Shown piece by piece: positions 1-64,000 of a DNA stretch of 64,000 nucleotides. Within the stretch, counting starts at the first letter, position 1. Each line of letters starts with the position of its first letter. This DNA is from Tichowtungia aerotolerans (GTDB lineage Bacteria > Verrucomicrobiota > Kiritimatiellia > Kiritimatiellales > Tichowtungiaceae). Made by a program: the position numbers and the translations under genes. The stretch covers positions 3,476,900-3,540,899 of the forward strand of contig NZ_CP047593.1 in NCBI RefSeq assembly GCF_009905215.1, in the 5' to 3' direction. The notes beneath the pieces are model-generated. The model made no database searches. It was given only the letters and a program-made list of their open reading frames with translations, and had not been told where the DNA came from.

Positions 1-441
1 GGTATCCGTTTTATGGAGCTGACCATTCCGCAGGTCGGGCCCGTCCCCGAGCTGCTGAAAAATCTGTTTGTTGACTGGAGCTGGCTCGAAGGCGTCACAC
101 TCAAAGTCGCCGTTGCCCACGGTACCGCCAACGCCAAGCGGGTTATGGAAGATATCAAGGCCGGCGGACGCTGCAGCGAATGTCACTTCATCGAATTCAT
201 GGCCTGTCCCGGCGGCTGTATCGGCGGAGGCGGACAGCCCATTCCAACCAGCCCGGCCATTCGGGCCGCGCGCGCCAAAGCCATTTACAGCGAAGACGCT
301 TCTTATGAAATTCGCAAATCGCACGAAAACCCGGCAATCGCAAAGCTCTACAGCGAGTTTTTCACCGGCGGACCGTGCAGCCCTCTATCTCACAAACTCC
401 TCCACACCGGCTACACTCCGCGGGGGAAATATATTGTTTAA
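1..441 (+). CDS. [FeFe] hydrogenase large subunit, C-terminal part (5' end outside window)
   Basis: The reading frame is open from the first base, so the gene starts upstream of the window. The visible 146 residues hold the third H-cluster loop, [16 protein letters not shown], whose two cysteines bind the cubane and its bridge to the diiron site. The small-subunit-like tail ([25 protein letters not shown]) follows. It is clearly homologous to the C-terminus of the complete HydA at 865-2637 but far from identical, so this is a second hydrogenase and not a recent duplicate. The N-terminal iron-sulfur domains are not visible, so its subclass is unknown. A small membrane protein gene follows after 15 bases. 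Confidence 0.93.
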
Positions 442-456
442 TAAAAGGAGGCAGTC

Positions 457-723
457 ATGAAGCTGAACATCAAAGCATTTGCGCTTGCATGCGGCATCCT
501 GTGGGGCGTTGGTCTGTTCGCACTTACGTGGTGGATTATCGCCTTCGATGGCATCACCGGCGAAGTCACTCTGATCGGCCGACTCTATCGCGGTTACACC
601 ATCAGTCCAATCGGAAGCCTGCTGGGCCTTGTTTATGGATTCTGCGACGCCTTTATTGGCGGAGCGATTCTGGCATGGGTTTACAATGTCCTCGCCACCC
701 GCTTTGAGCGGAAAGCGCTCTAG
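457..723 (+). CDS. small two-helix membrane protein, holin-like family
   Basis: This 88-residue protein has two hydrophobic segments, roughly residues 8-30 and 50-78, and little else. A good ribosome site (AAAAGGAGG) precedes the ATG, and the gene follows the hydrogenase gene by 15 bases, so the two are probably cotranscribed. The sequence resembles short proteins that databases often call 'bacteriophage holin'. No endolysin or other phage gene is nearby, so lysis is an unlikely role. Its function is unknown. Confidence 0.7.
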   Translation: MKLNIKAFALACGILWGVGLFALTWWIIAFDGITGEVTLIGRLYRGYTISPIGSLLGLVYGFCDAFIGGAILAWVYNVLATRFERKAL

Positions 724-724
724 A

Positions 725-744
725 TTTTTTCAATGTTTGGAAAC
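725..744. repeat. palindromic repeat copy, degenerate (TTCCAA/TTGGAA family)
   Basis: Six T's, CAA, TGT, TTGGAAAC: the left arm lacks one C compared with TTTTCCAANNNTTGGAAAA. It directly follows the stop codon of the upstream gene. Confidence 0.5.
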
Positions 745-812
745 CCGTGTCGCGGGGCATGCTCAAAGCATGGCAGACTCAGGACGTTTTCCCGAACCTT
801 GGAACCCCAGAC

Positions 813-840
813 AGCCCCTGCCATTTTATGGCAAGGGCTT
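813..840. terminator. bidirectional hairpin between convergent genes
   Basis: AGCCC-C-TGCCAT and ATGGCA-A-GGGCT pair around a TTT loop, giving an 11-pair stem with one mismatch. It lies between the convergent ends of the holin-like gene and hydA. There is no long U tract on either strand, so termination strength is uncertain. Confidence 0.6.
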
Positions 841-864
841 TCCAATGCTGAATCATCGTTTCGG

Positions 865-2637
865 TTATACAACCGGCTTGTCTTCATAGTGCGTATGCAG
901 AAGATGATGTGATTTTTCTCCAAGCGGCTCTTTGAGAAACTCTTTATAGAGCTGCTGAACCGCTTCGTTCTCATGCGACTTACGCAGAGCTTTCCCTTCA
1001 TCTTCTTTGTAAATGGCGGCAATCCGACGCTCACGAACCGAATCATCAGTCATACGCGGTTGTCCGCCGCCGCCGACACAGCCTCCCGGACAGGTCATAA
1101 CTTCCACAAAGTGATAGCTCTTCTCTCCATTCTTAATACTTTCAAGCAAACGGCGGGTGTTAGCCAATCCGTGCGTTACAGCCACATTAACTGTTACGCC
1201 TTCGAGAAATGACCAGTCGGATTTTGTGCCTTCAATCGTAAGCGACGCTTCCTTAATTGCCTCAAGGCCTTCGACCGGTTTCACATGAAGGCCCTCCATC
1301 GGCAATTGTCTGCCGGTGATAAGTTCATACGCCGTACGCAATGCGGCTTCCATGACTCCACCGGTGTTGGCAAAGATGTCTGCAGCACCGGAACCGATCC
1401 CGAGCGGATCATCCATCTTTTCGTCTTCCAATGCCATAAAGTCAACGCCGGCTTCTTTGATCATCCGTCCCAGCTCGCGCGTGGTCAGAACATAATCAAC
1501 ATCCTGCACGCCGCTGTCGAACATCTCCGAGCGTTGGCATTCGAACTTTTTCGCAGTACACGGCATCACGGAAACCACAACCATATCTTGCGGCTCCACA
1601 CCGATCTTCTGCGCGTAGTAGGTTTTCGCCACCGCACCGAACATCTGCTGTGGAGACTTGCAGGTCGAAAGATTGGGAAGGAACTGCGGGTAATAATATT
1701 CCGCAAAGTTGATCCACCCCGGCGAACAGCTGGTGAACATGGGAAGAGCAACCTCTTCTTTATCGACCCAAGCTTTTTTAAGACGGGTTAACAGCTCGGT
1801 TCCCTCTTCCATAATCGTAAGGTCTGCAGTGAAGTTGGTGTCAAAGACCCCGTCAAACCCGATATCACGAAGCGCAGCCGTCATCTTGCCGGTCACCAGC
1901 GTGCCCGGTTCGCAGTCAAAACATTCGCCGAGTGCGGCGCGAATAGCCGGAGCCGTCTGAACCACCACGGTTTTTGACGGATCTTCGAGCGCGTTCCAAA
2001 CCATTTCAATATGGCTTTTTTCAGAAATCGCTCCGACCGGACAAACAGCGGCGCATTGTCCACACTGAACGCAGGTGACCTCATCGAGTTCCATCGTAAA
2101 GGCCGGTCCGATCATTGTATCAAAGCCTCGCCCCTGCGGCTGAAGCGCTCCAATCCCCTGAACCTGAGAACAGACCGTGACGCAGCGGCGGCACTTGATG
2201 CATTTCGAGTTGTCGCGAATCAGCGCCGGTGTACTGTCGTCAATCCGCGGCTTTGCTTTTTTTCCCTCAAAATGAATCTCACGGATTCCCAATTCTGAGG
2301 CGAGATCCTGCAATTCACAGTCCTGATTGCGATCACAGGTTTGGCAGTTCCCGTCATGCTCGGAAAGCAGCAGCTCCACCACCTGTTTGCGGGCGGCCCG
2401 TACCCGAGGGCTGTTGGTGTGCACAACCATTCCATCGGTAACCGGCGTTGAGCAGGATGCCATCAGCGTTCGGGCGCCGTCCACCTCCACCAAACAAACC
2501 CGGCAGGCACCGATTGGGTCGCGCTTTTCAAGGAAACAGAGTGTGGGAATGCGAATTCCTGCCCGTTTCGCTGTGTCCAGAATGGTTGCGCCATCAGGTG
2601 TCTCAATCAGTTTTCCGTTAATGGTTACCTTATGCAT
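865..2637 (-). CDS. hydA: [FeFe] hydrogenase catalytic subunit HydA (trimeric, group A)
   Basis: This is the catalytic subunit of a soluble NAD-linked, probably electron-bifurcating hydrogenase. The 590-residue protein runs from a [2Fe-2S] domain (C34, C45, C48 and a fourth near 62), through a His-Cys [4Fe-4S] segment (HDGNCQTCDRNQDC) and two [4Fe-4S] motifs (CIKCRRCVTVC, CVQCGQCAAVC), to the H-cluster. H-cluster loops are TSCSPGW, MPCTAKKFE and EVMTCPGGCVGGGGQP, and a small-subunit domain closes the C-terminus. Loop 1 has Ser where TSCCPxW has its second Cys. The start at 2637 is chosen because AGGAGG lies eight bases upstream and the ferredoxin fold begins there. It overlaps the hydB stop by 8 bases, so it is translationally coupled. 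Confidence 0.96.
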   Translation of the reverse strand: MHKVTINGKLIETPDGATILDTAKRAGIRIPTLCFLEKRDPIGACRVCLVEVDGARTLMASCSTPVTDGMVVHTNSPRVRAARKQVVELLLSEHDGNCQTCDRNQDCELQDLASELGIREIHFEGKKAKPRIDDSTPALIRDNSKCIKCRRCVTVCSQVQGIGALQPQGRGFDTMIGPAFTMELDEVTCVQCGQCAAVCPVGAISEKSHIEMVWNALEDPSKTVVVQTAPAIRAALGECFDCEPGTLVTGKMTAALRDIGFDGVFDTNFTADLTIMEEGTELLTRLKKAWVDKEEVALPMFTSCSPGWINFAEYYYPQFLPNLSTCKSPQQMFGAVAKTYYAQKIGVEPQDMVVVSVMPCTAKKFECQRSEMFDSGVQDVDYVLTTRELGRMIKEAGVDFMALEDEKMDDPLGIGSGAADIFANTGGVMEAALRTAYELITGRQLPMEGLHVKPVEGLEAIKEASLTIEGTKSDWSFLEGVTVNVAVTHGLANTRRLLESIKNGEKSYHFVEVMTCPGGCVGGGGQPRMTDDSVRERRIAAIYKEDEGKALRKSHENEAVQQLYKEFLKEPLGEKSHHLLHTHYEDKPVV

Positions 2638-5600
2638 TTGAAACCTCCTCTTCCTGACAGATGCATTTTCCGTAATCACAGCGCAGGCATCGACGCGCCT
2701 GACGAACGGCTTCCGCCTCATTCCAGGCCTGTTCCACTTCATCAAAGTTACTGCGCCGTTTATCAATCGGCATCATTCGCATTTTCTCCCTTGGGTACGG
2801 TACGGGATCGGCATCCGGATCGTAATCGGTAGTATTAACCACCTCGGTACGCCAGAAGGCGTGCTTTTCGCCACTGAGATACTCATCAATGGCTACGGCT
2901 GCTTTTTCACCGTCACCAATCGCATGAACAACCGACATCGGACCGGTTACAGAATCGCCACCGGCAAACACGCCGTCCAGCGAAGTCATCCGGCTTGTCG
3001 GATCCGCTTCAATCCAGCCGCGCCCACTCAGAACAAGCGCATCCCCGAATACGGACGCGTCCATGGTTTGCCCTACTGCCATAATGACCTGATCGGCCGG
3101 AATCACCAGTTCGTCGGCATCCGCTTCTGGACGCCTCCGACCGGACCGGTCAAACTCGCCAAGATGCATGTGCCGACACTTCACGCCGGCCACAGTCCTA
3201 TTCTCCGAAACGATTTCTTCAGGAGAAGTCAGCGATTCTATCAGGACACCCTCCTGCAGGGCTTCCTCGATCTCTTCTGCATAGGCCGGCATCTCTTCGC
3301 GCGTACGCGCGATACAGAATGGTTACGCGTTCGGCACCGAGACGAATGGCGGTACGGGCCGCGTCGACTGCGGCATTGCCACCGCCGATCACCACAACAT
3401 TGCTTCCGACCGGAACCGAACCGCGGATGTTGTACTGGCGAAGGAACGTCATGGCATCGTCCACACCTTTGGTATCGCTTCCCGGCAGATCTACACGAAT
3501 TCCGTCCGGAGCACCGATGCCGACAAAGACCGCGTCATACTGCTCCTTGAGTTCTGAAATCGTAAAATCCCGCCCCAGCGCTTTGCCGGTTTCTATGGTA
3601 ACGCCCATGCGCTCAATCATGCGGATCTCCCTTGCAAGAGTTTCGCGCGGCAGACGATAGGCGGGAATCGCCTGCACCAGCATTCCTCCGGGGCGCGGTT
3701 CTTTCTCAAACACGATCGGTTTGTAACCGAGACGTGCGAGGAAAAATGCGCAGGAGATTCCGGCCGGACCTCCGCCGACAATCGCGATCTTTTTCGCGGC
3801 ATTTGCGGCATTCGTCCGGATTTCCGGAAGCTGCATCTCGGTTTCCTGTTCCACCATAAAGCGCTTGATACCGCGAATCGAAACAGACTCGTCCAGCGTA
3901 CTTCGACGACATTTTTCTTCGCAGGTATGGAAGCAGACACGGGCACAGACACTGGCAAACGGATTACGATTGCGGTGCAGCTGCAGAGCCTCGCTGTAGC
4001 GTTTTCCTCCGACCAGCGAAATGAACCCGGGGATATCCACGCCAGCCGGACAGGCCGACTGGCACGGAGCCCGCACCAGTGAGGGGCAAACACCCGCGCG
4101 ACAGTGCCGATCACGGATATGCTCCACATATTCCTCACGAAAATGACGAATCGTTGACAGCACCGGGTTCGGAGCGGTCTGCCCCAGGCCACACAGTGAA
4201 CCCTGTTGGATAAACTCACCGAGTTCGATCAGCCGATCGATATCTTCGATGCGCCCCTGCCCGTCACAGATGCGCGTGAGAATTTCGAGCATGCGTTTAG
4301 TCCCGACCCGGCACGGAACACATTTGCCGCAGGATTCTTCCTGAACAAATTCAACGAAGAAGCGTGCGACATCCACCATGCAGGCGTCGTCATCCATCAC
4401 GATCAGACCACCGGAACCCATGATGGCGCCGAGTTCGCTGAGCGATTCGTAGTCGAGCGGGACGTTCAGGTGCTCTTTCGGAACGCATCCGCCGGATGGT
4501 CCGCCGAGCTGAGCGGCCTTGAACGGTTTGTTGTTCACGATGCCCCCGCCGATATCATAAATCAGTTCGCCGAGCGGCGTGCCGACCGGAACTTCAACCA
4601 GACCGGTGTTTCGAACAGCTCCGGCCAGCGCGAAGACTTTGGTTCCTTTGCTCTTTTCGGTTCCAAACGCCGCATACCAGTCGGCGCCGTTGCCTATAAT
4701 AGACGGAACGTTGGCGTAGGTTTCCACATTGTTCAAGACGGTCGGCTTGCCCCACAGTCCTTTCTGGGCAGGGAATGGCGGACGCGGACGCGGCTCTCCC
4801 CGCCTGCCTTCAATCGACGCGATCAGAGCCGTTTCTTCGCCGCATACAAACGCACCGGAACCCATGCGGATTTCGAGATTGAATGAAAAGTCCGACCCCA
4901 GAATATTTTCACCGAGCAGGCCGTGTTCGTTGGCCTCATCAATTGCCTTCTGCAACCGCTCAACCGCCAGCGGATACTCGGCACGCACGTAGACATACCC
5001 CTGCGAGGCACCAATGGCATAAGCGCCGATAGCCATTCCTTCAATCAGGCTGTGCGGATCGCCTTCAAGAACCGAACGGTCCATGTAGGCCCCCGGATCG
5101 CCTTCATCTGCGTTGCAAAGCATGTAGCGCAGGTCCGCAGGTGTCTGGCGGGTGAAGTTCCATTTCATCCATGTCGGGAATCCGGCACCGCCGCGCCCGC
5201 GAAGCCCGGAAATCTTTATCTGTTCAATCACGTCATTCGGCAGCAGCTCGGAAAGTGTTTTTCCCAATGCCTGGTAAACACCGGCTTCGAGAGCGTCGTC
5301 GATCGACTCGGGATCAACTCGACCGCAGTTGCGAAGAACAACTTTGGTCTGTTTCTGGAAGAAATCGATATCGTTCAGACAGGGAACAGCTCTTTCACCA
5401 TTGGCATCGCGGGCAACCAGCCGTTCAATGGTCCGGGCACCCTGCACATGTTCACTCATAATGACGGATGCATCGTCTGGATGAACCCGCTGATAGAAAG
5501 TCATGTTATCGGTCATCAGGATGACCGGACCTTCCGCGCAAAGCCCCATACAGCCGGTTGCAATGATTTCAATATCAAGATCGCGGATTCCGGCTTCTTC

Positions 5601-5753
5601 ACGCAGCGCGTCGATCACCTTATCCGATCCGGACGCAAGGCAGCCTCCACCGGCGCAAACCAGAATCCGGGCTACCTCATTTTCGCCGACAGCTCGGACC
5701 CGTTCTTTGAGGTCCTTAACAGATTGAATACGTTTATCGACCGGGGCAATCAT
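2630..5753 (-). CDS. hydB: HydB/NuoF-type flavoprotein fused to GltD-like FAD oxidoreductase, with apparent frameshift
   Basis: This is the NAD(H)-binding subunit of the hydrogenase, about 1040 residues when the two frames are joined. The order is: an N-terminal thioredoxin-like [2Fe-2S] domain (residues 25-115); the NuoF core with GLRGRGGAGFPTW, NADEGDPGAYMDRS and FVCGEETALIASIEG for FMN and NADH; the ESCGKCVPCRVG [4Fe-4S] site near 465; then a GltD-type Fer4 region (CQSACPAGVDIPGF, CARVCFHTCEEKC); and an FAD dinucleotide site (AIVGGGPAGISCAFFLARLG). The usual C-terminal ferredoxin of HydB is replaced by the GltD-like half. The frame breaks at 3298-3311. Downstream residues REEMPAYAEEIEEAL continue the same family in another frame, ending CLRCDYGKCICQ. 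ATGA overlap with hydC supports an operon. Confidence 0.88.
3298..3311. other. apparent +1 frameshift inside a CG palindrome of hydB
   Basis: On the coding strand the expected Tyr-Arg-Arg-Thr-Arg-Glu-Glu reads correctly only if one base is removed from CGCGCGTACGCGCG, itself a perfect 14-base palindrome. An alternating-GC tract is a common place for sequencing or assembly error. A true mutation or recoding cannot be excluded from the sequence. Confidence 0.75.
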
Positions 5754-6286
5754 ACGGCAACTCCTTCCTCTTGCGGCTCTTCAACGGCATACGCTTTTAG
5801 AATTTCGCCGATTTTGGACGGGTTCACCCGCTGATGAACATCATCGTTCACCATAATGACCGGTGCGAGACCGCAGGCACCGAAACAGCGCCCCACATCC
5901 AGAGAAAAAAGACGGTCTTCTGTAGTTTCTCCGATATCAATCCCCAGTTCTTTTTTCATAGCCGACAACACCTCCTTGCCGCCGCGCACATAACAGGCAG
6001 TTCCGAGACAGACGCGAACGGTGTATTTCCCGCGCGGCACAGTGGAAAAAAACGAGTAAAACCCAACGACTCCAGCCACTTCACTATAGGGTTTGTCGAA
6101 CATCCGGCTTATTTTCAGGAGTACACTTTCAGGCAAATACCCGAACCGGCTTTGCACCGTCTGCAATGCAGGAATCAGCCCTCCCGGCTGTTTGATATAT
6201 TCCCCGATTAACTCATCGAGTTGAGCAATCATTTCCTCGTCGGTCACTTCCTGCGAACACATGCAGCACGTTTTTTCTTCGGCCAT
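5750..6286 (-). CDS. hydC: HydC/NuoE-type [2Fe-2S] subunit
   Basis: This 178-residue thioredoxin-like ferredoxin is the first gene of the hydCBA operon. After a helical N-terminus come the four cluster ligands in VCLGTACYVRG and DVGRCFGACGLAPVIMVND, the standard NuoE pattern C-x4-C and C-x3-C. A CCMC motif at residues 7-10 (MAEEKTCCMC) precedes the domain and is not part of the usual NuoE core. It probably passes electrons between the HydB flavin and HydA. The start is supported by GGAGGG upstream, and the stop overlaps the hydB start as ATGA. Confidence 0.95.
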   Translation of the reverse strand: MAEEKTCCMCSQEVTDEEMIAQLDELIGEYIKQPGGLIPALQTVQSRFGYLPESVLLKISRMFDKPYSEVAGVVGFYSFFSTVPRGKYTVRVCLGTACYVRGGKEVLSAMKKELGIDIGETTEDRLFSLDVGRCFGACGLAPVIMVNDDVHQRVNPSKIGEILKAYAVEEPQEEGVAV

Positions 6287-6344
6287 TGATACCCTCCAGG
6301 TTGTCGTAACATGAAATGCGCTATAGGCATCAATGATAACCTTA

Positions 6345-6370
6345 AAATCCGCATGTTTAAAGCGGGATTT
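6345..6370. promoter_or_regulatory. imperfect inverted repeat upstream of hydCBA
   Basis: AAATCCGC and GCGGGATTT are separated by nine bases, with one unpaired base in the right arm. It lies in the 171-bp space between the divergent hydC and nfo genes and could be an operator. It does not match the Rex consensus TTGTGAA-N4-TTCACAA. Confidence 0.3.
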
Positions 6371-6421
6371 AATCTAATCAAGAGGTTCAAGCATTTTAGG
6401 AATAAAACCGGCCTTCACAGT

Positions 6422-6450
6422 TTTTCTGCATCACAAATTTTGTCTACACT
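6422..6450 (+). promoter_or_regulatory. candidate promoter of nfo (leaderless)
   Basis: TACACT at 6445-6450 is followed by seven bases and then the nfo ATG. The -35 at 17 bases (TTTTCT) is weak. No Shine-Dalgarno sequence lies between, so the transcript may start at the start codon. Confidence 0.45.
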
Positions 6451-6457
6451 GTCCGGC

Positions 6458-7294
6458 ATGAAAACAATTGGAGCTCATGTCAGTGCAAGCGGCGGTGTAA
6501 AAAACGCCCCGGAAAATGCAAAAGCAATCGGTGCAGATGCTTTTGCGCTGTTCACAAAAAACCAGCGACAGTGGAAAAGCGCCCCGCTATCCGAAGAAGA
6601 CATCGCCGCATTTAAGAAAAACTGTGCGGGGCAGTTTGCGCCGGAACAGATTCTCCCTCATGACTCCTATTTGATTAACCTCGGGCACCCGGAGGCCGAT
6701 GCTCTGAAAAAATCCCGGGATGCTTTTCTGGATGAAATGAAACGCTGCGAACAACTGGGGCTTGATCGATTGAATTTTCATCCGGGAAGTCATCTTAAAA
6801 AATGTACCGAAGATGAGTGCATCGCCACCATTGCAGAATCGATTAATCTGGTACTGGCGGAAACGACAGGAGTCTCCGCAGTGATCGAAAACACCGCCGG
6901 CCAGGGTTCCAACATGGGCTATCGTTTTGAACAGATCGCGGCAATGATTGAACAGGTCGAAGATCAAAGCCGCGTCGGCGTCTGCATCGACACCTGCCAC
7001 AGCTTCACATCAGGTTACGATCTGCGCACGCCCGAAGCCTGCAAAGAAACGTTTGACCGGTTTGGAGACATTATCGGCTTCGATTATCTGATGGGCATGC
7101 ATCTCAACGATTCGAAGAAAGATCTCGGCACACGGGTCGACCGCCACCACAGCCTTGGAGAAGGTTTTATCGGGCTCGACTGTTTCCGTTACATTATGGC
7201 TGACGAACGCTTCAACAACATCCCGCTGATTCTGGAAACTCCGAATCCCGCGATCTGGGCCGATGAAATAAAACTGCTGCGCAGTTTTGAATAG
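6458..7294 (+). CDS. nfo: endonuclease IV (AP endonuclease)
   Basis: This 278-residue TIM-barrel zinc enzyme cleaves DNA 5' of abasic sites in base excision repair. Recognisable segments are GAHVSASGG at the start, [64 protein letters not shown] and LILETPNP, which carry the zinc-binding His, Glu and Asp residues. The start at 6458 is preferred over in-frame upstream codons because the family begins at MKTIGAHVS. It has no ribosome site but does have a -10-like hexamer seven bases upstream. The gene is convergent with the DsbD-like gene, three bases between stops. Confidence 0.96.
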
Positions 7295-7297
7295 GGT

Positions 7298-8464
7298 TCA
7301 TTCGTCAGGACTCAAAATGATAAATGTCGGCAAGCCCTGGACGCCGAAATGCTCGACAATATCTGAGGCCGGCGGTTCATCGTATTGCGTCGCATCAATC
7401 TTAATAAATCGATAGCCGGCAAGTCGCTCCTGAACAGCCGCGTCCGGCCAGGTATCTTTTTCCATCTGCTTGCAGTTTTTGCACCATTCTGCTGTGAAAT
7501 CAAGAAACACCGGCTGCCCGGCCGCATACGCTGCTGCCAGTTCTTCTGCCAGATCACTCTGCTCTATCGCCCCTGTTTCTTTGTCGGCAGGCTTCATTAA
7601 ACCCAATCCGAGTTTTCCGTAATAAACCGCTAACATCAGAATCAGCACACCAAACCCGCGCTTCACCCATTCCATCCATCTCCCGGGTTTGGGAAGAAAA
7701 GTGAATCCCGCGCCCGCAAACGGCCATGGGAGAGCCATCCCGACACCTAACAGGAACGGCAACAGCAACCCGACTGATCCCATGCCCTGAGCCAACAGAA
7801 GTACCGCGAGCACTACGGGCGCCACGCAGGCCCCGGCCAGCAAGGCGGCAATCCCGCCCATTACAAACGCTGTGGCAAACCGGCTTTTGAACTGAACATT
7901 CCTGCCGGACTGAAACTTCGAAAAATCAATATGCAGCACGCCGAACATTGAAAGCGCCAGCACAACAAACACCACGGCAATGCCCATATTGAACCACGGG
8001 CTGGAATTCAGGGCTCCGAAACTCTGCCCTCCAAGAACAGCGATTACGCCCAGCACTCCATACACAGAGGCTATTCCCAATCCATAGGTTCCGCCCAGGG
8101 CAAATCCCTTTGCCCGGGACTCCGACTGCGCCCCTGCACCAATGATGGCAATATTTACAGGAATCATCGGCAGTACGCACGGCGTCAGGTTCAACAGAAA
8201 ACCGCCCAGAAGAATCAGCAGAACCGTCAGTCCCATCCCGGATTCTTCGAGGAATGCGGCAGGATCTTCAGCAAACCGGCTCAGTGCGCTCTGCCGGACT
8301 GTTGTCACCGCACCTTCCGCACGGTCAATCACGGCAACCATTTCTTCAGGTGATTTATATCCGACATCGCGAGTCAATTCCGTAAAATGTTCCAATTCGC
8401 TTTGCCAACCGGCAAAAACAGCGCCCGCAACGAATAAAAAGAAAAACAGGATGTATTTTTTCAT
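7298..8464 (-). CDS. DsbD-like thiol:disulfide interchange protein
   Basis: This 388-residue protein has a signal peptide (residues 1-17), a short extracytoplasmic segment, an eight-helix membrane domain with the paired cysteines in NLTPCVLPMIPVNI and ACVAPVVL, and a C-terminal thioredoxin domain with WCKNCKQME. It should carry reducing power from cytoplasmic thioredoxin across the membrane. The large N-terminal DsbD immunoglobulin-like domain is missing, so it is closer to short CcdA/ScsB-thioredoxin fusions. Start 8464 follows TTGGAGAA. Only 23 bases separate it from the divergent cca start, so promoters must overlap the opposite gene. Confidence 0.88.
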   Translation of the reverse strand: MKKYILFFFLFVAGAVFAGWQSELEHFTELTRDVGYKSPEEMVAVIDRAEGAVTTVRQSALSRFAEDPAAFLEESGMGLTVLLILLGGFLLNLTPCVLPMIPVNIAIIGAGAQSESRAKGFALGGTYGLGIASVYGVLGVIAVLGGQSFGALNSSPWFNMGIAVVFVVLALSMFGVLHIDFSKFQSGRNVQFKSRFATAFVMGGIAALLAGACVAPVVLAVLLLAQGMGSVGLLLPFLLGVGMALPWPFAGAGFTFLPKPGRWMEWVKRGFGVLILMLAVYYGKLGLGLMKPADKETGAIEQSDLAEELAAAYAAGQPVFLDFTAEWCKNCKQMEKDTWPDAAVQERLAGYRFIKIDATQYDEPPASDIVEHFGVQGLPTFIILSPDE

Positions 8465-8487
8465 AGATTTTCTCCAATGTAACTTAC

Positions 8488-9795
8488 ATGGACAACGTCT
8501 ACACAACAGCGTTCAAAATCGTAAGAAAAATTTCGGATGCAGGGTTCATCGCACTCTTTGCCGGCGGAGCCGTACGCGATCAACTGCTGGGCCGAACCCC
8601 CAAAGACTACGATATCGCAACCGATGCTCTGCCGGACCAGATTGAAGCCCTCTTTCCGAAAACTGTCGCAGTCGGCAAAGCGTTCGGCGTCATTATGGTG
8701 GTTGAAGGCGGGCTGGAAATTGAAGTTGCCACTTTCCGAAAGGACGAGGGATACCAGGATGGCCGTCGTCCTGACAGCGTTCACTTCTGCGGAGCGGAAG
8801 AAGACGCAAAGCGCCGTGATTTCACGATCAACGGCATGTTCTGTGACCCGCTCACGGATCAGGTCATCGACTATATCGGAGGCCGGAAAGATCTTCACAA
8901 GAAGCTGATTCGGGCAATTGGCGAACCCGATCGCCGCTTTGCTGAAGATCATCTGCGCATGCTGCGCGCCGTACGTTTTGCCCATACGCTCGGATTTACC
9001 ATCGATCCCTCCACACGTGACGCCATCAAGGCCCATGCGCAGGATCTTGCAAAAATCAGTGCAGAACGGATTGAAAACGAGTTTTCCCGAATCCTGACCG
9101 AAAGCATTCGCCCCGGCGATGCCCTGCGCGAACTGGTCGATCTGGGATTAATGGAACACATCATTCCGGAAATTCTTCCAATGATTGGACAGGAGCAGCC
9201 TCCCCAGTTTCATCCCGAAGGTGATGTGTTTGAACACACCGTCCTTATGCTCAACCTGATGAAAAATCCGACCCGCCCTCTGGCATACTCCGTTCTGCTG
9301 CACGATGTCGGCAAGCCGGACACCGCCTTTATGGGCGAAGATCGCATCCGGTTTCACGGTCACGAAATCAAAAGCGCCAACATGGCGGAAGAAATTCTTC
9401 GGCGCCTGCGCCTGCCGATAAAGGAAATCAAACAAATCGTCATCACGATCGCTGGACACATGCGCTTTAAAGACGTGCAGATGATGAACAAATCGACCCT
9501 GCGCAAGCTGATGGGAGCAGAAACCTTCGACATGGAACTGGAGCTTCATCGAGTGGATTGCGAAGGAAGCCACCGCATGCTCGACAATTACCACTTCCTG
9601 CTTAAAAAAGCCGAGGAAATGGACCACGAACCGGTTTTGCCGGAACGCTGGATCAGCGGAAAAGATCTATGTCGAATCGGGGTTAAACCCGGCCCGAGAA
9701 TCGGAGAACTGCTTCAACAGGCCTACGACGCCCAGCTCGAAGGCCGCTTCTCAAGCCGCTCAGAACTGCTGAACTGGCTGAAGAAAGAACTCTAA
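8488..9795 (+). CDS. cca: CCA tRNA nucleotidyltransferase / poly(A) polymerase family with HD domain
   Basis: This 435-residue class II nucleotidyltransferase adds or repairs the CCA end of tRNA, or less likely is a poly(A) polymerase. The N-terminal catalytic domain shows GGAVRDQLLGR and DYDIATDA, with its metal-binding aspartates, then RRDFTINGM and the neck motif EDHLRMLRAVRFA. A C-terminal HD domain follows (HTVLMLNL, LLHDVGKP, FHGHEIKSA). The only tRNA gene in the window encodes its own CCA, so the enzyme may act mainly in repair. Its own promoter must lie within the divergent dsbD-like gene. Confidence 0.92.
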   Translation: MDNVYTTAFKIVRKISDAGFIALFAGGAVRDQLLGRTPKDYDIATDALPDQIEALFPKTVAVGKAFGVIMVVEGGLEIEVATFRKDEGYQDGRRPDSVHFCGAEEDAKRRDFTINGMFCDPLTDQVIDYIGGRKDLHKKLIRAIGEPDRRFAEDHLRMLRAVRFAHTLGFTIDPSTRDAIKAHAQDLAKISAERIENEFSRILTESIRPGDALRELVDLGLMEHIIPEILPMIGQEQPPQFHPEGDVFEHTVLMLNLMKNPTRPLAYSVLLHDVGKPDTAFMGEDRIRFHGHEIKSANMAEEILRRLRLPIKEIKQIVITIAGHMRFKDVQMMNKSTLRKLMGAETFDMELELHRVDCEGSHRMLDNYHFLLKKAEEMDHEPVLPERWISGKDLCRIGVKPGPRIGELLQQAYDAQLEGRFSSRSELLNWLKKEL

Positions 9796-9952
9796 CGCTT
9801 TCCGATCCGTTGACTCATCAACAAATTTATCGATTTCATTCAGTTTCTGTTGAGTACGCTCTTCGCGACACGGGACTGAAGCATCATATTCGCTCCTGCA
9901 TCCGCATTTGCCGTCCATGGACATGGAGCGACAGGCATTGTGAATCACGCGG

Positions 9953-9971
9953 GGTTCCAACCCTTGGAAAA
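9953..9971. repeat. palindromic repeat copy (TTCCAA-CCC-TTGGAA)
   Basis: Exact arms with a CCC centre, first of three copies upstream of cstA. Confidence 0.85.
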
Positions 9972-9984
9972 ATATTGAACTGTC

Positions 9985-10002
9985 TTTCCAAACATTGGAA
10001 AA
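9985..10002. repeat. palindromic repeat copy (TTTCCAA-ACA-TTGGAAA)
   Basis: Perfect seven-base arms, 30 bases centre to centre from the previous copy. Confidence 0.88.
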
Positions 10003-10015
10003 TAGCCGTCAAAAA

Positions 10016-10031
10016 ATTCCATCTTTGGAAA
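10016..10031. repeat. palindromic repeat copy, degenerate (TTCCA-TCT-TTGGAA)
   Basis: The left arm has lost one A. About 31 bases from the previous copy, so the three are spaced at near three-helical-turn intervals before the cstA start. Confidence 0.65.
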
Positions 10032-10048
10032 CAGACAGGAGATAATGA

Positions 10049-11752
10049 ATGAACTCGCTGATTCTCGCCGCCGGAACCGCTGTATTATACGTACTTGCCT
10101 ATAATACCTACGGCCGCTTCCTCGCAAAAAAACTGTTTCAGGTAAACCTCAATACACCCTGTCCAAGTAAAACACATCACGATGGTGTGGACTTTGTAAA
10201 AACCGATAAACTGGTCCTGTTCGGCCATCACTTCACCTCCATCGCCGGAACCGGACCAATCGTTGGTCCGGCGATTGCCGTTATCTGGGGATGGGTTCCG
10301 GCGCTGATATGGATTCTGGTCGGCTCCATTCTCATGGGAGCTGTACACGATTTTGGATCCATGATTATTTCGCTGCGCAATCAGGGCCGTTCGATCGGCG
10401 ACATCGCCGGAGATGTCATTAATGCACGCGTTCGCTTTCTGTTCCTGCTGATCATCTTTTTTGCGCTGTGGCTGGTGGTTGCAATCTTCGGAGTTGTGAT
10501 TGCCGCCGTTTTCAACCTGTTTCCGGAATCGGTTGCGCCAGTCTGGCTTCAAATTCCAATTGCCATTGCACTGGGCTGGTTTGTTTACAAGAAAAACGCA
10601 AACCCGGTATTGTTTGGAGCCATTGCCGTACTGCTGATGTATGGAAGCATGATGCTCGGCTCGAAACTGGCTTTTGAGATTCCGGAACTCTTCGGCATCA
10701 AATCAATGGGCGTATGGGTGATCGGCCTGCTGATCTACGCCTACATCGCCTCCACCCTTCCCGTGCAGATTCTGCTCCAGCCGCGCGACTACATCAATGC
10801 ATGGCAGCTGGCTGTAGCGATGATCATGCTGTTTGCGGGCATCGCGGTTTCGCATCCGGCAATGGTTGCGCCGGCACTCAATGCCGCGCCGGAAGGCGCG
10901 CCTCCGCTGATGCCAATCCTCTTCATCACTGTCGCCTGCGGAGCCATTTCCGGGTTTCACTGTCTCGTGTCGTCCGGAACAACCTCCAAACAGTGCGACA
11001 ACGAAGGGAGTGCCATCTCAATCGGTTACGGAGGGATGCTGCTTGAAGGGCTGCTGGCCGTCTTTGTTCTGATCGCCTGCGGGGCCGGCATCGGACTCGG
11101 GCTGATGAAAGGCGATGAACTGCTCACAGGCAGTGCCGCATTCACCCACCAGTACTCCAGCTGGGCCGCCGCCAAAGGGCTCGGCTCAAAAATCGGCGCG
11201 TTCATCAATGGAGCCACCAACATGATTTCTGCGACAGGCATTCCAAAAGAATTCATCCTGACAGTGATGGGGGTTTTTGTTGCCTCTTTCGCTGCCACCA
11301 CGCTCGACACAGCGACCCGTATTCAGCGCTATATTGTCAGCGAAATCGCAACCGCCTGCAAAGTTCCGTTCCTTGCCAAACGCCATCCGGCCACATTCAT
11401 TGCCGTGGCTACTGCTCTGCTGCTGGCTTTCAGCAGCGGAAGCGATGGACAGGGAGCTCTTTCGCTCTGGCCGCTGTTCGGCGCGGTCAATCAGCTGCTC
11501 GCCGGACTCGCGTTTCTCGTTATGACCGTCTGGCTGGCCAAAACCGGTCGCAGAATTATATACACGCTGATTCCGATGATCTTCATGGTCGCTGTTACCG
11601 GCTGGGCCATGGTCTACAATCTCAACACATTTTTCGCCAGCGGCGATTGGCTGCTGTTCGGAATCGGCACCGCGGTTGTGCTGCTCGAAACCTGGATGGT
11701 TGTTGAAGGCGCAATGGTGCTTATAAGACTGAATAAAATGCGCAACACATAA
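10049..11752 (+). CDS. cstA: CstA-family carbon starvation protein / peptide or pyruvate transporter
   Basis: This 567-residue integral membrane protein has about 15 hydrophobic helices. Family signatures include YNTYGRFLAKK at the N-terminus, GTGPIVGPAIAVIWGW, GAVHDFGSM, SGTTSKQCDNE and ATTLDTATRIQRY. Members import peptides or pyruvate, and substrate cannot be read from the sequence. The length matches the short form that lacks the long C-terminal domain of E. coli CstA. AGGAGA lies seven bases before the ATG. Three palindromic repeats crowd its upstream region and may bind a regulator. Confidence 0.93.
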   Translation: MNSLILAAGTAVLYVLAYNTYGRFLAKKLFQVNLNTPCPSKTHHDGVDFVKTDKLVLFGHHFTSIAGTGPIVGPAIAVIWGWVPALIWILVGSILMGAVHDFGSMIISLRNQGRSIGDIAGDVINARVRFLFLLIIFFALWLVVAIFGVVIAAVFNLFPESVAPVWLQIPIAIALGWFVYKKNANPVLFGAIAVLLMYGSMMLGSKLAFEIPELFGIKSMGVWVIGLLIYAYIASTLPVQILLQPRDYINAWQLAVAMIMLFAGIAVSHPAMVAPALNAAPEGAPPLMPILFITVACGAISGFHCLVSSGTTSKQCDNEGSAISIGYGGMLLEGLLAVFVLIACGAGIGLGLMKGDELLTGSAAFTHQYSSWAAAKGLGSKIGAFINGATNMISATGIPKEFILTVMGVFVASFAATTLDTATRIQRYIVSEIATACKVPFLAKRHPATFIAVATALLLAFSSGSDGQGALSLWPLFGAVNQLLAGLAFLVMTVWLAKTGRRIIYTLIPMIFMVAVTGWAMVYNLNTFFASGDWLLFGIGTAVVLLETWMVVEGAMVLIRLNKMRNT

Positions 11753-11765
11753 TCCGCATTTGATC

Positions 11766-11782
11766 TTCCAGACTTTGGAAAA
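11766..11782. repeat. palindromic repeat copy (TTCCAGACTTTGGAAAA)
   Basis: One mismatch in the left arm. It lies 13 bases after the cstA stop and before the folE promoter region. Confidence 0.6.
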
Positions 11783-11790
11783 GTTATCAC

Positions 11791-11820
11791 ATTCGCGTTG
11801 ATTCGCGGTGATTCGCGGTT
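11791..11820. repeat. three tandem 10-bp direct repeats overlapping the folE promoter
   Basis: ATTCGCG(G/T)T recurs three times with a strict 10-base period, so each copy presents the same DNA face. The array overlaps a plausible promoter and could be a helically phased binding site. Confidence 0.6.
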
Positions 11821-11825
11821 AGAGT
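11798..11825 (+). promoter_or_regulatory. candidate folE promoter
   Basis: TTGATT (11798) and TAGAGT (11820) are 16 bases apart. The last two direct repeats form the spacer. Confidence 0.4.
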
Positions 11826-11869
11826 TGGTCCGAATCAATTACGAATTACTCATTAAGGATTGGAGTCGC

Positions 11870-12418
11870 ATGAAAAACCTGTTCTACAACCTGCTCGAAG
11901 AAATCGGTGAAGACCCGGAACGCGAAGGGCTTAAGGACACTCCGCACCGCGTGGCGGAATCCTACAAATTCCTGACCCGCGGTTATCGCCAGAATATCGA
12001 TGAAGTGCTCAACAATGCCTACTTCGAAGCCGAAGACAACCACATGGTCATCGTCAAGGACATCGAGCTCTACAGCCTGTGCGAACACCACATGCTGCCG
12101 TTTATCGGCAAATGTCACATCGGTTACATTCCAACCGATAAAGTCATCGGCGTCAGCAAACTCGCCCGTATCGTCGATATGTTTGCCCGCCGCCTGCAGA
12201 TTCAGGAACGGCTCACCAACCAGATCGCCAATGTACTGATGGAAAAAGTCGGCGCCCAGGGAGTCGGCGTAGTCATAGAGGCCCAGCACCTCTGCATGAT
12301 GATGCGCGGCGTCGAGAAGCAGAACAGCAAAATGATCACTTCCGACATGCAGGGTGTCTTCCGCACTCAGATGGCCACCCGTACCGAATTTCTGCAGCTC
12401 ATCGGGACCGCGGTTTAA
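11870..12418 (+). CDS. folE: GTP cyclohydrolase I
   Basis: This 182-residue enzyme opens GTP to dihydroneopterin triphosphate, the first step to folate and pterins. Zinc ligands are visible in [10 protein letters not shown] and the later cysteine in [29 protein letters not shown] and the C-terminal TRTEFLQLI are typical. Start 11870 follows TTGGAG and matches the length of compact family members. Dihydroneopterin aldolase (folB) lies far away at 50933. A small membrane protein gene follows 26 bases later. Confidence 0.97.
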
Positions 12419-12444
12419 CATTCGCGCATTCAATTGAATCAAGA

Positions 12445-12714
12445 ATGGAAGATACACGCCCAGAAACTGAAGGCGACGCTGATTCAGAAAAAATTCCGAC
12501 CCGAATTCATATTACCTGCGCATGGCAATTAATTCCTTTATTCATCGGAGGAGCTATCGGTCTTGTTTTAGGAGGACTGGCCTACTGGGCAAACATAACT
12601 CTCTATAAGTCAAACTGTTCACGACTCCTGGTCTGGATCCTGGTTCCAATGATTGGTGTTGTTGCCATAATGCTCTGGCTCGCCGCAGGAATCCTGCTCC
12701 AATCTGCACGTTAA
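12445..12714 (+). CDS. hypothetical two-helix membrane protein
   Basis: The 89 residues start with an acidic soluble stretch (MEDTRPETEGDADSEK). Two predicted membrane helices follow, about residues 28-48 and 60-84, then a one-turn tail. I do not recognise the family. No clear ribosome site precedes the ATG, which stands 26 bases after folE. Its TAA shares bases with the stop codon of the convergent topB gene in TTAA. It may be cotranscribed with folE. Confidence 0.6.
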   Translation: MEDTRPETEGDADSEKIPTRIHITCAWQLIPLFIGGAIGLVLGGLAYWANITLYKSNCSRLLVWILVPMIGVVAIMLWLAAGILLQSAR

Positions 12715-14786
12715 TTTTCGTTGTTGGCTGAGGCCTTTTGTCGGTCGGCGGAGGGAAGGCATAAATCCATGAGGTCACCCTGAGTAGACAGAATCAGCAG
12801 GCGGGGCTCTTCGCCGATATGAACAGGGTATGGCAGAACGCGCATCTGCAGCAGAACCTGCACCTGATTTTCGGTCAGTAATAAATTTTTATATTCCGGA
12901 TTGAGAACGAATCCGCAGCCCTCTTTCCAGCCGGAACATCCGTAGGCGGTGCGGCCTTTGATGATTTCTTTTCCGCACCTTGGACAATTTCCGATACGGA
13001 GGGTATCGAACTGGCCGGAACGAGCACGGTCAATAACCTCTCCAATATATCCGCAGATACCGCCCATGAATTCTTTATCGTCCAGCTCGCTGCGTTCGAT
13101 TTTTTTGAGTTTTTCCTCCCACTCGCCGGTCATTTCCGGCGATTTGAGCAGCGGATCCTGAATAAGTGCGATCAGAATGCGCCCCATATCGGTGGCACGA
13201 AGCTGTTTTTTCTCGCGTCGGATATAATTGCGGCGCAATAGCGTTTCAATGATAGCCGCCCGAGTGGCCGGCGTTCCAATGCCGCGCTCTTTGAGTGCTT
13301 CGCGCAAGGTATCATCGTCCACCCATTTCCCGGCGGCCTCCATGGCACCGAGCAGCGAGTTTTCAGTAAACGCTTTGGGCGGCTTTGTTTTCCCCTCGCG
13401 CAATGACGGCTCATGCGGGCCGGATTCGCCTTTTTTGAAATCCGGCAAGGTCTGCTCATCATCGTCTTTTTTCTTTTTCTTTTTGGGAAACAGAACGCTC
13501 CAGCCCGGCTCAATAATCTGAGTGCCTTTGGCCTGGAATTCGACTTCAGCGCTGACGCCGTCAACCGTGGTGATTTTTTTGACACAGATTGGATAGAACG
13601 CGGCTATAAACTGGGTGACCACCGCACTGTAGACGATCTGCTCATGATGCCCGAGGTTGCCCGGCAGAATGCCCGTCGGAATCACCGCATGGTGATCGGT
13701 CACTTTTTTGTCGTCAATGATCCGTTTGGTAAACGGAAGTTTGTTTAAATCAAGCTGCGCAATCTGTTCTCCGTAGAGTTTTTCCAGCCCCTGGAAAATT
13801 TTCGGAATGCGCGGTTTCATGTCCTCGGAAAGGTAACGCGAGTCGGTACGCGGATAGGTAACCAGCTTGGATTCATAAAGGTTCTGGGTGGCGGCCAGTG
13901 TGTCGGCAGCCGAAAGTCCGTGCGTTTTATTCACTTCCCGCTGAAGCGTGGTAAGGTCGAACAGTTGCGGCGGCTGTTCTTTTTTCTTTCTGCCGCTGAC
14001 TCCCATGATTTCGAACGGCTGTCCGGTAATTTTTTCGAGCAGCGGCTGCGCTTTTTCCAAAGATTGGAAACGGTCTCCGCTGTATTTGAAAGTGACATCC
14101 CGATATCTAGTGGTCAGCTCCCAGAACGGCTGAGGGCGGAACTGTTCAATCTGATCATCGCGCTCAACAATCATCGCGAGCACGGGCGTCTGCACCCGAC
14201 CAACACTCCAGAGAACACGATCGCCGCCACCGCCGAGCCGTCCATGCCGAACCGTGTGGCAACGGGTGGCGTTGAGGCCGACGATCCAGTCAGCTTCACT
14301 GCGGCAGCGCGCGGCGGCATAGAGCGCGTCGTATTCGTGCCCATCCTTAAGATTCCTGAAGGCCTCTTCAATCGCATCGGGAGTCAGCGAACTGAGCCAG
14401 AGACGGCGAATCGGTTTTTCTTCGCAGCCGGCCAATGACAGGATGTAGCGGAAAATCAGTTCCCCTTCCCGTCCGGCGTCCGTGGCGCATACAATCTCTT
14501 CAGCTTCTTCGCAGAGGCGTTTGATGACGGCGAACTGCTCGTCGACGCCGCGATTGCTGATCAGCTTAAGCTTAAATTCGTCTGGAACAAACGGAAGCGT
14601 ATCCAGAGACCAGCGCTTCAGCTCCGGATCGTACTCGCCTGGTTCGAGCAGCGTCACCAAATGACCGAACGCCCAGGTTACTGCGCAGCCGCGGCCTTCA
14701 ATCCAGCCGTTTTTCTTTTCAGTAATCTTGAGAACCTTGGCGATATCGCGGGCGACGGACGGCTTTTCTGTAATCACAACTTTCAT
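12711..14786 (-). CDS. topB: DNA topoisomerase III (type IA)
   Basis: This 691-residue type IA topoisomerase decatenates DNA through a transient 5'-phosphotyrosine. The N-terminal Toprim domain has ITEKPSVARDIAKVL and ATDAGREGELIFRY. The active-site tyrosine lies in VTYPRTDSRYLSEDM. The C-terminus has one zinc ribbon starting CPRCGKEIIKGRTAYGC. The start at 14786 is where the family's MKVVITEKPS begins, though an ATG five codons upstream is possible and neither has a strong ribosome site. Two palindromic repeats lie inside the gene, both read as Phe-Gln-x-Leu-Glu-Lys. Confidence 0.95.
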   Translation of the reverse strand: MKVVITEKPSVARDIAKVLKITEKKNGWIEGRGCAVTWAFGHLVTLLEPGEYDPELKRWSLDTLPFVPDEFKLKLISNRGVDEQFAVIKRLCEEAEEIVCATDAGREGELIFRYILSLAGCEEKPIRRLWLSSLTPDAIEEAFRNLKDGHEYDALYAAARCRSEADWIVGLNATRCHTVRHGRLGGGGDRVLWSVGRVQTPVLAMIVERDDQIEQFRPQPFWELTTRYRDVTFKYSGDRFQSLEKAQPLLEKITGQPFEIMGVSGRKKKEQPPQLFDLTTLQREVNKTHGLSAADTLAATQNLYESKLVTYPRTDSRYLSEDMKPRIPKIFQGLEKLYGEQIAQLDLNKLPFTKRIIDDKKVTDHHAVIPTGILPGNLGHHEQIVYSAVVTQFIAAFYPICVKKITTVDGVSAEVEFQAKGTQIIEPGWSVLFPKKKKKKDDDEQTLPDFKKGESGPHEPSLREGKTKPPKAFTENSLLGAMEAAGKWVDDDTLREALKERGIGTPATRAAIIETLLRRNYIRREKKQLRATDMGRILIALIQDPLLKSPEMTGEWEEKLKKIERSELDDKEFMGGICGYIGEVIDRARSGQFDTLRIGNCPRCGKEIIKGRTAYGCSGWKEGCGFVLNPEYKNLLLTENQVQVLLQMRVLPYPVHIGEEPRLLILSTQGDLMDLCLPSADRQKASANNEN
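13779..13798. repeat. palindromic repeat copy inside topB
   Basis: TTTTTCCA-GCCCC-TGGAAAA; on the coding strand it encodes FQGLEK. Confidence 0.65.
14054..14070. repeat. palindromic repeat copy inside topB (exact)
   Basis: TTTCCAA-AGA-TTGGAAA, perfect arms; on the coding strand it encodes FQSLEK. Confidence 0.85.
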
Positions 14787-14854
14787 ATAGCAGCCGTTCA
14801 TCTTGCCGGACCGGCGAAAGAAAGTGAACTCAGAAGTCAGCAGACTGTTCCTGA

Positions 14855-14875
14855 TTTTTTCCAAACACTGGAAAC
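14855..14875. repeat. palindromic repeat copy between divergent topB and the Cys-rich protein gene
   Basis: Six T's, CCAA, ACA, CTGGAAAC: one mismatch in the right arm. It lies 11 bases upstream of the -35 of the rightward promoter. Confidence 0.7.
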
Positions 14876-14885
14876 AGATGAAAGG

Positions 14886-14914
14886 TTGCACTCTATCCAA
14901 ATTAAGAGTAAAAG
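14886..14914 (+). promoter_or_regulatory. candidate promoter of the Cys/Lys-rich exported protein
   Basis: TTGCAC and TAAAAG are separated by 17 bases, leaving a leader of about 75 bases before the ATG at 14995. Confidence 0.45.
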
Positions 14915-14994
14915 AATCACACTTTAACGGAACGGATGCGTTTGAAAAGTTCGTTCCGGTAGAAAAACGGAAACCAAACAGAAGGAGAATGCAA

Positions 14995-15312
14995 ATGAAG
15001 AAATGGTTACTGATGATCGCCGGTGCAATGCTGATCACCGCAACTGCTCAGGCTGACTGTGGCGCCTGTGAAGGTGCTGAAAAAGCAAAAGGGAAAGCCG
15101 CCTGTGAAATGAAAAAAGGCGCAGATCAAGCTGAATGTGCAAAAGACAAGGCCGAATGCACAATGAAAGCCGGTAAAGACAAAGCCGAGTGCGCGAAAGA
15201 TGAAGCCTGCAAAATTGAAAAAGAATGCAAAGACAAAGCTTCTGAACAGGCCCAGCAGAAACGCAAAAAATGGTGGAAATTCTGGGGCAGCGACGAAGAA
15301 GCTGCTGAGTAA
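14995..15312 (+). CDS. small exported Cys/Lys-rich low-complexity protein
   Basis: This 105-residue protein opens with a clear signal peptide (MKKWLLMIAGAMLITATAQA). The mature part is mostly Ala, Lys, Glu, Asp and Cys, with eight cysteines spaced roughly every 7-11 residues in units like KDKAECAKD. It ends in a basic-aromatic patch (KKWWKFWG) and an acidic tail. The pattern suggests an extended helix with regularly placed thiols, perhaps metal binding, but I recognise no family. Start choice rests on AGAAGGAG and the signal peptide. It is monocistronic, with its own promoter and terminator. Confidence 0.8.
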   Translation: MKKWLLMIAGAMLITATAQADCGACEGAEKAKGKAACEMKKGADQAECAKDKAECTMKAGKDKAECAKDEACKIEKECKDKASEQAQQKRKKWWKFWGSDEEAAE

Positions 15313-15335
15313 TCATCTGATTTCTGACGGATTCA

Positions 15336-15362
15336 AGCCCGACCATGTGTCGGGCTTTTTTA
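15336..15362 (+). terminator. intrinsic terminator after the Cys-rich protein gene
   Basis: AGCCCGAC and GTCGGGCT pair around a CATGT loop, followed by six T's. The last bases overlap the stop codon of the convergent PHP gene. Confidence 0.9.
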
Positions 15363-16196
15363 TGAACAGCGCGCTTTTAAGCCGACCAGCAACCTGTCGG
15401 GAACGTCCAGATTTCCAAAGCCAACGCCAAGTCTGAGATCCGGCGTGATCACGCCATGAAAATCCGTACCGCCGGTCGGCGCCAGATCAAAGTCTGCGCA
15501 GATCTGTTCGAAAGCAGCCACCTGATGCTGCTGATGGGATGGATGAAGCACCTCCATTCCGCCCAGCCCGACGTCCTTTAAACTCCTGACCAGCCGTCTC
15601 AGTTTATTGCGAGTGATCTTCATTTGTCCGGGATGCGCAATCACCGCCGCGCCGCCGGCATTGGAAATGATCTCCACACACTGTACGGGCGTGAGCCGTC
15701 GCCGATTGATATAGGCGGCCTTTCCTTTCCCGAGCAGCTGGCGGTAGATTTTATTCGGGTGTTTGAAATGTCCCCCCGCCATCAATGCAGATGCAAAATG
15801 AGGCCGGCCGACCAATTCATCGCCGGCGTATTTCCGAACGTCATCCATCGTCAGGTCATAGCCCAGAGCGTTCAGCTTTTCCAACATTTGGACGTTCCGC
15901 TCTTTGCGTCCTTCACGAACCCAGGCCAGAGCCTCCTGAAGCTCTGAATTCTGGACGTCAAACAGGTAGCCGAGAATGTGGAGGGCGCTCCCGGAAAACT
16001 CGGCGCTTAATTCTATTCCCGGCACCACCTCAACAGATGACGCTTTACCTGCGGCCATGAAGCGCTCCAGGCCGCCGGTGGTATCGTGATCGGTCAGCGC
16101 CAGCGCAGAAAGTCCGCCCTGCTCGGCCAGGGCAAGCAGCTCTTCCGGCGTATTGGATCCATCCGAAAAAACAGAATGGCAATGGAGATCTATCAT
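15360..16196 (-). CDS. PHP-domain phosphoesterase (RNase AM / 3',5'-nucleotide phosphatase type)
   Basis: This 278-residue PHP metalloenzyme resembles E. coli YciV, which removes phosphates from 3',5'-bisphosphate nucleosides and trims RNA 5' ends. Metal ligands appear in DLHCHSVFSDGSNTP, LTDHDTTGG, PGIELSAEF, IAHPG and GTDFHG. Start 16196 is taken from the family's MIDLHCHS onset; codons further up are non-ATG and add no homology. No good ribosome site is visible. A palindromic repeat lies in the coding region as VQMLEK. Confidence 0.9.
   Translation of the reverse strand: MIDLHCHSVFSDGSNTPEELLALAEQGGLSALALTDHDTTGGLERFMAAGKASSVEVVPGIELSAEFSGSALHILGYLFDVQNSELQEALAWVREGRKERNVQMLEKLNALGYDLTMDDVRKYAGDELVGRPHFASALMAGGHFKHPNKIYRQLLGKGKAAYINRRRLTPVQCVEIISNAGGAAVIAHPGQMKITRNKLRRLVRSLKDVGLGGMEVLHPSHQQHQVAAFEQICADFDLAPTGGTDFHGVITPDLRLGVGFGNLDVPDRLLVGLKARCS
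15877..15893. repeat. palindromic repeat copy inside the PHP gene
   Basis: TTTTCCAA-CAT-TTGGAC, last arm bases diverged. Confidence 0.6.
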
Positions 16197-16326
16197 TTTT
16201 TTCAAGATGCACAAAACGGGTGCATTTTTGTCTTATTTAATTAGCCAGCAACTTATTGTTTTTTTACACTGAGTGGAACTGTATCCGGTTTATCGATCTG
16301 TAGCGAACTATATAAGGAGGTTATGA

Positions 16327-16500
16327 ATGCTTGGAATTAAGGATCCGTGGGTCGCCGCCCCGTACATCCTCTGCGTGCTCAGCGCCCTGCTGTGCGTTGT
16401 GTGGGGAATCATGAAGTGGAATAAAGATGATAGCGAGGAACCGGAAGAAGAAATACAGCACTGGGCTGAGGAAGAAAACCGCGTGGAAAGCGAACTGTAG
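16327..16500 (+). CDS. symporter small accessory protein
   Basis: This 57-residue protein begins MLGIKDPWVAAPYILCVLS, has a single membrane helix (residues 9-29) and ends in a very acidic tail (DDSEEPEEE). It matches the pattern of the small proteins encoded just before sodium:solute symporters. The start is the second of two overlapping ATGs; the first (16323) runs into a stop after five codons. AAGGAGG lies six bases upstream. The symporter gene follows after nine bases, so they are one operon and the proteins probably form a complex. Confidence 0.87.
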   Translation: MLGIKDPWVAAPYILCVLSALLCVVWGIMKWNKDDSEEPEEEIQHWAEEENRVESEL

Positions 16501-16509
16501 GAGCAACTC

Positions 16510-18153
16510 ATGGTTTCAATCTGGATGATTTTTATTGTTATTACCTATCTTTTCATCGTGGGCTATCTGGGATTTCGTGGATACAAGGGAACCAAATCGG
16601 CAACCGACTACATGCTCGCCGGCCGCAAGGTCCACCCCTACGTCATGGCCATGTCTTACGGTGCTACGTTCATCAGCACCTCTGCCATCATCGGATTCGG
16701 AGGCGCCTCAGCGGTTTTCGGAATGAGTCTGTTGTGGCTCCCTTTCCTGAATATCTTTCTGGGCATCTTTATCGCCTTCTGGCTCTTCGGGGGACGAACC
16801 CGCCGGATGGGCCTGCGCCTTGATGCGCACACCTTTCCCGAACTGCTGGGGCGGCGTTATCAGTCCCGCTTCATTCAGGGTTCAGCGGCAATCATCATCT
16901 TCCTGTTTATTCCAATGTACGCATCTGCAGTGCTGACAGGTGCCGCAAAATACCTGGCACACCAGTTTGCGATCGATTACAACACCGCCCTGTTTGTTTT
17001 CTCGGTTATCATCGCGCTGTACGTTGTCATGGGCGGCATCAAAGGAGTCATGTACACCGACGCGCTGCAGGCCACCGTCATGCTGATTGGGCTCAGCATC
17101 CTTCTCGTTCTCACTTACCAGCGAATGGGCGGCGTCACACAGGCGCACCAGATGCTGACCGATATGGCCGACAAGGTTCCTGAAAAGCTGATCGCCAACG
17201 GACACCGGGGCTGGACGTCGATGCCGCAGTTTGGATCTTCCATGTGGTGGGTTGCTGTCAGCACCATCACCATGGGTGTCGGCATCGGTGTGCTGGCGCA
17301 GCCGCAGCTGGCAGTACGCTATATGACGGTGAAAAGCGGCAAGGAACTCAATCGCGCCATCCCGATCGGAGGGGTTTTCATTCTCCTTACCGCCGGAGTC
17401 GCCTATATTGTTGGCGCCCTGTCCAATGTCTTTTTCGAGCAGACCTCCGGCAAAATCTCGATTGCTGCAGCCGGAGGCGATGTCGAGCAGATCATTCCCA
17501 TGTACCTTCAGCAGGCAACGCCGGAATGGTTCAGCATTCTGTTTATGCTGACCCTGATGTCTGCGGCCATGAGTACGCTCAGCAGCCAGTTCCACATTAT
17601 GGGAACCTCTCTTGGTCGAGATCTCGTTGAAGAGTCTCTGAATGGAAAGAAAAAAGGTCGCGGCGTCCTGGCAACGCGATTCGGCGTCCTGGCCGGCATC
17701 CTGATTTCTGTTTACCTCAGCTACATCATCGACATCCGTTTCGGCAAAACCGGTACCGCCATCGTCGCGCGCGGCACTGCCATTTTCTTCGGCCTGTGCG
17801 CCGGTGCCTTTCTGCCGATCTACATCGGTGCGCTCTGGAGCCGTGGCATCACCAAAGCGGGCGCGATTGCCGGGATGCTGGCCGGATCCATCTCCAGTCT
17901 GTTCTGGATGACCTTTGTCCTGGAAAAGTCATCCACAGCCCTCCTCCTTTGCAGTAAATGGTTCGGCACCCGTTCTCTGGCCATCTCTGTCGTGGACGGC
18001 TGCGAAGTGTTGACAAAGACCGGACCTTTCATCTGGGCATTTGTCGACCCGATCATCATCAGCCTCCCGATCGCTGCTTTGGCAACCATACTGGTTTCTC
18101 TTTTCACAAAGAAACTGCCGCAGACCCATCTTGACCTCTGCTTAAACAAATAA
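16510..18153 (+). CDS. sodium:solute symporter (SSS family)
   Basis: This 547-residue inner-membrane transporter has about 13 predicted helices. It shows family features such as GFRGYKGTKSATDYMLAGRK near the N-terminus, SYGATFISTSAIIGFGGASA in helix 2 and MGGIKGVMYTDALQA in the middle. Sodium-driven uptake of an organic solute is expected, but the substrate cannot be read. It stands between the accessory protein and an outer-membrane porin in one operon, which suggests a matched outer and inner membrane uptake route, perhaps for a sugar acid. Confidence 0.93.
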   Translation: MVSIWMIFIVITYLFIVGYLGFRGYKGTKSATDYMLAGRKVHPYVMAMSYGATFISTSAIIGFGGASAVFGMSLLWLPFLNIFLGIFIAFWLFGGRTRRMGLRLDAHTFPELLGRRYQSRFIQGSAAIIIFLFIPMYASAVLTGAAKYLAHQFAIDYNTALFVFSVIIALYVVMGGIKGVMYTDALQATVMLIGLSILLVLTYQRMGGVTQAHQMLTDMADKVPEKLIANGHRGWTSMPQFGSSMWWVAVSTITMGVGIGVLAQPQLAVRYMTVKSGKELNRAIPIGGVFILLTAGVAYIVGALSNVFFEQTSGKISIAAAGGDVEQIIPMYLQQATPEWFSILFMLTLMSAAMSTLSSQFHIMGTSLGRDLVEESLNGKKKGRGVLATRFGVLAGILISVYLSYIIDIRFGKTGTAIVARGTAIFFGLCAGAFLPIYIGALWSRGITKAGAIAGMLAGSISSLFWMTFVLEKSSTALLLCSKWFGTRSLAISVVDGCEVLTKTGPFIWAFVDPIIISLPIAALATILVSLFTKKLPQTHLDLCLNK

Positions 18154-18166
18154 AAAAGGACTCCCA

Positions 18167-19543
18167 ATGAAGAAAATCAAATTCTTATGCGCATTGCTTC
18201 TTTGCGGTGCCGTCTGCTCACAGGCCGCCGATCCGGAAACAGCCGCTGACACGAAAAAGGCGGTTCCGGAGGCCGCCGGGCAATCCAGATTCAGATGGGG
18301 CGGAGATATTCGTCTGCGCAGTGTCTATTTCGACAACATCCCCCTGCCCATGGGCGCCGAAACCCGTGGCGGTGCCAACAGCTTCCAGCGCTATCGCACC
18401 CGACTTTGGGGCGAGTATCAGGCCACTGAAAATTTGAAATTCCACGGCCGTATCATCAACGAATTCCGCACCTGGCAGAACCGCTCGAAAACCGCCGGGT
18501 CCAGTGCATGGAATGCATTGGATGAAATTGTAATCGACAACCTGTACATCGACTGGGACGCCACTGAAAACTGGTCGGTCCGTGCCGGGCGTCAGGATCT
18601 CATCTACGGCACAGGAAAAGTTATTCTGGACGGAACCCCGAAAGACGGATCGCGCACGATCTACTTTGATGCGGTTAAGGCCACCTACTCCGGCATCCAG
18701 GACACAACGATTGACTTCCTCGGCATCTACACCCGCGCCGAAGACCCGCTGGCCATTCACAGCGAAGAACGCGATCTCGTCGGCAAAACCGGTTCGTACT
18801 ACGGCGGCGCGGAAGCCGGCGGCGGAATCTACCTCAAAAATCAATCTATCGAAGGCCTGCCGCTCGAGGCCTATTATCTCTATAAAGCCAAAGAGGAAGC
18901 CTGGATTGATACAACAACGACACCAACCGTTCTGTACGACGACCAGGATCGCCATACCGTCGGCACACGCCTGATGCAGAAATTCACCGACGATATCGAC
19001 AGCAACCTGGAACTGGCCTATCAGTTCGGCGACAACATCAGCGCCTACATGGTCGATGCACTCATCAACTGGCATATCCCGGACTGTCCAATGAAATCCA
19101 CCCTCGGTCTTGGATGGTATTATCTCTCCGGTGACGATCCGTCCACGTCTGACGACGAAGGATGGAACCCGCTATGGGCCCGCTGGCCGCAATACAGCGA
19201 GCTCTACATCTACGCCTTCGACGCAGAAGGGGCCGGCCGCTGGTCCAACCTCAGCATGCCGCACGTGGACTTCACCTTCCATCCGCATGAAAAGGTTCAA
19301 ACCAGCCTGATGCTCGGTTACATGTTTGCTCCGGAAGAAGACGGCGTTGGCGGCGGTGATGAACGCGGATTTCTCGCCACCCTCAAAAACACCTTTACCC
19401 TTAAAAAGAATATGTTGACGAAAGGCGACAAACTGGGCGGCCACATCCTTTTCGAGGCGATGGATCCCGGAAATTATTATTCCGAAGATCAGCAGAACCA
19501 TCCGGCACTCTTCGCACGCGTTGAACTGAACTATTCCTTCTGA
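18167..19543 (+). CDS. alginate-export-family outer-membrane beta-barrel protein
   Basis: This 458-residue protein has a signal peptide (MKKIKFLCALLLCGAVCSQA). Alternating amphipathic strands rich in Tyr, Trp and Asp run to a C-terminal aromatic residue (VELNYSF), as expected of an outer-membrane barrel. Segments such as FRWGGDIRLRSVYFDN, YRTRLWGEYQ and VRAGRQDLIYG match the alginate-export (AlgE-like) family, whose members in non-alginate makers are usually general porins. It follows the symporter by 13 bases with AAAAAGGA as ribosome site. Confidence 0.88.
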   Translation: MKKIKFLCALLLCGAVCSQAADPETAADTKKAVPEAAGQSRFRWGGDIRLRSVYFDNIPLPMGAETRGGANSFQRYRTRLWGEYQATENLKFHGRIINEFRTWQNRSKTAGSSAWNALDEIVIDNLYIDWDATENWSVRAGRQDLIYGTGKVILDGTPKDGSRTIYFDAVKATYSGIQDTTIDFLGIYTRAEDPLAIHSEERDLVGKTGSYYGGAEAGGGIYLKNQSIEGLPLEAYYLYKAKEEAWIDTTTTPTVLYDDQDRHTVGTRLMQKFTDDIDSNLELAYQFGDNISAYMVDALINWHIPDCPMKSTLGLGWYYLSGDDPSTSDDEGWNPLWARWPQYSELYIYAFDAEGAGRWSNLSMPHVDFTFHPHEKVQTSLMLGYMFAPEEDGVGGGDERGFLATLKNTFTLKKNMLTKGDKLGGHILFEAMDPGNYYSEDQQNHPALFARVELNYSF

Positions 19544-19560
19544 GAAACATACGTTCCCGG

Positions 19561-19591
19561 CCCCGGTTTTCCAGAAATTGGAAAACCGGGG
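19561..19591. terminator. perfect hairpin built on the palindromic repeat, after the porin gene
   Basis: CCCCGGTTTTCCA pairs with its exact complement around a GAAAT loop, a 13-pair stem containing the repeat arms. No U tract follows on the plus strand (GATCAAACG), so it is a terminator or a transcript-end stabiliser. Confidence 0.7.
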
Positions 19592-19620
19592 ATCAAACGG
19601 GCCAATGTCTGAAAAACGAA

Positions 19621-20121
19621 ATGACGAACATCATAAAAGTTGAAACACCGGAACAGATTGCCGATACGGCGGAACTTGCCCGTGAAATCTGGACCAAACA
19701 TTACATTCCAATCGTTGGACAGGCTCTGGTCGACTATATGCTCGAGAATTTCCAGAGCGAACACGCCATTGAGTCTCAGCTGACCGCCGGATATGAATAT
19801 TATCTCATTATCCAGAATAATGAAAACGCAGGATACATCGCCCTCGTGCCGAACCCTGAAGCCAATGAACTGATGATCAGTAAACTGTATGTGTCAAAAT
19901 CAGTCCGGGGTCAGGGACTCGGGCAGACCATGCTTCAGTTTGCAGAAGACATCTGCCGCGAACGCGGACTCACAACCCTGTGGCTGACCGTGAATAAAAA
20001 CAACGCAGGATCCATCAAATGGTATATCCGATCCGGCTTCAGGAACGCTGAATCCATTGTTCAGGATATCGGGAACGGTTTTGTGATGGACGATTACCGA
20101 ATGGAAAAGACGGTGGTATAG
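19621..20121 (+). CDS. GNAT-family N-acetyltransferase
   Basis: This 166-residue acetyltransferase uses acetyl-CoA; the substrate is unknown. The acetyl-CoA loop is KSVRGQGLGQTMLQFAEDIC, followed by LWLTVNKNNAGSIKWYIRSGF, the usual strand-helix before the C-terminal Y in DDYRMEK. The N-terminus (ETPEQIADTAELAREIW) is typical of small-molecule or peptide acetyltransferases. No ribosome site is obvious. It is convergent with the thioesterase gene, with 31 bases between stops. Confidence 0.9.
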   Translation: MTNIIKVETPEQIADTAELAREIWTKHYIPIVGQALVDYMLENFQSEHAIESQLTAGYEYYLIIQNNENAGYIALVPNPEANELMISKLYVSKSVRGQGLGQTMLQFAEDICRERGLTTLWLTVNKNNAGSIKWYIRSGFRNAESIVQDIGNGFVMDDYRMEKTVV

Positions 20122-20152
20122 CCGATTTCAGAATGATCCAACCATTAGAACA

Positions 20153-20566
20153 CTATGCCTCCGGAAGCGGCGCCGAAGTTTTGTAGACCGTTGCGTTGTA
20201 AACAGCGATCTGATCCCCTGCCCGATTCGTAACCTTGACGCGATAGTGCGCCAGCTTGCGGCTTGCAGAGACCTCTTTGGCTTTGGCTATCAAGGTATCC
20301 CCGAGCTGCGTCGCATGGAAGACCTGAATGTTGCCGTTGGTCAACAGCGCCACCTGTCCGCAGGAATTGGACGCTGCAGCCAACGCAATATCCGCCAATG
20401 CGAAAATGGATCCGCCATGGCAAACCCCGGCGGCATTGAGGTGCTCTTTTTTCACCGTCAGTTCTGCATAGGCCCGGCCTTCGCTCACGTCCGTCAGCTC
20501 GACGCCAAGCAACCGGCCCAGCTGATCGTTTTTCCGGATCAACTCTTTGATTTTTCCAGCACTCAT
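20153..20566 (-). CDS. PaaI-type hotdog thioesterase
   Basis: This 137-residue hotdog-fold protein contains GVCHGGSIFALADIALAAAS, the catalytic region of PaaI thioesterases that hydrolyse aryl-CoA and related thioesters. Start 20566 follows GGAGGT and fits the family length. It is the last gene of a leftward operon: YbgC-like thioesterase, iorA, iorB, paaI. In this setting it probably releases aryl acids or removes stalled CoA esters made by the nearby ligases. Confidence 0.9.
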   Translation of the reverse strand: MSAGKIKELIRKNDQLGRLLGVELTDVSEGRAYAELTVKKEHLNAAGVCHGGSIFALADIALAAASNSCGQVALLTNGNIQVFHATQLGDTLIAKAKEVSASRKLAHYRVKVTNRAGDQIAVYNATVYKTSAPLPEA

Positions 20567-20615
20567 TTCAAAACCTCCGGTTTGAAGATTCGGATTCTGG
20601 GGGTCATTGCCCGGG

Positions 20616-21083
20616 TCATCCCCGACCCAGGCCAAACGCTTTTTCATTCACCTCATGCAGGCGTTCCGGAAGCTGCTTGCGGATGGCATCCAGCCAAAGC
20701 TCTTCAGCAAACTCCATATGCCTGCTGAGTGCTCCGAGCAGAGCCACGTTCAGCGTCCGTTTGTTCTCAAGCTGATCGACCGGAAAATCCGCGGGGGTCA
20801 CCAGCACTCCACCGTCTTTCAGCTGATGCTGATTGACGTCAACCTGATCTTCAGTCAACACAACCAGGTAATCCGCTTCTCCGGTCGGAATCATCGGGCT
20901 GAACACTTTTTTCCCGTAACGCAGATCGGAGGTAATGGCTCCACCACGCTGACTCATTCCATGCACTTCCGCCTTTTTGACATCAAACCCCAAATCAAAA
21001 ACCACGTGACCGAGGATATCCGTACAGGTCAGAATTCCCTGACCGCCCAGACCTGCAAATTTTACGTTTACTGTTTTATTCAC
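20616..21083 (-). CDS. iorB: indolepyruvate:ferredoxin oxidoreductase beta subunit
   Basis: The 155-residue subunit starts with NVKFAGLGGQGILTCTDILG and contains KKAEVHGMSQRGGAITSDLRYG, both hallmarks of the gamma-type domain of 2-oxoacid:ferredoxin oxidoreductases. With IorA it oxidatively decarboxylates arylpyruvates from aromatic amino acids to aryl-CoA and reduces ferredoxin. It is short for the family (often about 190), ending at NEKAFGLGRG. Its start lies 70 bases after iorA, behind an inverted repeat. Confidence 0.93.
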   Translation of the reverse strand: MNKTVNVKFAGLGGQGILTCTDILGHVVFDLGFDVKKAEVHGMSQRGGAITSDLRYGKKVFSPMIPTGEADYLVVLTEDQVDVNQHQLKDGGVLVTPADFPVDQLENKRTLNVALLGALSRHMEFAEELWLDAIRKQLPERLHEVNEKAFGLGRG

Positions 21084-21109
21084 ATCAAATTCCTTTCGTA
21101 TTTCGTACG

Positions 21110-21151
21110 GCGTATTGCGTGTCAGAAATACCGACGCAACACGTAATACGC
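21110..21151. repeat. inverted repeat in the iorA-iorB gap
   Basis: GCGTATTGCGTG and CACGTAATACGC pair at 11 of 12 positions across an 18-base loop. Related bases occur upstream of the ACT gene at 25342-25395 and briefly at 51366. Confidence 0.55.
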
Positions 21152-21153
21152 AT

Positions 21154-22743
21154 CTATCTTACTTTTTCACCACGGGCGAATTTTGCGTCACGGGCCAGAG
21201 CGAGGATGCAGGGGCGCCGGGCGATAATCACCGTCAGATCATTCGAACCCAGCGCTTCGTCTACTGCTTTCTCATAGGCCCCGGCCTCTTTGGACGGATC
21301 GACAATAACGATTTTTTCAACGCCCATCGCCTTCAGCGTATCTTCAATGCAAACCCGGTTTTCGGCGGCCGAGTGATCCATCTTTTTTCCAGTCCCGGGA
21401 TGTTCCTGCAATCCGGTCATAGCGGTGGTCGAGTTATCAAGAATCACGATCACATGACCGGTTTTTGGACGGTTGTAGATCATTTCTGCGATACCGGTCA
21501 GCCCGCTATGCATAAAGGTTGAATCTCCAATCACACTGACTACCTTGCGGGCCTGATCCTCTGGAAGCACGTGACGCATACCGAGCCCGACACCAATGGA
21601 TGCCCCCATGCATACGCAGGTATCCATGGTCTCAAACGGCGGCAGCACACTGAGGGTGTAGCAGCCGATATCACCAGTAATAATGCATCCGCGTTTTTTC
21701 AGCACCTCAAAACTGAAACGATGCGGACAGCCCTGGCACAGCTGCGGCGGTTTTCCTTTTGGAGGAGCTGCTTCTTCAGAATCATCACCGGCCAGGATAC
21801 GTTTTACACGTGTCACATCAAGTTCGCCGAACCGATAGCGCTCGAGCCGCGGGCGGACCTTTCCTCCGGCTGCCTGAATTTCTGTCTGAATAAAGGGGTC
21901 GCCTTCTTCAATCACGACACAGTCGTCAACCGAGGCGATAAATTCAAGCAGTGCTTTCATCGGCAGCGGCCAGCTCATGCCGATTTTGAAAATCCTTGCT
22001 TCCGGAACCGCTTCCTGGGCATGCAGTGCAGCAACACCGTTGGCGATAATCCCCAAGCGTCCTTCACCCAGCACCTGATTGGGACCGGAAGCGCAGTTCC
22101 ACTCTTCCAGATCCGCCAGTTTTTTGCGAAGGGTTTTGTGCGCAAGACGCGCGTAGGCAGGGATCATGACACGCTGCTTGATGTCGCGCTGATAGTCCGC
22201 TCCGGGGCCTTCGGTCGCCTCGCAAGGCACCACAATTGTTTTTGAATGACAAACGCGGGTGCAAAGGCGAAGAATCACCGGCTGTTTCCAACGTTCGGAA
22301 AGCTCAAATGCCAACCGGGTCATCTCATAGGCTTCCTGAGAATCGGCTGGCTCGAGCATCGGCACACCGGCCGCGCGAGCGTAATTGCGGCTGTCCTGCT
22401 CGTTCTGGGAGGATGCCATTCCGGGATCATCGGCCACCGCAAGCACCATTCCTCCGGTCACACCGGTATAGGCCACCGTGAAAAACGGATCCGCCGCCAC
22501 ATTGAGGCCAACATGCTTCATCGTGCACAGCGTACGCGCTCCGGCAAATGCCACACCGATGGCGACTTCCGACGCGACCTTTTCGTTCGGTGACCACTGG
22601 CAGTTCACACCAAGTTTTGAGGCGTTTTCCAGGATTTCAGTTGATGGCGTCCCGGGATAACCAACGCCCAGCGTCGTTCCGGCATGCAGCGCTCCCAGAG
22701 CTACAGCTTCGTTTCCACTTAAAAGCATCCGTTCTTTACTCAT
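21154..22743 (-). CDS. iorA: indolepyruvate:ferredoxin oxidoreductase alpha subunit lacking the C-terminal ferredoxin domain
   Basis: This 529-residue thiamine-diphosphate enzyme fuses the pyrimidine-binding domain (GNEAVALGALHAGTTLGVGY, GYPGTPSTEI) with the diphosphate-binding domain (CQGCPHRFSFEVL, GDIGCYTLSVLPPFETMDT, GDSTFMHSGLTGIAEMIYN, LDNSTTAMTG). It stops at RRPCILALARDAKFARGEKVR. Canonical IorA continues with two [4Fe-4S] motifs of about 60-70 residues, absent here, and the gap to iorB is too short to hold them. Its ATG overlaps the upstream stop as ATGA. Confidence 0.95.
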   Translation of the reverse strand: MSKERMLLSGNEAVALGALHAGTTLGVGYPGTPSTEILENASKLGVNCQWSPNEKVASEVAIGVAFAGARTLCTMKHVGLNVAADPFFTVAYTGVTGGMVLAVADDPGMASSQNEQDSRNYARAAGVPMLEPADSQEAYEMTRLAFELSERWKQPVILRLCTRVCHSKTIVVPCEATEGPGADYQRDIKQRVMIPAYARLAHKTLRKKLADLEEWNCASGPNQVLGEGRLGIIANGVAALHAQEAVPEARIFKIGMSWPLPMKALLEFIASVDDCVVIEEGDPFIQTEIQAAGGKVRPRLERYRFGELDVTRVKRILAGDDSEEAAPPKGKPPQLCQGCPHRFSFEVLKKRGCIITGDIGCYTLSVLPPFETMDTCVCMGASIGVGLGMRHVLPEDQARKVVSVIGDSTFMHSGLTGIAEMIYNRPKTGHVIVILDNSTTAMTGLQEHPGTGKKMDHSAAENRVCIEDTLKAMGVEKIVIVDPSKEAGAYEKAVDEALGSNDLTVIIARRPCILALARDAKFARGEKVR

Positions 22744-23150
22744 AGATCTCCTTCTTTCTCTAAAAAATGTTTCACCCAGCCTGGCAAACGTAAAGGTCGG
22801 CCATCCGGATTTGTCAGGGCATGAATAGTCCAGCCTTCCGCAACCGGCGCACCGCTATCCGCCTGAGTCAGTTTTGATTCAAACTTAACCCGCACCCGAC
22901 CTTCCCGAACCAGAGTCGTCTCAATGTTCAGCAGGTCATCATAGCCGGCACGTCCTTTGAATTGAAGGTGCGACTCAATAATCGGCGCCATCACTCCGCG
23001 CGCCTCCCATTCGCCATAAGGAACTCCTGCCGCACGCAGCAGTTCCGAACGCCCCACTTCCATCCACTCCAGCAGGCGGGAGTTGTAATAGGTTCCCATG
23101 CGGTCAGATTCGCTGTAACGAACCCGAACCTGATGTGTATGTCGAATCAT
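22740..23150 (-). CDS. YbgC/FadM-type acyl-CoA thioesterase
   Basis: This 136-residue 4HBT hotdog protein begins with HQVRVRYSESDRMGTYYNS, where the Asp of SESDRMG is the catalytic residue of 4-hydroxybenzoyl-CoA thioesterase-like enzymes, followed by LLEWMEVGRSELLRAAG. It is the first gene of the ior operon and overlaps iorA by four bases. A thioesterase at each end of the operon fits release of aryl or branched acids as fermentation products. Confidence 0.9.
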   Translation of the reverse strand: MIRHTHQVRVRYSESDRMGTYYNSRLLEWMEVGRSELLRAAGVPYGEWEARGVMAPIIESHLQFKGRAGYDDLLNIETTLVREGRVRVKFESKLTQADSGAPVAEGWTIHALTNPDGRPLRLPGWVKHFLEKEGDL

Positions 23151-23381
23151 AAAACTTCCTGTAAATGACTGAGCAGTCTACGCAATTCACAACCGCCCAT
23201 TCAAGCAAACACAGGAATTTGAAAACGCCCCAAAAAAATGAATAAATGGACGAACTCTCTCCTTACTCCCCCGAAAAGGCAAAAAACAAAAGCAGTTTGA
23301 CGAATTCTTACCAACAAGATAATATTTATGCAGTTCAGCGCTCTACCTATGAAAACCTTAAATGTTTGATCATACTTTATT

Positions 23382-23816
23382 ATGAAACACCGAGCCGCAG
23401 GCTGTTTTCGTAAGCTCAAGGCAACCATTCACATATCTTATGTGATTGTCCTGGGGCTGATGTGGGCAGACGAGTGTTTTGACCTCCCGTACCTTCTCAA
23501 GATTGGCCCTCAAACACCACCAAACTACGCAGAATCACTTCTCGAAAGTGCCGCGGTCATTGTCATTTGGTTCATTACAATCCGCACCTGTAAAGGATTT
23601 CTAACAAAGATAAAAGTACTGGAAGGACTGCTGCCTATCTGTTCAGCATGCAAAAAGATAGGAAGCAATGGACAATGGCATGAAATCGATGCCTATATTT
23701 CAGAAGAATCAGAAGCAGACTTCACTCATTCATTATGCCCGGATTGTCTGCGAAAACTATATCCCGAGATCGCCGACTCTGTCCTGAAACAGCTCAATAA
23801 AAACAATAACAGCTGA
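23382..23816 (+). CDS. two-helix membrane protein with cysteine-rich C-terminal 'LLPICxxCKKI' domain
   Basis: The 144 residues hold two membrane helices (about 16-34 and 52-68), a short linker helix, and a C-terminal module LEGLLPICSACKKI with THSLCPDCLRKLYPE about 30 residues on. The two Cys pairs (C-x2-C, C-x2-C) could bind a metal. The same module is found at the end or between domains of many PAS-type sensor proteins. Here it lacks any kinase or cyclase output, so it may be a stand-alone sensor or adaptor. The gene is AT-rich compared with neighbours and has no obvious ribosome site. Confidence 0.65.
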   Translation: MKHRAAGCFRKLKATIHISYVIVLGLMWADECFDLPYLLKIGPQTPPNYAESLLESAAVIVIWFITIRTCKGFLTKIKVLEGLLPICSACKKIGSNGQWHEIDAYISEESEADFTHSLCPDCLRKLYPEIADSVLKQLNKNNNS

Positions 23817-23834
23817 CGATCGCATTCATTACTT

Positions 23835-23853
23835 ATCGATCCTTGGGATCGAT
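23835..23853. terminator. perfect palindrome after the two-helix protein gene
   Basis: ATCGATCC-TTG-GGATCGAT, eight-base arms, 17 bases after the stop codon. No U tract follows; a terminator or protein site are both possible. Confidence 0.4.
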
Positions 23854-24004
23854 GGTCCATCACCGTCCAAAAGAAGAGTCAATTCCTTATCTATAACTTT
23901 GAGTTCCAAACATTTTTTCACGGTTAAAATCCTGATCCAACCTTGCGGTTAATTGAGGGTTTTAATACCCTGACGGGTCTTAAATGATTCGAAAGGAATT
24001 CAGA

Positions 24005-25336
24005 ATGCGCGATTTATGGAACGATCATGAGAACCTGATTCATCCATCATCCACGGCGGATTATATGGGTGAGGACCAGCTTCGCACTCTACAGCTTCAA
24101 CGTCTTCGGGCGGTCACCAAACACGCCTACGAAAACCAGAAACTCTTCCGCGAACGGATGGATGCCAAAGGACTCACCCCCGAGGATATTAAGACTCTCG
24201 AAGATGTTAACCTGCTTCCTTTTACCCAGAAAACCGACCTTCGCGACACCTACCCCTATGGGCTTTTCTGCGTTCCCATGAATGAAGTCGTCCGGCTGCA
24301 TGCTTCTTCCGGAACCACCGGAAAACCGATTGTTGTCGCCTATACCGAAGAAGACATCGAAGTCTGGAAAGAAGTGATGGTGCGCACTTTTGCCTGCGCG
24401 GGACTGCACCATGGCGACATCATCCAGAATGCCTACGGATACGGACTGTTCACCGGAGGGCTCGGCGCTCACTACGGCGCAGAGGCTCTCGGCGCCACGG
24501 TTATTCCAATTTCCGGAGGAAACTCCGAGCGGCAGATTATGGTGATGCGCGACTTCGGCTCAACGGCCATCTGTTCGACTCCCAGTTATTTCCTTCACCT
24601 CATTGAGTATGCCGAAGAAATGGGCGTCGACTGGAACGATATCCCCTTGCGCGCCGGCGTGTTCGGCGCCGAGCCGTGGAGCGATGAAATGCGTGAATAC
24701 ATTGAAGGCCGCACGGGAATCAAAGCCTACGATATTTACGGTCTGTCTGAAATCATCGGCCCCGGCGTCGCCTCGGCCTGTTCCGCGCAGCGCGGGCTGC
24801 ACATTTTCGAAGACCATTTTCTTTTTGAAATCGTCGACCCTGTCACTGACGAACCGATGCCCGACGGCGAAGAAGGTGAACTGATCATTACCACACTCAG
24901 CAAACGAGCAATGCCTGTAATGCGCTACCGCACACACGACATTACCAGTGTGATCACCGAAAAATGCTCCTGCGGCCGCACGGTTCGACGCATTGAACGC
25001 ATCGCGCGCCGTTCCGACGACATGTTTATCATTCGCGGCGTCAACGTCTTCCCATCACAGGTCGAAGCCGCTCTGCTGAAAGCGGAAGGTACCCTGCCGC
25101 ACTACCAGATCATTCTGACCAACCAGGACGGCATGGACCAGATGGAGGTTCAGGTAGAAGTCACAGACGAAGTGTTCAGCGACACCGTTCGAGGGCTCGA
25201 AGAACTGAAGAAAAAAATCCATGAAGCAATCACCCATATTCTGGGCATCCGTGTAAAACTGACGCTGGCGGAACCGAACACGATTGCCCGTTCTCAGGGA
25301 AAAGCAAAACGAGTCATCGACCAGCGGAATAAATAG
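24005..25336 (+). CDS. paaK: phenylacetate-CoA ligase (first of two)
   Basis: This 443-residue adenylate-forming ligase makes aryl-CoA from aryl acid, ATP and CoA. Visible motifs are the P-loop-like LHASSGTTGKP, YGYGLFTGGLGAHYGAE, YDIYGLSEIIGPGVA and the hinge region DDMFIIRGVNVFPSQVE, with the C-terminal lysine near GKAKRVID. The start at 24005 (MRDLW) is preferred to the ATG seven codons earlier because AAAGGA precedes it. With the ACT protein and the second ligase it forms a rightward operon divergent from ior, the common arylpyruvate-metabolism arrangement. Confidence 0.94.
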   Translation: MRDLWNDHENLIHPSSTADYMGEDQLRTLQLQRLRAVTKHAYENQKLFRERMDAKGLTPEDIKTLEDVNLLPFTQKTDLRDTYPYGLFCVPMNEVVRLHASSGTTGKPIVVAYTEEDIEVWKEVMVRTFACAGLHHGDIIQNAYGYGLFTGGLGAHYGAEALGATVIPISGGNSERQIMVMRDFGSTAICSTPSYFLHLIEYAEEMGVDWNDIPLRAGVFGAEPWSDEMREYIEGRTGIKAYDIYGLSEIIGPGVASACSAQRGLHIFEDHFLFEIVDPVTDEPMPDGEEGELIITTLSKRAMPVMRYRTHDITSVITEKCSCGRTVRRIERIARRSDDMFIIRGVNVFPSQVEAALLKAEGTLPHYQIILTNQDGMDQMEVQVEVTDEVFSDTVRGLEELKKKIHEAITHILGIRVKLTLAEPNTIARSQGKAKRVIDQRNK

Positions 25337-25341
25337 AATTT

Positions 25342-25395
25342 CGTATTACGTATTATGCATTGAGCGGCAAAAGCAGTACGCATTATGAAGTACGC
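25342..25395. repeat. imperfect repeat upstream of the ACT gene, related to the iorA-iorB repeat
   Basis: CGTATTACGTATTATGC on the left and TACGCATTATGAAGTACGC on the right recall the arms at 21110-21151. Both elements sit just before the second gene of the two divergent halves of the same module. Confidence 0.4.
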
Positions 25396-25410
25396 AACAA
25401 GGAGACAAAA

Positions 25411-25851
25411 ATGAAACTGAAGCAACTGTCTGTTTTTCTTGAAAACAAACCCGGTCGTCTGCGTGAAGCATGCGACATTCTCGGGGCAAACCATATCAAT
25501 CTACTGACTCTCTCGCTCGCCGACACTGAACAATTCGGTATTTTACGGTTAATTGTCAATGACTCTGAAACGGCCAAGGCCGTTCTCGAGGAGGCGGGAT
25601 TCGTCGCAAAAATCACAGAAGTTATTGCTGTGGAAGTCAAAGACGAGCCCGGCGGACTGAGCAATGTGCTGAAGATCGAAGAAGACGCCGGCATAAGCGT
25701 CGAATACATGTATGCCTTCACGATCAAGAGCGGAGAAAACGCGGTCCTTCTCTTCCGTTTCGACAATATGGACAAAGCTATTGACGCCCTCCGAACCGCC
25801 GGGTTCAATGTTTTGGAAGCCAACGAAATTCATCAAAGGGCCGCCCGATAA
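25411..25851 (+). CDS. tandem ACT-domain protein
   Basis: The 146 residues form two ACT folds: LSVFLENKPGRLREACDILG (residues 5-24) begins the first and VEVKDEPGGLSNVLKIEEDA the second. ACT domains bind amino acids, so this protein may sense aromatic amino acids and regulate the flanking ligases or transcription. It has AAGGAGA before the ATG and its TAA overlaps the next ATG by one base, so translation is coupled to the second ligase. The same gene order occurs with paaK and ior in other anaerobes. Confidence 0.92.
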   Translation: MKLKQLSVFLENKPGRLREACDILGANHINLLTLSLADTEQFGILRLIVNDSETAKAVLEEAGFVAKITEVIAVEVKDEPGGLSNVLKIEEDAGISVEYMYAFTIKSGENAVLLFRFDNMDKAIDALRTAGFNVLEANEIHQRAAR

Positions 25852-27179
25852 TGACTCCGAATCTCCCCGAAAACCGAATTCTCGATCACGCAGAAATGCT
25901 TCCGCGCGGCGAACTGCAGGCACTGCAGCTCAAACGGCTGCAAAAAGCCGTTGCTCACGCCCAGAATATCCCTTATTACCAAGATGCCTTTGCGAAAGCT
26001 GGAATCCTTGCCGACTCGATCCAGTCGCTGGATGATTTGCGCCGATTGCCCTTCACCACCAAAGACGATTTGCGCGAGCAATATCCTCTCGGCATGCTGG
26101 CCGTGGACCGTTCCGAAGTCCTGCGTTTTCACGGCTCTTCCGGCACCACCGGAAAACCGACCATGGTGGCGTATACCCGCAATGACCTGAATATGTGGGC
26201 AAATCTGTGCGCCCGCTTTCTGACCGCGGGCGGCCTGCGCCCCGAACACACGGTTCAAATCGCCTTTGGTTACGGTCTGTTTACCGGCGGATTCGGACTG
26301 CACTATGGCGTCGAGCGGGTCGGGGCCTCCGTAATCCCAGCCGCCGCCGGCAACACCCCCAAACAAGTCATGCTGCTGATGGACATGCAGGCCGACGCGC
26401 TTGTCTGCACACCGAGTTATGCCCTGACCATTTCCGAATTTATTATCTCCAACGATATTCCACGTGACGCTCTCAATCTCAAATATGCGTTCTTCGGCGG
26501 AGAGCCATGGACTCAGGATATGGCCGACCGCATTGAATCCGAACTCGGCATTGCCAGCTTCAACAATTACGGGTTGAGTGAAGTCATCGGCCCGGGCATC
26601 AGCGGAGAATGCATTGCCAAAAACGGCATGCACATATCCGAAGATTATTTCATCGTTGAGTGCATCAATCCGCAAACGCTCGAACCGGTAGCGCCCGGCG
26701 AACAGGGCGAACTGGTTTTCACCACACTGTGCCGCGAGGCCATGCCTATCATCCGCTACCGCACCCGGGACATCGCCTCGCTCAATCCCGAGCCGTGCTC
26801 CTGCGGACGCACCACCATGCGCATGAGCCGCGTCACCGGCCGCAGTGACGACATGCTGATCATCAAAGGCGTCAATGTCTACCCTTCGCAGATCGAACAG
26901 GCGCTGCTGCGCGTCGAAGGCACTGCGCCGCACTATCAAATCATCGTGGACCGGCCCGACCGCACCGACATTGCCACCGTACAGGTGGAAATGACCGAAG
27001 AACTTTTCAGTGCCGGCATGAAGGAAATGCAGGAACTCAAAGAAAAGATCAGTCGCGCCGTTCAGGGCATCACCGGCCTGCGCATGAACATCGAGCTGGT
27101 TTCACCCAATACACTGGAACGTTTCACCGGAAAAGCCAGCCGCGTCAAAGACCTGCGCCGCGAAAAAGGACTGATCTGA
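25851..27179 (+). CDS. paaK: phenylacetate-CoA ligase (second)
   Basis: This 442-residue paralogue of the ligase at 24005 has the same motifs: FHGSSGTTGKPTMVAYTR, FGYGLFTGGFGLHYG, NNYGLSEVIGPGISGE and DDMLIIKGVNVYPSQIEQ. The two are clearly different in sequence, so they probably handle different aryl acids, for example phenylacetate and indoleacetate. The start codon overlaps the ACT stop. A palindromic repeat begins one base after its stop codon. Confidence 0.94.
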   Translation: MTPNLPENRILDHAEMLPRGELQALQLKRLQKAVAHAQNIPYYQDAFAKAGILADSIQSLDDLRRLPFTTKDDLREQYPLGMLAVDRSEVLRFHGSSGTTGKPTMVAYTRNDLNMWANLCARFLTAGGLRPEHTVQIAFGYGLFTGGFGLHYGVERVGASVIPAAAGNTPKQVMLLMDMQADALVCTPSYALTISEFIISNDIPRDALNLKYAFFGGEPWTQDMADRIESELGIASFNNYGLSEVIGPGISGECIAKNGMHISEDYFIVECINPQTLEPVAPGEQGELVFTTLCREAMPIIRYRTRDIASLNPEPCSCGRTTMRMSRVTGRSDDMLIIKGVNVYPSQIEQALLRVEGTAPHYQIIVDRPDRTDIATVQVEMTEELFSAGMKEMQELKEKISRAVQGITGLRMNIELVSPNTLERFTGKASRVKDLRREKGLI

Positions 27180-27199
27180 TTTTCCAGATATTGGGAAAC
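27180..27199. repeat. palindromic repeat copy after paaK
   Basis: TTTTCCA-GATAT-TGGGAAAC, directly after the TGA. There is a one-base bulge in the right arm. Confidence 0.65.
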
Positions 27200-27225
27200 T
27201 CATAAATCCAGCGGATGTCAGGACA

Positions 27226-27840
27226 TCAAATCGATTTTCCGTCCCAGGAAACATTGGATGGAAGAGAGTCCGGCTCACAAAAATCTCTGGTAACCGTATC
27301 TCCGGCTGGGGTTTCAATTGAAACCCGCACCCACAGGCCAATCGGGTCGGCATCTCCTTTATCCCCATCGTCAGAATAATATTGATGATCCAGCGCCCAA
27401 GACTTGATGACAAAAGATCGAGTTTCTGCTTTATATCGCTCTTCTGGCCTCAAGTTAATATCAAGAGAGTCCTCATAATACTTTTGCTCTGATTTGGAAC
27501 GATGTTTAAGATTTCTTCCACCCACCGCGTATCCAGCTCTCCATTCAATATCCAGTGTATAAAAAAAACGGCATTCCACCTTTAAATTGTTCAGATTAAT
27601 TGACGACCTATTGCGAAAATCGAGGACATAAACAAACCCTGAGTAATCTATATCAATTCCATCACCATCGTCAAAAAAACCAAGCTTCTTGACCTCTTTG
27701 CCGCTCAATGAAGACTGATCGATTTTGATCGTCAGTTTTTCAAAAGCAGCTTCAAGATCATTGACTGAAACATCCTCTGCAAATCCAGGGCCTGCACAAA
27801 CAATTCCGCCGATAAGAAAAGTAATTATTTTTTTTATCAT
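27226..27840 (-). CDS. hypothetical secreted protein (paralogue of 29852-30610)
   Basis: The 204 residues begin with a signal peptide (MIKKIITFLIGGIVCAGPGFA). The mature part has a beta-rich segment, FVYVLDFRNRSSINLNNLKV followed by ECRFFYTLD, that parallels YNIALKNESDTPFKSLNVDY-RIFFTH in the protein at 29852. The later IGLWVRVSIETPAGD parallels LGILLRVRKPG. I recognise no named family. A -10-like TAGGTT lies seven bases before the ATG with TTGAGG 17 bases further, and there is no ribosome site. The region is AT-richer than its surroundings. Confidence 0.75.
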   Translation of the reverse strand: MIKKIITFLIGGIVCAGPGFAEDVSVNDLEAAFEKLTIKIDQSSLSGKEVKKLGFFDDGDGIDIDYSGFVYVLDFRNRSSINLNNLKVECRFFYTLDIEWRAGYAVGGRNLKHRSKSEQKYYEDSLDINLRPEERYKAETRSFVIKSWALDHQYYSDDGDKGDADPIGLWVRVSIETPAGDTVTRDFCEPDSLPSNVSWDGKSI

Positions 27841-27847
27841 AAGAGTA

Positions 27848-27876
27848 AACCTAGCAAGGCAAAATCAGATCCTCAA
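27848..27876 (-). promoter_or_regulatory. candidate leaderless promoter of the secreted protein gene
   Basis: TTGAGG, 17 bases, TAGGTT, seven bases, ATG (27840). The spacing puts the transcription start at or next to the start codon. Confidence 0.5.
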
Positions 27877-27945
27877 GATAACAGACTTATTTCCTTTAAA
27901 GAAAAAGACGACACGACTTTCGTTTCTCTGCGAAAAAACTGTTAC

Positions 27946-29760
27946 CTATCGGTAATAGCTTGCCAGAAACCGATCAGCATCAGAAGACAGCCCGGCCCGT
28001 TCGGCGAACTTCTTGTATTCCACAATCAATACATAGACTTTCTGACCGCTGCCGTCCTTGCGCTGATCCCGCAGAATGCGTTCTATGGCCTCCATACCCT
28101 CTCGAGCATTTCCCTGTGCGAGCAACTGATTGGCCTGGGCCAACACAAGATCCTGCTGCAGATCGTCTCTTCGGGAAGCGACTCTCGCCACTTCCCGTCG
28201 AAGAAGTTTTTCAGCCGCCAGCGCATCGCCGCTTCGTTTCAGGAGGACTGCCTGCTGCTGCAGGGCGTCCGCGGCAACATCCGGAAAATATTTAAAACAA
28301 ACTGCTTTTTCCTTCAGCAGTTCGATTGCATCTTCAATACAATCCGTATTGACCAGAACTTCACATTCCATTTCCCAGGCAGCATCGCACAGAGAATCGA
28401 CCTCACGTGCTTTTCGTGCTGCCGCTAACGCCCCCGAAAAGAAATCTTCGTCCTGCAGGATCTCGGCAAGATGAACCAACACCGAAGCATCGCGGAATTT
28501 TTTTGGCTGCAGGGCCCGTGAACAGAAATACTCGAGTTCATGATCTGTCATTTCCCGGTCCGTTTGCGGATGAATGGCAAACCCGGTGGCATACCCCTGT
28601 TTGGAATAACGACCGATATCCATCTCCCATTCTTCTTTTCTCTTCATGAACCCGAACCAGGCATGTCCTCCGTATTTACCCCGGCCGTGAAAATAGAGAC
28701 AGGGAATGCCGTGAGCCCGGGCAGAAACAACGCAGTAATAAGCCTGATCCACACAAATTCCGAAACATTCCTGAATTTCCTGCAAGGTGTATTCGTGATG
28801 CGGCCAGATATAGATCTTTCGAAGAAGACGGGTCAGATCGTAAGTAATCTCGTCATAGTGTTTTCCCCACAGGCTGCGACTGCCATCCACATTTTCCAGC
28901 GCCCACTCCAGCTCGCCAAGCGGCGTCGGAACGTCGACAACAAACACCAGCGAATCGACCGAAAGCTCGTCATAAGAGACCTTGGTTTTCGCTGAGCTGT
29001 AAAGCCGTTTGAAATAATCATAATACAGAGAAACATCTTCATCCGGCGGAAGCCACCCTTCTCCAATCTGGTTGTGCATTTCCCTGCGTGGAGTATCCCA
29101 AACAACTGCCATGGCGAGAATCAGATTCAGAAACTGATCTCGGGATTCGGGATCATGATCGTAAAGCTTTTGAATGATGAGAGCTGCTTCAGACGTATTA
29201 TCGTCATCTGTAAGAGTTTCTGCTACCAGCCGTATTCGTTCATTTGAAGTGAACAGCCAACTCCAAACCTGGGGGGAAATATCAGAGGCATCCTGAAATG
29301 CTTCCAGACTTCTGGCACAACAGGCCACTGCTGACATCTCATCCAAAGCCACCGAGTCATCCTGAGCAAAAGATCCGGCCCGTACTCTTAGATATTTACG
29401 TAAGGCCTCGACTCCTGCACGCCCCTGTCCTTCGGCCAGACTTTTAACCAGAATTTCCCGGGAAACCTCCACCGCATCGAGCTCATCAGACCCCAAACTT
29501 GAAAAAAGCCTAATCAACTCGGAAGAAGTCGGGTTTGCTGCCACATATGCATCCACCTCAATCGGAAAAATATCAGCAATCTCTATGGGCGTATTGGTTA
29601 CAGACAAAGCAACATCATTTGTAGAAATAACTTCTGCCGGAGCTTCATTTGCAGAGGAAGCCGCCACCGGCACATTATTGGTTGTTAAATCCAGCGCAGA
29701 ATCGCTCCATACCCAACAACCTGCCGTCACAAAAACAACCTTTATAAACAATCGATTCAT
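27946..29760 (-). CDS. secreted transglutaminase-like protein with C-terminal TPR-type repeats
   Basis: The 604 residues start with a signal peptide and a Thr/Asn/Ala-rich linker. A helical domain follows, then a transglutaminase-like core with the catalytic triad visible: Cys in FGICVDQAYYCVVSARAHGI, His in KYGGHAWFGF and Asp in EWEMDIGRY. About 200 C-terminal residues are helical repeats (LQQQAVLLKRSGDALAAEKL, ANQLLAQGNAREGMEAIERI) of TPR type. It may be a peptidase or a peptide-crosslinking enzyme on exported substrates. The two related secreted proteins flank it. Confidence 0.78.
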   Translation of the reverse strand: MNRLFIKVVFVTAGCWVWSDSALDLTTNNVPVAASSANEAPAEVISTNDVALSVTNTPIEIADIFPIEVDAYVAANPTSSELIRLFSSLGSDELDAVEVSREILVKSLAEGQGRAGVEALRKYLRVRAGSFAQDDSVALDEMSAVACCARSLEAFQDASDISPQVWSWLFTSNERIRLVAETLTDDDNTSEAALIIQKLYDHDPESRDQFLNLILAMAVVWDTPRREMHNQIGEGWLPPDEDVSLYYDYFKRLYSSAKTKVSYDELSVDSLVFVVDVPTPLGELEWALENVDGSRSLWGKHYDEITYDLTRLLRKIYIWPHHEYTLQEIQECFGICVDQAYYCVVSARAHGIPCLYFHGRGKYGGHAWFGFMKRKEEWEMDIGRYSKQGYATGFAIHPQTDREMTDHELEYFCSRALQPKKFRDASVLVHLAEILQDEDFFSGALAAARKAREVDSLCDAAWEMECEVLVNTDCIEDAIELLKEKAVCFKYFPDVAADALQQQAVLLKRSGDALAAEKLLRREVARVASRRDDLQQDLVLAQANQLLAQGNAREGMEAIERILRDQRKDGSGQKVYVLIVEYKKFAERAGLSSDADRFLASYYR

Positions 29761-29851
29761 TGCTTCGAAAATCTCACGAATAAATTAGAATTTCTACAAA
29801 TTTGTGATAAAAAAAATATCTTTCATATTTTAGCCAGCAGAAAGAAGCCCC

Positions 29852-30610
29852 ATGCGACAAGTTATTTCAGTCATGCTCATCTTTTCCGCACTCTGGTTTC
29901 CGACAATTACATCTGCAATTATACTCGTTGAAACGAACGGAGTATCCATTGATGGAAAAATTTCATCATACGCCCCGTCAACCGCTCTCGTAAAAGTCAA
30001 TCAGGATGGACAGCTGATCACACTTCCGCTTTCCTCTTTCACCGCCGAAAGCCAGGAAACCGTTATACTCTGGAAAGCGGATAAAAACTTTAAGCGAAAA
30101 TCCAATCTGAGCGTAACCCTCCGACCCAGTTACACCGAATCCTCAAGTAACATCGTCGGTACCATTACCGATTCTTTTACAAAAAAAGAGCGTGAAGACA
30201 CCATCGGCACAGAGGTTCGAAGCACCTGCATTTACAACATAGCCTTGAAAAATGAATCCGATACCCCGTTCAAAAGCCTCAATGTTGACTATCGTATTTT
30301 TTTCACACACCGCCTGACATCGGACGATGTCGGTCAATATCAACTGGCAGGAAGCATTGAGCGAGACACTCTTCTCCCCGGGACCACCTGGAATTTTAAA
30401 ACCAATCCCTTTATCAGTTCTATCAGTTATCAATCCGCACCGGGCATTCGGTGGGGAGGACGACCGTTCGATACCGGGTCTAATGTCCTGGGAATACTGC
30501 TCCGTGTCCGAAAACCCGGTCTTTCAGACGAATGGATCGAACAGGAAGTTGAAGACGGAGAAATTCCCCGCAAACGCGACCGTGCCACTTACCAGAAAAT
30601 ATACGAATAA
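29852..30610 (+). CDS. hypothetical secreted protein with SHD1-like N-terminal domain
   Basis: The 252 residues open with a signal peptide (MRQVISVMLIFSALWFPTITSA). Next is a short beta domain, NGVSIDGKISSYAPSTALVK plus QLITLPLSSFTAESQ, resembling SHD1-type domains found in secreted proteins of planctomycetes and verrucomicrobia. The C-terminal part is paralogous to the protein at 27226-27840. Function is unknown. The gene is divergent from the transglutaminase-like gene and is followed after 25 bases by another secreted protein. Confidence 0.75.
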   Translation: MRQVISVMLIFSALWFPTITSAIILVETNGVSIDGKISSYAPSTALVKVNQDGQLITLPLSSFTAESQETVILWKADKNFKRKSNLSVTLRPSYTESSSNIVGTITDSFTKKEREDTIGTEVRSTCIYNIALKNESDTPFKSLNVDYRIFFTHRLTSDDVGQYQLAGSIERDTLLPGTTWNFKTNPFISSISYQSAPGIRWGGRPFDTGSNVLGILLRVRKPGLSDEWIEQEVEDGEIPRKRDRATYQKIYE

Positions 30611-30635
30611 AAACCTGAGTCAGACTGGGGACCAA

Positions 30636-31418
30636 ATGAGAAAACATATCATATCAGCCTTGCTTTGCGCCAGCACCTTTGCACATGCCCAGACACATCT
30701 GGACATTAAAGTTCCGGACACTGTGGAAAGTGACCTTTTCGGCCCCGTTAAATCGACTCATACAGTTTATCAAAAAGAAATTTTCAAAAGCAGCTACTCA
30801 AAACACACAACCCGAGAGAAAGAGCGTATCTATGATGAAAAAGGCAACCTGATGACCGCGATTGACACGGACGTCGATGACGACACGTCCAAGCACACAG
30901 TTTACGCGTACACAACCAATGGATGCCTGTTCGAAAAAACCATCAATGATTCAGAAACCGAAACAAATAAAACATACAGGTATACGATCGACATAGAATC
31001 CGGACAGATTCTTCGCCAGAACTTAAATAATGGCACATTCAGGATCACCGCCTACACGCCCGCCGGATATGAATATTACATCGAAGAAAGATCTTCCAGC
31101 AACACTCTGACCCGGGCCACCCAAATCAAGCGACTGCTCAACAACAGGGAGTACGAATCAACGACCTTCGATGCCGAAAACGAACCGACCAGACTCTCCG
31201 TATTCAAATGGAGTTCTTACGGATTACTGAGGGAGTACAGCTACAAGTCTTTTGCCACAAACGGATACTCCTTCATCACGACCTATACACACCCTCAAAA
31301 AGATAAAACCGGTAATTGGACAAAACGGATTTCAAAAATTCATATGATCCATGACGGCAAAAAAACGCTGTACGGCAAGGAGATCGCCACCCGTAAAATC
31401 AAATATTTTGACGAATAA
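30636..31418 (+). CDS. hypothetical secreted protein with YD-like repeats
   Basis: The 260 residues have a signal peptide (MRKHIISALLCASTFAHAQ) and then beta-strand units of the kind ERIYDEKGNLMTAIDTD, VYAYTTNGCLFEKTIND and RYTIDIESGQILRQNL. These resemble single YD/RHS repeats that wind into a shell, though too few are present for a full one. The ATG at 30636 is chosen for the signal peptide; the reading frame runs far upstream across the previous gene. It may be cotranscribed with the gene at 29852. Confidence 0.72.
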   Translation: MRKHIISALLCASTFAHAQTHLDIKVPDTVESDLFGPVKSTHTVYQKEIFKSSYSKHTTREKERIYDEKGNLMTAIDTDVDDDTSKHTVYAYTTNGCLFEKTINDSETETNKTYRYTIDIESGQILRQNLNNGTFRITAYTPAGYEYYIEERSSSNTLTRATQIKRLLNNREYESTTFDAENEPTRLSVFKWSSYGLLREYSYKSFATNGYSFITTYTHPQKDKTGNWTKRISKIHMIHDGKKTLYGKEIATRKIKYFDE

Positions 31419-31531
31419 ACATTCCGCCGCTCTTCGCGCCCTCCGCAGGGCCTAGAAAAAAAACAACAACAAACCCTGCCACTATCGCACTTAAAACCTG
31501 CAAGGTATCTCATCAGAACCGAAATGGGCTC

Positions 31532-31549
31532 TTCTAAGGTTTGGAAAAG
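31532..31549. repeat. palindromic repeat copy, degenerate
   Basis: TTCTAA-GGT-TTGGAAAAG, one transition in the left arm. Confidence 0.5.
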
Positions 31550-31564
31550 AAAGATGCGCCCTCA

Positions 31565-31588
31565 TGCAATGAGTTTCAAATCATTGCA
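31565..31588. promoter_or_regulatory. inverted repeat upstream of tkt
   Basis: TGCAATGA and TCATTGCA are perfect eight-base arms with an eight-base spacer. It is a possible operator about 100 bases upstream of the tkt -10 region. Confidence 0.35.
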
Positions 31589-31721
31589 AGCCCCGCTGAA
31601 CGAAAATGTTTTGCTTTTGGTTTGTTTTTGCTTTCTTTCATTTCGTGTTCGGCAGATTGAGCTGTTTTAGATACATTTTTACCCGGTTTTTATATTAAGG
31701 GATTAACTAAGAGGAGAAAAA

Positions 31722-33710
31722 ATGGATCTTAAGCTGATTGCAAACACCATTCGCGGCCTGTCAGTGGACGGCGTACAGGCTGCCAACTCAGGTCATCCGG
31801 GGCTTCCGCTCGGCATGGCGGATGTCGCCGCAGTACTCTGGACGCAGTTCCTGAAACACAACCCGGACAACCCGGACTGGGCCGACCGCGACCGCTTTGT
31901 TCTGTCTGCCGGGCACGGTTCAATGCTGATCTACAGCCTGCTTCACCTCGCCGGTTACGATCTGCCCATGGAAGAACTGAAAAATTTCCGTCAGTGGGGA
32001 AGCAAAACGGCCGGCCACCCGGAATACGGCCACACGATCGGTGTAGAAACAACAACCGGACCGCTCGGCCAGGGGTGCTCCAATGCCGTCGGAATGGCGC
32101 TGGCTGAAAAAATGCTGGCCGCACGCTTCAACACCGAAGCACAAAAAATCGTCGACCACTACACCTACGTTATCGCGTCCGAAGGTGAATTCATGGAAGG
32201 CATCTCCCACGAAGCCTTTTCATTCGCCGGAAATCATGGTCTTGGCGACCTGATCGTTTTCTACGATGAAAACTTCATTTCCATCGAAGGCGACACCCAC
32301 ATCACCTACACCGACGATGTTGAAAAACGCATGGAAGCCTACGGATGGCACGTCCAGCGTATCAACGGCCACGACTATGACGACATCATCAACGCCACCC
32401 GCGTTGCTCAGAAGGAAGTCAACAAACCTTCCGTCATCATCTGCAACACCACCATCGGTTTCGGATCACCGAACAAAGCCGGGTCTCACGACTGCCACGG
32501 CGCCCCGCTCGGCGAAGACGAAGTGGCTCTGACCAAAGAAGCGCTCGGCATGCCGTCTGACAAACATTTCTATGTTCCGGACGAAGTCTACGCAACCTTC
32601 AAAGAAGCCGCCGTTGAAAATGCAAAAAAAGAGGCCATGTGGAATGACCTGTTTGCAGAATATGCCAAAGCCAATCCCGAGAAAGCTGCGGAATGGAAGC
32701 AGTGCATGAAAGGCGAACTGCCGGAAACACTGGGCAAACTGATTGCCGACTTCGAAGCAGGCGGCTCCATCGCAACCCGTTCTGCTTCCGGAAAAGTGCT
32801 GCAGGATCTGGCGAAAGCGGTCCCATATCTTATCGGCGGTTCTGCCGACCTGGCTCCGTCCAACAACACGAACCTGAAAGATATGGGCGACATCGGCGCG
32901 AACTCCTTTGATGGACGCAACCTCCACTTCGGTGTGCGCGAAATCGGCATGGGCGGCATCATGAACGGAATTCAGGTGCATGGCGGATTCCGCGTGTTCG
33001 GAGCCACCTTCCTTGTCTTTGCCGACTACGTCCGCCCAACCACTCGTGTTGCGGCCCTGATGAACCTGCCGGTTATCTACGTCTACACGCATGACAGCTT
33101 CTACGTCGGAGAAGACGGGCCGACCCATCAGCCGATCGAAACGCTGATGAGCCTGCGCATCACCCCGAACGTCACTGTTATCCGTCCGTCAGATGCCACC
33201 GAAACCAAAAGCGCATGGATTGCCGCGCTGGAAAACAAATCCGGCCCGACCGCCCTGCTCCTGACCCGCCAGAACCTTCCGATCTTTGATCGCGAAGAGT
33301 TCGCCCCGGCTGACAACCTCAAAAAAGGCGCCTACACCATTTGGGAAAACGCCGAAAGCGATCACGACATCCTGATTGTCGCCAGCGGCTCTGAAGTCTG
33401 GATTTCCATCGAAGCCGGTAAAAAACTGGCCGAAGAAGGCAAAAAGGTTCGGGTCGTCAGCATGCCGAGTTGGGAACTCTTTGAAAAACAGGATGCGGAA
33501 TACAAAGCTTCCGTCTTTCCGGCAACCACAAAATGCCGCCTCGCCGTTGAAGCAGGTTGGCCGGCCGGCTGGGAAAAATATGTCGGTGATGCCGGAAAAA
33601 TCATCGGAATTGACCACTTCGGTGCATCAGCTCCAGGCGGCAAACTTGCAGAAGAATTCGGAATCAACGCCGACAACATCTACAAAACCGCCAAAGAAAT
33701 GATCGGCTAA
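31722..33710 (+). CDS. tkt: transketolase
   Basis: This 662-residue thiamine enzyme moves two-carbon units in the pentose phosphate pathway. It shows NSGHPGLPLGMADVAAVLWT, GPLGQGCSNAVGMALAEKM, MEGISHEAFSFAGNHGLGDL, FYDENFISIEGDT, the pyrimidine domain RNLHFGVREIGMGGIMNGI and a C-terminal domain. The usual GDG of the thiamine site reads ASEG here (ASEGEFMEGIS), so Glu replaces the metal-binding Asp. AGAGGAG lies before the ATG. It is a single transcription unit closed by a strong terminator. Confidence 0.96.
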   Translation: MDLKLIANTIRGLSVDGVQAANSGHPGLPLGMADVAAVLWTQFLKHNPDNPDWADRDRFVLSAGHGSMLIYSLLHLAGYDLPMEELKNFRQWGSKTAGHPEYGHTIGVETTTGPLGQGCSNAVGMALAEKMLAARFNTEAQKIVDHYTYVIASEGEFMEGISHEAFSFAGNHGLGDLIVFYDENFISIEGDTHITYTDDVEKRMEAYGWHVQRINGHDYDDIINATRVAQKEVNKPSVIICNTTIGFGSPNKAGSHDCHGAPLGEDEVALTKEALGMPSDKHFYVPDEVYATFKEAAVENAKKEAMWNDLFAEYAKANPEKAAEWKQCMKGELPETLGKLIADFEAGGSIATRSASGKVLQDLAKAVPYLIGGSADLAPSNNTNLKDMGDIGANSFDGRNLHFGVREIGMGGIMNGIQVHGGFRVFGATFLVFADYVRPTTRVAALMNLPVIYVYTHDSFYVGEDGPTHQPIETLMSLRITPNVTVIRPSDATETKSAWIAALENKSGPTALLLTRQNLPIFDREEFAPADNLKKGAYTIWENAESDHDILIVASGSEVWISIEAGKKLAEEGKKVRVVSMPSWELFEKQDAEYKASVFPATTKCRLAVEAGWPAGWEKYVGDAGKIIGIDHFGASAPGGKLAEEFGINADNIYKTAKEMIG

Positions 33711-33715
33711 ACCCC

Positions 33716-33735
33716 GGTTTCCAATCTTTGGAAAC
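33716..33735. repeat. palindromic repeat copy after tkt (exact)
   Basis: GTTTCCAA-TCT-TTGGAAAC, eight-base arms, five bases after the stop codon. A degenerate copy, TTCCGAACCTCGGAA, follows at 33741-33755. Confidence 0.85.
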
Positions 33736-33760
33736 AATGGTTCCGAACCTCGGAACAAAC

Positions 33761-33801
33761 GGGCCGGATTTTTCCAAACCTTGGAAAATCCGGCCCGTTT
33801 T
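33761..33801 (+). terminator. intrinsic terminator of tkt built on the palindromic repeat
   Basis: GGGCCGGA and TCCGGCCC flank an exact repeat core (TTTTCCAA-ACC-TTGGAAAA), giving a stem of about 16 pairs followed by CGTTTTG. Confidence 0.88.
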
Positions 33802-33896
33802 GTTAGCTTTGAAAGCAAGGCTTCTGCGGTTTTAACTGGAAGAATATGACTGTTATCATTATGATTCGCGGCCATAGTAGAAAGAGTTACTGAACG

Positions 33897-35441
33897 ATGA
33901 GCGCTGAAAAAAACCATTCCAAACCTGCCGCAAAAGAACTGTCCTCAGAAATCAGAGATGTTTTGATCTCGATCGGCCGGGGGTTGGGAACTGTCGGCGT
34001 TTACGGGCCGGATCATCCGTCCGTAGAACTGATCGTAGATCAGGCCCACGAAGCTCTGCAGGAAGCTTTAAAATCCGGCGACGTTGCCATCGGCTCATTC
34101 AACGGATCGTTAACCGTGGACGAAGAACCGGTGGAAGTACGCGATATCCCGGTGAAAACGCTGGAAAAACGTCTGGTCTCGATGAAGGTTTCCCATCTGG
34201 TGCTGCACTCCGGCCTGTCCAAAGACGAACTGAAGCAGCTCCTTTCGGCCCTTTGTGCCCCGTCCGGCGAAGCCATGAAAGAAACGCTGTCCAAAAGCGG
34301 TCTTCAGCACGTCGAAATGGAGGATGTCAAATACGTCACGCTTCGCGACGGGGAAAAAAAGACCGGGAAAGGCGGCGGAGCACTCGACGAGATCCCTCCG
34401 GCTCAGGTCAGTCAGATTGTGGCATTCCTAAAAGGACAGGCTTCATCTGACAATGCAAAGGAAAGCCTCAAAAAAGCAGTTTCAGATCCGGAAAAACTGG
34501 GACAAATGATTCTGGAAGCCGCCGCAATTCGTCAATCCGGCGTGGATGTTGGCAATGGAGAATCGCTGGCCGATATTGTGATCGGCTGCCTGCGCAGAAC
34601 TTATGACGGCCTCCGTAAAGAGCCGGAATTCAGAAATGTTCAAGGCAAGGCAAACCTGACTAAAGCAATGATGCTACTCGAAAAAACAGTACTGGATAAG
34701 ATCCACAAATCCCTCGGCGCAAAGCACCCGGAAATTGACCGCCGGATCATTAAAGCCATCCGCGAGATGGAGGAAGATCGTCAGTTTGAAATCATGACGG
34801 CGCACTATTCCTCGCAGAGCGAAAAGCTGAATACGGTTGAAAGCAAAATTATTGACGCCATCAAAACCTATGGCCGGGAAAAAGCAATCCAGCAATTTAA
34901 AGAGGCCGGCATTGCTCAAAAGGACTGGCAGCGACTGATGGTTCAGGCAGGAGAGCCTCCGGTTGAAACCGGATCCGGCCCTTCTTCCGGACTTCCCGGC
35001 ATGGACATGAGCGCTCTGGCGGTGGTGCTTGAAAAGCTGGAAGGCCTGATGCAGATCGAAACGCAGGATGCGAATCAGATGCGCACTCTCGTCAATGTGA
35101 CGAAAAACGGCCTGACCAATTATACAAACCGTATCGAAAGCCGTATTGAAGAACTGGAAGGCCAAATACAGCTTGATGAGTCTGTATCCCCAACCATTGA
35201 AGCCCATGCAGGACATCTCAGCCGGGAAGATCTGATGTTGGAAATATCAAACCTGACATTGGCTCTCGTGCAACCGCTTACTGTGGTTAATGCATCCCTC
35301 GAAGCTGCGAAGAAACATGCTCAAGACGACATTCAGCAGGAACTTCTGGACCTGGCTTACCTGAGCGGACAGCGCATGCAGTCTCTGGCCAAGCGAATGA
35401 TGATTCTGGTTGGATACCCTGCACTTGAAAGCATGAAATAA
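33897..35441 (+). CDS. hypothetical protein ending in a degenerate histidine-kinase dimerisation domain
   Basis: The 514-residue soluble protein starts with a helical and beta segment (GRGLGTVGVYGPDHPSVELI) seen at the front of some HD-GYP and sensor proteins. A long helical middle follows. The C-terminus (LMLEISNLTLALVQPLTVVN and 50 more residues) resembles the HisKA two-helix bundle. In a true kinase the first helix has His-Glu before the x-x-PL; here it reads Leu-Ala-Leu-Val, and no ATPase domain follows. It may be a scaffold or phosphotransfer partner that has lost its histidine. I do not recognise a named family. Confidence 0.6.
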   Translation: MSAEKNHSKPAAKELSSEIRDVLISIGRGLGTVGVYGPDHPSVELIVDQAHEALQEALKSGDVAIGSFNGSLTVDEEPVEVRDIPVKTLEKRLVSMKVSHLVLHSGLSKDELKQLLSALCAPSGEAMKETLSKSGLQHVEMEDVKYVTLRDGEKKTGKGGGALDEIPPAQVSQIVAFLKGQASSDNAKESLKKAVSDPEKLGQMILEAAAIRQSGVDVGNGESLADIVIGCLRRTYDGLRKEPEFRNVQGKANLTKAMMLLEKTVLDKIHKSLGAKHPEIDRRIIKAIREMEEDRQFEIMTAHYSSQSEKLNTVESKIIDAIKTYGREKAIQQFKEAGIAQKDWQRLMVQAGEPPVETGSGPSSGLPGMDMSALAVVLEKLEGLMQIETQDANQMRTLVNVTKNGLTNYTNRIESRIEELEGQIQLDESVSPTIEAHAGHLSREDLMLEISNLTLALVQPLTVVNASLEAAKKHAQDDIQQELLDLAYLSGQRMQSLAKRMMILVGYPALESMK

Positions 35442-36293
35442 TCAGGGATTATTCACCAGAGAAAATCCGCGTTCCAGCAATCGTTGAGCCCACTGGTTTC
35501 GCACTTCTTTTTGCTGACATCCCATCACCACCGCGATAATACGGATGCCGTCGCGTTTTGCGGTCGCCGTGAGTGAAAATCCACCCGCTCGAAAATAACC
35601 GGTCTTCAGCCCATCGCAACCTTCCATGGTATTCAGAAGCTTGTTGGAGCTGGTCATCCTAACCGGATTTTCCTGCCGGAAATCACGCATATACACGGAG
35701 GAGTATTTCAGCGTTTCCGGATGGGCTTTTAATAAAGCATCCGCCAGTCGCGCCATATCCAGCGCAGAGGAAACATCCGGTAACTGCCCAGGTTCCGGCG
35801 GCAGGCCATGCACGTTATGAAAGTACGTAGAGCGCAGCCCCAATTCCCGAGCCTTTGCAGTCATTCGTTCCGCATGAGCCTCCTTGCTGCCGGAAGCGGT
35901 ATACGCCAGAGCCGTAGCTGCATCATTCGCGGAATGAACCATCGTTGCATAAATGAGTTCTTCCAGTGGAAAAACCTCGCCCTCCTTGAGCCAAACCTGC
36001 CGTCCTCCGATCCGGGCAATGTCCCGGGTAACCGTCACCGGCTGATCCAGCCGCAGTTTGCCTGCATTGATATCATCGAGCACAATAAACAGGTTCATCA
36101 TCTTGGTCATGCTGGCCGGATAGGCTTCGGCTCCGGCATGATCTTCCCATAAGACCCTGCCGCTGCCGGACTCCATCACCACCGCACTGTAATACGGATC
36201 CCTCACACGCGAATCAAGAGCCCACGCAGACGCCCCCAAGAAAATGAACCACAACGAAAAGCCGACACCGAATATTTTTTTCATAACAGACAT
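35442..36293 (-). CDS. dacF: D-alanyl-D-alanine carboxypeptidase (peptidase S11)
   Basis: This 283-residue exported penicillin-binding protein trims the terminal D-Ala of peptidoglycan stem peptides. The three catalytic motifs are SMTKMM (SxxK), SANDAA (SxN) and CDGLKTGYF (KTG). It lacks the C-terminal beta domain and amphipathic anchor of PBP5, ending just after the fold. The signal peptide is near residues 4-25. Two ATGs (36293, 36284) are possible; the first is preferred because TACAAC lies eight bases upstream. Its stop codon abuts that of the convergent gene. Confidence 0.9.
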   Translation of the reverse strand: MSVMKKIFGVGFSLWFIFLGASAWALDSRVRDPYYSAVVMESGSGRVLWEDHAGAEAYPASMTKMMNLFIVLDDINAGKLRLDQPVTVTRDIARIGGRQVWLKEGEVFPLEELIYATMVHSANDAATALAYTASGSKEAHAERMTAKARELGLRSTYFHNVHGLPPEPGQLPDVSSALDMARLADALLKAHPETLKYSSVYMRDFRQENPVRMTSSNKLLNTMEGCDGLKTGYFRAGGFSLTATAKRDGIRIIAVVMGCQQKEVRNQWAQRLLERGFSLVNNP

Positions 36294-36301
36294 AAATAAA
36301 G

Positions 36302-36330
36302 GTTGTACCGAACCGCGCCGCAGAACAAAA
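36302..36330 (-). promoter_or_regulatory. candidate leaderless promoter of dacF
   Basis: TTTTGT, 17 bases, TACAAC, eight bases, ATG at 36293. No ribosome site is present. Confidence 0.35.
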
Positions 36331-36360
36331 GCTAAGGCATGATTTTTTACAGCCTGAGGC

Positions 36361-37113
36361 TCAATCCTGATGAAACAGAACCAGCCCGGATTCGCGCAGG
36401 CTCATAAAGTCATCGACTCCCTCTCGGGTTTTGCGTCCGATAATCATATGGTCCAGGACCGTGATTTCCATCATGTGTCCAGCCTCCACCAGCTTGCGGG
36501 TGACTTTAATATCCTGAGCCGACGGCGACGGATCGCCCGACGGATGGTTGTGCGCGAGAATCACGTGTGCCGCTGAATGCTGAACCGCCGGCTTAAAAAT
36601 TTCACGCGGATGAACCAGGCTTGAATTCAGCGTTCCTCTCGACACTTCGCACGGCGGGACCATTAAACGATTCTTAATATCCAGGAGCAGTACCCAGAAC
36701 ACTTCGCGATCCAGCCCTCGGGCGCGCTCGCGCAAAACAGCAGCAGCTTCTTCCGGCGATGCAATACGCGGGTTCTCACCGACGTTTTCCTGAACCAGCC
36801 TTCGCCCCATTTCGAGCGACGCTTTCAGAATTTTTGCTTTTTCCTTACCAACGCCGCGGATTTTCTGAAGCTCTGCTGCGGATGCCCGGGACAACGCGCT
36901 GAGCGATCCGTATTGAAGCAGAAGCATTTCCGCCAGTTCAACCACGTTGAGCCCGGCCACGCCGGTCCGGAGAATCAGCGCCAGCAAATCGCTCTCCGAA
37001 AGGTTTTCCGGACCGACCCGATCGAATTTCTCGCGCGGTTGCAGTGCCTTGGGCAAATCTTTCACCCGCACCCGATAGACTTCGATCCCCTCTCTGACGC
37101 ACTTTCCAATCAC
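36361..37113 (-). CDS. radC: RadC-family JAB-domain protein
   Basis: This 250-residue protein has an N-terminal helix-hairpin-helix region (LSALSRASAAELQKIRGVGK) and a C-terminal JAB metalloprotease-like domain with HNHPSGDPSPSAQD and the upstream Glu in the REIFKPAV region. The historic DNA-repair role is doubtful; the biochemical activity is not established. The frame opens at a GTG at 37113 encoding VIGK, and TATAAC stands seven bases before it, arguing for a leaderless GTG start. A later GTG near VRVKDLP is an alternative. The palindromic repeat straddles the first start codon. Confidence 0.88.
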   Translation of the reverse strand: MIGKCVREGIEVYRVRVKDLPKALQPREKFDRVGPENLSESDLLALILRTGVAGLNVVELAEMLLLQYGSLSALSRASAAELQKIRGVGKEKAKILKASLEMGRRLVQENVGENPRIASPEEAAAVLRERARGLDREVFWVLLLDIKNRLMVPPCEVSRGTLNSSLVHPREIFKPAVQHSAAHVILAHNHPSGDPSPSAQDIKVTRKLVEAGHMMEITVLDHMIIGRKTREGVDDFMSLRESGLVLFHQD

Positions 37114-37120
37114 TGAAAAA
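37103..37120. repeat. palindromic repeat copy straddling the radC start
   Basis: On the gene strand: TTTTTCA-GTGA-TTGGAAA, left arm lacking one C. The putative GTG start lies in the centre and TATAAC abuts the left arm. Confidence 0.6.
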
Positions 37121-37149
37121 GTTATAACAAATCATTATCAACTTGAAAA
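37121..37149 (-). promoter_or_regulatory. candidate leaderless promoter of radC
   Basis: TATAAC at 37121-37126, then seven bases to the GTG. The -35 at 17 bases (TTTTCA) is weak and the whole region is AT-rich. Confidence 0.5.
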
Positions 37150-37267
37150 TATTTATTCATCTCGCAGTTTTTATGAACCCGGAAGACCCAAACGGACGAA
37201 TTAAACAAATTCTCACTTAAAGCAATGTGGATTGTGCGATAGTCTTTTTAAACGGAAGGTACATACT

Positions 37268-38020
37268 ATGAATACACGAATTGCAATTGTGACGGGAGCC
37301 ACCTCCGGCATCGGAGAAGCCACTGTCCGAAAACTGATTGAAGTCGGCATGCAGGTGGTTGGAAACGGACGTACGCGTGAAAAACTCGCCACCCTCGAGA
37401 AAGAGCTGGGAAGCAACTTCTGCGGCGTAGCCGGTGATGCCGGCGATGAAAAAGTGATTGACCAGCTGTTTGCGGAAGCGCAGGAACATTTTGGCGGCGA
37501 AGCCAATCTGGTTGTCATCAATGCGGGCCGAGGGCTCGGTGGATCAGTTACCACTTCTGACCAGTCCCAGCTAGACGACCTTTTGAACGTTAATGTTAAA
37601 GGAGCAGCGCTGCTGATGCAGAAAGCCGCCCTGAAAATGGTGAAACAACAGGAAAAAGGCTTTCCAAAGTCGGCGGCAGACATCGTCATTATCGGATCCG
37701 TAGTCGGTCGCCACATCTCACCTTTCAGCGCGGTATATGGCGCGTCTAAGTTTGCAGTCCATGCCCTGGCAGAAGGATTGCGCCGCGAAGTCGGCCCGAA
37801 AGGTGTCCGCGTATCACTGGTCCAGCCGGGCATCGTCATCAGTGGATTTCAGGACGTGGCAGGCTACAGCGATGAATTAGTGCAGGGGTTTCATGACAAA
37901 TTCGGCCCGTTGCCGACTGCCGCGGATATTGCAGATGCAATCTGCCATGTGACCACACTGCCGCCTCACATTAACATCAGCGACATTGTTGTCCGACCAA
38001 CACGACAGGAATATCCGTAA
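37268..38020 (+). CDS. short-chain dehydrogenase/reductase (SDR)
   Basis: This 250-residue classical SDR has the NAD(P)-binding TGATSGIGEATV at the N-terminus, NAGRG, the catalytic Ser in IIGSVVG and YGASKFAVHALAEGLR with the Tyr-x3-Lys pair. It resembles the YdfG group that reduces small 3-hydroxy or 3-oxo acids, but the substrate is not readable. Start 37268 follows GGAAGG and matches the family start; the extra 12 codons upstream are not conserved-looking. Confidence 0.92.
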   Translation: MNTRIAIVTGATSGIGEATVRKLIEVGMQVVGNGRTREKLATLEKELGSNFCGVAGDAGDEKVIDQLFAEAQEHFGGEANLVVINAGRGLGGSVTTSDQSQLDDLLNVNVKGAALLMQKAALKMVKQQEKGFPKSAADIVIIGSVVGRHISPFSAVYGASKFAVHALAEGLRREVGPKGVRVSLVQPGIVISGFQDVAGYSDELVQGFHDKFGPLPTAADIADAICHVTTLPPHINISDIVVRPTRQEYP

Positions 38021-38041
38021 AAACGTTCTGGCAGGTTCCGG

Positions 38042-39328
38042 TCAGCGCCTGCGGCGGGACGGAACCGAGAGCGTTCCATTAAAAAACTCAATAATATGCC
38101 CTTTTTCGACCAGCCATCGAATGGGGTTGAGAATTTCATGAGCTCTCTCTGAATCTTTTTCCGCACCGGGACGCAGTCCTTCCACCAGCTGCAACCGGGT
38201 TGAACCGGGATGATCAGCCAGAAACTCGAGAATAGCCCGGATTGTATCCACTGCCGCTTCCGGCGCGATGGGATCCGGCTTCACCGCGGTAATAAAATTA
38301 ATGTTTTTCCCCGCCTTAAACGTATAGAGGTGAAGGTGCCGGAATGCCGCGCGCATGGCAAATGCGAGCGAAATCGGGAAACGGCTTTCCTGCTGCCAGG
38401 CTTCGCGCACCATCCGGATCAGATTGTAGTCTTTAATTCTGCGGGCGAGAGAGGATGGCAACACCGCGCGGGTCACTTCCTCAATCTCAGCTTCGGCGAT
38501 ATGGGTTTTCACATACTCTTCAGCCTGCAGCAGTGAAAACTCTTTGCCGCCGTCTTTGAGGCGGTAAACCGTTTTTTTAGAAGCGTCCTGCTTCCACTGC
38601 TCGATCAACTCTTCGTCGCGAACCGTCTGTACTTTTTCCTTAAAGCGCTCAAACGGCATCCCGGCATAACTGGTGCGGTGGATTTCTGCCAGACGATCGG
38701 TATAGCTGTGATGATTCGGCGGCCCGATCAGAATGTCGTCAATTTTTCCAATCATTGGAAAAACTCCGGACGGCGTTTCAACTTCGATCTCCTCAATCTC
38801 GAAAAAATCCTCCAGATGATTGTCCAGCAGCTGCCGCAACAGCACATCGCGATCGGTTGCAACCATTTTGGAGCGTTTCCCCTGATACAGCTTGAAGTCT
38901 TCAGCACCCGGCTCGACTTCCAGCTTCACCAAATGGCCGCGCGGGTCGGACAGGAAAATATGCGCAAGATCAATCAACGGATAGGCACGTTTGGAGTGAT
39001 GAATCTGGCGGACCAGCGACGATAATCGTTTCTGTTCCGGCAGGAACTTAATCGTCACCGGAAGGTCCACTTTGGCCGACCGAGGGCGAACCTCCCGAGG
39101 CTTCCTGTCATGATGGGATGGAGGTCGCCGACCGGAACGCGGAGAGCTGTCTCGGCGCTCCCGGCGCTCGCCACCGCGACGCGGCGGGCGGCCCGAGCGC
39201 TCCTCAACGGCATGATAGTGGTTTTCACCCGGCTTTTTCTTTGCCCATTGGGGCACGAAGTTAAGATCGAGGAGAATATCCTCGTCAGGCCGGCCGGCAT
39301 TTGTCCTCGTTGTACTGTGTTCAGACAT
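38042..39328 (-). CDS. conserved-looking hypothetical protein with Arg-rich disordered N-terminus
   Basis: The 428 residues begin with about 90 of low-complexity Arg/Ser/Pro/Glu sequence (ERSGRPPRRGGERRERR) that looks disordered and could bind nucleic acid. The remainder is a folded, mostly helical region (SSLVRQIHHSKRAYPLIDLA, DVLLRQLLDNHLEDFFEIEE) with a C-terminal stretch resembling a winged helix (LEFLADHPGSTRLQLVEGLR, WLVEKGHIIEFFNGTL). I do not recognise the family. RNA or DNA binding is only an inference. It is divergent from another unknown gene at 39406, sharing a 77-base promoter space. Confidence 0.75.
   Translation of the reverse strand: MSEHSTTRTNAGRPDEDILLDLNFVPQWAKKKPGENHYHAVEERSGRPPRRGGERRERRDSSPRSGRRPPSHHDRKPREVRPRSAKVDLPVTIKFLPEQKRLSSLVRQIHHSKRAYPLIDLAHIFLSDPRGHLVKLEVEPGAEDFKLYQGKRSKMVATDRDVLLRQLLDNHLEDFFEIEEIEVETPSGVFPMIGKIDDILIGPPNHHSYTDRLAEIHRTSYAGMPFERFKEKVQTVRDEELIEQWKQDASKKTVYRLKDGGKEFSLLQAEEYVKTHIAEAEIEEVTRAVLPSSLARRIKDYNLIRMVREAWQQESRFPISLAFAMRAAFRHLHLYTFKAGKNINFITAVKPDPIAPEAAVDTIRAILEFLADHPGSTRLQLVEGLRPGAEKDSERAHEILNPIRWLVEKGHIIEFFNGTLSVPSRRRR
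38743..38763. repeat. palindromic repeat copy inside the Arg-rich protein gene (exact)
   Basis: TTTTTCCAA-TCA-TTGGAAAAA, nine-base perfect arms; encodes FPMIGK on the coding strand, a third reading frame compared with topB. Confidence 0.9.
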
Positions 39329-39365
39329 GGCAAAACCTTTTGCTTTCAGACTCCATTAGTATACG

Positions 39366-39385
39366 CTTTCCAAGGTTTGGAAAAG
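39366..39385. repeat. palindromic repeat copy in the divergent 38042/39406 promoter space (exact)
   Basis: CTTTCCAA-GGT-TTGGAAAAG. On the minus strand TATACT lies five bases beyond its right arm, so the repeat would occupy the -35 and spacer of the leftward promoter. Confidence 0.88.
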
Positions 39386-39405
39386 TAAAAACCTGTCAGA
39401 GGACT

Positions 39406-41118
39406 ATGAATACACAAGAAATCAACGATAATCTGGAAAAATACTCATCGGCAATCACTCTGTCGGACATGGAAATTTTTGTATTTCCGGAACTTCTGTA
39501 CGCTCTGGTGCTGGCCAACATCATGAGCCCGCGGGTCTGGGTATGGCGCGATGACCCCTGGTTTGAAAAAATTGATAAAATGTCACCCAGCAAAAAAGTC
39601 AACCGGCTCAAGCAGTACATCATCGACCACTACGAATTTAATCTCGACCTGGACACGTGGGGTTTGACGGATCAGCAGACGGAACTCAAACGTTTTGCCC
39701 CGTTCATGAACCGGGAAACCATCAGCGGCTCCAACGCCCTGTTCGGCTACGAGGGAGACAAACATTACTTCGATCTGGATATCCGCCGCCATTTCGGACT
39801 CGAAAAATACAACGATACCATCATTCCTTACTGGAAGACTGAAACGGTCGAAGCCATGGATGCATTCTGCCGCAAAGAAAATTACCGGCTCGGCGCCGGA
39901 GAATGCGTCTCTCTCTCAACCCTCTACGCAGCCGCACTTTTTATTATCTGCAAGATACCGCTCGAAGACATCTTTCTGATGGCCACTCCGCTCCACTCTC
40001 AGAATTTCATTGCCTACAACGGCGGCTTCCTGACCAACAACCGGCGCATTGTAACCAAAAACATGTGGTTCAACGGAACCGAGCTGACCGACAAGGCTCA
40101 GCGCGCGCTGCGCAATGAGCAGATTACCATGGTCATGAACAACACCGGTATCGTGCACAGCGTTTATGATGAAATGAGCATGAATGCCGATGAATACGAG
40201 CGATTCAAACAACAGGTCGGCGACTATCTCACCTCGCCGATCACATTTGAAATTCTCGCCAACTTCCTCCGCCAGCACTCGCGATACCAGACCTGTTTCC
40301 AGATTTGTCGCGACTGCCACGGCAAAAAGCAGTGGATTCCCGCAGAGCGCGCCTATGCATATGAACACGCCGGACCGTATAAAGTAAGCGATAACACCCG
40401 TGACAAACTGCTCGCCGACATCGACTGCGACGAGTTCTACTGCGAACCGATGAGCGACCGCATCTGCCTCAATCGCCTCGAAGAGTTCTTTCACAACAAC
40501 CCGATCGAGCATTACGACAGCCAAAGCATGATGGAACTCGGCAAAAAACTCGAATGCACCAGCGAGCATAAAAATGAAATGCTCTGCGCCCTGGCCGGAT
40601 TTGTTCATCTGGATCCTGAATTTCCAGACTCCGGAAATAAAATTTCCAAACCTTGGAAAAAGCTGGAACTGACACCGCAAATGGACCGCGAGGAAATGAT
40701 TGCGTACGTGGAATCAATGCGTTCCGAAAACCCATCAGCCGATCTGTCGTTCTATGCCCTGCGCGACATGAGCCGCTGCGAATGGACCCCATTCCTCAAA
40801 GCCGCCACCGAACGCAATCCAGTCTGCATCGAGGAAACTAAAGAAATCAGCGACGAGGAACTTTTCCAAATCCTGGAAAAAATGGAAACCCAATCCATCT
40901 ATGACGAGTCCCGCATTGCCCAGCCGGACGAAGTTTGGAACTTCCAAACCGGGGACGGTCTCGAAAAGGCCATTCTGCTTTCCAACGTTTGGAAAAACCG
41001 GCATCCGGACGAAGACGTTCAACTGGAGATTCAGCCCGACCGGGTCAAGTTTTCCTCCGCCGATCGAACCATTATGTTTGAATCCTCAAAGGGTCTGACA
41101 AAAAATATAACCCTTTAG
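39406..41118 (+). CDS. hypothetical protein with transglutaminase-like core, rich in embedded palindromic repeats
   Basis: This 570-residue soluble protein has a segment LGAGECVSLSTLYAAALFII with TPLHSQNFIAYNGGFLTNN some 35 residues later. This resembles the Cys-helix and His strand of transglutaminase-like folds, though the third catalytic residue is not clear. A C-x2-C motif (CRDCHGKKQW) is near residue 306. The C-terminal quarter (from about residue 405) carries five palindromic repeats and low-conservation linkers. GAGGA precedes the ATG. I know no named family. Divergent from the Arg-rich protein gene. Confidence 0.7.
   Translation: MNTQEINDNLEKYSSAITLSDMEIFVFPELLYALVLANIMSPRVWVWRDDPWFEKIDKMSPSKKVNRLKQYIIDHYEFNLDLDTWGLTDQQTELKRFAPFMNRETISGSNALFGYEGDKHYFDLDIRRHFGLEKYNDTIIPYWKTETVEAMDAFCRKENYRLGAGECVSLSTLYAAALFIICKIPLEDIFLMATPLHSQNFIAYNGGFLTNNRRIVTKNMWFNGTELTDKAQRALRNEQITMVMNNTGIVHSVYDEMSMNADEYERFKQQVGDYLTSPITFEILANFLRQHSRYQTCFQICRDCHGKKQWIPAERAYAYEHAGPYKVSDNTRDKLLADIDCDEFYCEPMSDRICLNRLEEFFHNNPIEHYDSQSMMELGKKLECTSEHKNEMLCALAGFVHLDPEFPDSGNKISKPWKKLELTPQMDREEMIAYVESMRSENPSADLSFYALRDMSRCEWTPFLKAATERNPVCIEETKEISDEELFQILEKMETQSIYDESRIAQPDEVWNFQTGDGLEKAILLSNVWKNRHPDEDVQLEIQPDRVKFSSADRTIMFESSKGLTKNITL
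40621..40637. repeat. palindromic repeat copy inside 39406 gene
   Basis: TTTCCA-GACTC-CGGAAA, one mismatch; read as FPDSGN. Confidence 0.55.
40643..40660. repeat. palindromic repeat copy inside 39406 gene (exact)
   Basis: TTTCCAA-ACC-TTGGAAA; read as SKPWK, only five bases after the previous copy. Confidence 0.85.
40861..40881. repeat. palindromic repeat copy inside 39406 gene
   Basis: TTTTCCA-AATCC-TGGAAAA; read as FQILEK. Confidence 0.75.
40933..40949. repeat. reverse-polarity palindrome inside 39406 gene
   Basis: GTTTGGAACTTCCAAAC: the arms appear in the opposite order (TTGGAA first) with a one-base centre; read as WNFQT. Confidence 0.6.
40978..40997. repeat. palindromic repeat copy inside 39406 gene (exact)
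   Basis: CTTTCCAA-CGT-TTGGAAAAA; read as SNVWK. Confidence 0.85.
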
Positions 41119-41161
41119 GGGTTGCGATCTTTACTCAAACCGGGATGATACCCGGCTTTCG

Positions 41162-41198
41162 GAAGGGCCTGAACGGGTTTCAGGCCCTTCTTTTTTTT
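41162..41198 (+). terminator. intrinsic terminator after the 39406 gene
   Basis: GAAGGGCCTGAA and TTCAGGCCCTTC pair around a short loop, followed by eight T's. It does not contain the palindromic repeat. Confidence 0.93.
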
Positions 41199-41218
41199 AT
41201 TTTGAGCGGGGATTTTTT

Positions 41219-42763
41219 ATGTTGGATTTTTTTCAGAAGAAACACGGAACATTCAAAAATGATATCCTTTCGGGCATCACGGTCGCGCTGGCCCTTGTGC
41301 CGGAAGCAGTCGCTTTCTCTTTTGTGGCCGGGGTTGAACCGCAGGTCGGGCTTTTCTCGGCATTTATGGTCGGACTGATCGCCGCCGTTTGCGGCGGACG
41401 TCCCGGAATGATCTCCGGCGCAACCGGCGCAGTTGCGGTGGTTATCGCTCCGCTGGTAGCCAGCCATGGCGTGGAATACCTTTTTGCAGCAATTATTATG
41501 GCCGGAATCATTCAGGTGGCTGTCGGACTTCTGCACTGGGGAAAATTCATTCGGCTGGTGCCCCACTCGGTCATGCTCGGGTTTGTGAACGGCCTTGCAA
41601 TCATCATTTTCCTCTCGCAATTTGAAGCCTTTAAAACGGAAACCGCCGACGGCCACCATATATGGATCACGGGAATGCCGTTATTTACGGTACTGGGGCT
41701 GATCGCCCTGACAATGGCGGTAATTCATTTTCTTCCCAAACTCACAAAAGCCGTTCCGGCAGCGCTGGCCGCAATTGTTATATGCACACTCGCTGCAATG
41801 GGACTGGATCGTGTCGGGCTTCACACCCCGACCGTTGCGGAAATGGCCGGCGGATCAATTGCCGGCGGATTCCCTCCGCTCCATATCCCCAACATCCCGC
41901 TGGATTTCAAAACCCTGAAACTTCTTCTTTCGTTTGCTGCACCTGTTGCTGCAGTTGGGCTGATTGAATCCTTAATGACCCTGACCCTGATTGATGAAAT
42001 CACCGGAACCCGCGGACGCGGCAACCGGGAGTGCATCGGACAGGGCTCCGCAAATATCCTGAGCGGACTGTTCGGAGGAATGGGAGGCTGTGCAATGATT
42101 GGACAGTCCATGATCAATATCAGCTCCGGCGGACGCGGACGCACCTCCGGCATCACCGGAGCGGTCGGCCTGCTGATGTTTGTTCTGTTCGGTTCCAGTC
42201 TGATTGGTCAAATCCCGACTGCGGCATTAACCGGCGTTATGTTTATGGTTGTGATAGGAACCTTTGAATGGACTACGTTTCGTATTCTGCACAAGATTCC
42301 AAAAGCGGATACGTTGGTTATCCTTGCCGTATCGATTATCACCGTTTTCACAAACCTGGCTGTCGCTGTCGCCATTGGGATCATTATCAGCGCACTGGTC
42401 TTCGCGTGGAAAAAAGGAAAAAAAATCGACTGCGACACGTACATTGACGAACACAGCACCAAGGTTTACAAACTCAATGGAGCATTATTCTTCGGCTCCG
42501 TACACAGCTTCAACCAGCTGTTTACACCGGAAGATGATCCATCTGAAGTCGTCATCGACTTTATGCGCTCTCGAGTATACGACCACTCCGCACTCGAGGC
42601 GGTTCACAAACTGACTGAAAAATATGCCTCCAGCGGAAAAAACCTGCATCTGCTCAATCTGAGTAAAGAATGCCGGGACTTGCTTGGAAGAGCAGATGGA
42701 GTTGTTGAGGTCAGCGTGATTGAAGATCTGGATTGGCATCTTGCGGTCGATCAGCTGGCCTGA
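41219..42763 (+). CDS. SulP-family anion transporter with STAS domain
   Basis: This 514-residue transporter has a membrane domain of 10-14 helices, starting with [20 protein letters not shown] (the sulfate-transporter signature region). A cytoplasmic STAS domain follows at the C-terminus ([38 protein letters not shown]). Members move sulfate, bicarbonate or dicarboxylates, and the substrate is not readable. The gene follows a strong terminator, so its promoter must lie in the 20 bases between or inside the terminator region, or it relies on readthrough. Confidence 0.93.
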
Positions 42764-42810
42764 TTGTAAAAGCAGCACAGCGTCCGCACTGGTGTCCGGA
42801 CAGAGAGGAC

Positions 42811-43185
42811 TTACTCCTCTCCCAAAAGCTCCTGAACCATTGAAGCCAGCTCTTTCAGCATGAAAGGCTTGGTGAGGCAACGTGCCGCACCCAGCTCCTT
42901 GGCATCGCGCAAATATGTTTCAGGCCCTTCCTGGGCTCCGCCGCCGGAAATAGCAATAATTTTGATCTCCGGATACATGGACTGGATATTGGAAATCAGC
43001 TCAAGACCGTCGATATCCGGCATTACAATATCAGTTACAACCAGGTCGACCCCACCAATGGATAATTTTTCAAGAGCTTCGTTCCCTCCGGAAGCAGTAA
43101 GAACCTCATAACCAAGTTTTAAAAGCATTTCTTTCAGAATGGTTATGATCCCTGTTTCGTCATCAACAACTAATATTCGAGCCAT
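42811..43185 (-). CDS. stand-alone response-regulator receiver domain
   Basis: This 124-residue CheY-like protein is one receiver domain with no output domain. The acidic pair is in LVVDDE, the phosphoacceptor Asp in DLVVTDIVMPDIDGLE, and the conserved Lys in CLTKPFMLKELA. The switch Ser is in IAISGGG. Such proteins act by binding partners. No kinase gene is adjacent; the degenerate HisKA-like protein at 33897 is the only related domain in the window. GGGGGAAAAG precedes the ATG. Confidence 0.94.
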   Translation of the reverse strand: MARILVVDDETGIITILKEMLLKLGYEVLTASGGNEALEKLSIGGVDLVVTDIVMPDIDGLELISNIQSMYPEIKIIAISGGGAQEGPETYLRDAKELGAARCLTKPFMLKELASMVQELLGEE

Positions 43186-43300
43186 CTTTTCCCCCTCGTG
43201 CGTAGGTACATTAACACGAAAGAATGAACGCCGACAACATGTTTAACTGCCGGTTTATAAGTCCCGATTTGGCAAAATGAATGTTTTTTTGAAATCAGGG

Positions 43301-43328
43301 TGGACAACAAAAAAAATTCGGGTACTGT
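43301..43328 (+). promoter_or_regulatory. candidate tRNA-Tyr promoter
   Basis: TGGACA and TACTGT separated by 16 bases, 21 bases before the tRNA. Confidence 0.5.
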
Positions 43329-43348
43329 ACTCGTTCCCTTTTGAAAAC

Positions 43349-43433
43349 GGTGGGGTACCGAAGCGGTCAAACGGGGCAGACTGTAAATCTGTTGGCTCAG
43401 CCTTCGAAGGTTCGAATCCTTCCCCCACCACCA
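43349..43433 (+). tRNA. tRNA-Tyr (anticodon GTA)
   Basis: The acceptor arms GGTGGGG and CCCCACC pair fully, the anticodon stem CAGAC/GTCTG-type arm presents GTA (CAGACTGTAAATCTG), a long variable arm follows (GTTGGCTCAGCCTTC region), and the T arm reads GAAGGTTCGAATCCTTC. Discriminator A and CCA are encoded. The long variable arm is expected for bacterial tRNA-Tyr. Confidence 0.98.
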
Positions 43434-43449
43434 TTTTAAATTCAGAAAT

Positions 43450-43474
43450 CCCATTCGATCCGAATGGGTTTTTT
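43450..43474 (+). terminator. intrinsic terminator of tRNA-Tyr
   Basis: CCCATTCG-ATC-CGAATGGG followed by six T's. Its right half overlaps the promoter spacer of the next gene. Confidence 0.92.
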
Positions 43475-43482
43475 GTTATAGT
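43454..43482 (+). promoter_or_regulatory. leaderless promoter of the 43490 gene, embedded in the tRNA terminator
   Basis: TTCGAT, 17 bases, TATAGT (43477-43482), then seven bases to the ATG. The -35 lies in the terminator stem. Confidence 0.55.
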
Positions 43483-43489
43483 TCAGCTG

Positions 43490-44176
43490 ATGAGTAGAGA
43501 TCCACAATTTGACTTCTGGTACGCCGTAAACAATACGGAGGTCGTTGCTGTTCCACAAAACCGCCTTGAAACCTTCGGCACGACGATGGTGAATTATTAT
43601 CTCATCAGTGAACTGATGGATTCCATAGATAAGGTCCGTGTGCGTGAAGGCAAACTGAAAGCCTACCGCCCGGAAATCATTACACCGCCCACCATTACCG
43701 ACGAGATGCTCGAAGGGTTTGGGGCCGAGGCTCAGGAATATGCAGACTGGCTGAAAAAACACGCCAATGACATGCAGATGCTGAAATACGGCTTTAAGGT
43801 TCAAAAAAAAGAAATCAACGACTACATTCTAAGCGATCCGCTGGATACAGTCGTCAACCGAGTCAAAGAAGATCTCAACGACCGCAACGACCCAATGGCG
43901 GCTGTCTTGGTCGGTGTCGACCGTCCATGGGAAGTCTGCCTGCTCAAGCTGATGGTTGAACTGGTACAGGGATCCGCCTACGGAAACATCCAGGAAATCC
44001 AGCAGTTGCATCGCGACCAGAAAGCGCAACTGCATCAGAATATCGAAAAAGCATTTCTCGATGCCTCGCGCGACTCGTCGAAACTGCCGGCACTGGCAGA
44101 AATGCTTAAGGATCACGGACTCTTCAAACGCTACGAAGACCGTTTCTTTGCCGCAGTGCGCGCATCTCAGAAATAA
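43490..44176 (+). CDS. conserved-looking hypothetical protein
   Basis: The 228-residue soluble protein begins SRDPQFDFWYAVNNTEVV. A helical body follows (TTMVNYYLISELMDSIDKVR, EDLNDRNDPMAAVLVGVDRP), ending in a helix pair (QLHQNIEKAFLDASRDSSKL). It has no signal peptide or membrane helix and no motif I can assign. The start at 43490 is the first ATG after the tRNA terminator, lies seven bases after TATAGT, and has no ribosome site, which makes a leaderless message likely. Confidence 0.8.
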   Translation: MSRDPQFDFWYAVNNTEVVAVPQNRLETFGTTMVNYYLISELMDSIDKVRVREGKLKAYRPEIITPPTITDEMLEGFGAEAQEYADWLKKHANDMQMLKYGFKVQKKEINDYILSDPLDTVVNRVKEDLNDRNDPMAAVLVGVDRPWEVCLLKLMVELVQGSAYGNIQEIQQLHRDQKAQLHQNIEKAFLDASRDSSKLPALAEMLKDHGLFKRYEDRFFAAVRASQK

Positions 44177-44191
44177 AGACTGCTGGTTGAC

Positions 44192-44332
44192 TCAAAAAAC
44201 CAATGACAGCCGATCGAGAGCCGCCAAACCGATTCGGCGCAATTTTTTCCGGCGTGTCAACGACGGTTGTTCGCAGCGCTCCTCTGAATGCTCCAAACAC
44301 TTCGACAGCAGGCCAAGAATGTGATTCGGCAT
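44192..44332 (-). CDS. possible small basic protein (46 residues)
   Basis: The frame reads MPNHILGLLSKCLEHSEE and then a strongly basic stretch (RRKKLRRIGLAALDRLS). GGAGGG lies four bases before the ATG. It is antisense to nothing and fills most of the 247-base gap between the 43490 gene and uppP, with a palindromic repeat just upstream. The ribosome site is the only real support, and chance is possible. Confidence 0.35.
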   Translation of the reverse strand: MPNHILGLLSKCLEHSEERCEQPSLTRRKKLRRIGLAALDRLSLVF

Positions 44333-44367
44333 GAGCCCTCCGCGCGTCTTAAAAATGGAAGCGGAAG

Positions 44368-44388
44368 ATTTCCAAGCATTGGAAAAAG
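44368..44388. repeat. palindromic repeat copy upstream of uppP (exact)
   Basis: ATTTCCAA-GCA-TTGGAAAAA. TAAGAT follows 16 bases after TTTCCA, so the left arm could serve as the uppP -35. Confidence 0.85.
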
Positions 44389-44423
44389 TGTAAGATAGCC
44401 TCCTGTCGAAATTACGGGCTTTT

Positions 44424-45389
44424 ATGAAAAAAATATTTTTGATTATTGCACTGGGCATGCTGACGGTTTCGGGATCCGTTTCTGCAGAACCTCTACCATC
44501 TCAACCTGAAGTACCGCACAGGATCACATTGCCACAGGCAATGATTCTCGGAATCATCGAAGGCCTGACTGAATATCTTCCTGTCTCCTCAACCGGACAT
44601 CTGATCCTTGCTGCTGAGGCAATGGGTCTGGGAGGCTTTGCTCATGACGAAAACAACGAACTGATCCATGGCCCCCTTGGCCCGATCATGGCCCCCAATC
44701 CGGCAGTCAATGCATTCAATATCGTAATTCAGATCGGTGCCATCCTCGCGGTTACCGGGATTTACTTCAAACGAATCAAGGAAATGAGCCTCGGCCTGAT
44801 CGGAAAAAACAAAGACGGTCAAAAACTGCTGATCAATCTGATCGCCGCCTTCATACCGGCCGCCGTGTTTGGCCTGCTGTTTGAAGGCATCATTGAACGA
44901 TACCTGTTCAGCCCCCTGACCGTGGCCATCGCACTCGCCGTCGGAGGCATTGCCATGCTGGCCACCGTAAAGCTCTATAAACGCGATAATAAACACGTTC
45001 GGGACATCCATGACATAACGATTTGGTGTGCACTCATCATCGGTATGGTGCAGTGCCTGGCCATGTGGCCGGGAATATCGCGCTCAATGGCGACAATCCT
45101 CGCGGGACTTTGCGTCGGGCTCAGCATGACTGCGGCCGCGGAGTTCAGCTTTCTGCTGGCTCTTCCGACTCTGGGCGCGGCAACTGTTTATAAAACAATC
45201 ACGCAATGGGATGCGCTAGCCAGCACCGTTGGCCTGGATTCTCTGATTACCGGAATATTTATCAGCACCATCGTGGCGGCCTTCAGCGTTAAATTTCTGA
45301 TCCACCATCTCACGCGGCATGGTCTCGGACCATTCGGCGTTTATCGCATCGCGCTGGCGGCGGGAGTGCTCTACTACTTCGCAGGCTGA
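44424..45389 (+). CDS. uppP: undecaprenyl-diphosphate phosphatase
   Basis: This 321-residue membrane enzyme recycles undecaprenyl diphosphate to the lipid carrier used for peptidoglycan and surface polymers. Catalytic motifs are IIEGLTEYLPVSSTGHLIL and MWPGISRSMATI. The family normally starts a few residues before EGLTE. Here about 35 extra residues precede it and look like a cleavable signal peptide (MKKIFLIIALGMLTVSGSVSA). The 3' end overlaps the convergent RidA-like gene by 16 bases. Confidence 0.94.
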   Translation: MKKIFLIIALGMLTVSGSVSAEPLPSQPEVPHRITLPQAMILGIIEGLTEYLPVSSTGHLILAAEAMGLGGFAHDENNELIHGPLGPIMAPNPAVNAFNIVIQIGAILAVTGIYFKRIKEMSLGLIGKNKDGQKLLINLIAAFIPAAVFGLLFEGIIERYLFSPLTVAIALAVGGIAMLATVKLYKRDNKHVRDIHDITIWCALIIGMVQCLAMWPGISRSMATILAGLCVGLSMTAAAEFSFLLALPTLGAATVYKTITQWDALASTVGLDSLITGIFISTIVAAFSVKFLIHHLTRHGLGPFGVYRIALAAGVLYYFAG

Positions 45390-46468
45390 ACCGCATCCAC
45401 CTCGACCTCGAACAGCAGATCATCACGACAAACGTCAGCATGGGAAATTGCCAGCGGGAAACGAGGAATCTTCAGCTCGGCGGCAACCTGTTCGTAAATC
45501 GGCAGGTAATCCATATTTTTAAAATAAGCAATCCCTCGAAAGAGATCCCCCCATCCCATACCGCGGGATTCGAGAATCGCATGCACCACATCCAAAGTAA
45601 GGCGAATCTGCTTTTCAGGATCATCGAGATAAACCGTTGCACCCTCCGGGTCAATACTTGCCGTCCCTGAAATCAGCAGATTCCTGTGGGTCGGATAGAC
45701 CATTTCAACAGCACGGCTGAATGAGCTCTTGTAATCCAACGCGGGATTCTGCAGAGGAGAAACCACTTCATAAATCTTCAGCACATCATTTTTCGGTTTC
45801 ACAGCCAGCACATCCATCATAATCGCCGCGTCAAACTGGTTCCCCGCACCAATTCCAGTACTCGCCGGAACCATATGGTCAAAAATGCCGGTTTCATTGA
45901 AATACTGCGTGCGAACCACATTGAAGTCATCATACCACTCAAGCAGGTTGTCTAGATAAATCCAGGTGCGAACCGTATCCGTGAATTTAAACCCGTTCAG
46001 CTTCAGGGCGGCATCCATGGTCTCAAAAGCCGACCGTGTCTGCTCCATGCGGGATGCAGTAAGATCCTGAGGAATCACGCCGCGCAATCTGCAATACTTT
46101 GCATGATCATCTTCATAAGTGAACCCCATATCGCGACCATTAAAATGAATAGGTTGCGGGTTGATTCCAGAAAGCGCAACGCCCTGCATGGAATAAATAT
46201 CGCCGCATTCGCAGGCATCGCCCTGAAGCCACACAACCGGCCAGTCCGACGGTTTGGCATTTTTGCAAAACTCATCATAATGCTCTGTCCCGGCAAAAAC
46301 AAACTGGCTGAGAATGGTCGCATCCCGATCCTGCGCCGCCAGACAAAGACCGCGATGCATTTCAAGCGTATTGCAGGATTGCACCGCAATGCAGTGTTCT
46401 GCGTGTTTTTTCAGCTTCAAAGAAGCCGTTTCTGTATCACAATGGGTCTTCAAAATCTCAGCGCTCAC
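45374..46468 (-). CDS. RidA/YjgF-family protein with two related domains
   Basis: This 364-residue protein ends in a RidA-type domain: NLLISGTASIDPEG, VHAILESRGMGWGDLFRGIA and the Arg-containing VCRDDLLFEVEVDAV. The central part (MDAALKLNGFKFTDTVRTWI) looks like a second, more diverged copy, as in chorismatase-like relatives. Deamination of reactive enamines or cleavage of a small metabolite are possible. The GTG start at 46468 is supported by GGAGGA seven bases upstream. Confidence 0.8.
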   Translation of the reverse strand: MSAEILKTHCDTETASLKLKKHAEHCIAVQSCNTLEMHRGLCLAAQDRDATILSQFVFAGTEHYDEFCKNAKPSDWPVVWLQGDACECGDIYSMQGVALSGINPQPIHFNGRDMGFTYEDDHAKYCRLRGVIPQDLTASRMEQTRSAFETMDAALKLNGFKFTDTVRTWIYLDNLLEWYDDFNVVRTQYFNETGIFDHMVPASTGIGAGNQFDAAIMMDVLAVKPKNDVLKIYEVVSPLQNPALDYKSSFSRAVEMVYPTHRNLLISGTASIDPEGATVYLDDPEKQIRLTLDVVHAILESRGMGWGDLFRGIAYFKNMDYLPIYEQVAAELKIPRFPLAISHADVCRDDLLFEVEVDAVQPAK

Positions 46469-46685
46469 TCAACGGTCCTCCAAACTACGGTTTTTACTCC
46501 AAGAGATGTTCTCAGCCGAATATCAAACCATAACGGATAAATATTAAACTTATTGCAACAAAACTTACGGATTGTACGCAATCGCAACCTGTAACGCACT
46601 CAAAAAACAGGATTTCCAACACAATCATCACCCCGGTAAAGCTTTTGCTTTTCCGGACCGTCGGATCTGTTAACAATAGCCGCTT

Positions 46686-47633
46686 ATGAAACAGAACTCC
46701 CACACTATCAAACTCACTTCCGATCAGCAGAAAAAACTGATTTCTCTGCTGCAGAATCCTAAATACAAACAGGTCGAAGTCCCTTACACCCAAATCGCCG
46801 TTGCCACCGACAACTGCCGCATCAATCTGTACACCTCCGGAAAATGTCTCATTCAGGGCAAAGGGGCCGAGGACTGGATCACATTCACCTTGGAACCCGA
46901 AATCACCGGCGAAGCCCGCCTCGGCTACGAAGCCGTCCACGATCCTGAAAGCATAAAACCGCACATGGGAATTGACGAAAGCGGAAAAGGAGATCTGTTC
47001 GGCCCCCTGGTCATCTCTGCAGTCTACACCGACGAAAAAACAGTCGAAACCCTCAAGGAGCTCGGCGCCCGAGACAGTAAACGTATCTCCAGCGACCGCG
47101 TCGCCCTGCAGATCGCTTCCGATATTCGGAAACAGCTCGAAGGCAAATACACCATCGTTACTCTCGGTCCGGAAGCCTATAACCGCATGTATAACAGCAT
47201 GAAAAACGTCAACCGCGTACTCGCATGGGGCCACGCCCGCGCCATCGAAAACCTGCTCGAAAAAGTTCCGGACTGCCCGCGCGCGCTTTCCGATAAATTC
47301 GGCCCGACCCACCGCATCGAAAGCGCACTGATGAAAAACGGTAAAAAAATCAAAATGGATCAGCGCACCAAAGCGGAATCCGACCCCGCTGTGGCCGCCG
47401 CCTCCATTCTGGCCCGCGCCGGATTTCTAAACGCTTTGCGCAAAATGGAAAAAGAATTCGGCATCGAAACCATTCCGAAAGGATGTTCTGCAAAAGTCAA
47501 ACAGATCGCCACTGAACTGGTTGCTGCAAAAGGCCCGGGAATCCTTCCGAAAACCTGCAAATGCCACTTCCGCACAGCCGAACAGGTCCTTCAGGCCAAC
47601 GGCTACTCCCGCTCCGACCTGCCCTCTGCCTGA
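46686..47633 (+). CDS. rnhC: ribonuclease HIII
   Basis: This 315-residue enzyme cuts RNA in RNA-DNA hybrids. The N-terminal domain (about 1-90) is the HIII-specific substrate-binding domain. The catalytic domain starts at MGIDESGKGDLFGPLVISA, where the Glu-for-Asp change (DESGKGD) marks HIII rather than HII; ARDSKRISS and the later Asp residues in KMDQRTKAESDPAVAAAS complete the site. No ribosome site is seen, and AACAAT lies eight bases before the ATG. Confidence 0.95.
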   Translation: MKQNSHTIKLTSDQQKKLISLLQNPKYKQVEVPYTQIAVATDNCRINLYTSGKCLIQGKGAEDWITFTLEPEITGEARLGYEAVHDPESIKPHMGIDESGKGDLFGPLVISAVYTDEKTVETLKELGARDSKRISSDRVALQIASDIRKQLEGKYTIVTLGPEAYNRMYNSMKNVNRVLAWGHARAIENLLEKVPDCPRALSDKFGPTHRIESALMKNGKKIKMDQRTKAESDPAVAAASILARAGFLNALRKMEKEFGIETIPKGCSAKVKQIATELVAAKGPGILPKTCKCHFRTAEQVLQANGYSRSDLPSA

Positions 47634-47659
47634 CTTTCTCACACCCTGAAAAACATCGG

Positions 47660-47693
47660 CCGGTTTCCAAATTCTGGAAACCGGTCTTTTTTT
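47660..47693 (+). terminator. intrinsic terminator of rnhC built on the palindromic repeat
   Basis: CCGGTTTCC and GGAAACCGG pair around AAATTCT and are followed by TC and seven T's. The repeat arms form the upper stem. Confidence 0.9.
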
Positions 47694-47797
47694 GCCTGTC
47701 ACGCCCTTCATGATTTCCTTTGCAGTATTTTTTATGCTGTTTTTTATTCTATTAGAACTTATATCTGGTAATATCTCTGAATAAAAAGGAGCCGAAC

Positions 47798-49147
47798 ATG
47801 CATTGCAAATCGATTCAACCGGCAGACCTAACGAGCAGTCTTGCCCGTTTCTGGCAGGTTTCTGCGCGAAAAATGGAGCTCATCAACCGGGAATACGATT
47901 CAACTCAGGGATCGCCGGTCTTCACCGTCAAAGGCAAATACACCACCCGCGGCTGGACCGAATGGACCCAGGGATTTCAGTACGGCTCCGAAATTCTCCA
48001 GTTCGACGCCACCGACGATTTCAAATGGTTGGCAACCGGGCGCAAAAACACCGTCGAAAAAATGGCCCCGCACGTCACCCACTTCGGCGTGCATGACCAC
48101 GGCTTCAACAACGTCAGCACCTACGGGAACCTGTTGCGCCTGATGAATGAAGGCCGCATTCCTGAAAACGAATGGGAGCGTAATTTCTACGAAATGGCCC
48201 TCAAAGCCTCCGGCGCTGTGCAGGCCCGCCGCTGGACCGCCCTGCCCAACGACGGCTATATTTATTCCTTCAACGGCCCGCACTCGCTTTTTGCAGACAC
48301 CATCCGTTCACTGCGCGCACTGGCCGTCGCCCACCAGCTCGGACACTCCTTCATGGGTGAAAACGACGCAAACGTCAGCCTGCTCGGACGACTGATCGAC
48401 CACGCGAAAACCACCGCCGACTACGCCGTCTTCTACGGAGAGGGCCGCGACGCTTACGATGTGCGCGGGCGCACCGCCCACGAAAGCATTTTCAACCTTA
48501 ACGACGGCGCTTACCGCTGCCCCAGCTCGCAGCAGGGTTTCTCTCCGTTCACCACCTGGACGCGCGGCCTCGCGTGGATCATGACCGGCTCCGCCGAACA
48601 GCTTGAGTTTTTCCAAACCTTGGAAAATGCAGAATTCGAACCGTTCGGCGGGCGCGAAGCTGTTGAAGCCGTCCTTCTGAAAATGGCCAAAGCCACCTGC
48701 GATTTCTATATCAAAAACTCCGCCGCCGACGGCGTGCCGTACTGGGACACCGGCGCTTCCAGGCTTTGGAAACTCGGCCCGGACTATCTCGACAGACCGG
48801 CCGATCCGTTTAATGATGCCGAACCGGTCGACTCGTCCGCCGCCGCCATCGCCGCGCAGGGTCTCATCCGCCTTGGCAATCATTTAAATGACGAACGCTA
48901 CCTGCAAGCCGGCCTCACCGTTCTGCGGACGCTGCTCGAAGAGCCGTATCTCAGCACGGACGAAACCCATCAGGGCCTGCTGTTGCACTCCGTGTATCAC
49001 CAGCCCAACGGATGGGACTACATCCCCGAGGACCAAAGCGTTCCGAGCGGCGAATCAAGCATGTGGGGCGATTACCACCTGCGCGAAGCCGCCCTGCTTG
49101 TTCAGCGCATGGCCGACAGCAAGCCCTACTACAAATTTTACATGTAA
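47798..49147 (+). CDS. GH88-type glycoside hydrolase (unsaturated uronyl hydrolase-like)
   Basis: This 449-residue cytoplasmic (alpha/alpha)6-barrel enzyme resembles unsaturated glucuronyl hydrolases, which remove the unsaturated uronic acid left by polysaccharide lyases. Recognisable segments are FGVHDHGFNNVSTYGNLLRL, YIYSFNGPHSLFADTIRSL, CPSSQQGFSPFTTWTRGLAW and DETHQGLLLHSVYH. AAAAGGAG lies before the ATG. It heads an operon with a cupin and a dehydrogenase, consistent with catabolism of the released uronate. Two palindromic repeats are embedded. Confidence 0.87.
   Translation: MHCKSIQPADLTSSLARFWQVSARKMELINREYDSTQGSPVFTVKGKYTTRGWTEWTQGFQYGSEILQFDATDDFKWLATGRKNTVEKMAPHVTHFGVHDHGFNNVSTYGNLLRLMNEGRIPENEWERNFYEMALKASGAVQARRWTALPNDGYIYSFNGPHSLFADTIRSLRALAVAHQLGHSFMGENDANVSLLGRLIDHAKTTADYAVFYGEGRDAYDVRGRTAHESIFNLNDGAYRCPSSQQGFSPFTTWTRGLAWIMTGSAEQLEFFQTLENAEFEPFGGREAVEAVLLKMAKATCDFYIKNSAADGVPYWDTGASRLWKLGPDYLDRPADPFNDAEPVDSSAAAIAAQGLIRLGNHLNDERYLQAGLTVLRTLLEEPYLSTDETHQGLLLHSVYHQPNGWDYIPEDQSVPSGESSMWGDYHLREAALLVQRMADSKPYYKFYM
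48608..48627. repeat. palindromic repeat copy inside the GH88 gene (exact)
   Basis: TTTTTCCAA-ACC-TTGGAAAA; read as FFQTLEN. Confidence 0.87.
48757..48772. repeat. palindromic repeat copy inside the GH88 gene
   Basis: TTCCA-GGCT-TTGGAA; read as SRLWK, a different frame from the copy 130 bases earlier. Confidence 0.6.
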
Positions 49148-49164
49148 CCCAAAAGGAGTAGACC

Positions 49165-49629
49165 ATGACCATTGGAGACCTGAAGGAAATCAAAGGCCGC
49201 ACTTATCCTGCCCAGCGCCTGACGCAGAATCTCGTCGGCGGCGCATCGCCCGTTAAATGCAAAAATTTTGCCATGGGTTTTGTGACTCTCGACCCGAACG
49301 GCGGACAGGTTCCTTGGCATAATCAGGAACAGGAAGAAGTCTACTTTGTCGTCTCAGGAAAAACCGAAATGTGTCTCGGCAAGGAACGCCGCGAAATGTG
49401 TGCCGGCCAGATTGTTCAAATCCCGTCTGGCGTCTATCACCAAATGACCAACATCGGCGATGAACCGGCAACCTTTATCTATGTGTACGGCCCGGCCGGC
49501 GACGTAGACCACTGGAAACAGGAACTGGCCGGAACACTGCCCAAAGCCGGAATTGATGTCCCCGCCCTGCCGGAAGGCGCTCACCCGCAATGCACCGATA
49601 TGCCCGAAGGCGGACCAGTCATTATTTAA
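49165..49629 (+). CDS. cupin-domain protein
   Basis: The 154-residue single-cupin protein carries motif 1 as PWHNQEQEEVYFVVSGKTEM and motif 2 as GQIVQIPSGVYHQMTNIGD, with two His and one Glu positioned to bind a metal. It stands 17 bases after the GH88 gene and 20 before the dehydrogenase. A role in isomerising or sensing the uronate intermediate is likely but not proven. Confidence 0.88.
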   Translation: MTIGDLKEIKGRTYPAQRLTQNLVGGASPVKCKNFAMGFVTLDPNGGQVPWHNQEQEEVYFVVSGKTEMCLGKERREMCAGQIVQIPSGVYHQMTNIGDEPATFIYVYGPAGDVDHWKQELAGTLPKAGIDVPALPEGAHPQCTDMPEGGPVII

Positions 49630-49649
49630 AACCTGAAAGGAGTTTCACC

Positions 49650-50828
49650 ATGGATATTAAACGCATTGGCATCATCATGAACGGCGTAACCGGACGCATG
49701 GGAACCAACCAGCATCTGGCGCGCTCCATCACCGCGATCATCAAACAAGGCGGCATTCAAATCAGCAATGACCTGACCCTGATGCCTGACCCGATCCTCA
49801 CCGGCCGCCGCGACTACGCGCTCAAAGCACTCGCTGAGAAGTACGGAAACGAAGCGCGCGGCGAAGCTTACAAATACACCACCGACGTACAAGGAGCACT
49901 CGACGGAAAATACGGCGACTACGAAATCTTTTTCGACGCCTCCGGCACGCTGCAGCGCGCGGGCTTCATCGAAATGGCCGTTAAAGCCGGCAAAGCCATC
50001 TACTGCGAAAAACCAACCGCCGTTGAAACTAAAGAAGCCGTTCGCCTTGCCAGGCTCGTTGACGAAGCCGGTCTAAAAAACGGTGTTGTTCAGGACAAGC
50101 TGTGGCTGCCCGGCTTCCGCAAACTCAAAATGCTGCAGGAACTCGGCTTCTTCGGCAAAATCCTGTCCGTCAAAGGCGACTTCGGCTACTGGGTCTTCAC
50201 CGGCATGGAAACCGACCAGCCCGCGCAGCGCCCGAGCTGGAACTATCGCGCGGAAGACGGCGGCGGCATGATGATCGATATGTTCTGCCATTGGCGCTAT
50301 GTGATCGACAACGTCTTCGGACCGATCAAAAGCCTCGTCGCCTACGGCAAGACCGACATCGACGAACGCCGCGCCGAAGACGGAACGTCGTTTAAAGCCA
50401 CCGCCGATGACTCCGCCTATGCCATGTTCCTGCTCGAAAACGGAACCATGGTTCAGTTCAACAGCTCATGGTGCACCCGTGTGCGGCGCGACGACCTGCT
50501 GACTGTTCAGGTTGATGGATCAAAAGGCTCTGCCGTCGCCGGCCTGCGCGAAGTCAAAACACAGTCCGCCGCCAACACGCCGAAGCCGGTCTGGAACCCC
50601 GATGTTCCCCAGCCGATCAACTTCTACGGCGCGTGGGAAGACGTCCCCAACAACATTGAATACGACAACGCATTCAAAATTCAGTGGGAAATGTTCCTGC
50701 GCCACGTCGCACTCAACGAACCATGGAAATACACGCTGATGGAAGGCGCAAAAGGTGTTCAGCTGGCCGAACTCGGCATAAAAAGCTGGAAAGAACGCAC
50801 GTGGGTCGACGTCCCCGAACTTTCCTGA
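49650..50828 (+). CDS. Gfo/Idh/MocA-family oxidoreductase
   Basis: This 392-residue NAD(P)-dependent sugar dehydrogenase has a Rossmann start of unusual form (RIGIIMNGVTGRMGTNQHL). The EKP motif follows in KAIYCEKPTAVETKEAVRLA, and the C-terminal domain contains GGGMMIDMFCHWRYVIDNVF with its active-site Asp-x3-His. It probably oxidises or epimerises a sugar acid made by the upstream hydrolase. Start 49650 follows GAAAGGAG. It ends the operon before a palindromic-repeat hairpin. Confidence 0.9.
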   Translation: MDIKRIGIIMNGVTGRMGTNQHLARSITAIIKQGGIQISNDLTLMPDPILTGRRDYALKALAEKYGNEARGEAYKYTTDVQGALDGKYGDYEIFFDASGTLQRAGFIEMAVKAGKAIYCEKPTAVETKEAVRLARLVDEAGLKNGVVQDKLWLPGFRKLKMLQELGFFGKILSVKGDFGYWVFTGMETDQPAQRPSWNYRAEDGGGMMIDMFCHWRYVIDNVFGPIKSLVAYGKTDIDERRAEDGTSFKATADDSAYAMFLLENGTMVQFNSSWCTRVRRDDLLTVQVDGSKGSAVAGLREVKTQSAANTPKPVWNPDVPQPINFYGAWEDVPNNIEYDNAFKIQWEMFLRHVALNEPWKYTLMEGAKGVQLAELGIKSWKERTWVDVPELS

Positions 50829-50847
50829 TCTTACCCTTTATCCACAA

Positions 50848-50876
50848 GCCGGTTTTCCAAATATTGGAAAACCGGC
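50848..50876. terminator. perfect hairpin built on the palindromic repeat, end of the GH88 operon
   Basis: GCCGGTTTTCCAA pairs exactly with its complement around ATA: a 13-pair stem in which the repeat core is extended by GCCGG/CCGGC. Only CCTTCCTTGCTT follows, so the U tract is weak. Confidence 0.75.
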
Positions 50877-50896
50877 CCTTCCTTGCTTCCCGGGCC

Positions 50897-50925
50897 TTGT
50901 TCAAAAAAACAAATCCTGCTAGCGT
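50897..50925 (+). promoter_or_regulatory. leaderless promoter of folB
   Basis: TTGTTC, 17 bases, TAGCGT, then seven bases (AAAAAAC) to the ATG at 50933. Confidence 0.5.
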
Positions 50926-50932
50926 AAAAAAC

Positions 50933-51289
50933 ATGGACCGCATAACTATCAAAGACCTTTCCCTTCGCTGCATCATCGGCCTGTATCCTGAAGAACGGGA
51001 TAAAAAACAGGATGTCATCATTAATGTAGTGATGGATACTGACCTTAGCGCCGCCGGCAAAAGCGACGACCTCAACGACACTGTCGATTACAAAACGATC
51101 AAGCTGAGCATTCTGGACTTTGTCGAAAAGAGCAGCTTTAAGCTGATTGAATCGCTCGCCGAAGGCGTGGCCGCAATCTGCCTGAAAGATGCCAAGGTTC
51201 AGAGCGCCACCGTAACCATCGATAAACCCGGCGCCCTGCGATTCTGTAAAAGCGTTGCCGTGGAAGTGACTCGATCACGCACAGCTTAG
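50933..51289 (+). CDS. folB: dihydroneopterin aldolase
   Basis: This 118-residue enzyme cleaves dihydroneopterin in folate synthesis. The family pattern is clear: ITIKDLSLRCIIGLYPEERD with the catalytic Glu, NDTVDYKTIKLSI, FKLIESLAEGVAAICL and VTIDKPGALRFCKSVAVEV. The start is the ATG closest to the family onset. No ribosome site exists, and TAGCGT stands seven bases upstream, so a leaderless message is likely. Confidence 0.94.
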   Translation: MDRITIKDLSLRCIIGLYPEERDKKQDVIINVVMDTDLSAAGKSDDLNDTVDYKTIKLSILDFVEKSSFKLIESLAEGVAAICLKDAKVQSATVTIDKPGALRFCKSVAVEVTRSRTA

Positions 51290-51309
51290 AGCGGAGCTTG
51301 GAAAAAGAA

Positions 51310-51348
51310 AACGTCCGGATTTTCCAGTGGATGGAAAACCCGGACGTT
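51310..51348 (-). terminator. terminator between folB and accA built on the palindromic repeat
   Basis: AACGTCCGG and CCGGACGTT flank TTTTCCA-GTGGA-TGGAAAA. On the minus strand it is followed by TTCTTTTTCC, so it mainly serves accA, but it may work both ways. Confidence 0.85.
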
Positions 51349-51351
51349 CTG

Positions 51352-51368
51352 TTTCCAAAGCATGGAAA
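51352..51368. repeat. palindromic repeat copy near the accA end
   Basis: TTTCCA-AAGCA-TGGAAA, directly next to the terminator and followed by a short ACGCAATACG element. Confidence 0.6.
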
Positions 51369-51381
51369 TACGCAATACGTT

Positions 51382-52338
51382 TTACTCTTCAAACACACCC
51401 ATGGCGCGGAATTTTTCGTAGCGCCCGGCTTTGAGCTGATCACCGGAGAGCTCTTTCAGTTCGCTGAGGTTGCGCAGGATTGCGGCTTTAAGATTATCCG
51501 CAATCGCCTGATGATCTGTGTGGGCACCGCCTTTGGGTTCTGGAATAACTTCGTCGGCGAGTTTTCGTTCAAGCAGATGCTGCGCGGTAATTTTCAGGGC
51601 GTCGGCGGATTTGTCGGCATAAGCGCGATCCTTAAAGAGAATAGCGGCACAGCCTTCCGGGGAAATGACGGAATAATAGGCGTGTTCCAGAATCAGGATT
51701 CGGTCGCCGACTCCGATGCCCAAAGCACCACCGGAACCACCTTCCCCGATAACCGTGACAATTACCGGGACCTTCAGGTTGAACATTTCACGGATATTCA
51801 CAGCCAAAGCTTCAGCGATGTGGCGTTCTTCGGATTCCAGTCCGGGAAAGGCCCCGGGAGTATCGATGAGCGTAACAACCGGAATATTGAACTTATCGGC
51901 CAGTTTCATCAGGCGCAGCGCCTTGCGGTATCCTTCGGGATAAGCACAGCCGAAGTTGCATTCGAGATTGCTTTTGGTGTCACGCCCCTTCTGGGAGCCA
52001 AGAATCATCACCTTCTGGCCGTCGACCTTGGCGAATCCACCTATGATTGCACGATCGTCAGCATGAATACGATCGCCATGGATTTCCACAAAGTCGGTGG
52101 TCATGTTCCGGATATAATCCATGGTATAAGGCCGCTCGGGGTGGCGGGCAACCTGAACCTTCTGCCATGCGGTCAGATTGCTGTAGATCTGTTCCCGGGT
52201 GCTTTTGATTTTTTCCTTCATGCGCTCAATCTCATGAGACACATCGATATCCTGCTCTTTGCTGAATGCTTCCAGCTCATGCAGTTTATCTTCAAGATCA
52301 AGAACAGGTTTCTCAAAAGGAAGTGTAAAAGGGGGCAT
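51382..52338 (-). CDS. accA: acetyl-CoA carboxylase carboxyltransferase subunit alpha
   Basis: This 318-residue subunit moves carboxyl from biotin to acetyl-CoA in fatty-acid synthesis. Typical segments are LPFEKPVLDLEDKLHELEAF, TAWQKVQVARHPERPYTMDY, DDRAIIGGFAKVDGQKVMIL, CAYPEGYRKALRLMKLADKF, TLIDTPGAFPGLESEERHIA and GEGGSGGALGIGVGDRILIL. Length and composition match the free-standing bacterial subunit. GAGGAG precedes the ATG. The beta subunit accD is not in the window. Confidence 0.97.
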   Translation of the reverse strand: MPPFTLPFEKPVLDLEDKLHELEAFSKEQDIDVSHEIERMKEKIKSTREQIYSNLTAWQKVQVARHPERPYTMDYIRNMTTDFVEIHGDRIHADDRAIIGGFAKVDGQKVMILGSQKGRDTKSNLECNFGCAYPEGYRKALRLMKLADKFNIPVVTLIDTPGAFPGLESEERHIAEALAVNIREMFNLKVPVIVTVIGEGGSGGALGIGVGDRILILEHAYYSVISPEGCAAILFKDRAYADKSADALKITAQHLLERKLADEVIPEPKGGAHTDHQAIADNLKAAILRNLSELKELSGDQLKAGRYEKFRAMGVFEE

Positions 52339-52443
52339 GGGGGCTCCTCGTGTTATAAATTCGTTAGGCCGGCTATTGAAACCAAAGATTTACGTTCGTG
52401 CAACAGCCATTTCTTGCAACCTTCATAGGAGATCCACAGCGGA

Positions 52444-53427
52444 CTACTCCTGGATCACCACTTTGGTTCCGCGCGGAATCAGCATGAAAACCTCTTCAAC
52501 ATCTTCATTCAACATGCGAATACAGCCATTGCTGGTTTCTCCACCGATACTGTCACGGGCCGACGTTCCATGAATACCAAACCCTTTGAGCTCCGGGCGG
52601 GCCTTGTCTTCAAATGACATCCAGCGCGTACCAAGAACATTTCGCGGATCACCAAATTTTACGATTCCCCCGCTCGGCGGGGTCCAGTCCGGATTTTCCT
52701 GATGCACAACCGTGAAGAACGTTCCGACCGGGGTCTTCCCGTAGCGGCCGACACCGACGGCGTACCGTTTAAAGAGCTGTCCATTGATGGTCAGGTCCAG
52801 CTTGCGATCGGACTTATCGACCTCCACCAGAAACGGAGCCGCCGGCACGAAAAGACGGGCTCCGGGATAGATCAGGTTCCCTTCAATGCCATTCATTTTA
52901 CGAAGCAGATCGACGGTTGTACCGTTTTTGCGGGCAATGCGATCCAAAGAATCGCCAGGCTGAATCACATAGGTTTTCTTATATTCCGACGGAATCTCAG
53001 ATAAGAACAGCTTTACATTGACCCGCCCCTGCACCCGAAGCGCATTCATCGCCAAATCCGGATCCTTTGACTTTTCAACCACTTCGCCGAACAGAGCAGA
53101 TGCCCGAGCCAGCTTGCCGGCGCTCAGCTGAGCCTGAGCCTCATCATAAAGGCGCTGTACATCCTCAGAAGCTCCGGGCGCTGTTGCGGCGGCTGAAGCT
53201 TTCGGGGTCGACACAACCTTCGGGGTCGATGCAATCTTCGGGGTCTCGGAAGCAACCGTAGACGACGCCGGGGTTTCAGTAATTGTCGGTTTTTCCTCCG
53301 GCTCAGGCCGTTCCAGCCACCACCAGACTCCTCCGCCCACCAGAGCGGCGATCAGCAGCACCGGCAAAAGGAAGCGTAAAGGGTTGCGGTTGCGCTCTCC
53401 GTAGGGTCTTACATAAATATCAGCCAT
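52444..53427 (-). CDS. membrane-anchored L,D-transpeptidase with LysM domain
   Basis: This 327-residue protein has a basic N-terminus, one membrane anchor (residues 18-38), a Pro/Thr/Ala-rich linker with tandem TPKV/TPKA units and a short helical hairpin. A LysM domain follows (TYVIQPGDSLDRIARKNGTT after a short offset), then a YkuD domain with FGIHGTSARDSIGGETSNGCIRM, where His, Ser-x-Gly-Cys and Arg form the active site. It should crosslink peptidoglycan or attach proteins to it in the periplasm. Confidence 0.92.
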   Translation of the reverse strand: MADIYVRPYGERNRNPLRFLLPVLLIAALVGGGVWWWLERPEPEEKPTITETPASSTVASETPKIASTPKVVSTPKASAAATAPGASEDVQRLYDEAQAQLSAGKLARASALFGEVVEKSKDPDLAMNALRVQGRVNVKLFLSEIPSEYKKTYVIQPGDSLDRIARKNGTTVDLLRKMNGIEGNLIYPGARLFVPAAPFLVEVDKSDRKLDLTINGQLFKRYAVGVGRYGKTPVGTFFTVVHQENPDWTPPSGGIVKFGDPRNVLGTRWMSFEDKARPELKGFGIHGTSARDSIGGETSNGCIRMLNEDVEEVFMLIPRGTKVVIQE

Positions 53428-53484
53428 TGAATCCGTCCTGAATTGGTAAAAATGAAGGAAAACACTAATCTAAAGTACATCCTT

Positions 53485-53512
53485 TTGCAATTCATTAAAA
53501 ATCATCTACACT
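53485..53512 (+). promoter_or_regulatory. leaderless promoter of the rhomboid gene
   Basis: TTGCAA, 16 bases, TACACT, seven bases, ATG at 53520. It is the clearest example of this layout in the window. Confidence 0.55.
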
Positions 53513-53519
53513 GCTCCGC

Positions 53520-54269
53520 ATGCAACAACGACCCTATACACACTTCGGAGATCCGGCCGGCATGACCTACGGAGTCCAGCTCCTGCTGGTCCTCAACATC
53601 GCCGCCGCGCTCATCGACTGGCTCATTTTCCCCCTGAAACCTCTTTTTGAACTCCACGCCAACTGGTGGACCCACTTCGGTGTATGGGAACTGGTCACCT
53701 ATCAGTTCCTGCATCAGGGCGTCCGACACATTCTGTTCAATATGCTGGCCCTTTTCTTTATCGGCCCGGAAGTCGAACGAGGAATCGGCACCCACCGTTT
53801 TTTCATTCTCTATTTCTTAAGCGGCATCCTCGGCGGGCTGGGATGGTCGCTGCTTTCACCGCCGTGGCATTCCTGCGTTGGCGCGTCCGGAGCCGTCTTC
53901 GGCGTCCTCGGAGCCTTTGCTGCCCTCTATCCCGACCGCGAACTGTACGTTTGGGGAATTCTGCCGGTCAAAGCCTGGCTGTTGGTGGTAATTCTCGGCG
54001 CATACGAACTGCTTAACGTACTTGGCGGCCCCGGCGGAGTTGTTGCAAATGCCGCGCACCTTGGAGGCGCCCTTGCCGGCGTTGCGTATACAATCATCAT
54101 CAGTCGCCCGGATATCATGCGAAAAATCCGCAGCAGCCTGGCTCCCCGAAAAAAGCCGCCGGTTTCACGATCAGAAATTGATCGGATTCTCGACAAGGCT
54201 GCGCAACACGGAATGCATTCGCTGACTCCCGCGGAGCGTGCGACGCTCAAGCGTGCGGGGCGGCAGTAA
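53520..54269 (+). CDS. rhomboid-family intramembrane serine protease
   Basis: This 249-residue membrane protease has six predicted helices. The catalytic Ser is in VGASGAVFGVLGAFAAL, the His in ANAAHLGGALAGVAY, and HILFNMLALFFIGPEVERGI gives the conserved loop and helix 2 His-Asn. A basic cytoplasmic tail of about 55 residues ends in a helix motif (DRILDKAAQHGMHSLTPAER), a C-terminal extension frequent in rhomboids of this kind. It has no ribosome site. Confidence 0.92.
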   Translation: MQQRPYTHFGDPAGMTYGVQLLLVLNIAAALIDWLIFPLKPLFELHANWWTHFGVWELVTYQFLHQGVRHILFNMLALFFIGPEVERGIGTHRFFILYFLSGILGGLGWSLLSPPWHSCVGASGAVFGVLGAFAALYPDRELYVWGILPVKAWLLVVILGAYELLNVLGGPGGVVANAAHLGGALAGVAYTIIISRPDIMRKIRSSLAPRKKPPVSRSEIDRILDKAAQHGMHSLTPAERATLKRAGRQ

Positions 54270-54270
54270 A

Positions 54271-54966
54271 TTACTGAACCAGACTTCGCACCGCTTTTTC
54301 AGCAGCAACTTTTTCGGCCTCGCGCCGGCTGCGGCCATCGCCCCGGAAAACAAACGTGGAAACTGTCACCTTCACCTTAAACCGGCGATCGTGATCAGGC
54401 CCGCTCTCTTCAACGACTGAATATTCGGGAATACCAAACCCCTTTTTCTGAGCGAACTCCTGAAGGGTTCCCTTCGGATTCAGCATCGCCGGTTCCGTAT
54501 TTTCCAAAACCTGGAAAATATGCCGGTCAAAAAACCTGCGGACCGCCTTCAATCCTCCGTCCATCCAAATCGCACCGATCAGCGCCTCCAGCGCATCTTC
54601 CAGATTGGATTCGCGCTCTGCTCCGCCGGCGGCTTCTTCGCCGCGACCCATGCGCAGGGAACCGCCCAGATCCAGATCGGCCGCGACCCGGGCCAGCGAC
54701 GCGCCGGAAGCCAGCGCGCTCTTGAATTTGGTCAATTCTCCTTCCGGCGCCTCCGGATGCACTTTCATCAGCGCGTCAGCAGCCAGCAGCCCGAGCACGG
54801 AGTCGCCGAGAAATTCGAGACGCTGGTTGTCGGATTCCACGTCCGGATTTTCATAGCGATAGGACGGATGGGTCAGCGAAGCCTTCAACAGCTGCTTGTC
54901 TTTAAAACGATAGCCGATCCGTTTTTCCAACCCCTGGAACTCTTTCATGCCTGTCTTTCCAATCAT
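54271..54966 (-). CDS. rnc: ribonuclease III
   Basis: This 231-residue enzyme cuts double-stranded RNA in rRNA and mRNA maturation. The signature NQRLEFLGDSVLGLLAADAL and the second acidic site LEDALEALIGAIWMDGGL form the catalytic domain; the C-terminal dsRNA-binding domain includes TLQEFAQKKGFGIPEY. Two starts are possible: ATG 54966 inside a palindromic repeat, eight bases after TGTAAT, or ATG 54948 with GGAAAG from the repeat's right arm as a weak ribosome site. Three repeats lie in or at this gene. Confidence 0.95.
   Translation of the reverse strand: MIGKTGMKEFQGLEKRIGYRFKDKQLLKASLTHPSYRYENPDVESDNQRLEFLGDSVLGLLAADALMKVHPEAPEGELTKFKSALASGASLARVAADLDLGGSLRMGRGEEAAGGAERESNLEDALEALIGAIWMDGGLKAVRRFFDRHIFQVLENTEPAMLNPKGTLQEFAQKKGFGIPEYSVVEESGPDHDRRFKVKVTVSTFVFRGDGRSRREAEKVAAEKAVRSLVQ
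54500..54518. repeat. palindromic repeat copy inside rnc
   Basis: TTTTCCA-AAACC-TGGAAAA; read as FQVLEN on the coding strand. Confidence 0.75.
54922..54940. repeat. palindromic repeat copy near the 5' end of rnc
   Basis: TTTTTCCA-ACCCC-TGGAAC; read as FQGLEK, the same peptide as a copy in topB. Confidence 0.6.
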
Positions 54967-54975
54967 TGGAAAAAA
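54955..54975. repeat. palindromic repeat copy straddling the rnc start (exact)
   Basis: On the gene strand: TTTTTTCCA-ATGA-TTGGAAAG. The upstream ATG lies in the centre and TGTAAT abuts the left arm, the same layout as at radC. Confidence 0.88.
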
Positions 54976-55002
54976 TTACAGCAGATTCGTCCGACATCAA
55001 AA
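54975..55002 (-). promoter_or_regulatory. candidate rnc promoter abutting the repeat
   Basis: TTTTGA, 16 bases, TGTAAT, eight bases, ATG at 54966. Confidence 0.4.
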
Positions 55003-55031
55003 TACTTCCAGCGGTTTTTTACGTTCACAGC

Positions 55032-55061
55032 AAAAAGACGTTCCCGACTGACAGGAACGCC
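55032..55061 (-). terminator. intrinsic terminator of pstS
   Basis: On the minus strand GCGTTCC and GGGAACGTC pair across about eight bases and are followed by TTTTTGC. Confidence 0.75.
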
Positions 55062-55085
55062 TTTTCAAACCGACAGGCTGTCAAC

Positions 55086-55901
55086 TTAGTAGGAAGTAAC
55101 CGGAATGAATCCAATTTCATCAACCATTTCCTGGCCGTCTTCGCTCAGGTAAAGCGTAACGAAACGGTAGACAGCGGATCCAAGTTTCGGGTAGCCGCTG
55201 GTGTACATGAAAAGCGGACGGGCAATCGGGTACTCTCCGGAGCGAACAGTCGCGGCAGACGGATAGACACCATTGACTTTAAGCGCCTTCACGGTTTTAT
55301 CGACAAACCCAAGCCCGGCGTAACCAATGGCTGATGGAGTTGTCTGTACGCGCTGCCGAATGGCTCCGTTACTTCCGACGTACTCAGCTTTTTCCGTGAT
55401 CTTCTGTTTGTTCATCACGAGCTTTTCAAAGGTTTCGTAGGTACCGCTGTTGGTGTCGCGGGTGATGACCACAATATTCAGGTCCGGACCGCCAACCTCT
55501 TTCCAGTTGGAAATTTCACCGGTATAGATTTTGCGAATCTGTTCGATCGTCAGCTGACCAATCGGATTTTTCGGATGCACGAGAATCGGCAGACCGTCGA
55601 GAGCGACCACGTGAGCAACCGGCTGAATGCCTTTGTCAGCAGCCGCTTTAAACTCGCTGTCTTTCATCGGCCGGGACATTGCGGCGACATCGCAGACTCC
55701 GTTGACAAGGCTTTTGGCACCGTTTCCACTCCCGGATTCACTGACCGTGATGTTTACGTCTGGATTTGCCGCCATGAAATATTCGGCAAAGGCTTTGCCA
55801 ATCGGTCCAACAGTGGTCGAGCCATCAATTACAATTTTATCTGCTGCAGAAGCCGTCAGGGCTGCTGCAGTGAGGATCATGCTGAGCATTGCTTTCTTCA
55901 T
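55086..55901 (-). CDS. pstS: phosphate ABC transporter substrate-binding protein
   Basis: This 271-residue exported protein has a signal peptide (MKKAMLSMILTAAALTASAA) and the type II periplasmic-binding fold. Phosphate-contacting segments are IDGSTTVGPIGKAF, SESGSGNGAKSL, ISNWKEVGGPDLNIVVITRD with SGTYETF, and QTTPSAIGYAGLGFVDK. Start 55901 follows GGAG, with the signal peptide as support. No pstCAB or phoU gene lies in the window, so it stands alone or its partners are elsewhere. Confidence 0.93.
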   Translation of the reverse strand: MKKAMLSMILTAAALTASAADKIVIDGSTTVGPIGKAFAEYFMAANPDVNITVSESGSGNGAKSLVNGVCDVAAMSRPMKDSEFKAAADKGIQPVAHVVALDGLPILVHPKNPIGQLTIEQIRKIYTGEISNWKEVGGPDLNIVVITRDTNSGTYETFEKLVMNKQKITEKAEYVGSNGAIRQRVQTTPSAIGYAGLGFVDKTVKALKVNGVYPSAATVRSGEYPIARPLFMYTSGYPKLGSAVYRFVTLYLSEDGQEMVDEIGFIPVTSY

Positions 55902-56069
55902 GTTAGAGTTTCTCCTTATTTTCAACTCTGTTGATGCTGGCAGCTCCTGCAAACAGGTCTTTTCTTTCACCGTCTTGCCGGTCTCCGCCGTGAACGCAGA
56001 AAAATATGAGAAATCACTGTTAGAGAAACGTTAAGGATGCATTAGAAGAACGTGAAAGCCGCTGAACAC

Positions 56070-56109
56070 AAAAAAGCCCCGTTTTCCAAACTCTGAAAAA
56101 ACAGGGCCT
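56070..56109 (-). terminator. terminator of aspS built on a degenerate palindromic repeat
   Basis: On the minus strand GCCCTGTTTT and AAAACGGGGC enclose TTCAGAGTTTGG and are followed by six T's. The left repeat arm has decayed (TTCAGA for TTCCAA). Confidence 0.85.
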
Positions 56110-56133
56110 TTCTGCTTCCGATGATTGGAAGTT

Positions 56134-57927
56134 CTATTCTGCAGATGCGTCTTCCTGCTGTTTTTTAGGAAGGTGTATGCGCAGGTGCAGATCGCGGATC
56201 TGGTTGAACTCCACTTCCCCGGGAGCATTCATCAACAGGTCTTCTGCTTTCTGGTTCATTGGGAAAGCGATGACTTCGCGAATGTTCGGCTCTTCCGCCA
56301 ACAGCATGACCATACGGTCGACTCCGGGGGCAATCCCGGCGTGCGGCGGCGGGCCATATTGGAACGCCCGGTACAGCGCCGGGAACTTGGACTCTACAAC
56401 TTCTTTGCCGTACCCGGCAATTTCGAAGGCTTTCATCATCAGTTCAGGACTGTGATTTCGCACAGCTCCGGAGGAGAGCTCAGTTCCGTTGCAGACGATG
56501 TCGTACTGATATGCCAAGATTTTGAGCGGATCTTTATTGAGCAGATCGTCCATTCCTCCCTGAGGCATAGAGAATGGGTTGTGGGAAAACTCCACTTTTC
56601 CGTCGTCATCCAGCTCGTACATGGGGAAGTCGACAATCCAGCAAAAGCGGAAAACGTCTTTTTCCAGCAGGTCCAGACGACGCCCCAGCTCTGCACGAAC
56701 ATGTCCGCCGATTTCCCAGGCGCCTTTCAGCTTGTCGGCAATAAAGAACATCGTATCGCCGTCTTCAATATCGCCGAGCCCCTTCAGGCGGGCCAATTCG
56801 TCTTCGGACAGGAATTTCGCAATCGGACTTTTGACTTCGCCATCGATCCAGCTGATATAGCCAAGACCTTTAGCCCCGACCGACTGGGCATAGGCAATCA
56901 TATCATCAAAGAATTTGCGCGGCTGATCGGCACATCCTTTAACAGCGATCGTTTTTACCTCGCCCCCTTTTTCGACCACTCCGGCAAATGCCTTGAAGCC
57001 GCAGTTGCGGAAAATTTCGGTCGCGTTCTGAATGACAAGCGGGTTGCGCAAGTCCGGCTTGTCCGTCCCGTATTTCTCCATCGCTTCGAGATATGGAATA
57101 CGGGCAAACGGTGTACTGTCGACCTGCTTGTCGCTGAATTCTTTGAAAATCGTCGAAAGGACACGTTCGTTGACTTCAAAAACATCGTCCTGAGTTGCAA
57201 AGGCCATTTCCATGTCGAGCTGATAAAACTCGCCGGGCGAACGGTCGGCACGGGCGTCTTCATCGCGGAAACAGGGAGCAATCTGGAAATAGCGGTCAAA
57301 GCCGGAGGTCATGAGCAGCTGTTTGAACTGCTGAGGTGCCTGCGGAAGCGCATAGAACTTACCGGGATGCACACGGCTGGGCACAAGATAGTCGCGTGCT
57401 CCTTCCGGCGATGAGCTGGTGAGGATCGGCGTCTGCATTTCCATAAAGCCTTCGGCCGTCATCAGCTCGCGAATACGGGCAATTACCCTGGAGCGCAGAG
57501 TCAGGTTTTTATGAAGCTGCTCACGACGAAGGTCGAGGAAACGATACTGCAGACGAAGCGCTTCGTTGCACTCTTCGTCTTTGTTAACCTGAAATGGAAT
57601 CACTTTGGATTCACCAAGAACCTGCATCTCTTCGGCAACCAGTTCAATTTCACCGGTGGCCAGCTTTGGATTGATGGCCGCCTCATCCCGGGCAACAATG
57701 TCACCCGTAAAGCGAAGCACCGTCTCAACACGCCAGTGCTCGATATCTTTATAGAATGCTTTATCGGGGCTGATGACGACCTGAGTGATGCCATAGTGAT
57801 CGCGAAGGTCGATGAAAAGAACGCCGCCGTGGTCGCGAATGGTGTTGACCCATCCGGAAATCCGAACGGTTTGTCCGACATGCTCTTTGCGGAGCTCTCC
57901 GCAGGTGTGAGTTCTGTATTGGTGCAT
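56134..57927 (-). CDS. aspS: aspartate--tRNA ligase
   Basis: This 597-residue class II synthetase has the N-terminal OB fold (VRISGWVNTIRDHGGVLFID), motif 2 (YFQIAPCFRDEDARADRSPG), the bacterial GAD insertion domain in the middle, and motif 3 (GIAPGVDRMVMLLAEEPNIR). The length is that of the bacterial long form. It follows hisS by 17 bases as the third gene of a leftward HU-hisS-aspS operon. Whether it also charges tRNA-Asn cannot be told without residue-level comparison. Confidence 0.97.
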   Translation of the reverse strand: MHQYRTHTCGELRKEHVGQTVRISGWVNTIRDHGGVLFIDLRDHYGITQVVISPDKAFYKDIEHWRVETVLRFTGDIVARDEAAINPKLATGEIELVAEEMQVLGESKVIPFQVNKDEECNEALRLQYRFLDLRREQLHKNLTLRSRVIARIRELMTAEGFMEMQTPILTSSSPEGARDYLVPSRVHPGKFYALPQAPQQFKQLLMTSGFDRYFQIAPCFRDEDARADRSPGEFYQLDMEMAFATQDDVFEVNERVLSTIFKEFSDKQVDSTPFARIPYLEAMEKYGTDKPDLRNPLVIQNATEIFRNCGFKAFAGVVEKGGEVKTIAVKGCADQPRKFFDDMIAYAQSVGAKGLGYISWIDGEVKSPIAKFLSEDELARLKGLGDIEDGDTMFFIADKLKGAWEIGGHVRAELGRRLDLLEKDVFRFCWIVDFPMYELDDDGKVEFSHNPFSMPQGGMDDLLNKDPLKILAYQYDIVCNGTELSSGAVRNHSPELMMKAFEIAGYGKEVVESKFPALYRAFQYGPPPHAGIAPGVDRMVMLLAEEPNIREVIAFPMNQKAEDLLMNAPGEVEFNQIRDLHLRIHLPKKQQEDASAE

Positions 57928-57944
57928 AGCTGAAGTTCCAGGTT

Positions 57945-59192
57945 CTAGGTTAATAAATTCATCAGTTCAGGCAGTTCCAGTTCCTGCTGGGTGCCCTCTT
58001 CCATGTTTTTGACAACAAAGGTGCCGTTCTCAAGCTCGGTATCGCCTCGAATGATGACCTGTCTGGCCCCAAGCTTATCGGCGCGTTTCATCTGTGCTTT
58101 GATTTTGCGGTTCGTCAGTTCCATTTCGCAGGCAATCCCGCGCTGACGGAGCATCTGCATCAACAACAGATTCTCTTTTAGAGCGGCCTCTCCAAGCGAA
58201 ACAATAAATACGGCCGGCTCCGGAGCAAATTGATCCGCCGTAATACCAGTTGATTCCAGCGCGGCAATCATCCGTTCCATTCCCATGGCAAAACCGACCC
58301 CATCAATGGTCCTGCTGCCGACCTGAACCTGATAACGACCGCCACCGGAAAGTGCGTTCTGAGCTCCGAGACCGCCATGCACAACTTCCCACACCGTATG
58401 GACGTAATAGTCGAGCCCTCTCACCAGACTGGTATCGATTTCCACATCGATCTCCAGACTGCGAAGCGTTTCGACCACTGTATTCAGATAGTCGCGCGAT
58501 TCCTGACTCAACAGCTCAGTCACCGAAGGAACATCCGCGATAACGGCCTGAACCGCCGGATCTTTAGAGTCGAGCAGTCTCAGCACATTGGTTTCGAAAC
58601 GCTGCTGAGCATCTTCTGGAAGCTCAGAAAACCGTGGGCGAATTGCATTGCGCAATCCTTCGAGCACCGCCGCACGCTCTTCCGGAAGCCCAATGGTGTT
58701 CAGACGGATCTTTGCTCCCTCCAGCCCCCATGCAGACAGAAGGTTCAACTGCAACGCAATCACTTCAGCATCAGCCAGCGGATTCGGTGCGCCGGCAGCT
58801 TCCAGACCGATTTGGTGGAACTGTCGTTTCCGTCCTGCCTGAGGACGTTCACAACGGAACATCGGACCCATATAATACATACGGGCGTTAGCCGTCTGCT
58901 CTGCGCCAGAGGCGATGTAGCGAACCGAACCGGCGGTTCCTTCGGGACGCAAAGAGAGCTTGCGCCCTCCGCGGTCTTCGAGGCAGTACATTTCTTTAGT
59001 AACCACATCCGTAGTGTCACCCAGCGAATGAGTGAACAATGCGGTTTTTTCGAGAATAGGCGTACGCACCTCTTCAAAACGATAGCGCGCGAAAACTTCG
59101 CGCGCCCGGGCTTCTAGCATCTGCCAGAGGTATACATCCGGCGGAGCGATATCCGACATGCCCTGAAGGGGCTGAAAAGAACTGGAGGCCAT
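57945..59192 (-). CDS. hisS: histidine--tRNA ligase
   Basis: This 415-residue class II synthetase has the N-terminal FQPLQGMSDIAPPDVYLWQM, motif 2 region MGPMFRCERPQAGRKRQFHQ, the histidine-A loop ALSGGGRYQ after RGLDYYVHTVWEV, and a C-terminal anticodon-binding domain. The length is usual for bacteria. The gene begins 13 bases after the HU gene with only a weak ribosome site, which suggests translational coupling. Confidence 0.97.
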   Translation of the reverse strand: MASSSFQPLQGMSDIAPPDVYLWQMLEARAREVFARYRFEEVRTPILEKTALFTHSLGDTTDVVTKEMYCLEDRGGRKLSLRPEGTAGSVRYIASGAEQTANARMYYMGPMFRCERPQAGRKRQFHQIGLEAAGAPNPLADAEVIALQLNLLSAWGLEGAKIRLNTIGLPEERAAVLEGLRNAIRPRFSELPEDAQQRFETNVLRLLDSKDPAVQAVIADVPSVTELLSQESRDYLNTVVETLRSLEIDVEIDTSLVRGLDYYVHTVWEVVHGGLGAQNALSGGGRYQVQVGSRTIDGVGFAMGMERMIAALESTGITADQFAPEPAVFIVSLGEAALKENLLLMQMLRQRGIACEMELTNRKIKAQMKRADKLGARQVIIRGDTELENGTFVVKNMEEGTQQELELPELMNLLT

Positions 59193-59205
59193 AGGAAACT
59201 GCTTA

Positions 59206-59487
59206 TTAAATACCGGTGATGCGCTGCTTCATAATTTTGCCAGGCTTGAATTTAACGACTTTCCGCTCTGGAATCGTTACAACATTCTCCGGTTTGTTCG
59301 GATTCCGGCCGATGCGGGACTTGCGAACATTAATCTCAAAAACGCCGAAGTTCCGGAACTCAACGGTCTCTCCTTTTTCGAGAGCCTCTGTGATGTAATC
59401 CAGCGACTTCTGCAACACAGCGGCCACATCCTGCTGGATCAATCCGGTTTCATCGGCAATACGAATTACTAAATCTCTTTTTGTCAT
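59206..59487 (-). CDS. HU/IHF-family DNA-binding protein
   Basis: The 93-residue histone-like protein begins MTKRDLVIRIADETGLI, has the GVFEINVRKSRIGRNPNKPE arm region with the Arg-Asn-Pro motif that intercalates DNA, and ends in VVKFKPGKIMKQRI. It could be HU or an IHF subunit; the form with KSRIGRNP is shared by both. GGGGGA precedes the ATG. It heads the hisS-aspS operon, so its dosage is tied to translation genes. Confidence 0.94.
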   Translation of the reverse strand: MTKRDLVIRIADETGLIQQDVAAVLQKSLDYITEALEKGETVEFRNFGVFEINVRKSRIGRNPNKPENVVTIPERKVVKFKPGKIMKQRITGI

Positions 59488-59600
59488 GCTTCCCCCTGCT
59501 TCGAATTGTCTAGGCTGTAACAGGTTACATATTTTAGACAAGGCCGCTGATCTTAGTATTCAGCCGTCCTCGGTCAAGACCTATTCTCAATGCTTTTTTT

Positions 59601-60194
59601 TTACCTGGATGCAACCCTGTGAAAAAACAGGAACACCGCCGCTAAAATAAAGCTGAATACAGCCAATGTTTTATTGAAAATATAGAACGTATCTTTCGGC
59701 TGAATCAACATCACCGTCTCGCCCGCCTCGACCTCAGTCGCCGGCTCTGCCAGAATCTCCAGCACCTTGCCCTGAAGAGGATCCTCTCCATGAGTGGTTT
59801 TCAACATAAAGTCTGAACATGCAACCGTGGTGGCTTTCAGGTTTTCCCGAGCCTGCACCAGAGCATTCAGCTTTTCGAGAAGCACATCCTTTTCTTCACC
59901 CTGCACGTCCTTATAAGCCTCTTCTGCTGCTTCCACAGCCTCTTCATAGGCCCGGGTCTGCAATGTCAGCAATGGAGCTGATCCGGCAACACTGTCTCCC
60001 ACATTAACGGGAATATGTTTCACCACCCCGGACACCGCCACTGTGACCGGATAGGTCAGCGGATGCTTTTCCAGCACTTTCTTCGTAGGAAACCATGCGT
60101 CACGAATTGCCCAAAGGCATAGAAAAATACAGATCACTCCGGCAACCAGAAAATCTTTCGTTCCTTTAACCCTGTCAAATCTGCTCTTTGCCAT
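59601..60194 (-). CDS. membrane protein with lipoyl-like halves around a short coiled-coil hairpin
   Basis: The 197 residues have an N-terminal membrane helix (about 14-32), a lipoyl-type beta half (PVTVAVSGVVKHIPVNVGDS), a helical hairpin of about 45 residues (EEAVEAAEEAYKDVQGEEKD and on), a second beta half (GKVLEILAEPATEVEAGETV) and a second membrane helix at the C-terminus. This is the adaptor core of HlyD-type proteins but very short and anchored at both ends. No ABC or RND pump gene is near. GGAG precedes the start 26 bases after proS. Confidence 0.75.
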   Translation of the reverse strand: MAKSRFDRVKGTKDFLVAGVICIFLCLWAIRDAWFPTKKVLEKHPLTYPVTVAVSGVVKHIPVNVGDSVAGSAPLLTLQTRAYEEAVEAAEEAYKDVQGEEKDVLLEKLNALVQARENLKATTVACSDFMLKTTHGEDPLQGKVLEILAEPATEVEAGETVMLIQPKDTFYIFNKTLAVFSFILAAVFLFFHRVASR

Positions 60195-60219
60195 ACCAAT
60201 ACGCTCCAGAAATTCCCAA

Positions 60220-61725
60220 TTAATAGCTCTTTGCAAAAACCACGCGACCTTTGCTCGGCCTGCCGCTGACGATGCACGTTCCTTCTCCGCCAGCCTCGTA
60301 ATCAAAAGGAATACAACGAATGGTTACAGACAATTCGTCGTTAATTTTCTGTTCGGTCTCTTCCGTACCGTCCCAGTGAGCCAAAGCAAAGCCTCCGCCC
60401 TCTGCCTTAAAGAACTGGACAAAATCATCCCAGCTGTCGATTTCGCGGGTATTTTCAGCACGAAAAGCGCAGGCACGCTCAAACAGCAACTGCTGCATCT
60501 CTTCCAAAACGGACGTTACAGAAGCTGCAAACTCCTCACGGCTCTGACCGTATTTTTCCTTCGGACCCTTGTCGCGACGGGCGACAAACACCGAATTACT
60601 CTCCATATCGCGCGGCCCGATTTCAATGCGGATCGGAATCCCTTTCTTCACCCAGCCCCAGCCTTTTTCACCGGCGTTGATATCACGACCATCAACAACC
60701 ACTTCAACCGGACGCCCGGCGTAAGTCTGTGTCCGCAGCATCTCAGCGGTTTCATTGCAGTAAGCCATGATCTTTTCACGATCAGTATCTTTGCGAATGA
60801 TCGGTAAAATCACCACATGGCTCGGCGCCAGACGCGGCGGCATCACCATGCCGTCATCATCACCGTGCGTCATAATCATCCCGCCGATCAGGCGGGTTGA
60901 AACACCCCATGACGTCGTCCATGCCACCTCTTCGCGTCCCTCACGCGACTGGAAGGTAATGCCGGATGCTTTTGCAAAGTTCTGTCCCAGGAAATGGCTC
61001 GTCCCGGCCTGCAGCGCCTTGCGGTCCTGCATCATAGCCTCAATACAAAGCGTGCTGACCGCACCCGGAAAACGTTCACCTGCGGTTTTCTCGCCAATCA
61101 GCACCGGCATCGCCATGTACTCTTCAGCAAACTTCTTGTAAACATCAAGCATCTTGCGGGTTTCCTCCCACGCTTCGGCTTCTGTCTCGTGAACCGTATG
61201 ACCTTCCTGCCACAGGAATTCAGCCGTACGCAGGAACAGGCGTGTACGCATTTCCCAGCGGACGACATTGGCCCACTGGTTAATCAGAATCGGCAGGTCG
61301 CGATAGCTCTGAACCCACTTGGCATACGTGGCACCAATGATGGTTTCCGACGTCGGGCGAACAATCAGCGGTTCCTCCAGCTCTCCGGCCGGCACCAGGC
61401 CGCCATCGGGCCCCGCCTCCAAACGGTGATGCGTTACAACCGCGCACTCTTTTGCAAAGCCATCGACATGCTCCGCTTCCTTTTCCAAATAGCTTTTAGG
61501 AATAAACAGCGGGAAATAGGCGTTCACATGGCCGGTCGCTTTAAACAGGCCGTCGAGACCGGCCTTAATGTTTTCCCAAAGCGCATAGCCCCACGGCTTA
61601 ATCACCATACAGCCGCGCACATCACTGTTTTCGGCCAGGTCGGCCGCGCGCACCACCTGCTGGTACCATTCCGGATAATTCTCTTCCCGCGTCGGGGTAA
61701 TTGCCGTCTTCTGCTGCTTCGCCAT
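60220..61725 (-). CDS. proS: proline--tRNA ligase (short, archaeal/eukaryote-type)
   Basis: This 501-residue class II synthetase lacks the large editing insertion of the long bacterial form. Segments include VRGCMVIKPWGYALWENIKA, RPTSETIIGATYAKWVQSYR, NVVRWEMRTRLFLRTAEFLW (motif 2), GVSTRLIGGMIMTHGDDDGM and a C-terminal zinc-like domain ending KSY. Start 61725 follows AGGAGA. The short form occurs in scattered bacteria. Editing of mischarged alanine would need a separate factor not seen here. Confidence 0.96.
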   Translation of the reverse strand: MAKQQKTAITPTREENYPEWYQQVVRAADLAENSDVRGCMVIKPWGYALWENIKAGLDGLFKATGHVNAYFPLFIPKSYLEKEAEHVDGFAKECAVVTHHRLEAGPDGGLVPAGELEEPLIVRPTSETIIGATYAKWVQSYRDLPILINQWANVVRWEMRTRLFLRTAEFLWQEGHTVHETEAEAWEETRKMLDVYKKFAEEYMAMPVLIGEKTAGERFPGAVSTLCIEAMMQDRKALQAGTSHFLGQNFAKASGITFQSREGREEVAWTTSWGVSTRLIGGMIMTHGDDDGMVMPPRLAPSHVVILPIIRKDTDREKIMAYCNETAEMLRTQTYAGRPVEVVVDGRDINAGEKGWGWVKKGIPIRIEIGPRDMESNSVFVARRDKGPKEKYGQSREEFAASVTSVLEEMQQLLFERACAFRAENTREIDSWDDFVQFFKAEGGGFALAHWDGTEETEQKINDELSVTIRCIPFDYEAGGEGTCIVSGRPSKGRVVFAKSY

Positions 61726-62019
61726 ACAATTCTCCTGAAAAATAAACGCACAGCTTACAGACACCATCCGGCAGTTTCCAGACCTTGGAACATTTTTTTC
61801 AAGGTCCGGAAGCCCCTTGAGTCCGGGAGAAACGAAGAATACAAAAGACGAGTTGCGAATCAAAACCCGCCGGCCCGAAAGGCGTGCTGTCACGATAGGA
61901 GGATATCATTCAGGCTGATTGCTCATTCCTCGAGCCCTTGGCAAGGGACCACGGACACAAGAGAACACCTGAAGAATCAGTCTTCGCTATACATTTGCTT
62001 CTTACCGAAAACTTCCCGG
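61726..62019 (-). other. intergenic region upstream of proS
   Basis: These 294 bases carry no convincing gene. They include a palindromic repeat (61775), a short stem CCCTT-GGC-AAGGG near 61937 and an isolated AGGAGG-like stretch near 61900 without a following start codon. Confidence 0.55.
61775..61791. repeat. palindromic repeat copy upstream of proS
   Basis: TTTCCA-GACC-TTGGAAC, one mismatch; on the minus strand a TGTAAG hexamer follows 15 bases after TGGAAA. Confidence 0.6.
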
Positions 62020-62466
62020 CTACGATTGAACGACTGACAAATAACAGAGAACGCTTCCCAAATAACAGGTCAGTCCTGCAAGCAAGAGAACCATCGCAGT
62101 TTTGTACAACCAGGTTTTGAAATTGCGACGATTCAAGTGAGCAACCAGAGTCGACCGAACGTCCTCACCCTTCCACGCCGTGATCCACCGGAGATTCAAC
62201 GGACCGCAAACCATACACACTACGGAGAACAGCACAAAACATAACCCCGCCCCAATAAAAACCCGACTGTAAGGGCTGGCAGCAGCCATGCGCGGACCGG
62301 AAAAACCAGTAATTGTCAGACATATAGTTGCCAACCCAAGCAGCATCTGTGATCGCGTCTGAAGCAAAGTAAACGATTCACGCAGGTAGCCAAACACCTT
62401 TGACAAGTCGCCGCCGTGAATTTCCTCCAGAAACTCAAGCTCTTCTTTTGCGTCCAGATGCGTCAT
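62020..62466 (-). CDS. hypothetical membrane protein
   Basis: The 148 residues begin with an acidic helix (DAKEELEFLEEIHGGD) and then three to four membrane helices (about 40-58, 70-92, 118-140). A cytoplasmic loop, GPLNLRWITAWKGEDVRSTL, separates the last two. The layout resembles small proteins found near signalling genes in many bacteria, but I recognise no named family. AAAGGAA precedes the ATG, which overlaps the stop of the upstream esterase gene as ATGA, so they are cotranslated. Confidence 0.75.
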   Translation of the reverse strand: MTHLDAKEELEFLEEIHGGDLSKVFGYLRESFTLLQTRSQMLLGLATICLTITGFSGPRMAAASPYSRVFIGAGLCFVLFSVVCMVCGPLNLRWITAWKGEDVRSTLVAHLNRRNFKTWLYKTAMVLLLAGLTCYLGSVLCYLSVVQS

Positions 62467-63284
62467 TTGTTCCTTTCCGGCAAATAGTCCAGCGACATCA
62501 GAAACTCATCGGCAGCCCGAAGGGTTTCCTCATACTTCGCCGTATTAAAAAAACCATGCTCCTGACCTTCATACAGAAGCAAATCGCAACGAACACCCAG
62601 TTCGCCCATCCTTGCTTTATAAGCCTCGGCAGTCGCCACCGGGATCAGCTGATCCCTGGTGCCGAGCTGGATCAGCGTTGGCGGCACGTCAGGCATCAGA
62701 TTGTGCAGCGGCGAGAAATCCTTCCAATACCCGGAAACCCGGTCATAGCCATACCCATCCGGACCGTTATCAAAAACCGGATTAAACAGCACCAGCGCAT
62801 CCGGGCGACAGCTGACGGAGAGGTCCTCGCCCTCTTCATTAAAGCCATCAAGCGTTGCCGTTGCCGCCGCCACATGTCCGCCCGCGGACCCGCCACCGGC
62901 AGCCAGCATGTCGGGGTCAACTCCAAGCTCTTCTGCATGGCTGCGCACCCAGCGCATCGCTGATTTTCCGTCTTTTACACATTCCTGCGGTGATGTTCCA
63001 TCTTCGGCCGTCCGATAATCGGCGCAAATTGCCACCATGCCCCGAGAAGCCAAAAACCGGCTCTGAGGGTAAAAATGAGTTGGGGCTCCCCCCTTCCAGC
63101 CGCCCCCGAAGAAAAAAACAATCCCCGGGGTTTTGTCTCCGGCCGTGTGATTAGGCGGATTAAATACATGCAGAGTCATTGAACCCTGCGGGGTCTCTTT
63201 ATATTCAATCACTTCATCCGGCGCGACCTCCGCCATGACACACCCGGCAGAGACTAAAACAGCAGCAATCACTTTTTTCTTCAC
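62463..63284 (-). CDS. secreted alpha/beta-hydrolase (BD-FAE-type esterase)
   Basis: The 273-residue esterase has the oxyanion motif FFFGGGWKGG, the nucleophile in AAGGGSAGGHVAAA (GxSxG), and a C-terminal Asp and His in QLGTRDQLIP and YEGQEHGFFN. Such enzymes remove acetyl or feruloyl groups from plant or algal polysaccharides. I place the start at a GTG (63284) because AAGGGGG precedes it and VKKKVIAAVLVSAGCVMA is a signal peptide. An ATG at 63380 overlapping the upstream stop as ATGA is a real alternative and would add 32 residues. Confidence 0.85.
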   Translation of the reverse strand: MKKKVIAAVLVSAGCVMAEVAPDEVIEYKETPQGSMTLHVFNPPNHTAGDKTPGIVFFFGGGWKGGAPTHFYPQSRFLASRGMVAICADYRTAEDGTSPQECVKDGKSAMRWVRSHAEELGVDPDMLAAGGGSAGGHVAAATATLDGFNEEGEDLSVSCRPDALVLFNPVFDNGPDGYGYDRVSGYWKDFSPLHNLMPDVPPTLIQLGTRDQLIPVATAEAYKARMGELGVRCDLLLYEGQEHGFFNTAKYEETLRAADEFLMSLDYLPERNK

Positions 63285-63376
63285 TCCAAACACCCCCTTG
63301 AAAAACCCGGTCAGCATAAATGACATTTCAAAACAGAACAACAGATTCCAACCCGCAACGATCCATTCTTTGCGTT

Positions 63377-64000
63377 TCATTTCACGGTCCCTTCCAACCA
63401 CGCCTTTAAGGTCTCGGCATCCTCAAGAAACCGCTTCGGATCATCATCGCGAACAAACTCGAGCAGAGCATAGCGCTCGCGAGGCGGGAGCTCCACGGAA
63501 AAATACTGTTTCCACTCCGCCTGTCCCTCGCTCAGCGGGCGACGATCCACCGCATCAATCCAGAGCTCTTTCGATCCATCATACTCCCAGTGGAACACAT
63601 GGAAGTTTAAAATCCGGTCTTTGAGATCATGGAGCCCTGCCATCCGGTAATCCATGTCCGGTCCCTGATACATCGGCTGCCAGTAAAGATACACATTCGG
63701 AGCATCGATCTCCTGCAGAAGCTTCGCGGCAGATTCGTTGGTATCCGTCAGTGAGTGGTCATGGAACTCAAAGCCGATATTCACTCCGGAAGCCGCCGCC
63801 ATCTCAGCCACCCGCTGAGCCTGTTCAGCAAACCGCGACCTGACATCTTCGCTCACCTCCGCCGACGCCGAATATCCGGCCCAGATACGCACCGTATTCG
63901 TTTCCAGCGCCAGCGTACTGTCGAGCACCGGCTGAAACGCTTCTGCTCTTCCTTCTTTATCCAGAACCCGGAAATAGGAACCGTAGGAAGAAACTTCCAG
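63377..64000 (-). CDS. xylose-isomerase-like TIM-barrel protein, C-terminal part (5' end outside window)
   Basis: The frame is open to the right edge, giving 207 visible residues. LEVSSYGSYFRVLDKEG, VRIWAGYSASAEVSED, ASGVNIGFEFHDHSLTDTNE, NVYLYWQPMYQGP and HVFHWEYDGSKELWIDAVDR match the AP-endonuclease-2/xylose-isomerase barrel, with metal-binding Glu, His and Asp positions. These enzymes isomerise or epimerise sugars. It is cotranscribed with the esterase and the small membrane protein, so a carbohydrate-catabolic role is likely. Confidence 0.9.
   Translation of the reverse strand: MEVSSYGSYFRVLDKEGRAEAFQPVLDSTLALETNTVRIWAGYSASAEVSEDVRSRFAEQAQRVAEMAAASGVNIGFEFHDHSLTDTNESAAKLLQEIDAPNVYLYWQPMYQGPDMDYRMAGLHDLKDRILNFHVFHWEYDGSKELWIDAVDRRPLSEGQAEWKQYFSVELPPRERYALLEFVRDDDPKRFLEDAETLKAWLEGTVK

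Follow-up and report, generated by a model that had tools for sequence, protein, structure and literature searches.

A palindrome over the radC start codon of Tichowtungia aerotolerans as one copy of an abundant, helix-phased putative operator

The start of radC

Does a palindrome whose centre supplies the start codon of radC, with a -10-like hexamer against its left arm, serve that gene, or is it one instance of something larger? The initial annotation described this layout at radC and again at rnc, and proposed that, if transcripts begin there, the repeat would be a 5'-end element at which a bound protein could block both transcription and translation. Positions below are those of the window, the whole stretch of 64,000 nucleotides of the T. 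aerotolerans chromosome that was analysed. The features at radC are:

36361..37113, minus strand: radC (RadC/JAB domain with UPF0758 N-terminal domain; Pfam PF04002, PF20582)
37111..37113, minus strand: radC GTG start codon, at the palindrome centre; ATG or GTG at this position in 12 of 12 genus members
37102..37120, minus strand: radC-start palindrome, 19 bp, TTTTTCA-GTGAT-TGGAAAG, 12 of 14 arm matches
37121..37126, minus strand: TATAAC, a -10-like hexamer whose end lies 7 nt before the GTG; a -10-like hexamer is in the same place in 8 congeners

The open reading frame at 36361-37113 is RadC (Pfam PF04002, E 1.8e-41), and the layout claimed for it, with the start codon in the repeat centre, is present letter for letter: on the minus strand, from window position 37126 to 37102, TATAAC (37121-37126) is followed by TTTTTCA (37114-37120), GTG (37111-37113) and ATTGGAAAG (37102-37110). 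The palindromic 19-mer, TTTTTCAGTGATTGGAAAG, agrees with TTTTCCA-N5-TGGAAAA at 12 of the 14 arm positions. We compared radC among 12 genus members, namely the window's own genome and 11 congeners, and the start codon and the ATTGG arm of the palindrome recur in all 11 congeners. The radC mRNA looks leaderless, because in nine of the 12 genomes the left arm is kept at least in part, a -10-like TANNNN hexamer ends 6-8 nt upstream of the start, and there is no SD sequence. A second palindrome lies 27-29 bp upstream of the radC start (-27 to -29) in eight of the 12; these eight are all of the nine genomes of leaderless type except the window's own, whose radC is without the -29 partner site. In place of the left arm, the remaining three congeners carry an SD sequence and a leader of about 50 nt; the upstream palindromes of two of them are shifted to about -78. 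In these three (loci L072, L076 and L079) the leader, which separates the -10 from the ATG, is GC-rich and contains inverted repeats as well as the SD sequence; it may be an inserted element.

The promoters of leaderless mRNAs resemble that of radC in lacking an SD sequence and having TANNNT 6-7 nt ahead of the start codon, but at radC a putative palindromic operator also overlies the start codon. A leaderless start codon inside a putative operator makes a clear promoter type.

The motif along the chromosome

The window contains 45 matches to TTTCCAN5TGGAAA with at most two mismatches, where 4.4 are expected, and the 3.88-Mb genome, a single contig, contains 508 exact matches to this core, against none for a reversed control pattern. 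In the 1.66 Mb of the genome sampled for site statistics, 716 sites have at least 11 of 14 arm matches and about 439 pass a stricter cut-off; scaled up from this sample, there are roughly 1,000 strict sites per genome. The consensus is TTTTCCAR-N-S-N-YTGGAAAA, and column frequencies from 240 sites show an odd dyad whose centre base is C or G in 88% of the sites. Only columns -1 to +19, about 19-21 bp, are conserved and the flanks are random, so the motif is a site rather than a copied repeat. Elsewhere in the class a genome may have as many as 1,363 exact copies, but many families lack the motif. Of 288 class genomes, those of some families (f1, f2, f4, f8, f10, f52 and f61) carry it in abundance, and those of others (f5, f6, f12, f14 and f19) have it at chance level; copy number is uneven even within one genus (g2), from 620 down to at most 5, and the spacers form dialects by lineage. 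In a wider sample of the phylum the motif is at chance level, and no description of it was found in the literature searched.

Genes were called with a simple gene finder, with start positions therefore approximate, and about two thirds of the own-genome sites lie within predicted genes, at a density of 0.2 per kb; gaps have about 0.7 per kb, whether convergent, divergent or codirectional. Other site-rich genomes show a stronger preference for gaps, convergent ones included. Because sites are about as dense in the one kind of gap, convergent, as in the other, divergent, the motif is not only a promoter signal, and since divergent gaps are no denser than convergent ones, repression cannot be its general function. 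We rejected the idea that sites are confined to one arc of the chromosome, as samples from all round it contain them; neither the origin, near 1.39 Mb according to dnaA and skew, nor the terminus, near 3.3-3.5 Mb, has any special site density.

Several regions stand out locally. A region of about 120 kb (G000:C1:100001-220000, loci L053-L058), in which genes for secreted sulfatases, carbohydrate functions and transport predominate, has four strict sites where the average density would give about 30, which suggests recent acquisition or a different constraint. Two low-GC, island-like regions were also seen, G000:C1:3596900-3616899 (GC 0.45), which is without palindromes, and 3836900-3876899 (GC 0.40-0.41). 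Within the window, the palindromes at 33770-33788, 19567-19585, 51320-51338 and 50853-50871 sit in GC-rich hairpins, some with terminator-like T runs.

Conservation was measured against the congener G032. For 14 gene-internal sites of that genome with an orthologue in the sampled part of the window's own genome, the arms are 91% identical (n=175). The genes in question would lead one to expect 79%, and identity of the 5-bp spacer is 74%. In the reverse direction, own-genome sites compared with G032 have arms 86% identical against 76% expected, with two sites lost. In genes, the arms are thus better conserved than the sequence around them, unlike the spacers; these sites are maintained, with the spacers left free to vary.

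The distances between sites carry a further signal, for which the window itself supplies examples (the strand of these palindromes is left unassigned):

38744..38762: perfect-arm palindrome TTTTCCAATCATTGGAAAA inside a predicted gene
9953..9971: palindrome, 31 bp to the next
9984..10002: palindrome, its partner at 31 bp
33717..33735: palindrome, 53 bp (five turns) to the next
33770..33788: palindrome in a terminator-like hairpin (GGCCGGA...TCCGGCC, then TTTT)
40620..40638: palindrome within a gene, 22 bp to the next
40642..40660: palindrome within a gene, its partner at 22 bp
51320..51338: palindrome with a GC-rich hairpin context; the next is 31 bp away
51351..51369: palindrome, its partner at 31 bp

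Pair distances peak at 22, 31/32, 41-43, 52/53, 63, 73/74, 83/84 and 105 bp and onward, and a period scan peaks at 10.45 bp. For pairs 20-65 bp apart the phasing strength R is 0.86 (n=120); it is 0.66 for those at 65-130 bp (n=61) and 0.67 for those at 130-260 bp (n=54), and pairs wholly within genes are phased equally. Rayleigh p values assume independent pairs, an assumption that overlapping arrays break; counting only adjacent pairs with no weaker site between them, which largely avoids the problem, R is 0.62 at 100-150 bp and 0.46 at 150-260 bp. Codon structure cannot yield a 10.5-bp period, while same-face binding of a protein to DNA can, and this phasing points to a signal that acts as DNA rather than RNA. 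A reading of the repeat as mainly a 5'-end element is not supported, given the phasing and given that most copies lie inside genes or in convergent and other gaps alike. Genomes of other families (G087, G056 and G012) have arrays of four to seven sites at about 31 bp (31/32), mostly with unrelated linkers. In a distant family member, seven nearly perfect palindromes at L160:7080-7265 are spaced 22, 30, 31, 31, 31 and 22 bp, and six at L161:6840-6994 are spaced 22, 31, 31, 30 and 22 bp.

Leaderless starts, rnc and the case for radC

The window's own genome has a genome-wide class of leaderless genes, recognized by a TANNNT that ends 6-7 nt ahead of the start in 11.7% of genes without an SD sequence, against a background of about 1% per position. 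The existence of this class, into which radC fits in nine of 12 genus members, favours the supposition that a radC transcript starts at the start codon, and thus looks leaderless. Palindromes keep phase with leaderless starts (R=0.51, n=30, p about 4e-4), clustering between -27 and -31 and again at +2, and show no phasing to other starts (R=0.11, n=133).

A search of 43% of the genome found seven predicted genes whose start codon falls at the centre of a palindrome: radC, rnc, a dihydropteroate-synthase-like gene (folP-like), aroC, a Schlafen/HTH gene, and genes for a periplasmic binding protein and an RluA-type protein. Five of them (radC, rnc with its start in doubt, folP-like, aroC and Schlafen/HTH) also have a -10-like hexamer 6-8 nt upstream, so that the succession of -10, repeat and start codon for which the initial annotation had suggested looking does recur. 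A palindrome-like sequence about 31 bp upstream is found at the folP-like, aroC and Schlafen genes as well.

The second gene originally named, rnc, is the weaker parallel. Its features are:

54271..54966, minus strand: rnc (ribonuclease III), longest frame; Pfam PF14622, PF00636, PF00035
54975..54980, minus strand: TGTAAT, a -10-like hexamer; the rnc frame has its first ATG 8 nt further on
54955..54973, minus strand: palindrome TTTTCCAATGATTGGAAAG upstream of rnc, next site 32 bp away
54946..54948, minus strand: second in-frame ATG, the probable real rnc start, conserved in the genus
54923..54941, minus strand: second palindrome, within the first rnc codons (AGTTCCAGGGGTTGGAAAA), 32 bp from that at 54955; partly kept in relatives

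The string given for rnc is exact on the minus strand, with TGTAAT (54975-54980), TTTTTCCA, ATG (54964-54966) and ATTGGAAAG, and both the palindromes and the -10-like sequence recur in relatives. The codon taken as the start is what fails: it is GAC, ATC or AAG in congeners L102, L104 and L103, and the start conserved in the genus is the next in-frame ATG (ATGAAAAAGTTCCAG..., window 54946-54948). The original choice of rnc start codon is therefore probably wrong.

With sites so common, the radC copy might have no role specific to that gene, its AATG or AGTG spacer merely happening to supply a start codon. In its favour, roughly 439 strict sites lie in 1.66 Mb, the genes with centred starts are functionally unrelated, and three congeners do with a leader and an SD sequence in place of the left arm. 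Against it, the ATG, the -10 and some or all of the left arm hold their relative places in nine of 12 genomes, and eight congeners add a site at -27 to -29; we regard this explanation as unlikely, if worth keeping in mind.

A putative operator and its candidate binders

The reading we prefer, at a probability of about 0.6, is that the palindrome is the operator of a putative abundant, homodimeric DNA-binding protein of this class, cooperative and of a global or nucleoid type, and that at radC a dimer would cover +1 and block transcription. Motif, abundance, phasing, conservation and promoter geometry are the observations from which we infer the protein, its cooperativity and repression by it. 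A landing site for such a protein is the most likely identity of the radC palindrome because about a thousand or more helix-spaced copies occur in many genomes of the class. Dimers would occupy sites of 19-21 bp and cooperate with dimers on the same helix face two, three, four or more turns away, and the resulting nucleoprotein structure may bend, wrap or loop the DNA. At leaderless promoters they would take fixed places, at about -29, over the -35/spacer region, and at about +2. The +2 site of radC would span the transcription start and the start codon of the leaderless mRNA, and a dimer bound there, which in relatives would have a partner at -29, should keep RNA polymerase out and so act as a repressor. 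Of the conceivable effects repression is the most likely, since the two positions cover the -35/spacer region and the transcription start, but activation from them may occur instead. A protein that binds DNA would affect translation only by way of transcription. The initial annotation thus caught a true case of a wider architecture: regulation is plausible at radC and doubtful in detail at rnc, and would in both be secondary to a genome-wide, helix-phased putative operator system. The main role is probably global, combining chromosome organisation with regulation, because sites are spread over the whole chromosome, inside genes as well as in gaps of all types.

DNA uptake sequences, short motifs favoured in natural transformation and built up through biased uptake and recombination, are the main rival where abundance is concerned, yet they leave the phasing unexplained. 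Neisseria DUS and Pasteurellaceae USS share with the motif a very high copy number, presence in terminators, dialects and possibly a bias to the core genome. The palindrome parallels them in its hundreds to more than 1,000 copies, many inside genes and enriched in all gap types including convergent ones, in the copies found in terminator-like hairpins, and in its lineage-specific spacers. DUS and USS are asymmetric, whereas the palindrome has dyad symmetry about an odd centre, helical phasing and a promoter geometry; phasing of pairs up to 260 bp apart and phasing to leaderless starts are not expected of uptake sequences, and the 31-bp arrays of four to seven sites also speak against them. Recently acquired genes lack uptake sequences (PMC2397512), with which the nearly empty sulfatase/carbohydrate-type region at 100-220 kb may be compared. 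ComEC is found in all site-rich genomes tested, but, being nearly universal (39 of 41 genomes, with nearly all site-poor ones among them), it does not discriminate. On balance an origin in DNA uptake seems improbable.

An action as RNA, through a 5' or 3' hairpin serving stability or termination, is very unlikely: the palindrome can fold, and a few copies are part of longer GC-rich stems with T runs behind them, but complementary flanks (at least 6 of 8) occur at only 12 of 223 sites, an Rfam search of the window returned only a tRNA and no family matching the palindrome, and the 10.45-bp period is that of DNA. A dispersed mobile repeat of REP or MITE type, as high copy number and arrays might suggest, is already disfavoured and scarcely credible, as copies are not alike beyond the palindrome (flanks random outside about 21 bp, most array linkers different) and orthologous sites stay in place with diverged spacers.

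If the preferred reading of the palindrome as an operator is extended to whole chromosomes, a sequence-specific nucleoid protein would organise them in many Kiritimatiellia-like lineages. It would bind cooperatively, on one helix face, to some thousand or more palindromes in each genome, genes included, and would also repress leaderless promoters at -29 and +2; this larger proposal is tentative and falls somewhat short of an even bet. Bacterial nucleoid proteins mostly bind loosely, and such numbers of sequence-specific sites, helix-phased inside coding DNA, are unusual for bacteria. Should a single protein read the sites, the lineage would be a natural test of chromosome folding by specific contacts, with the site-free sister families as controls.

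Known families offer partial likenesses. Noc and SlmA nucleoid-occlusion sites and the parS sites of ParB are, like the motif, palindromes found chromosome-wide, and the Noc half-site, TTTCC/GGAAA, is similar to the motif arm. They differ in spacing, and the motif has far more copies and no terminus exclusion in the sampled chromosome; the regional bias toward origin or terminus expected of ParB/Noc-type sites is absent from samples round the whole chromosome. ParB/Noc was rejected as the binder, its copy number being unlinked to sites: ParB is found in site-rich and site-poor genomes alike, there is only one in the window's own genome and in most site-rich ones, and the few extra copies do not track sites. 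The genes adjoining the densest arrays include no obvious DNA-binding candidate.

Regulators of the Lrp/AsnC (feast/famine) type bind as dimers to clustered palindromic sites with centres two or three helical turns apart, on one face and with the DNA wrapped (PMC2995911). The motif shares palindromic clusters and this spacing, with peaks at 22 and 31/32 bp, and Lrp is global and nucleoid-like, but the clusters in PMC2995911 are small and of imperfect sites. An Lrp/AsnC homologue is present in 40 of 41 genomes irrespective of sites, its HTH is similar in site-rich and site-poor genomes (a comparison that left out wrong-frame rows such as L217, L221, L222, L226, L228, L230 and L238), and its gene has no consistent sites, so it was rejected as the binder; because this one conserved homologue occurs with or without sites, we claim no Lrp/AsnC membership. 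In the window's own genome, the gene for this single, class-wide conserved Lrp/AsnC-type regulator (L235; G000:C1:831697-831921, minus strand) has a perfect-arm palindrome just upstream.
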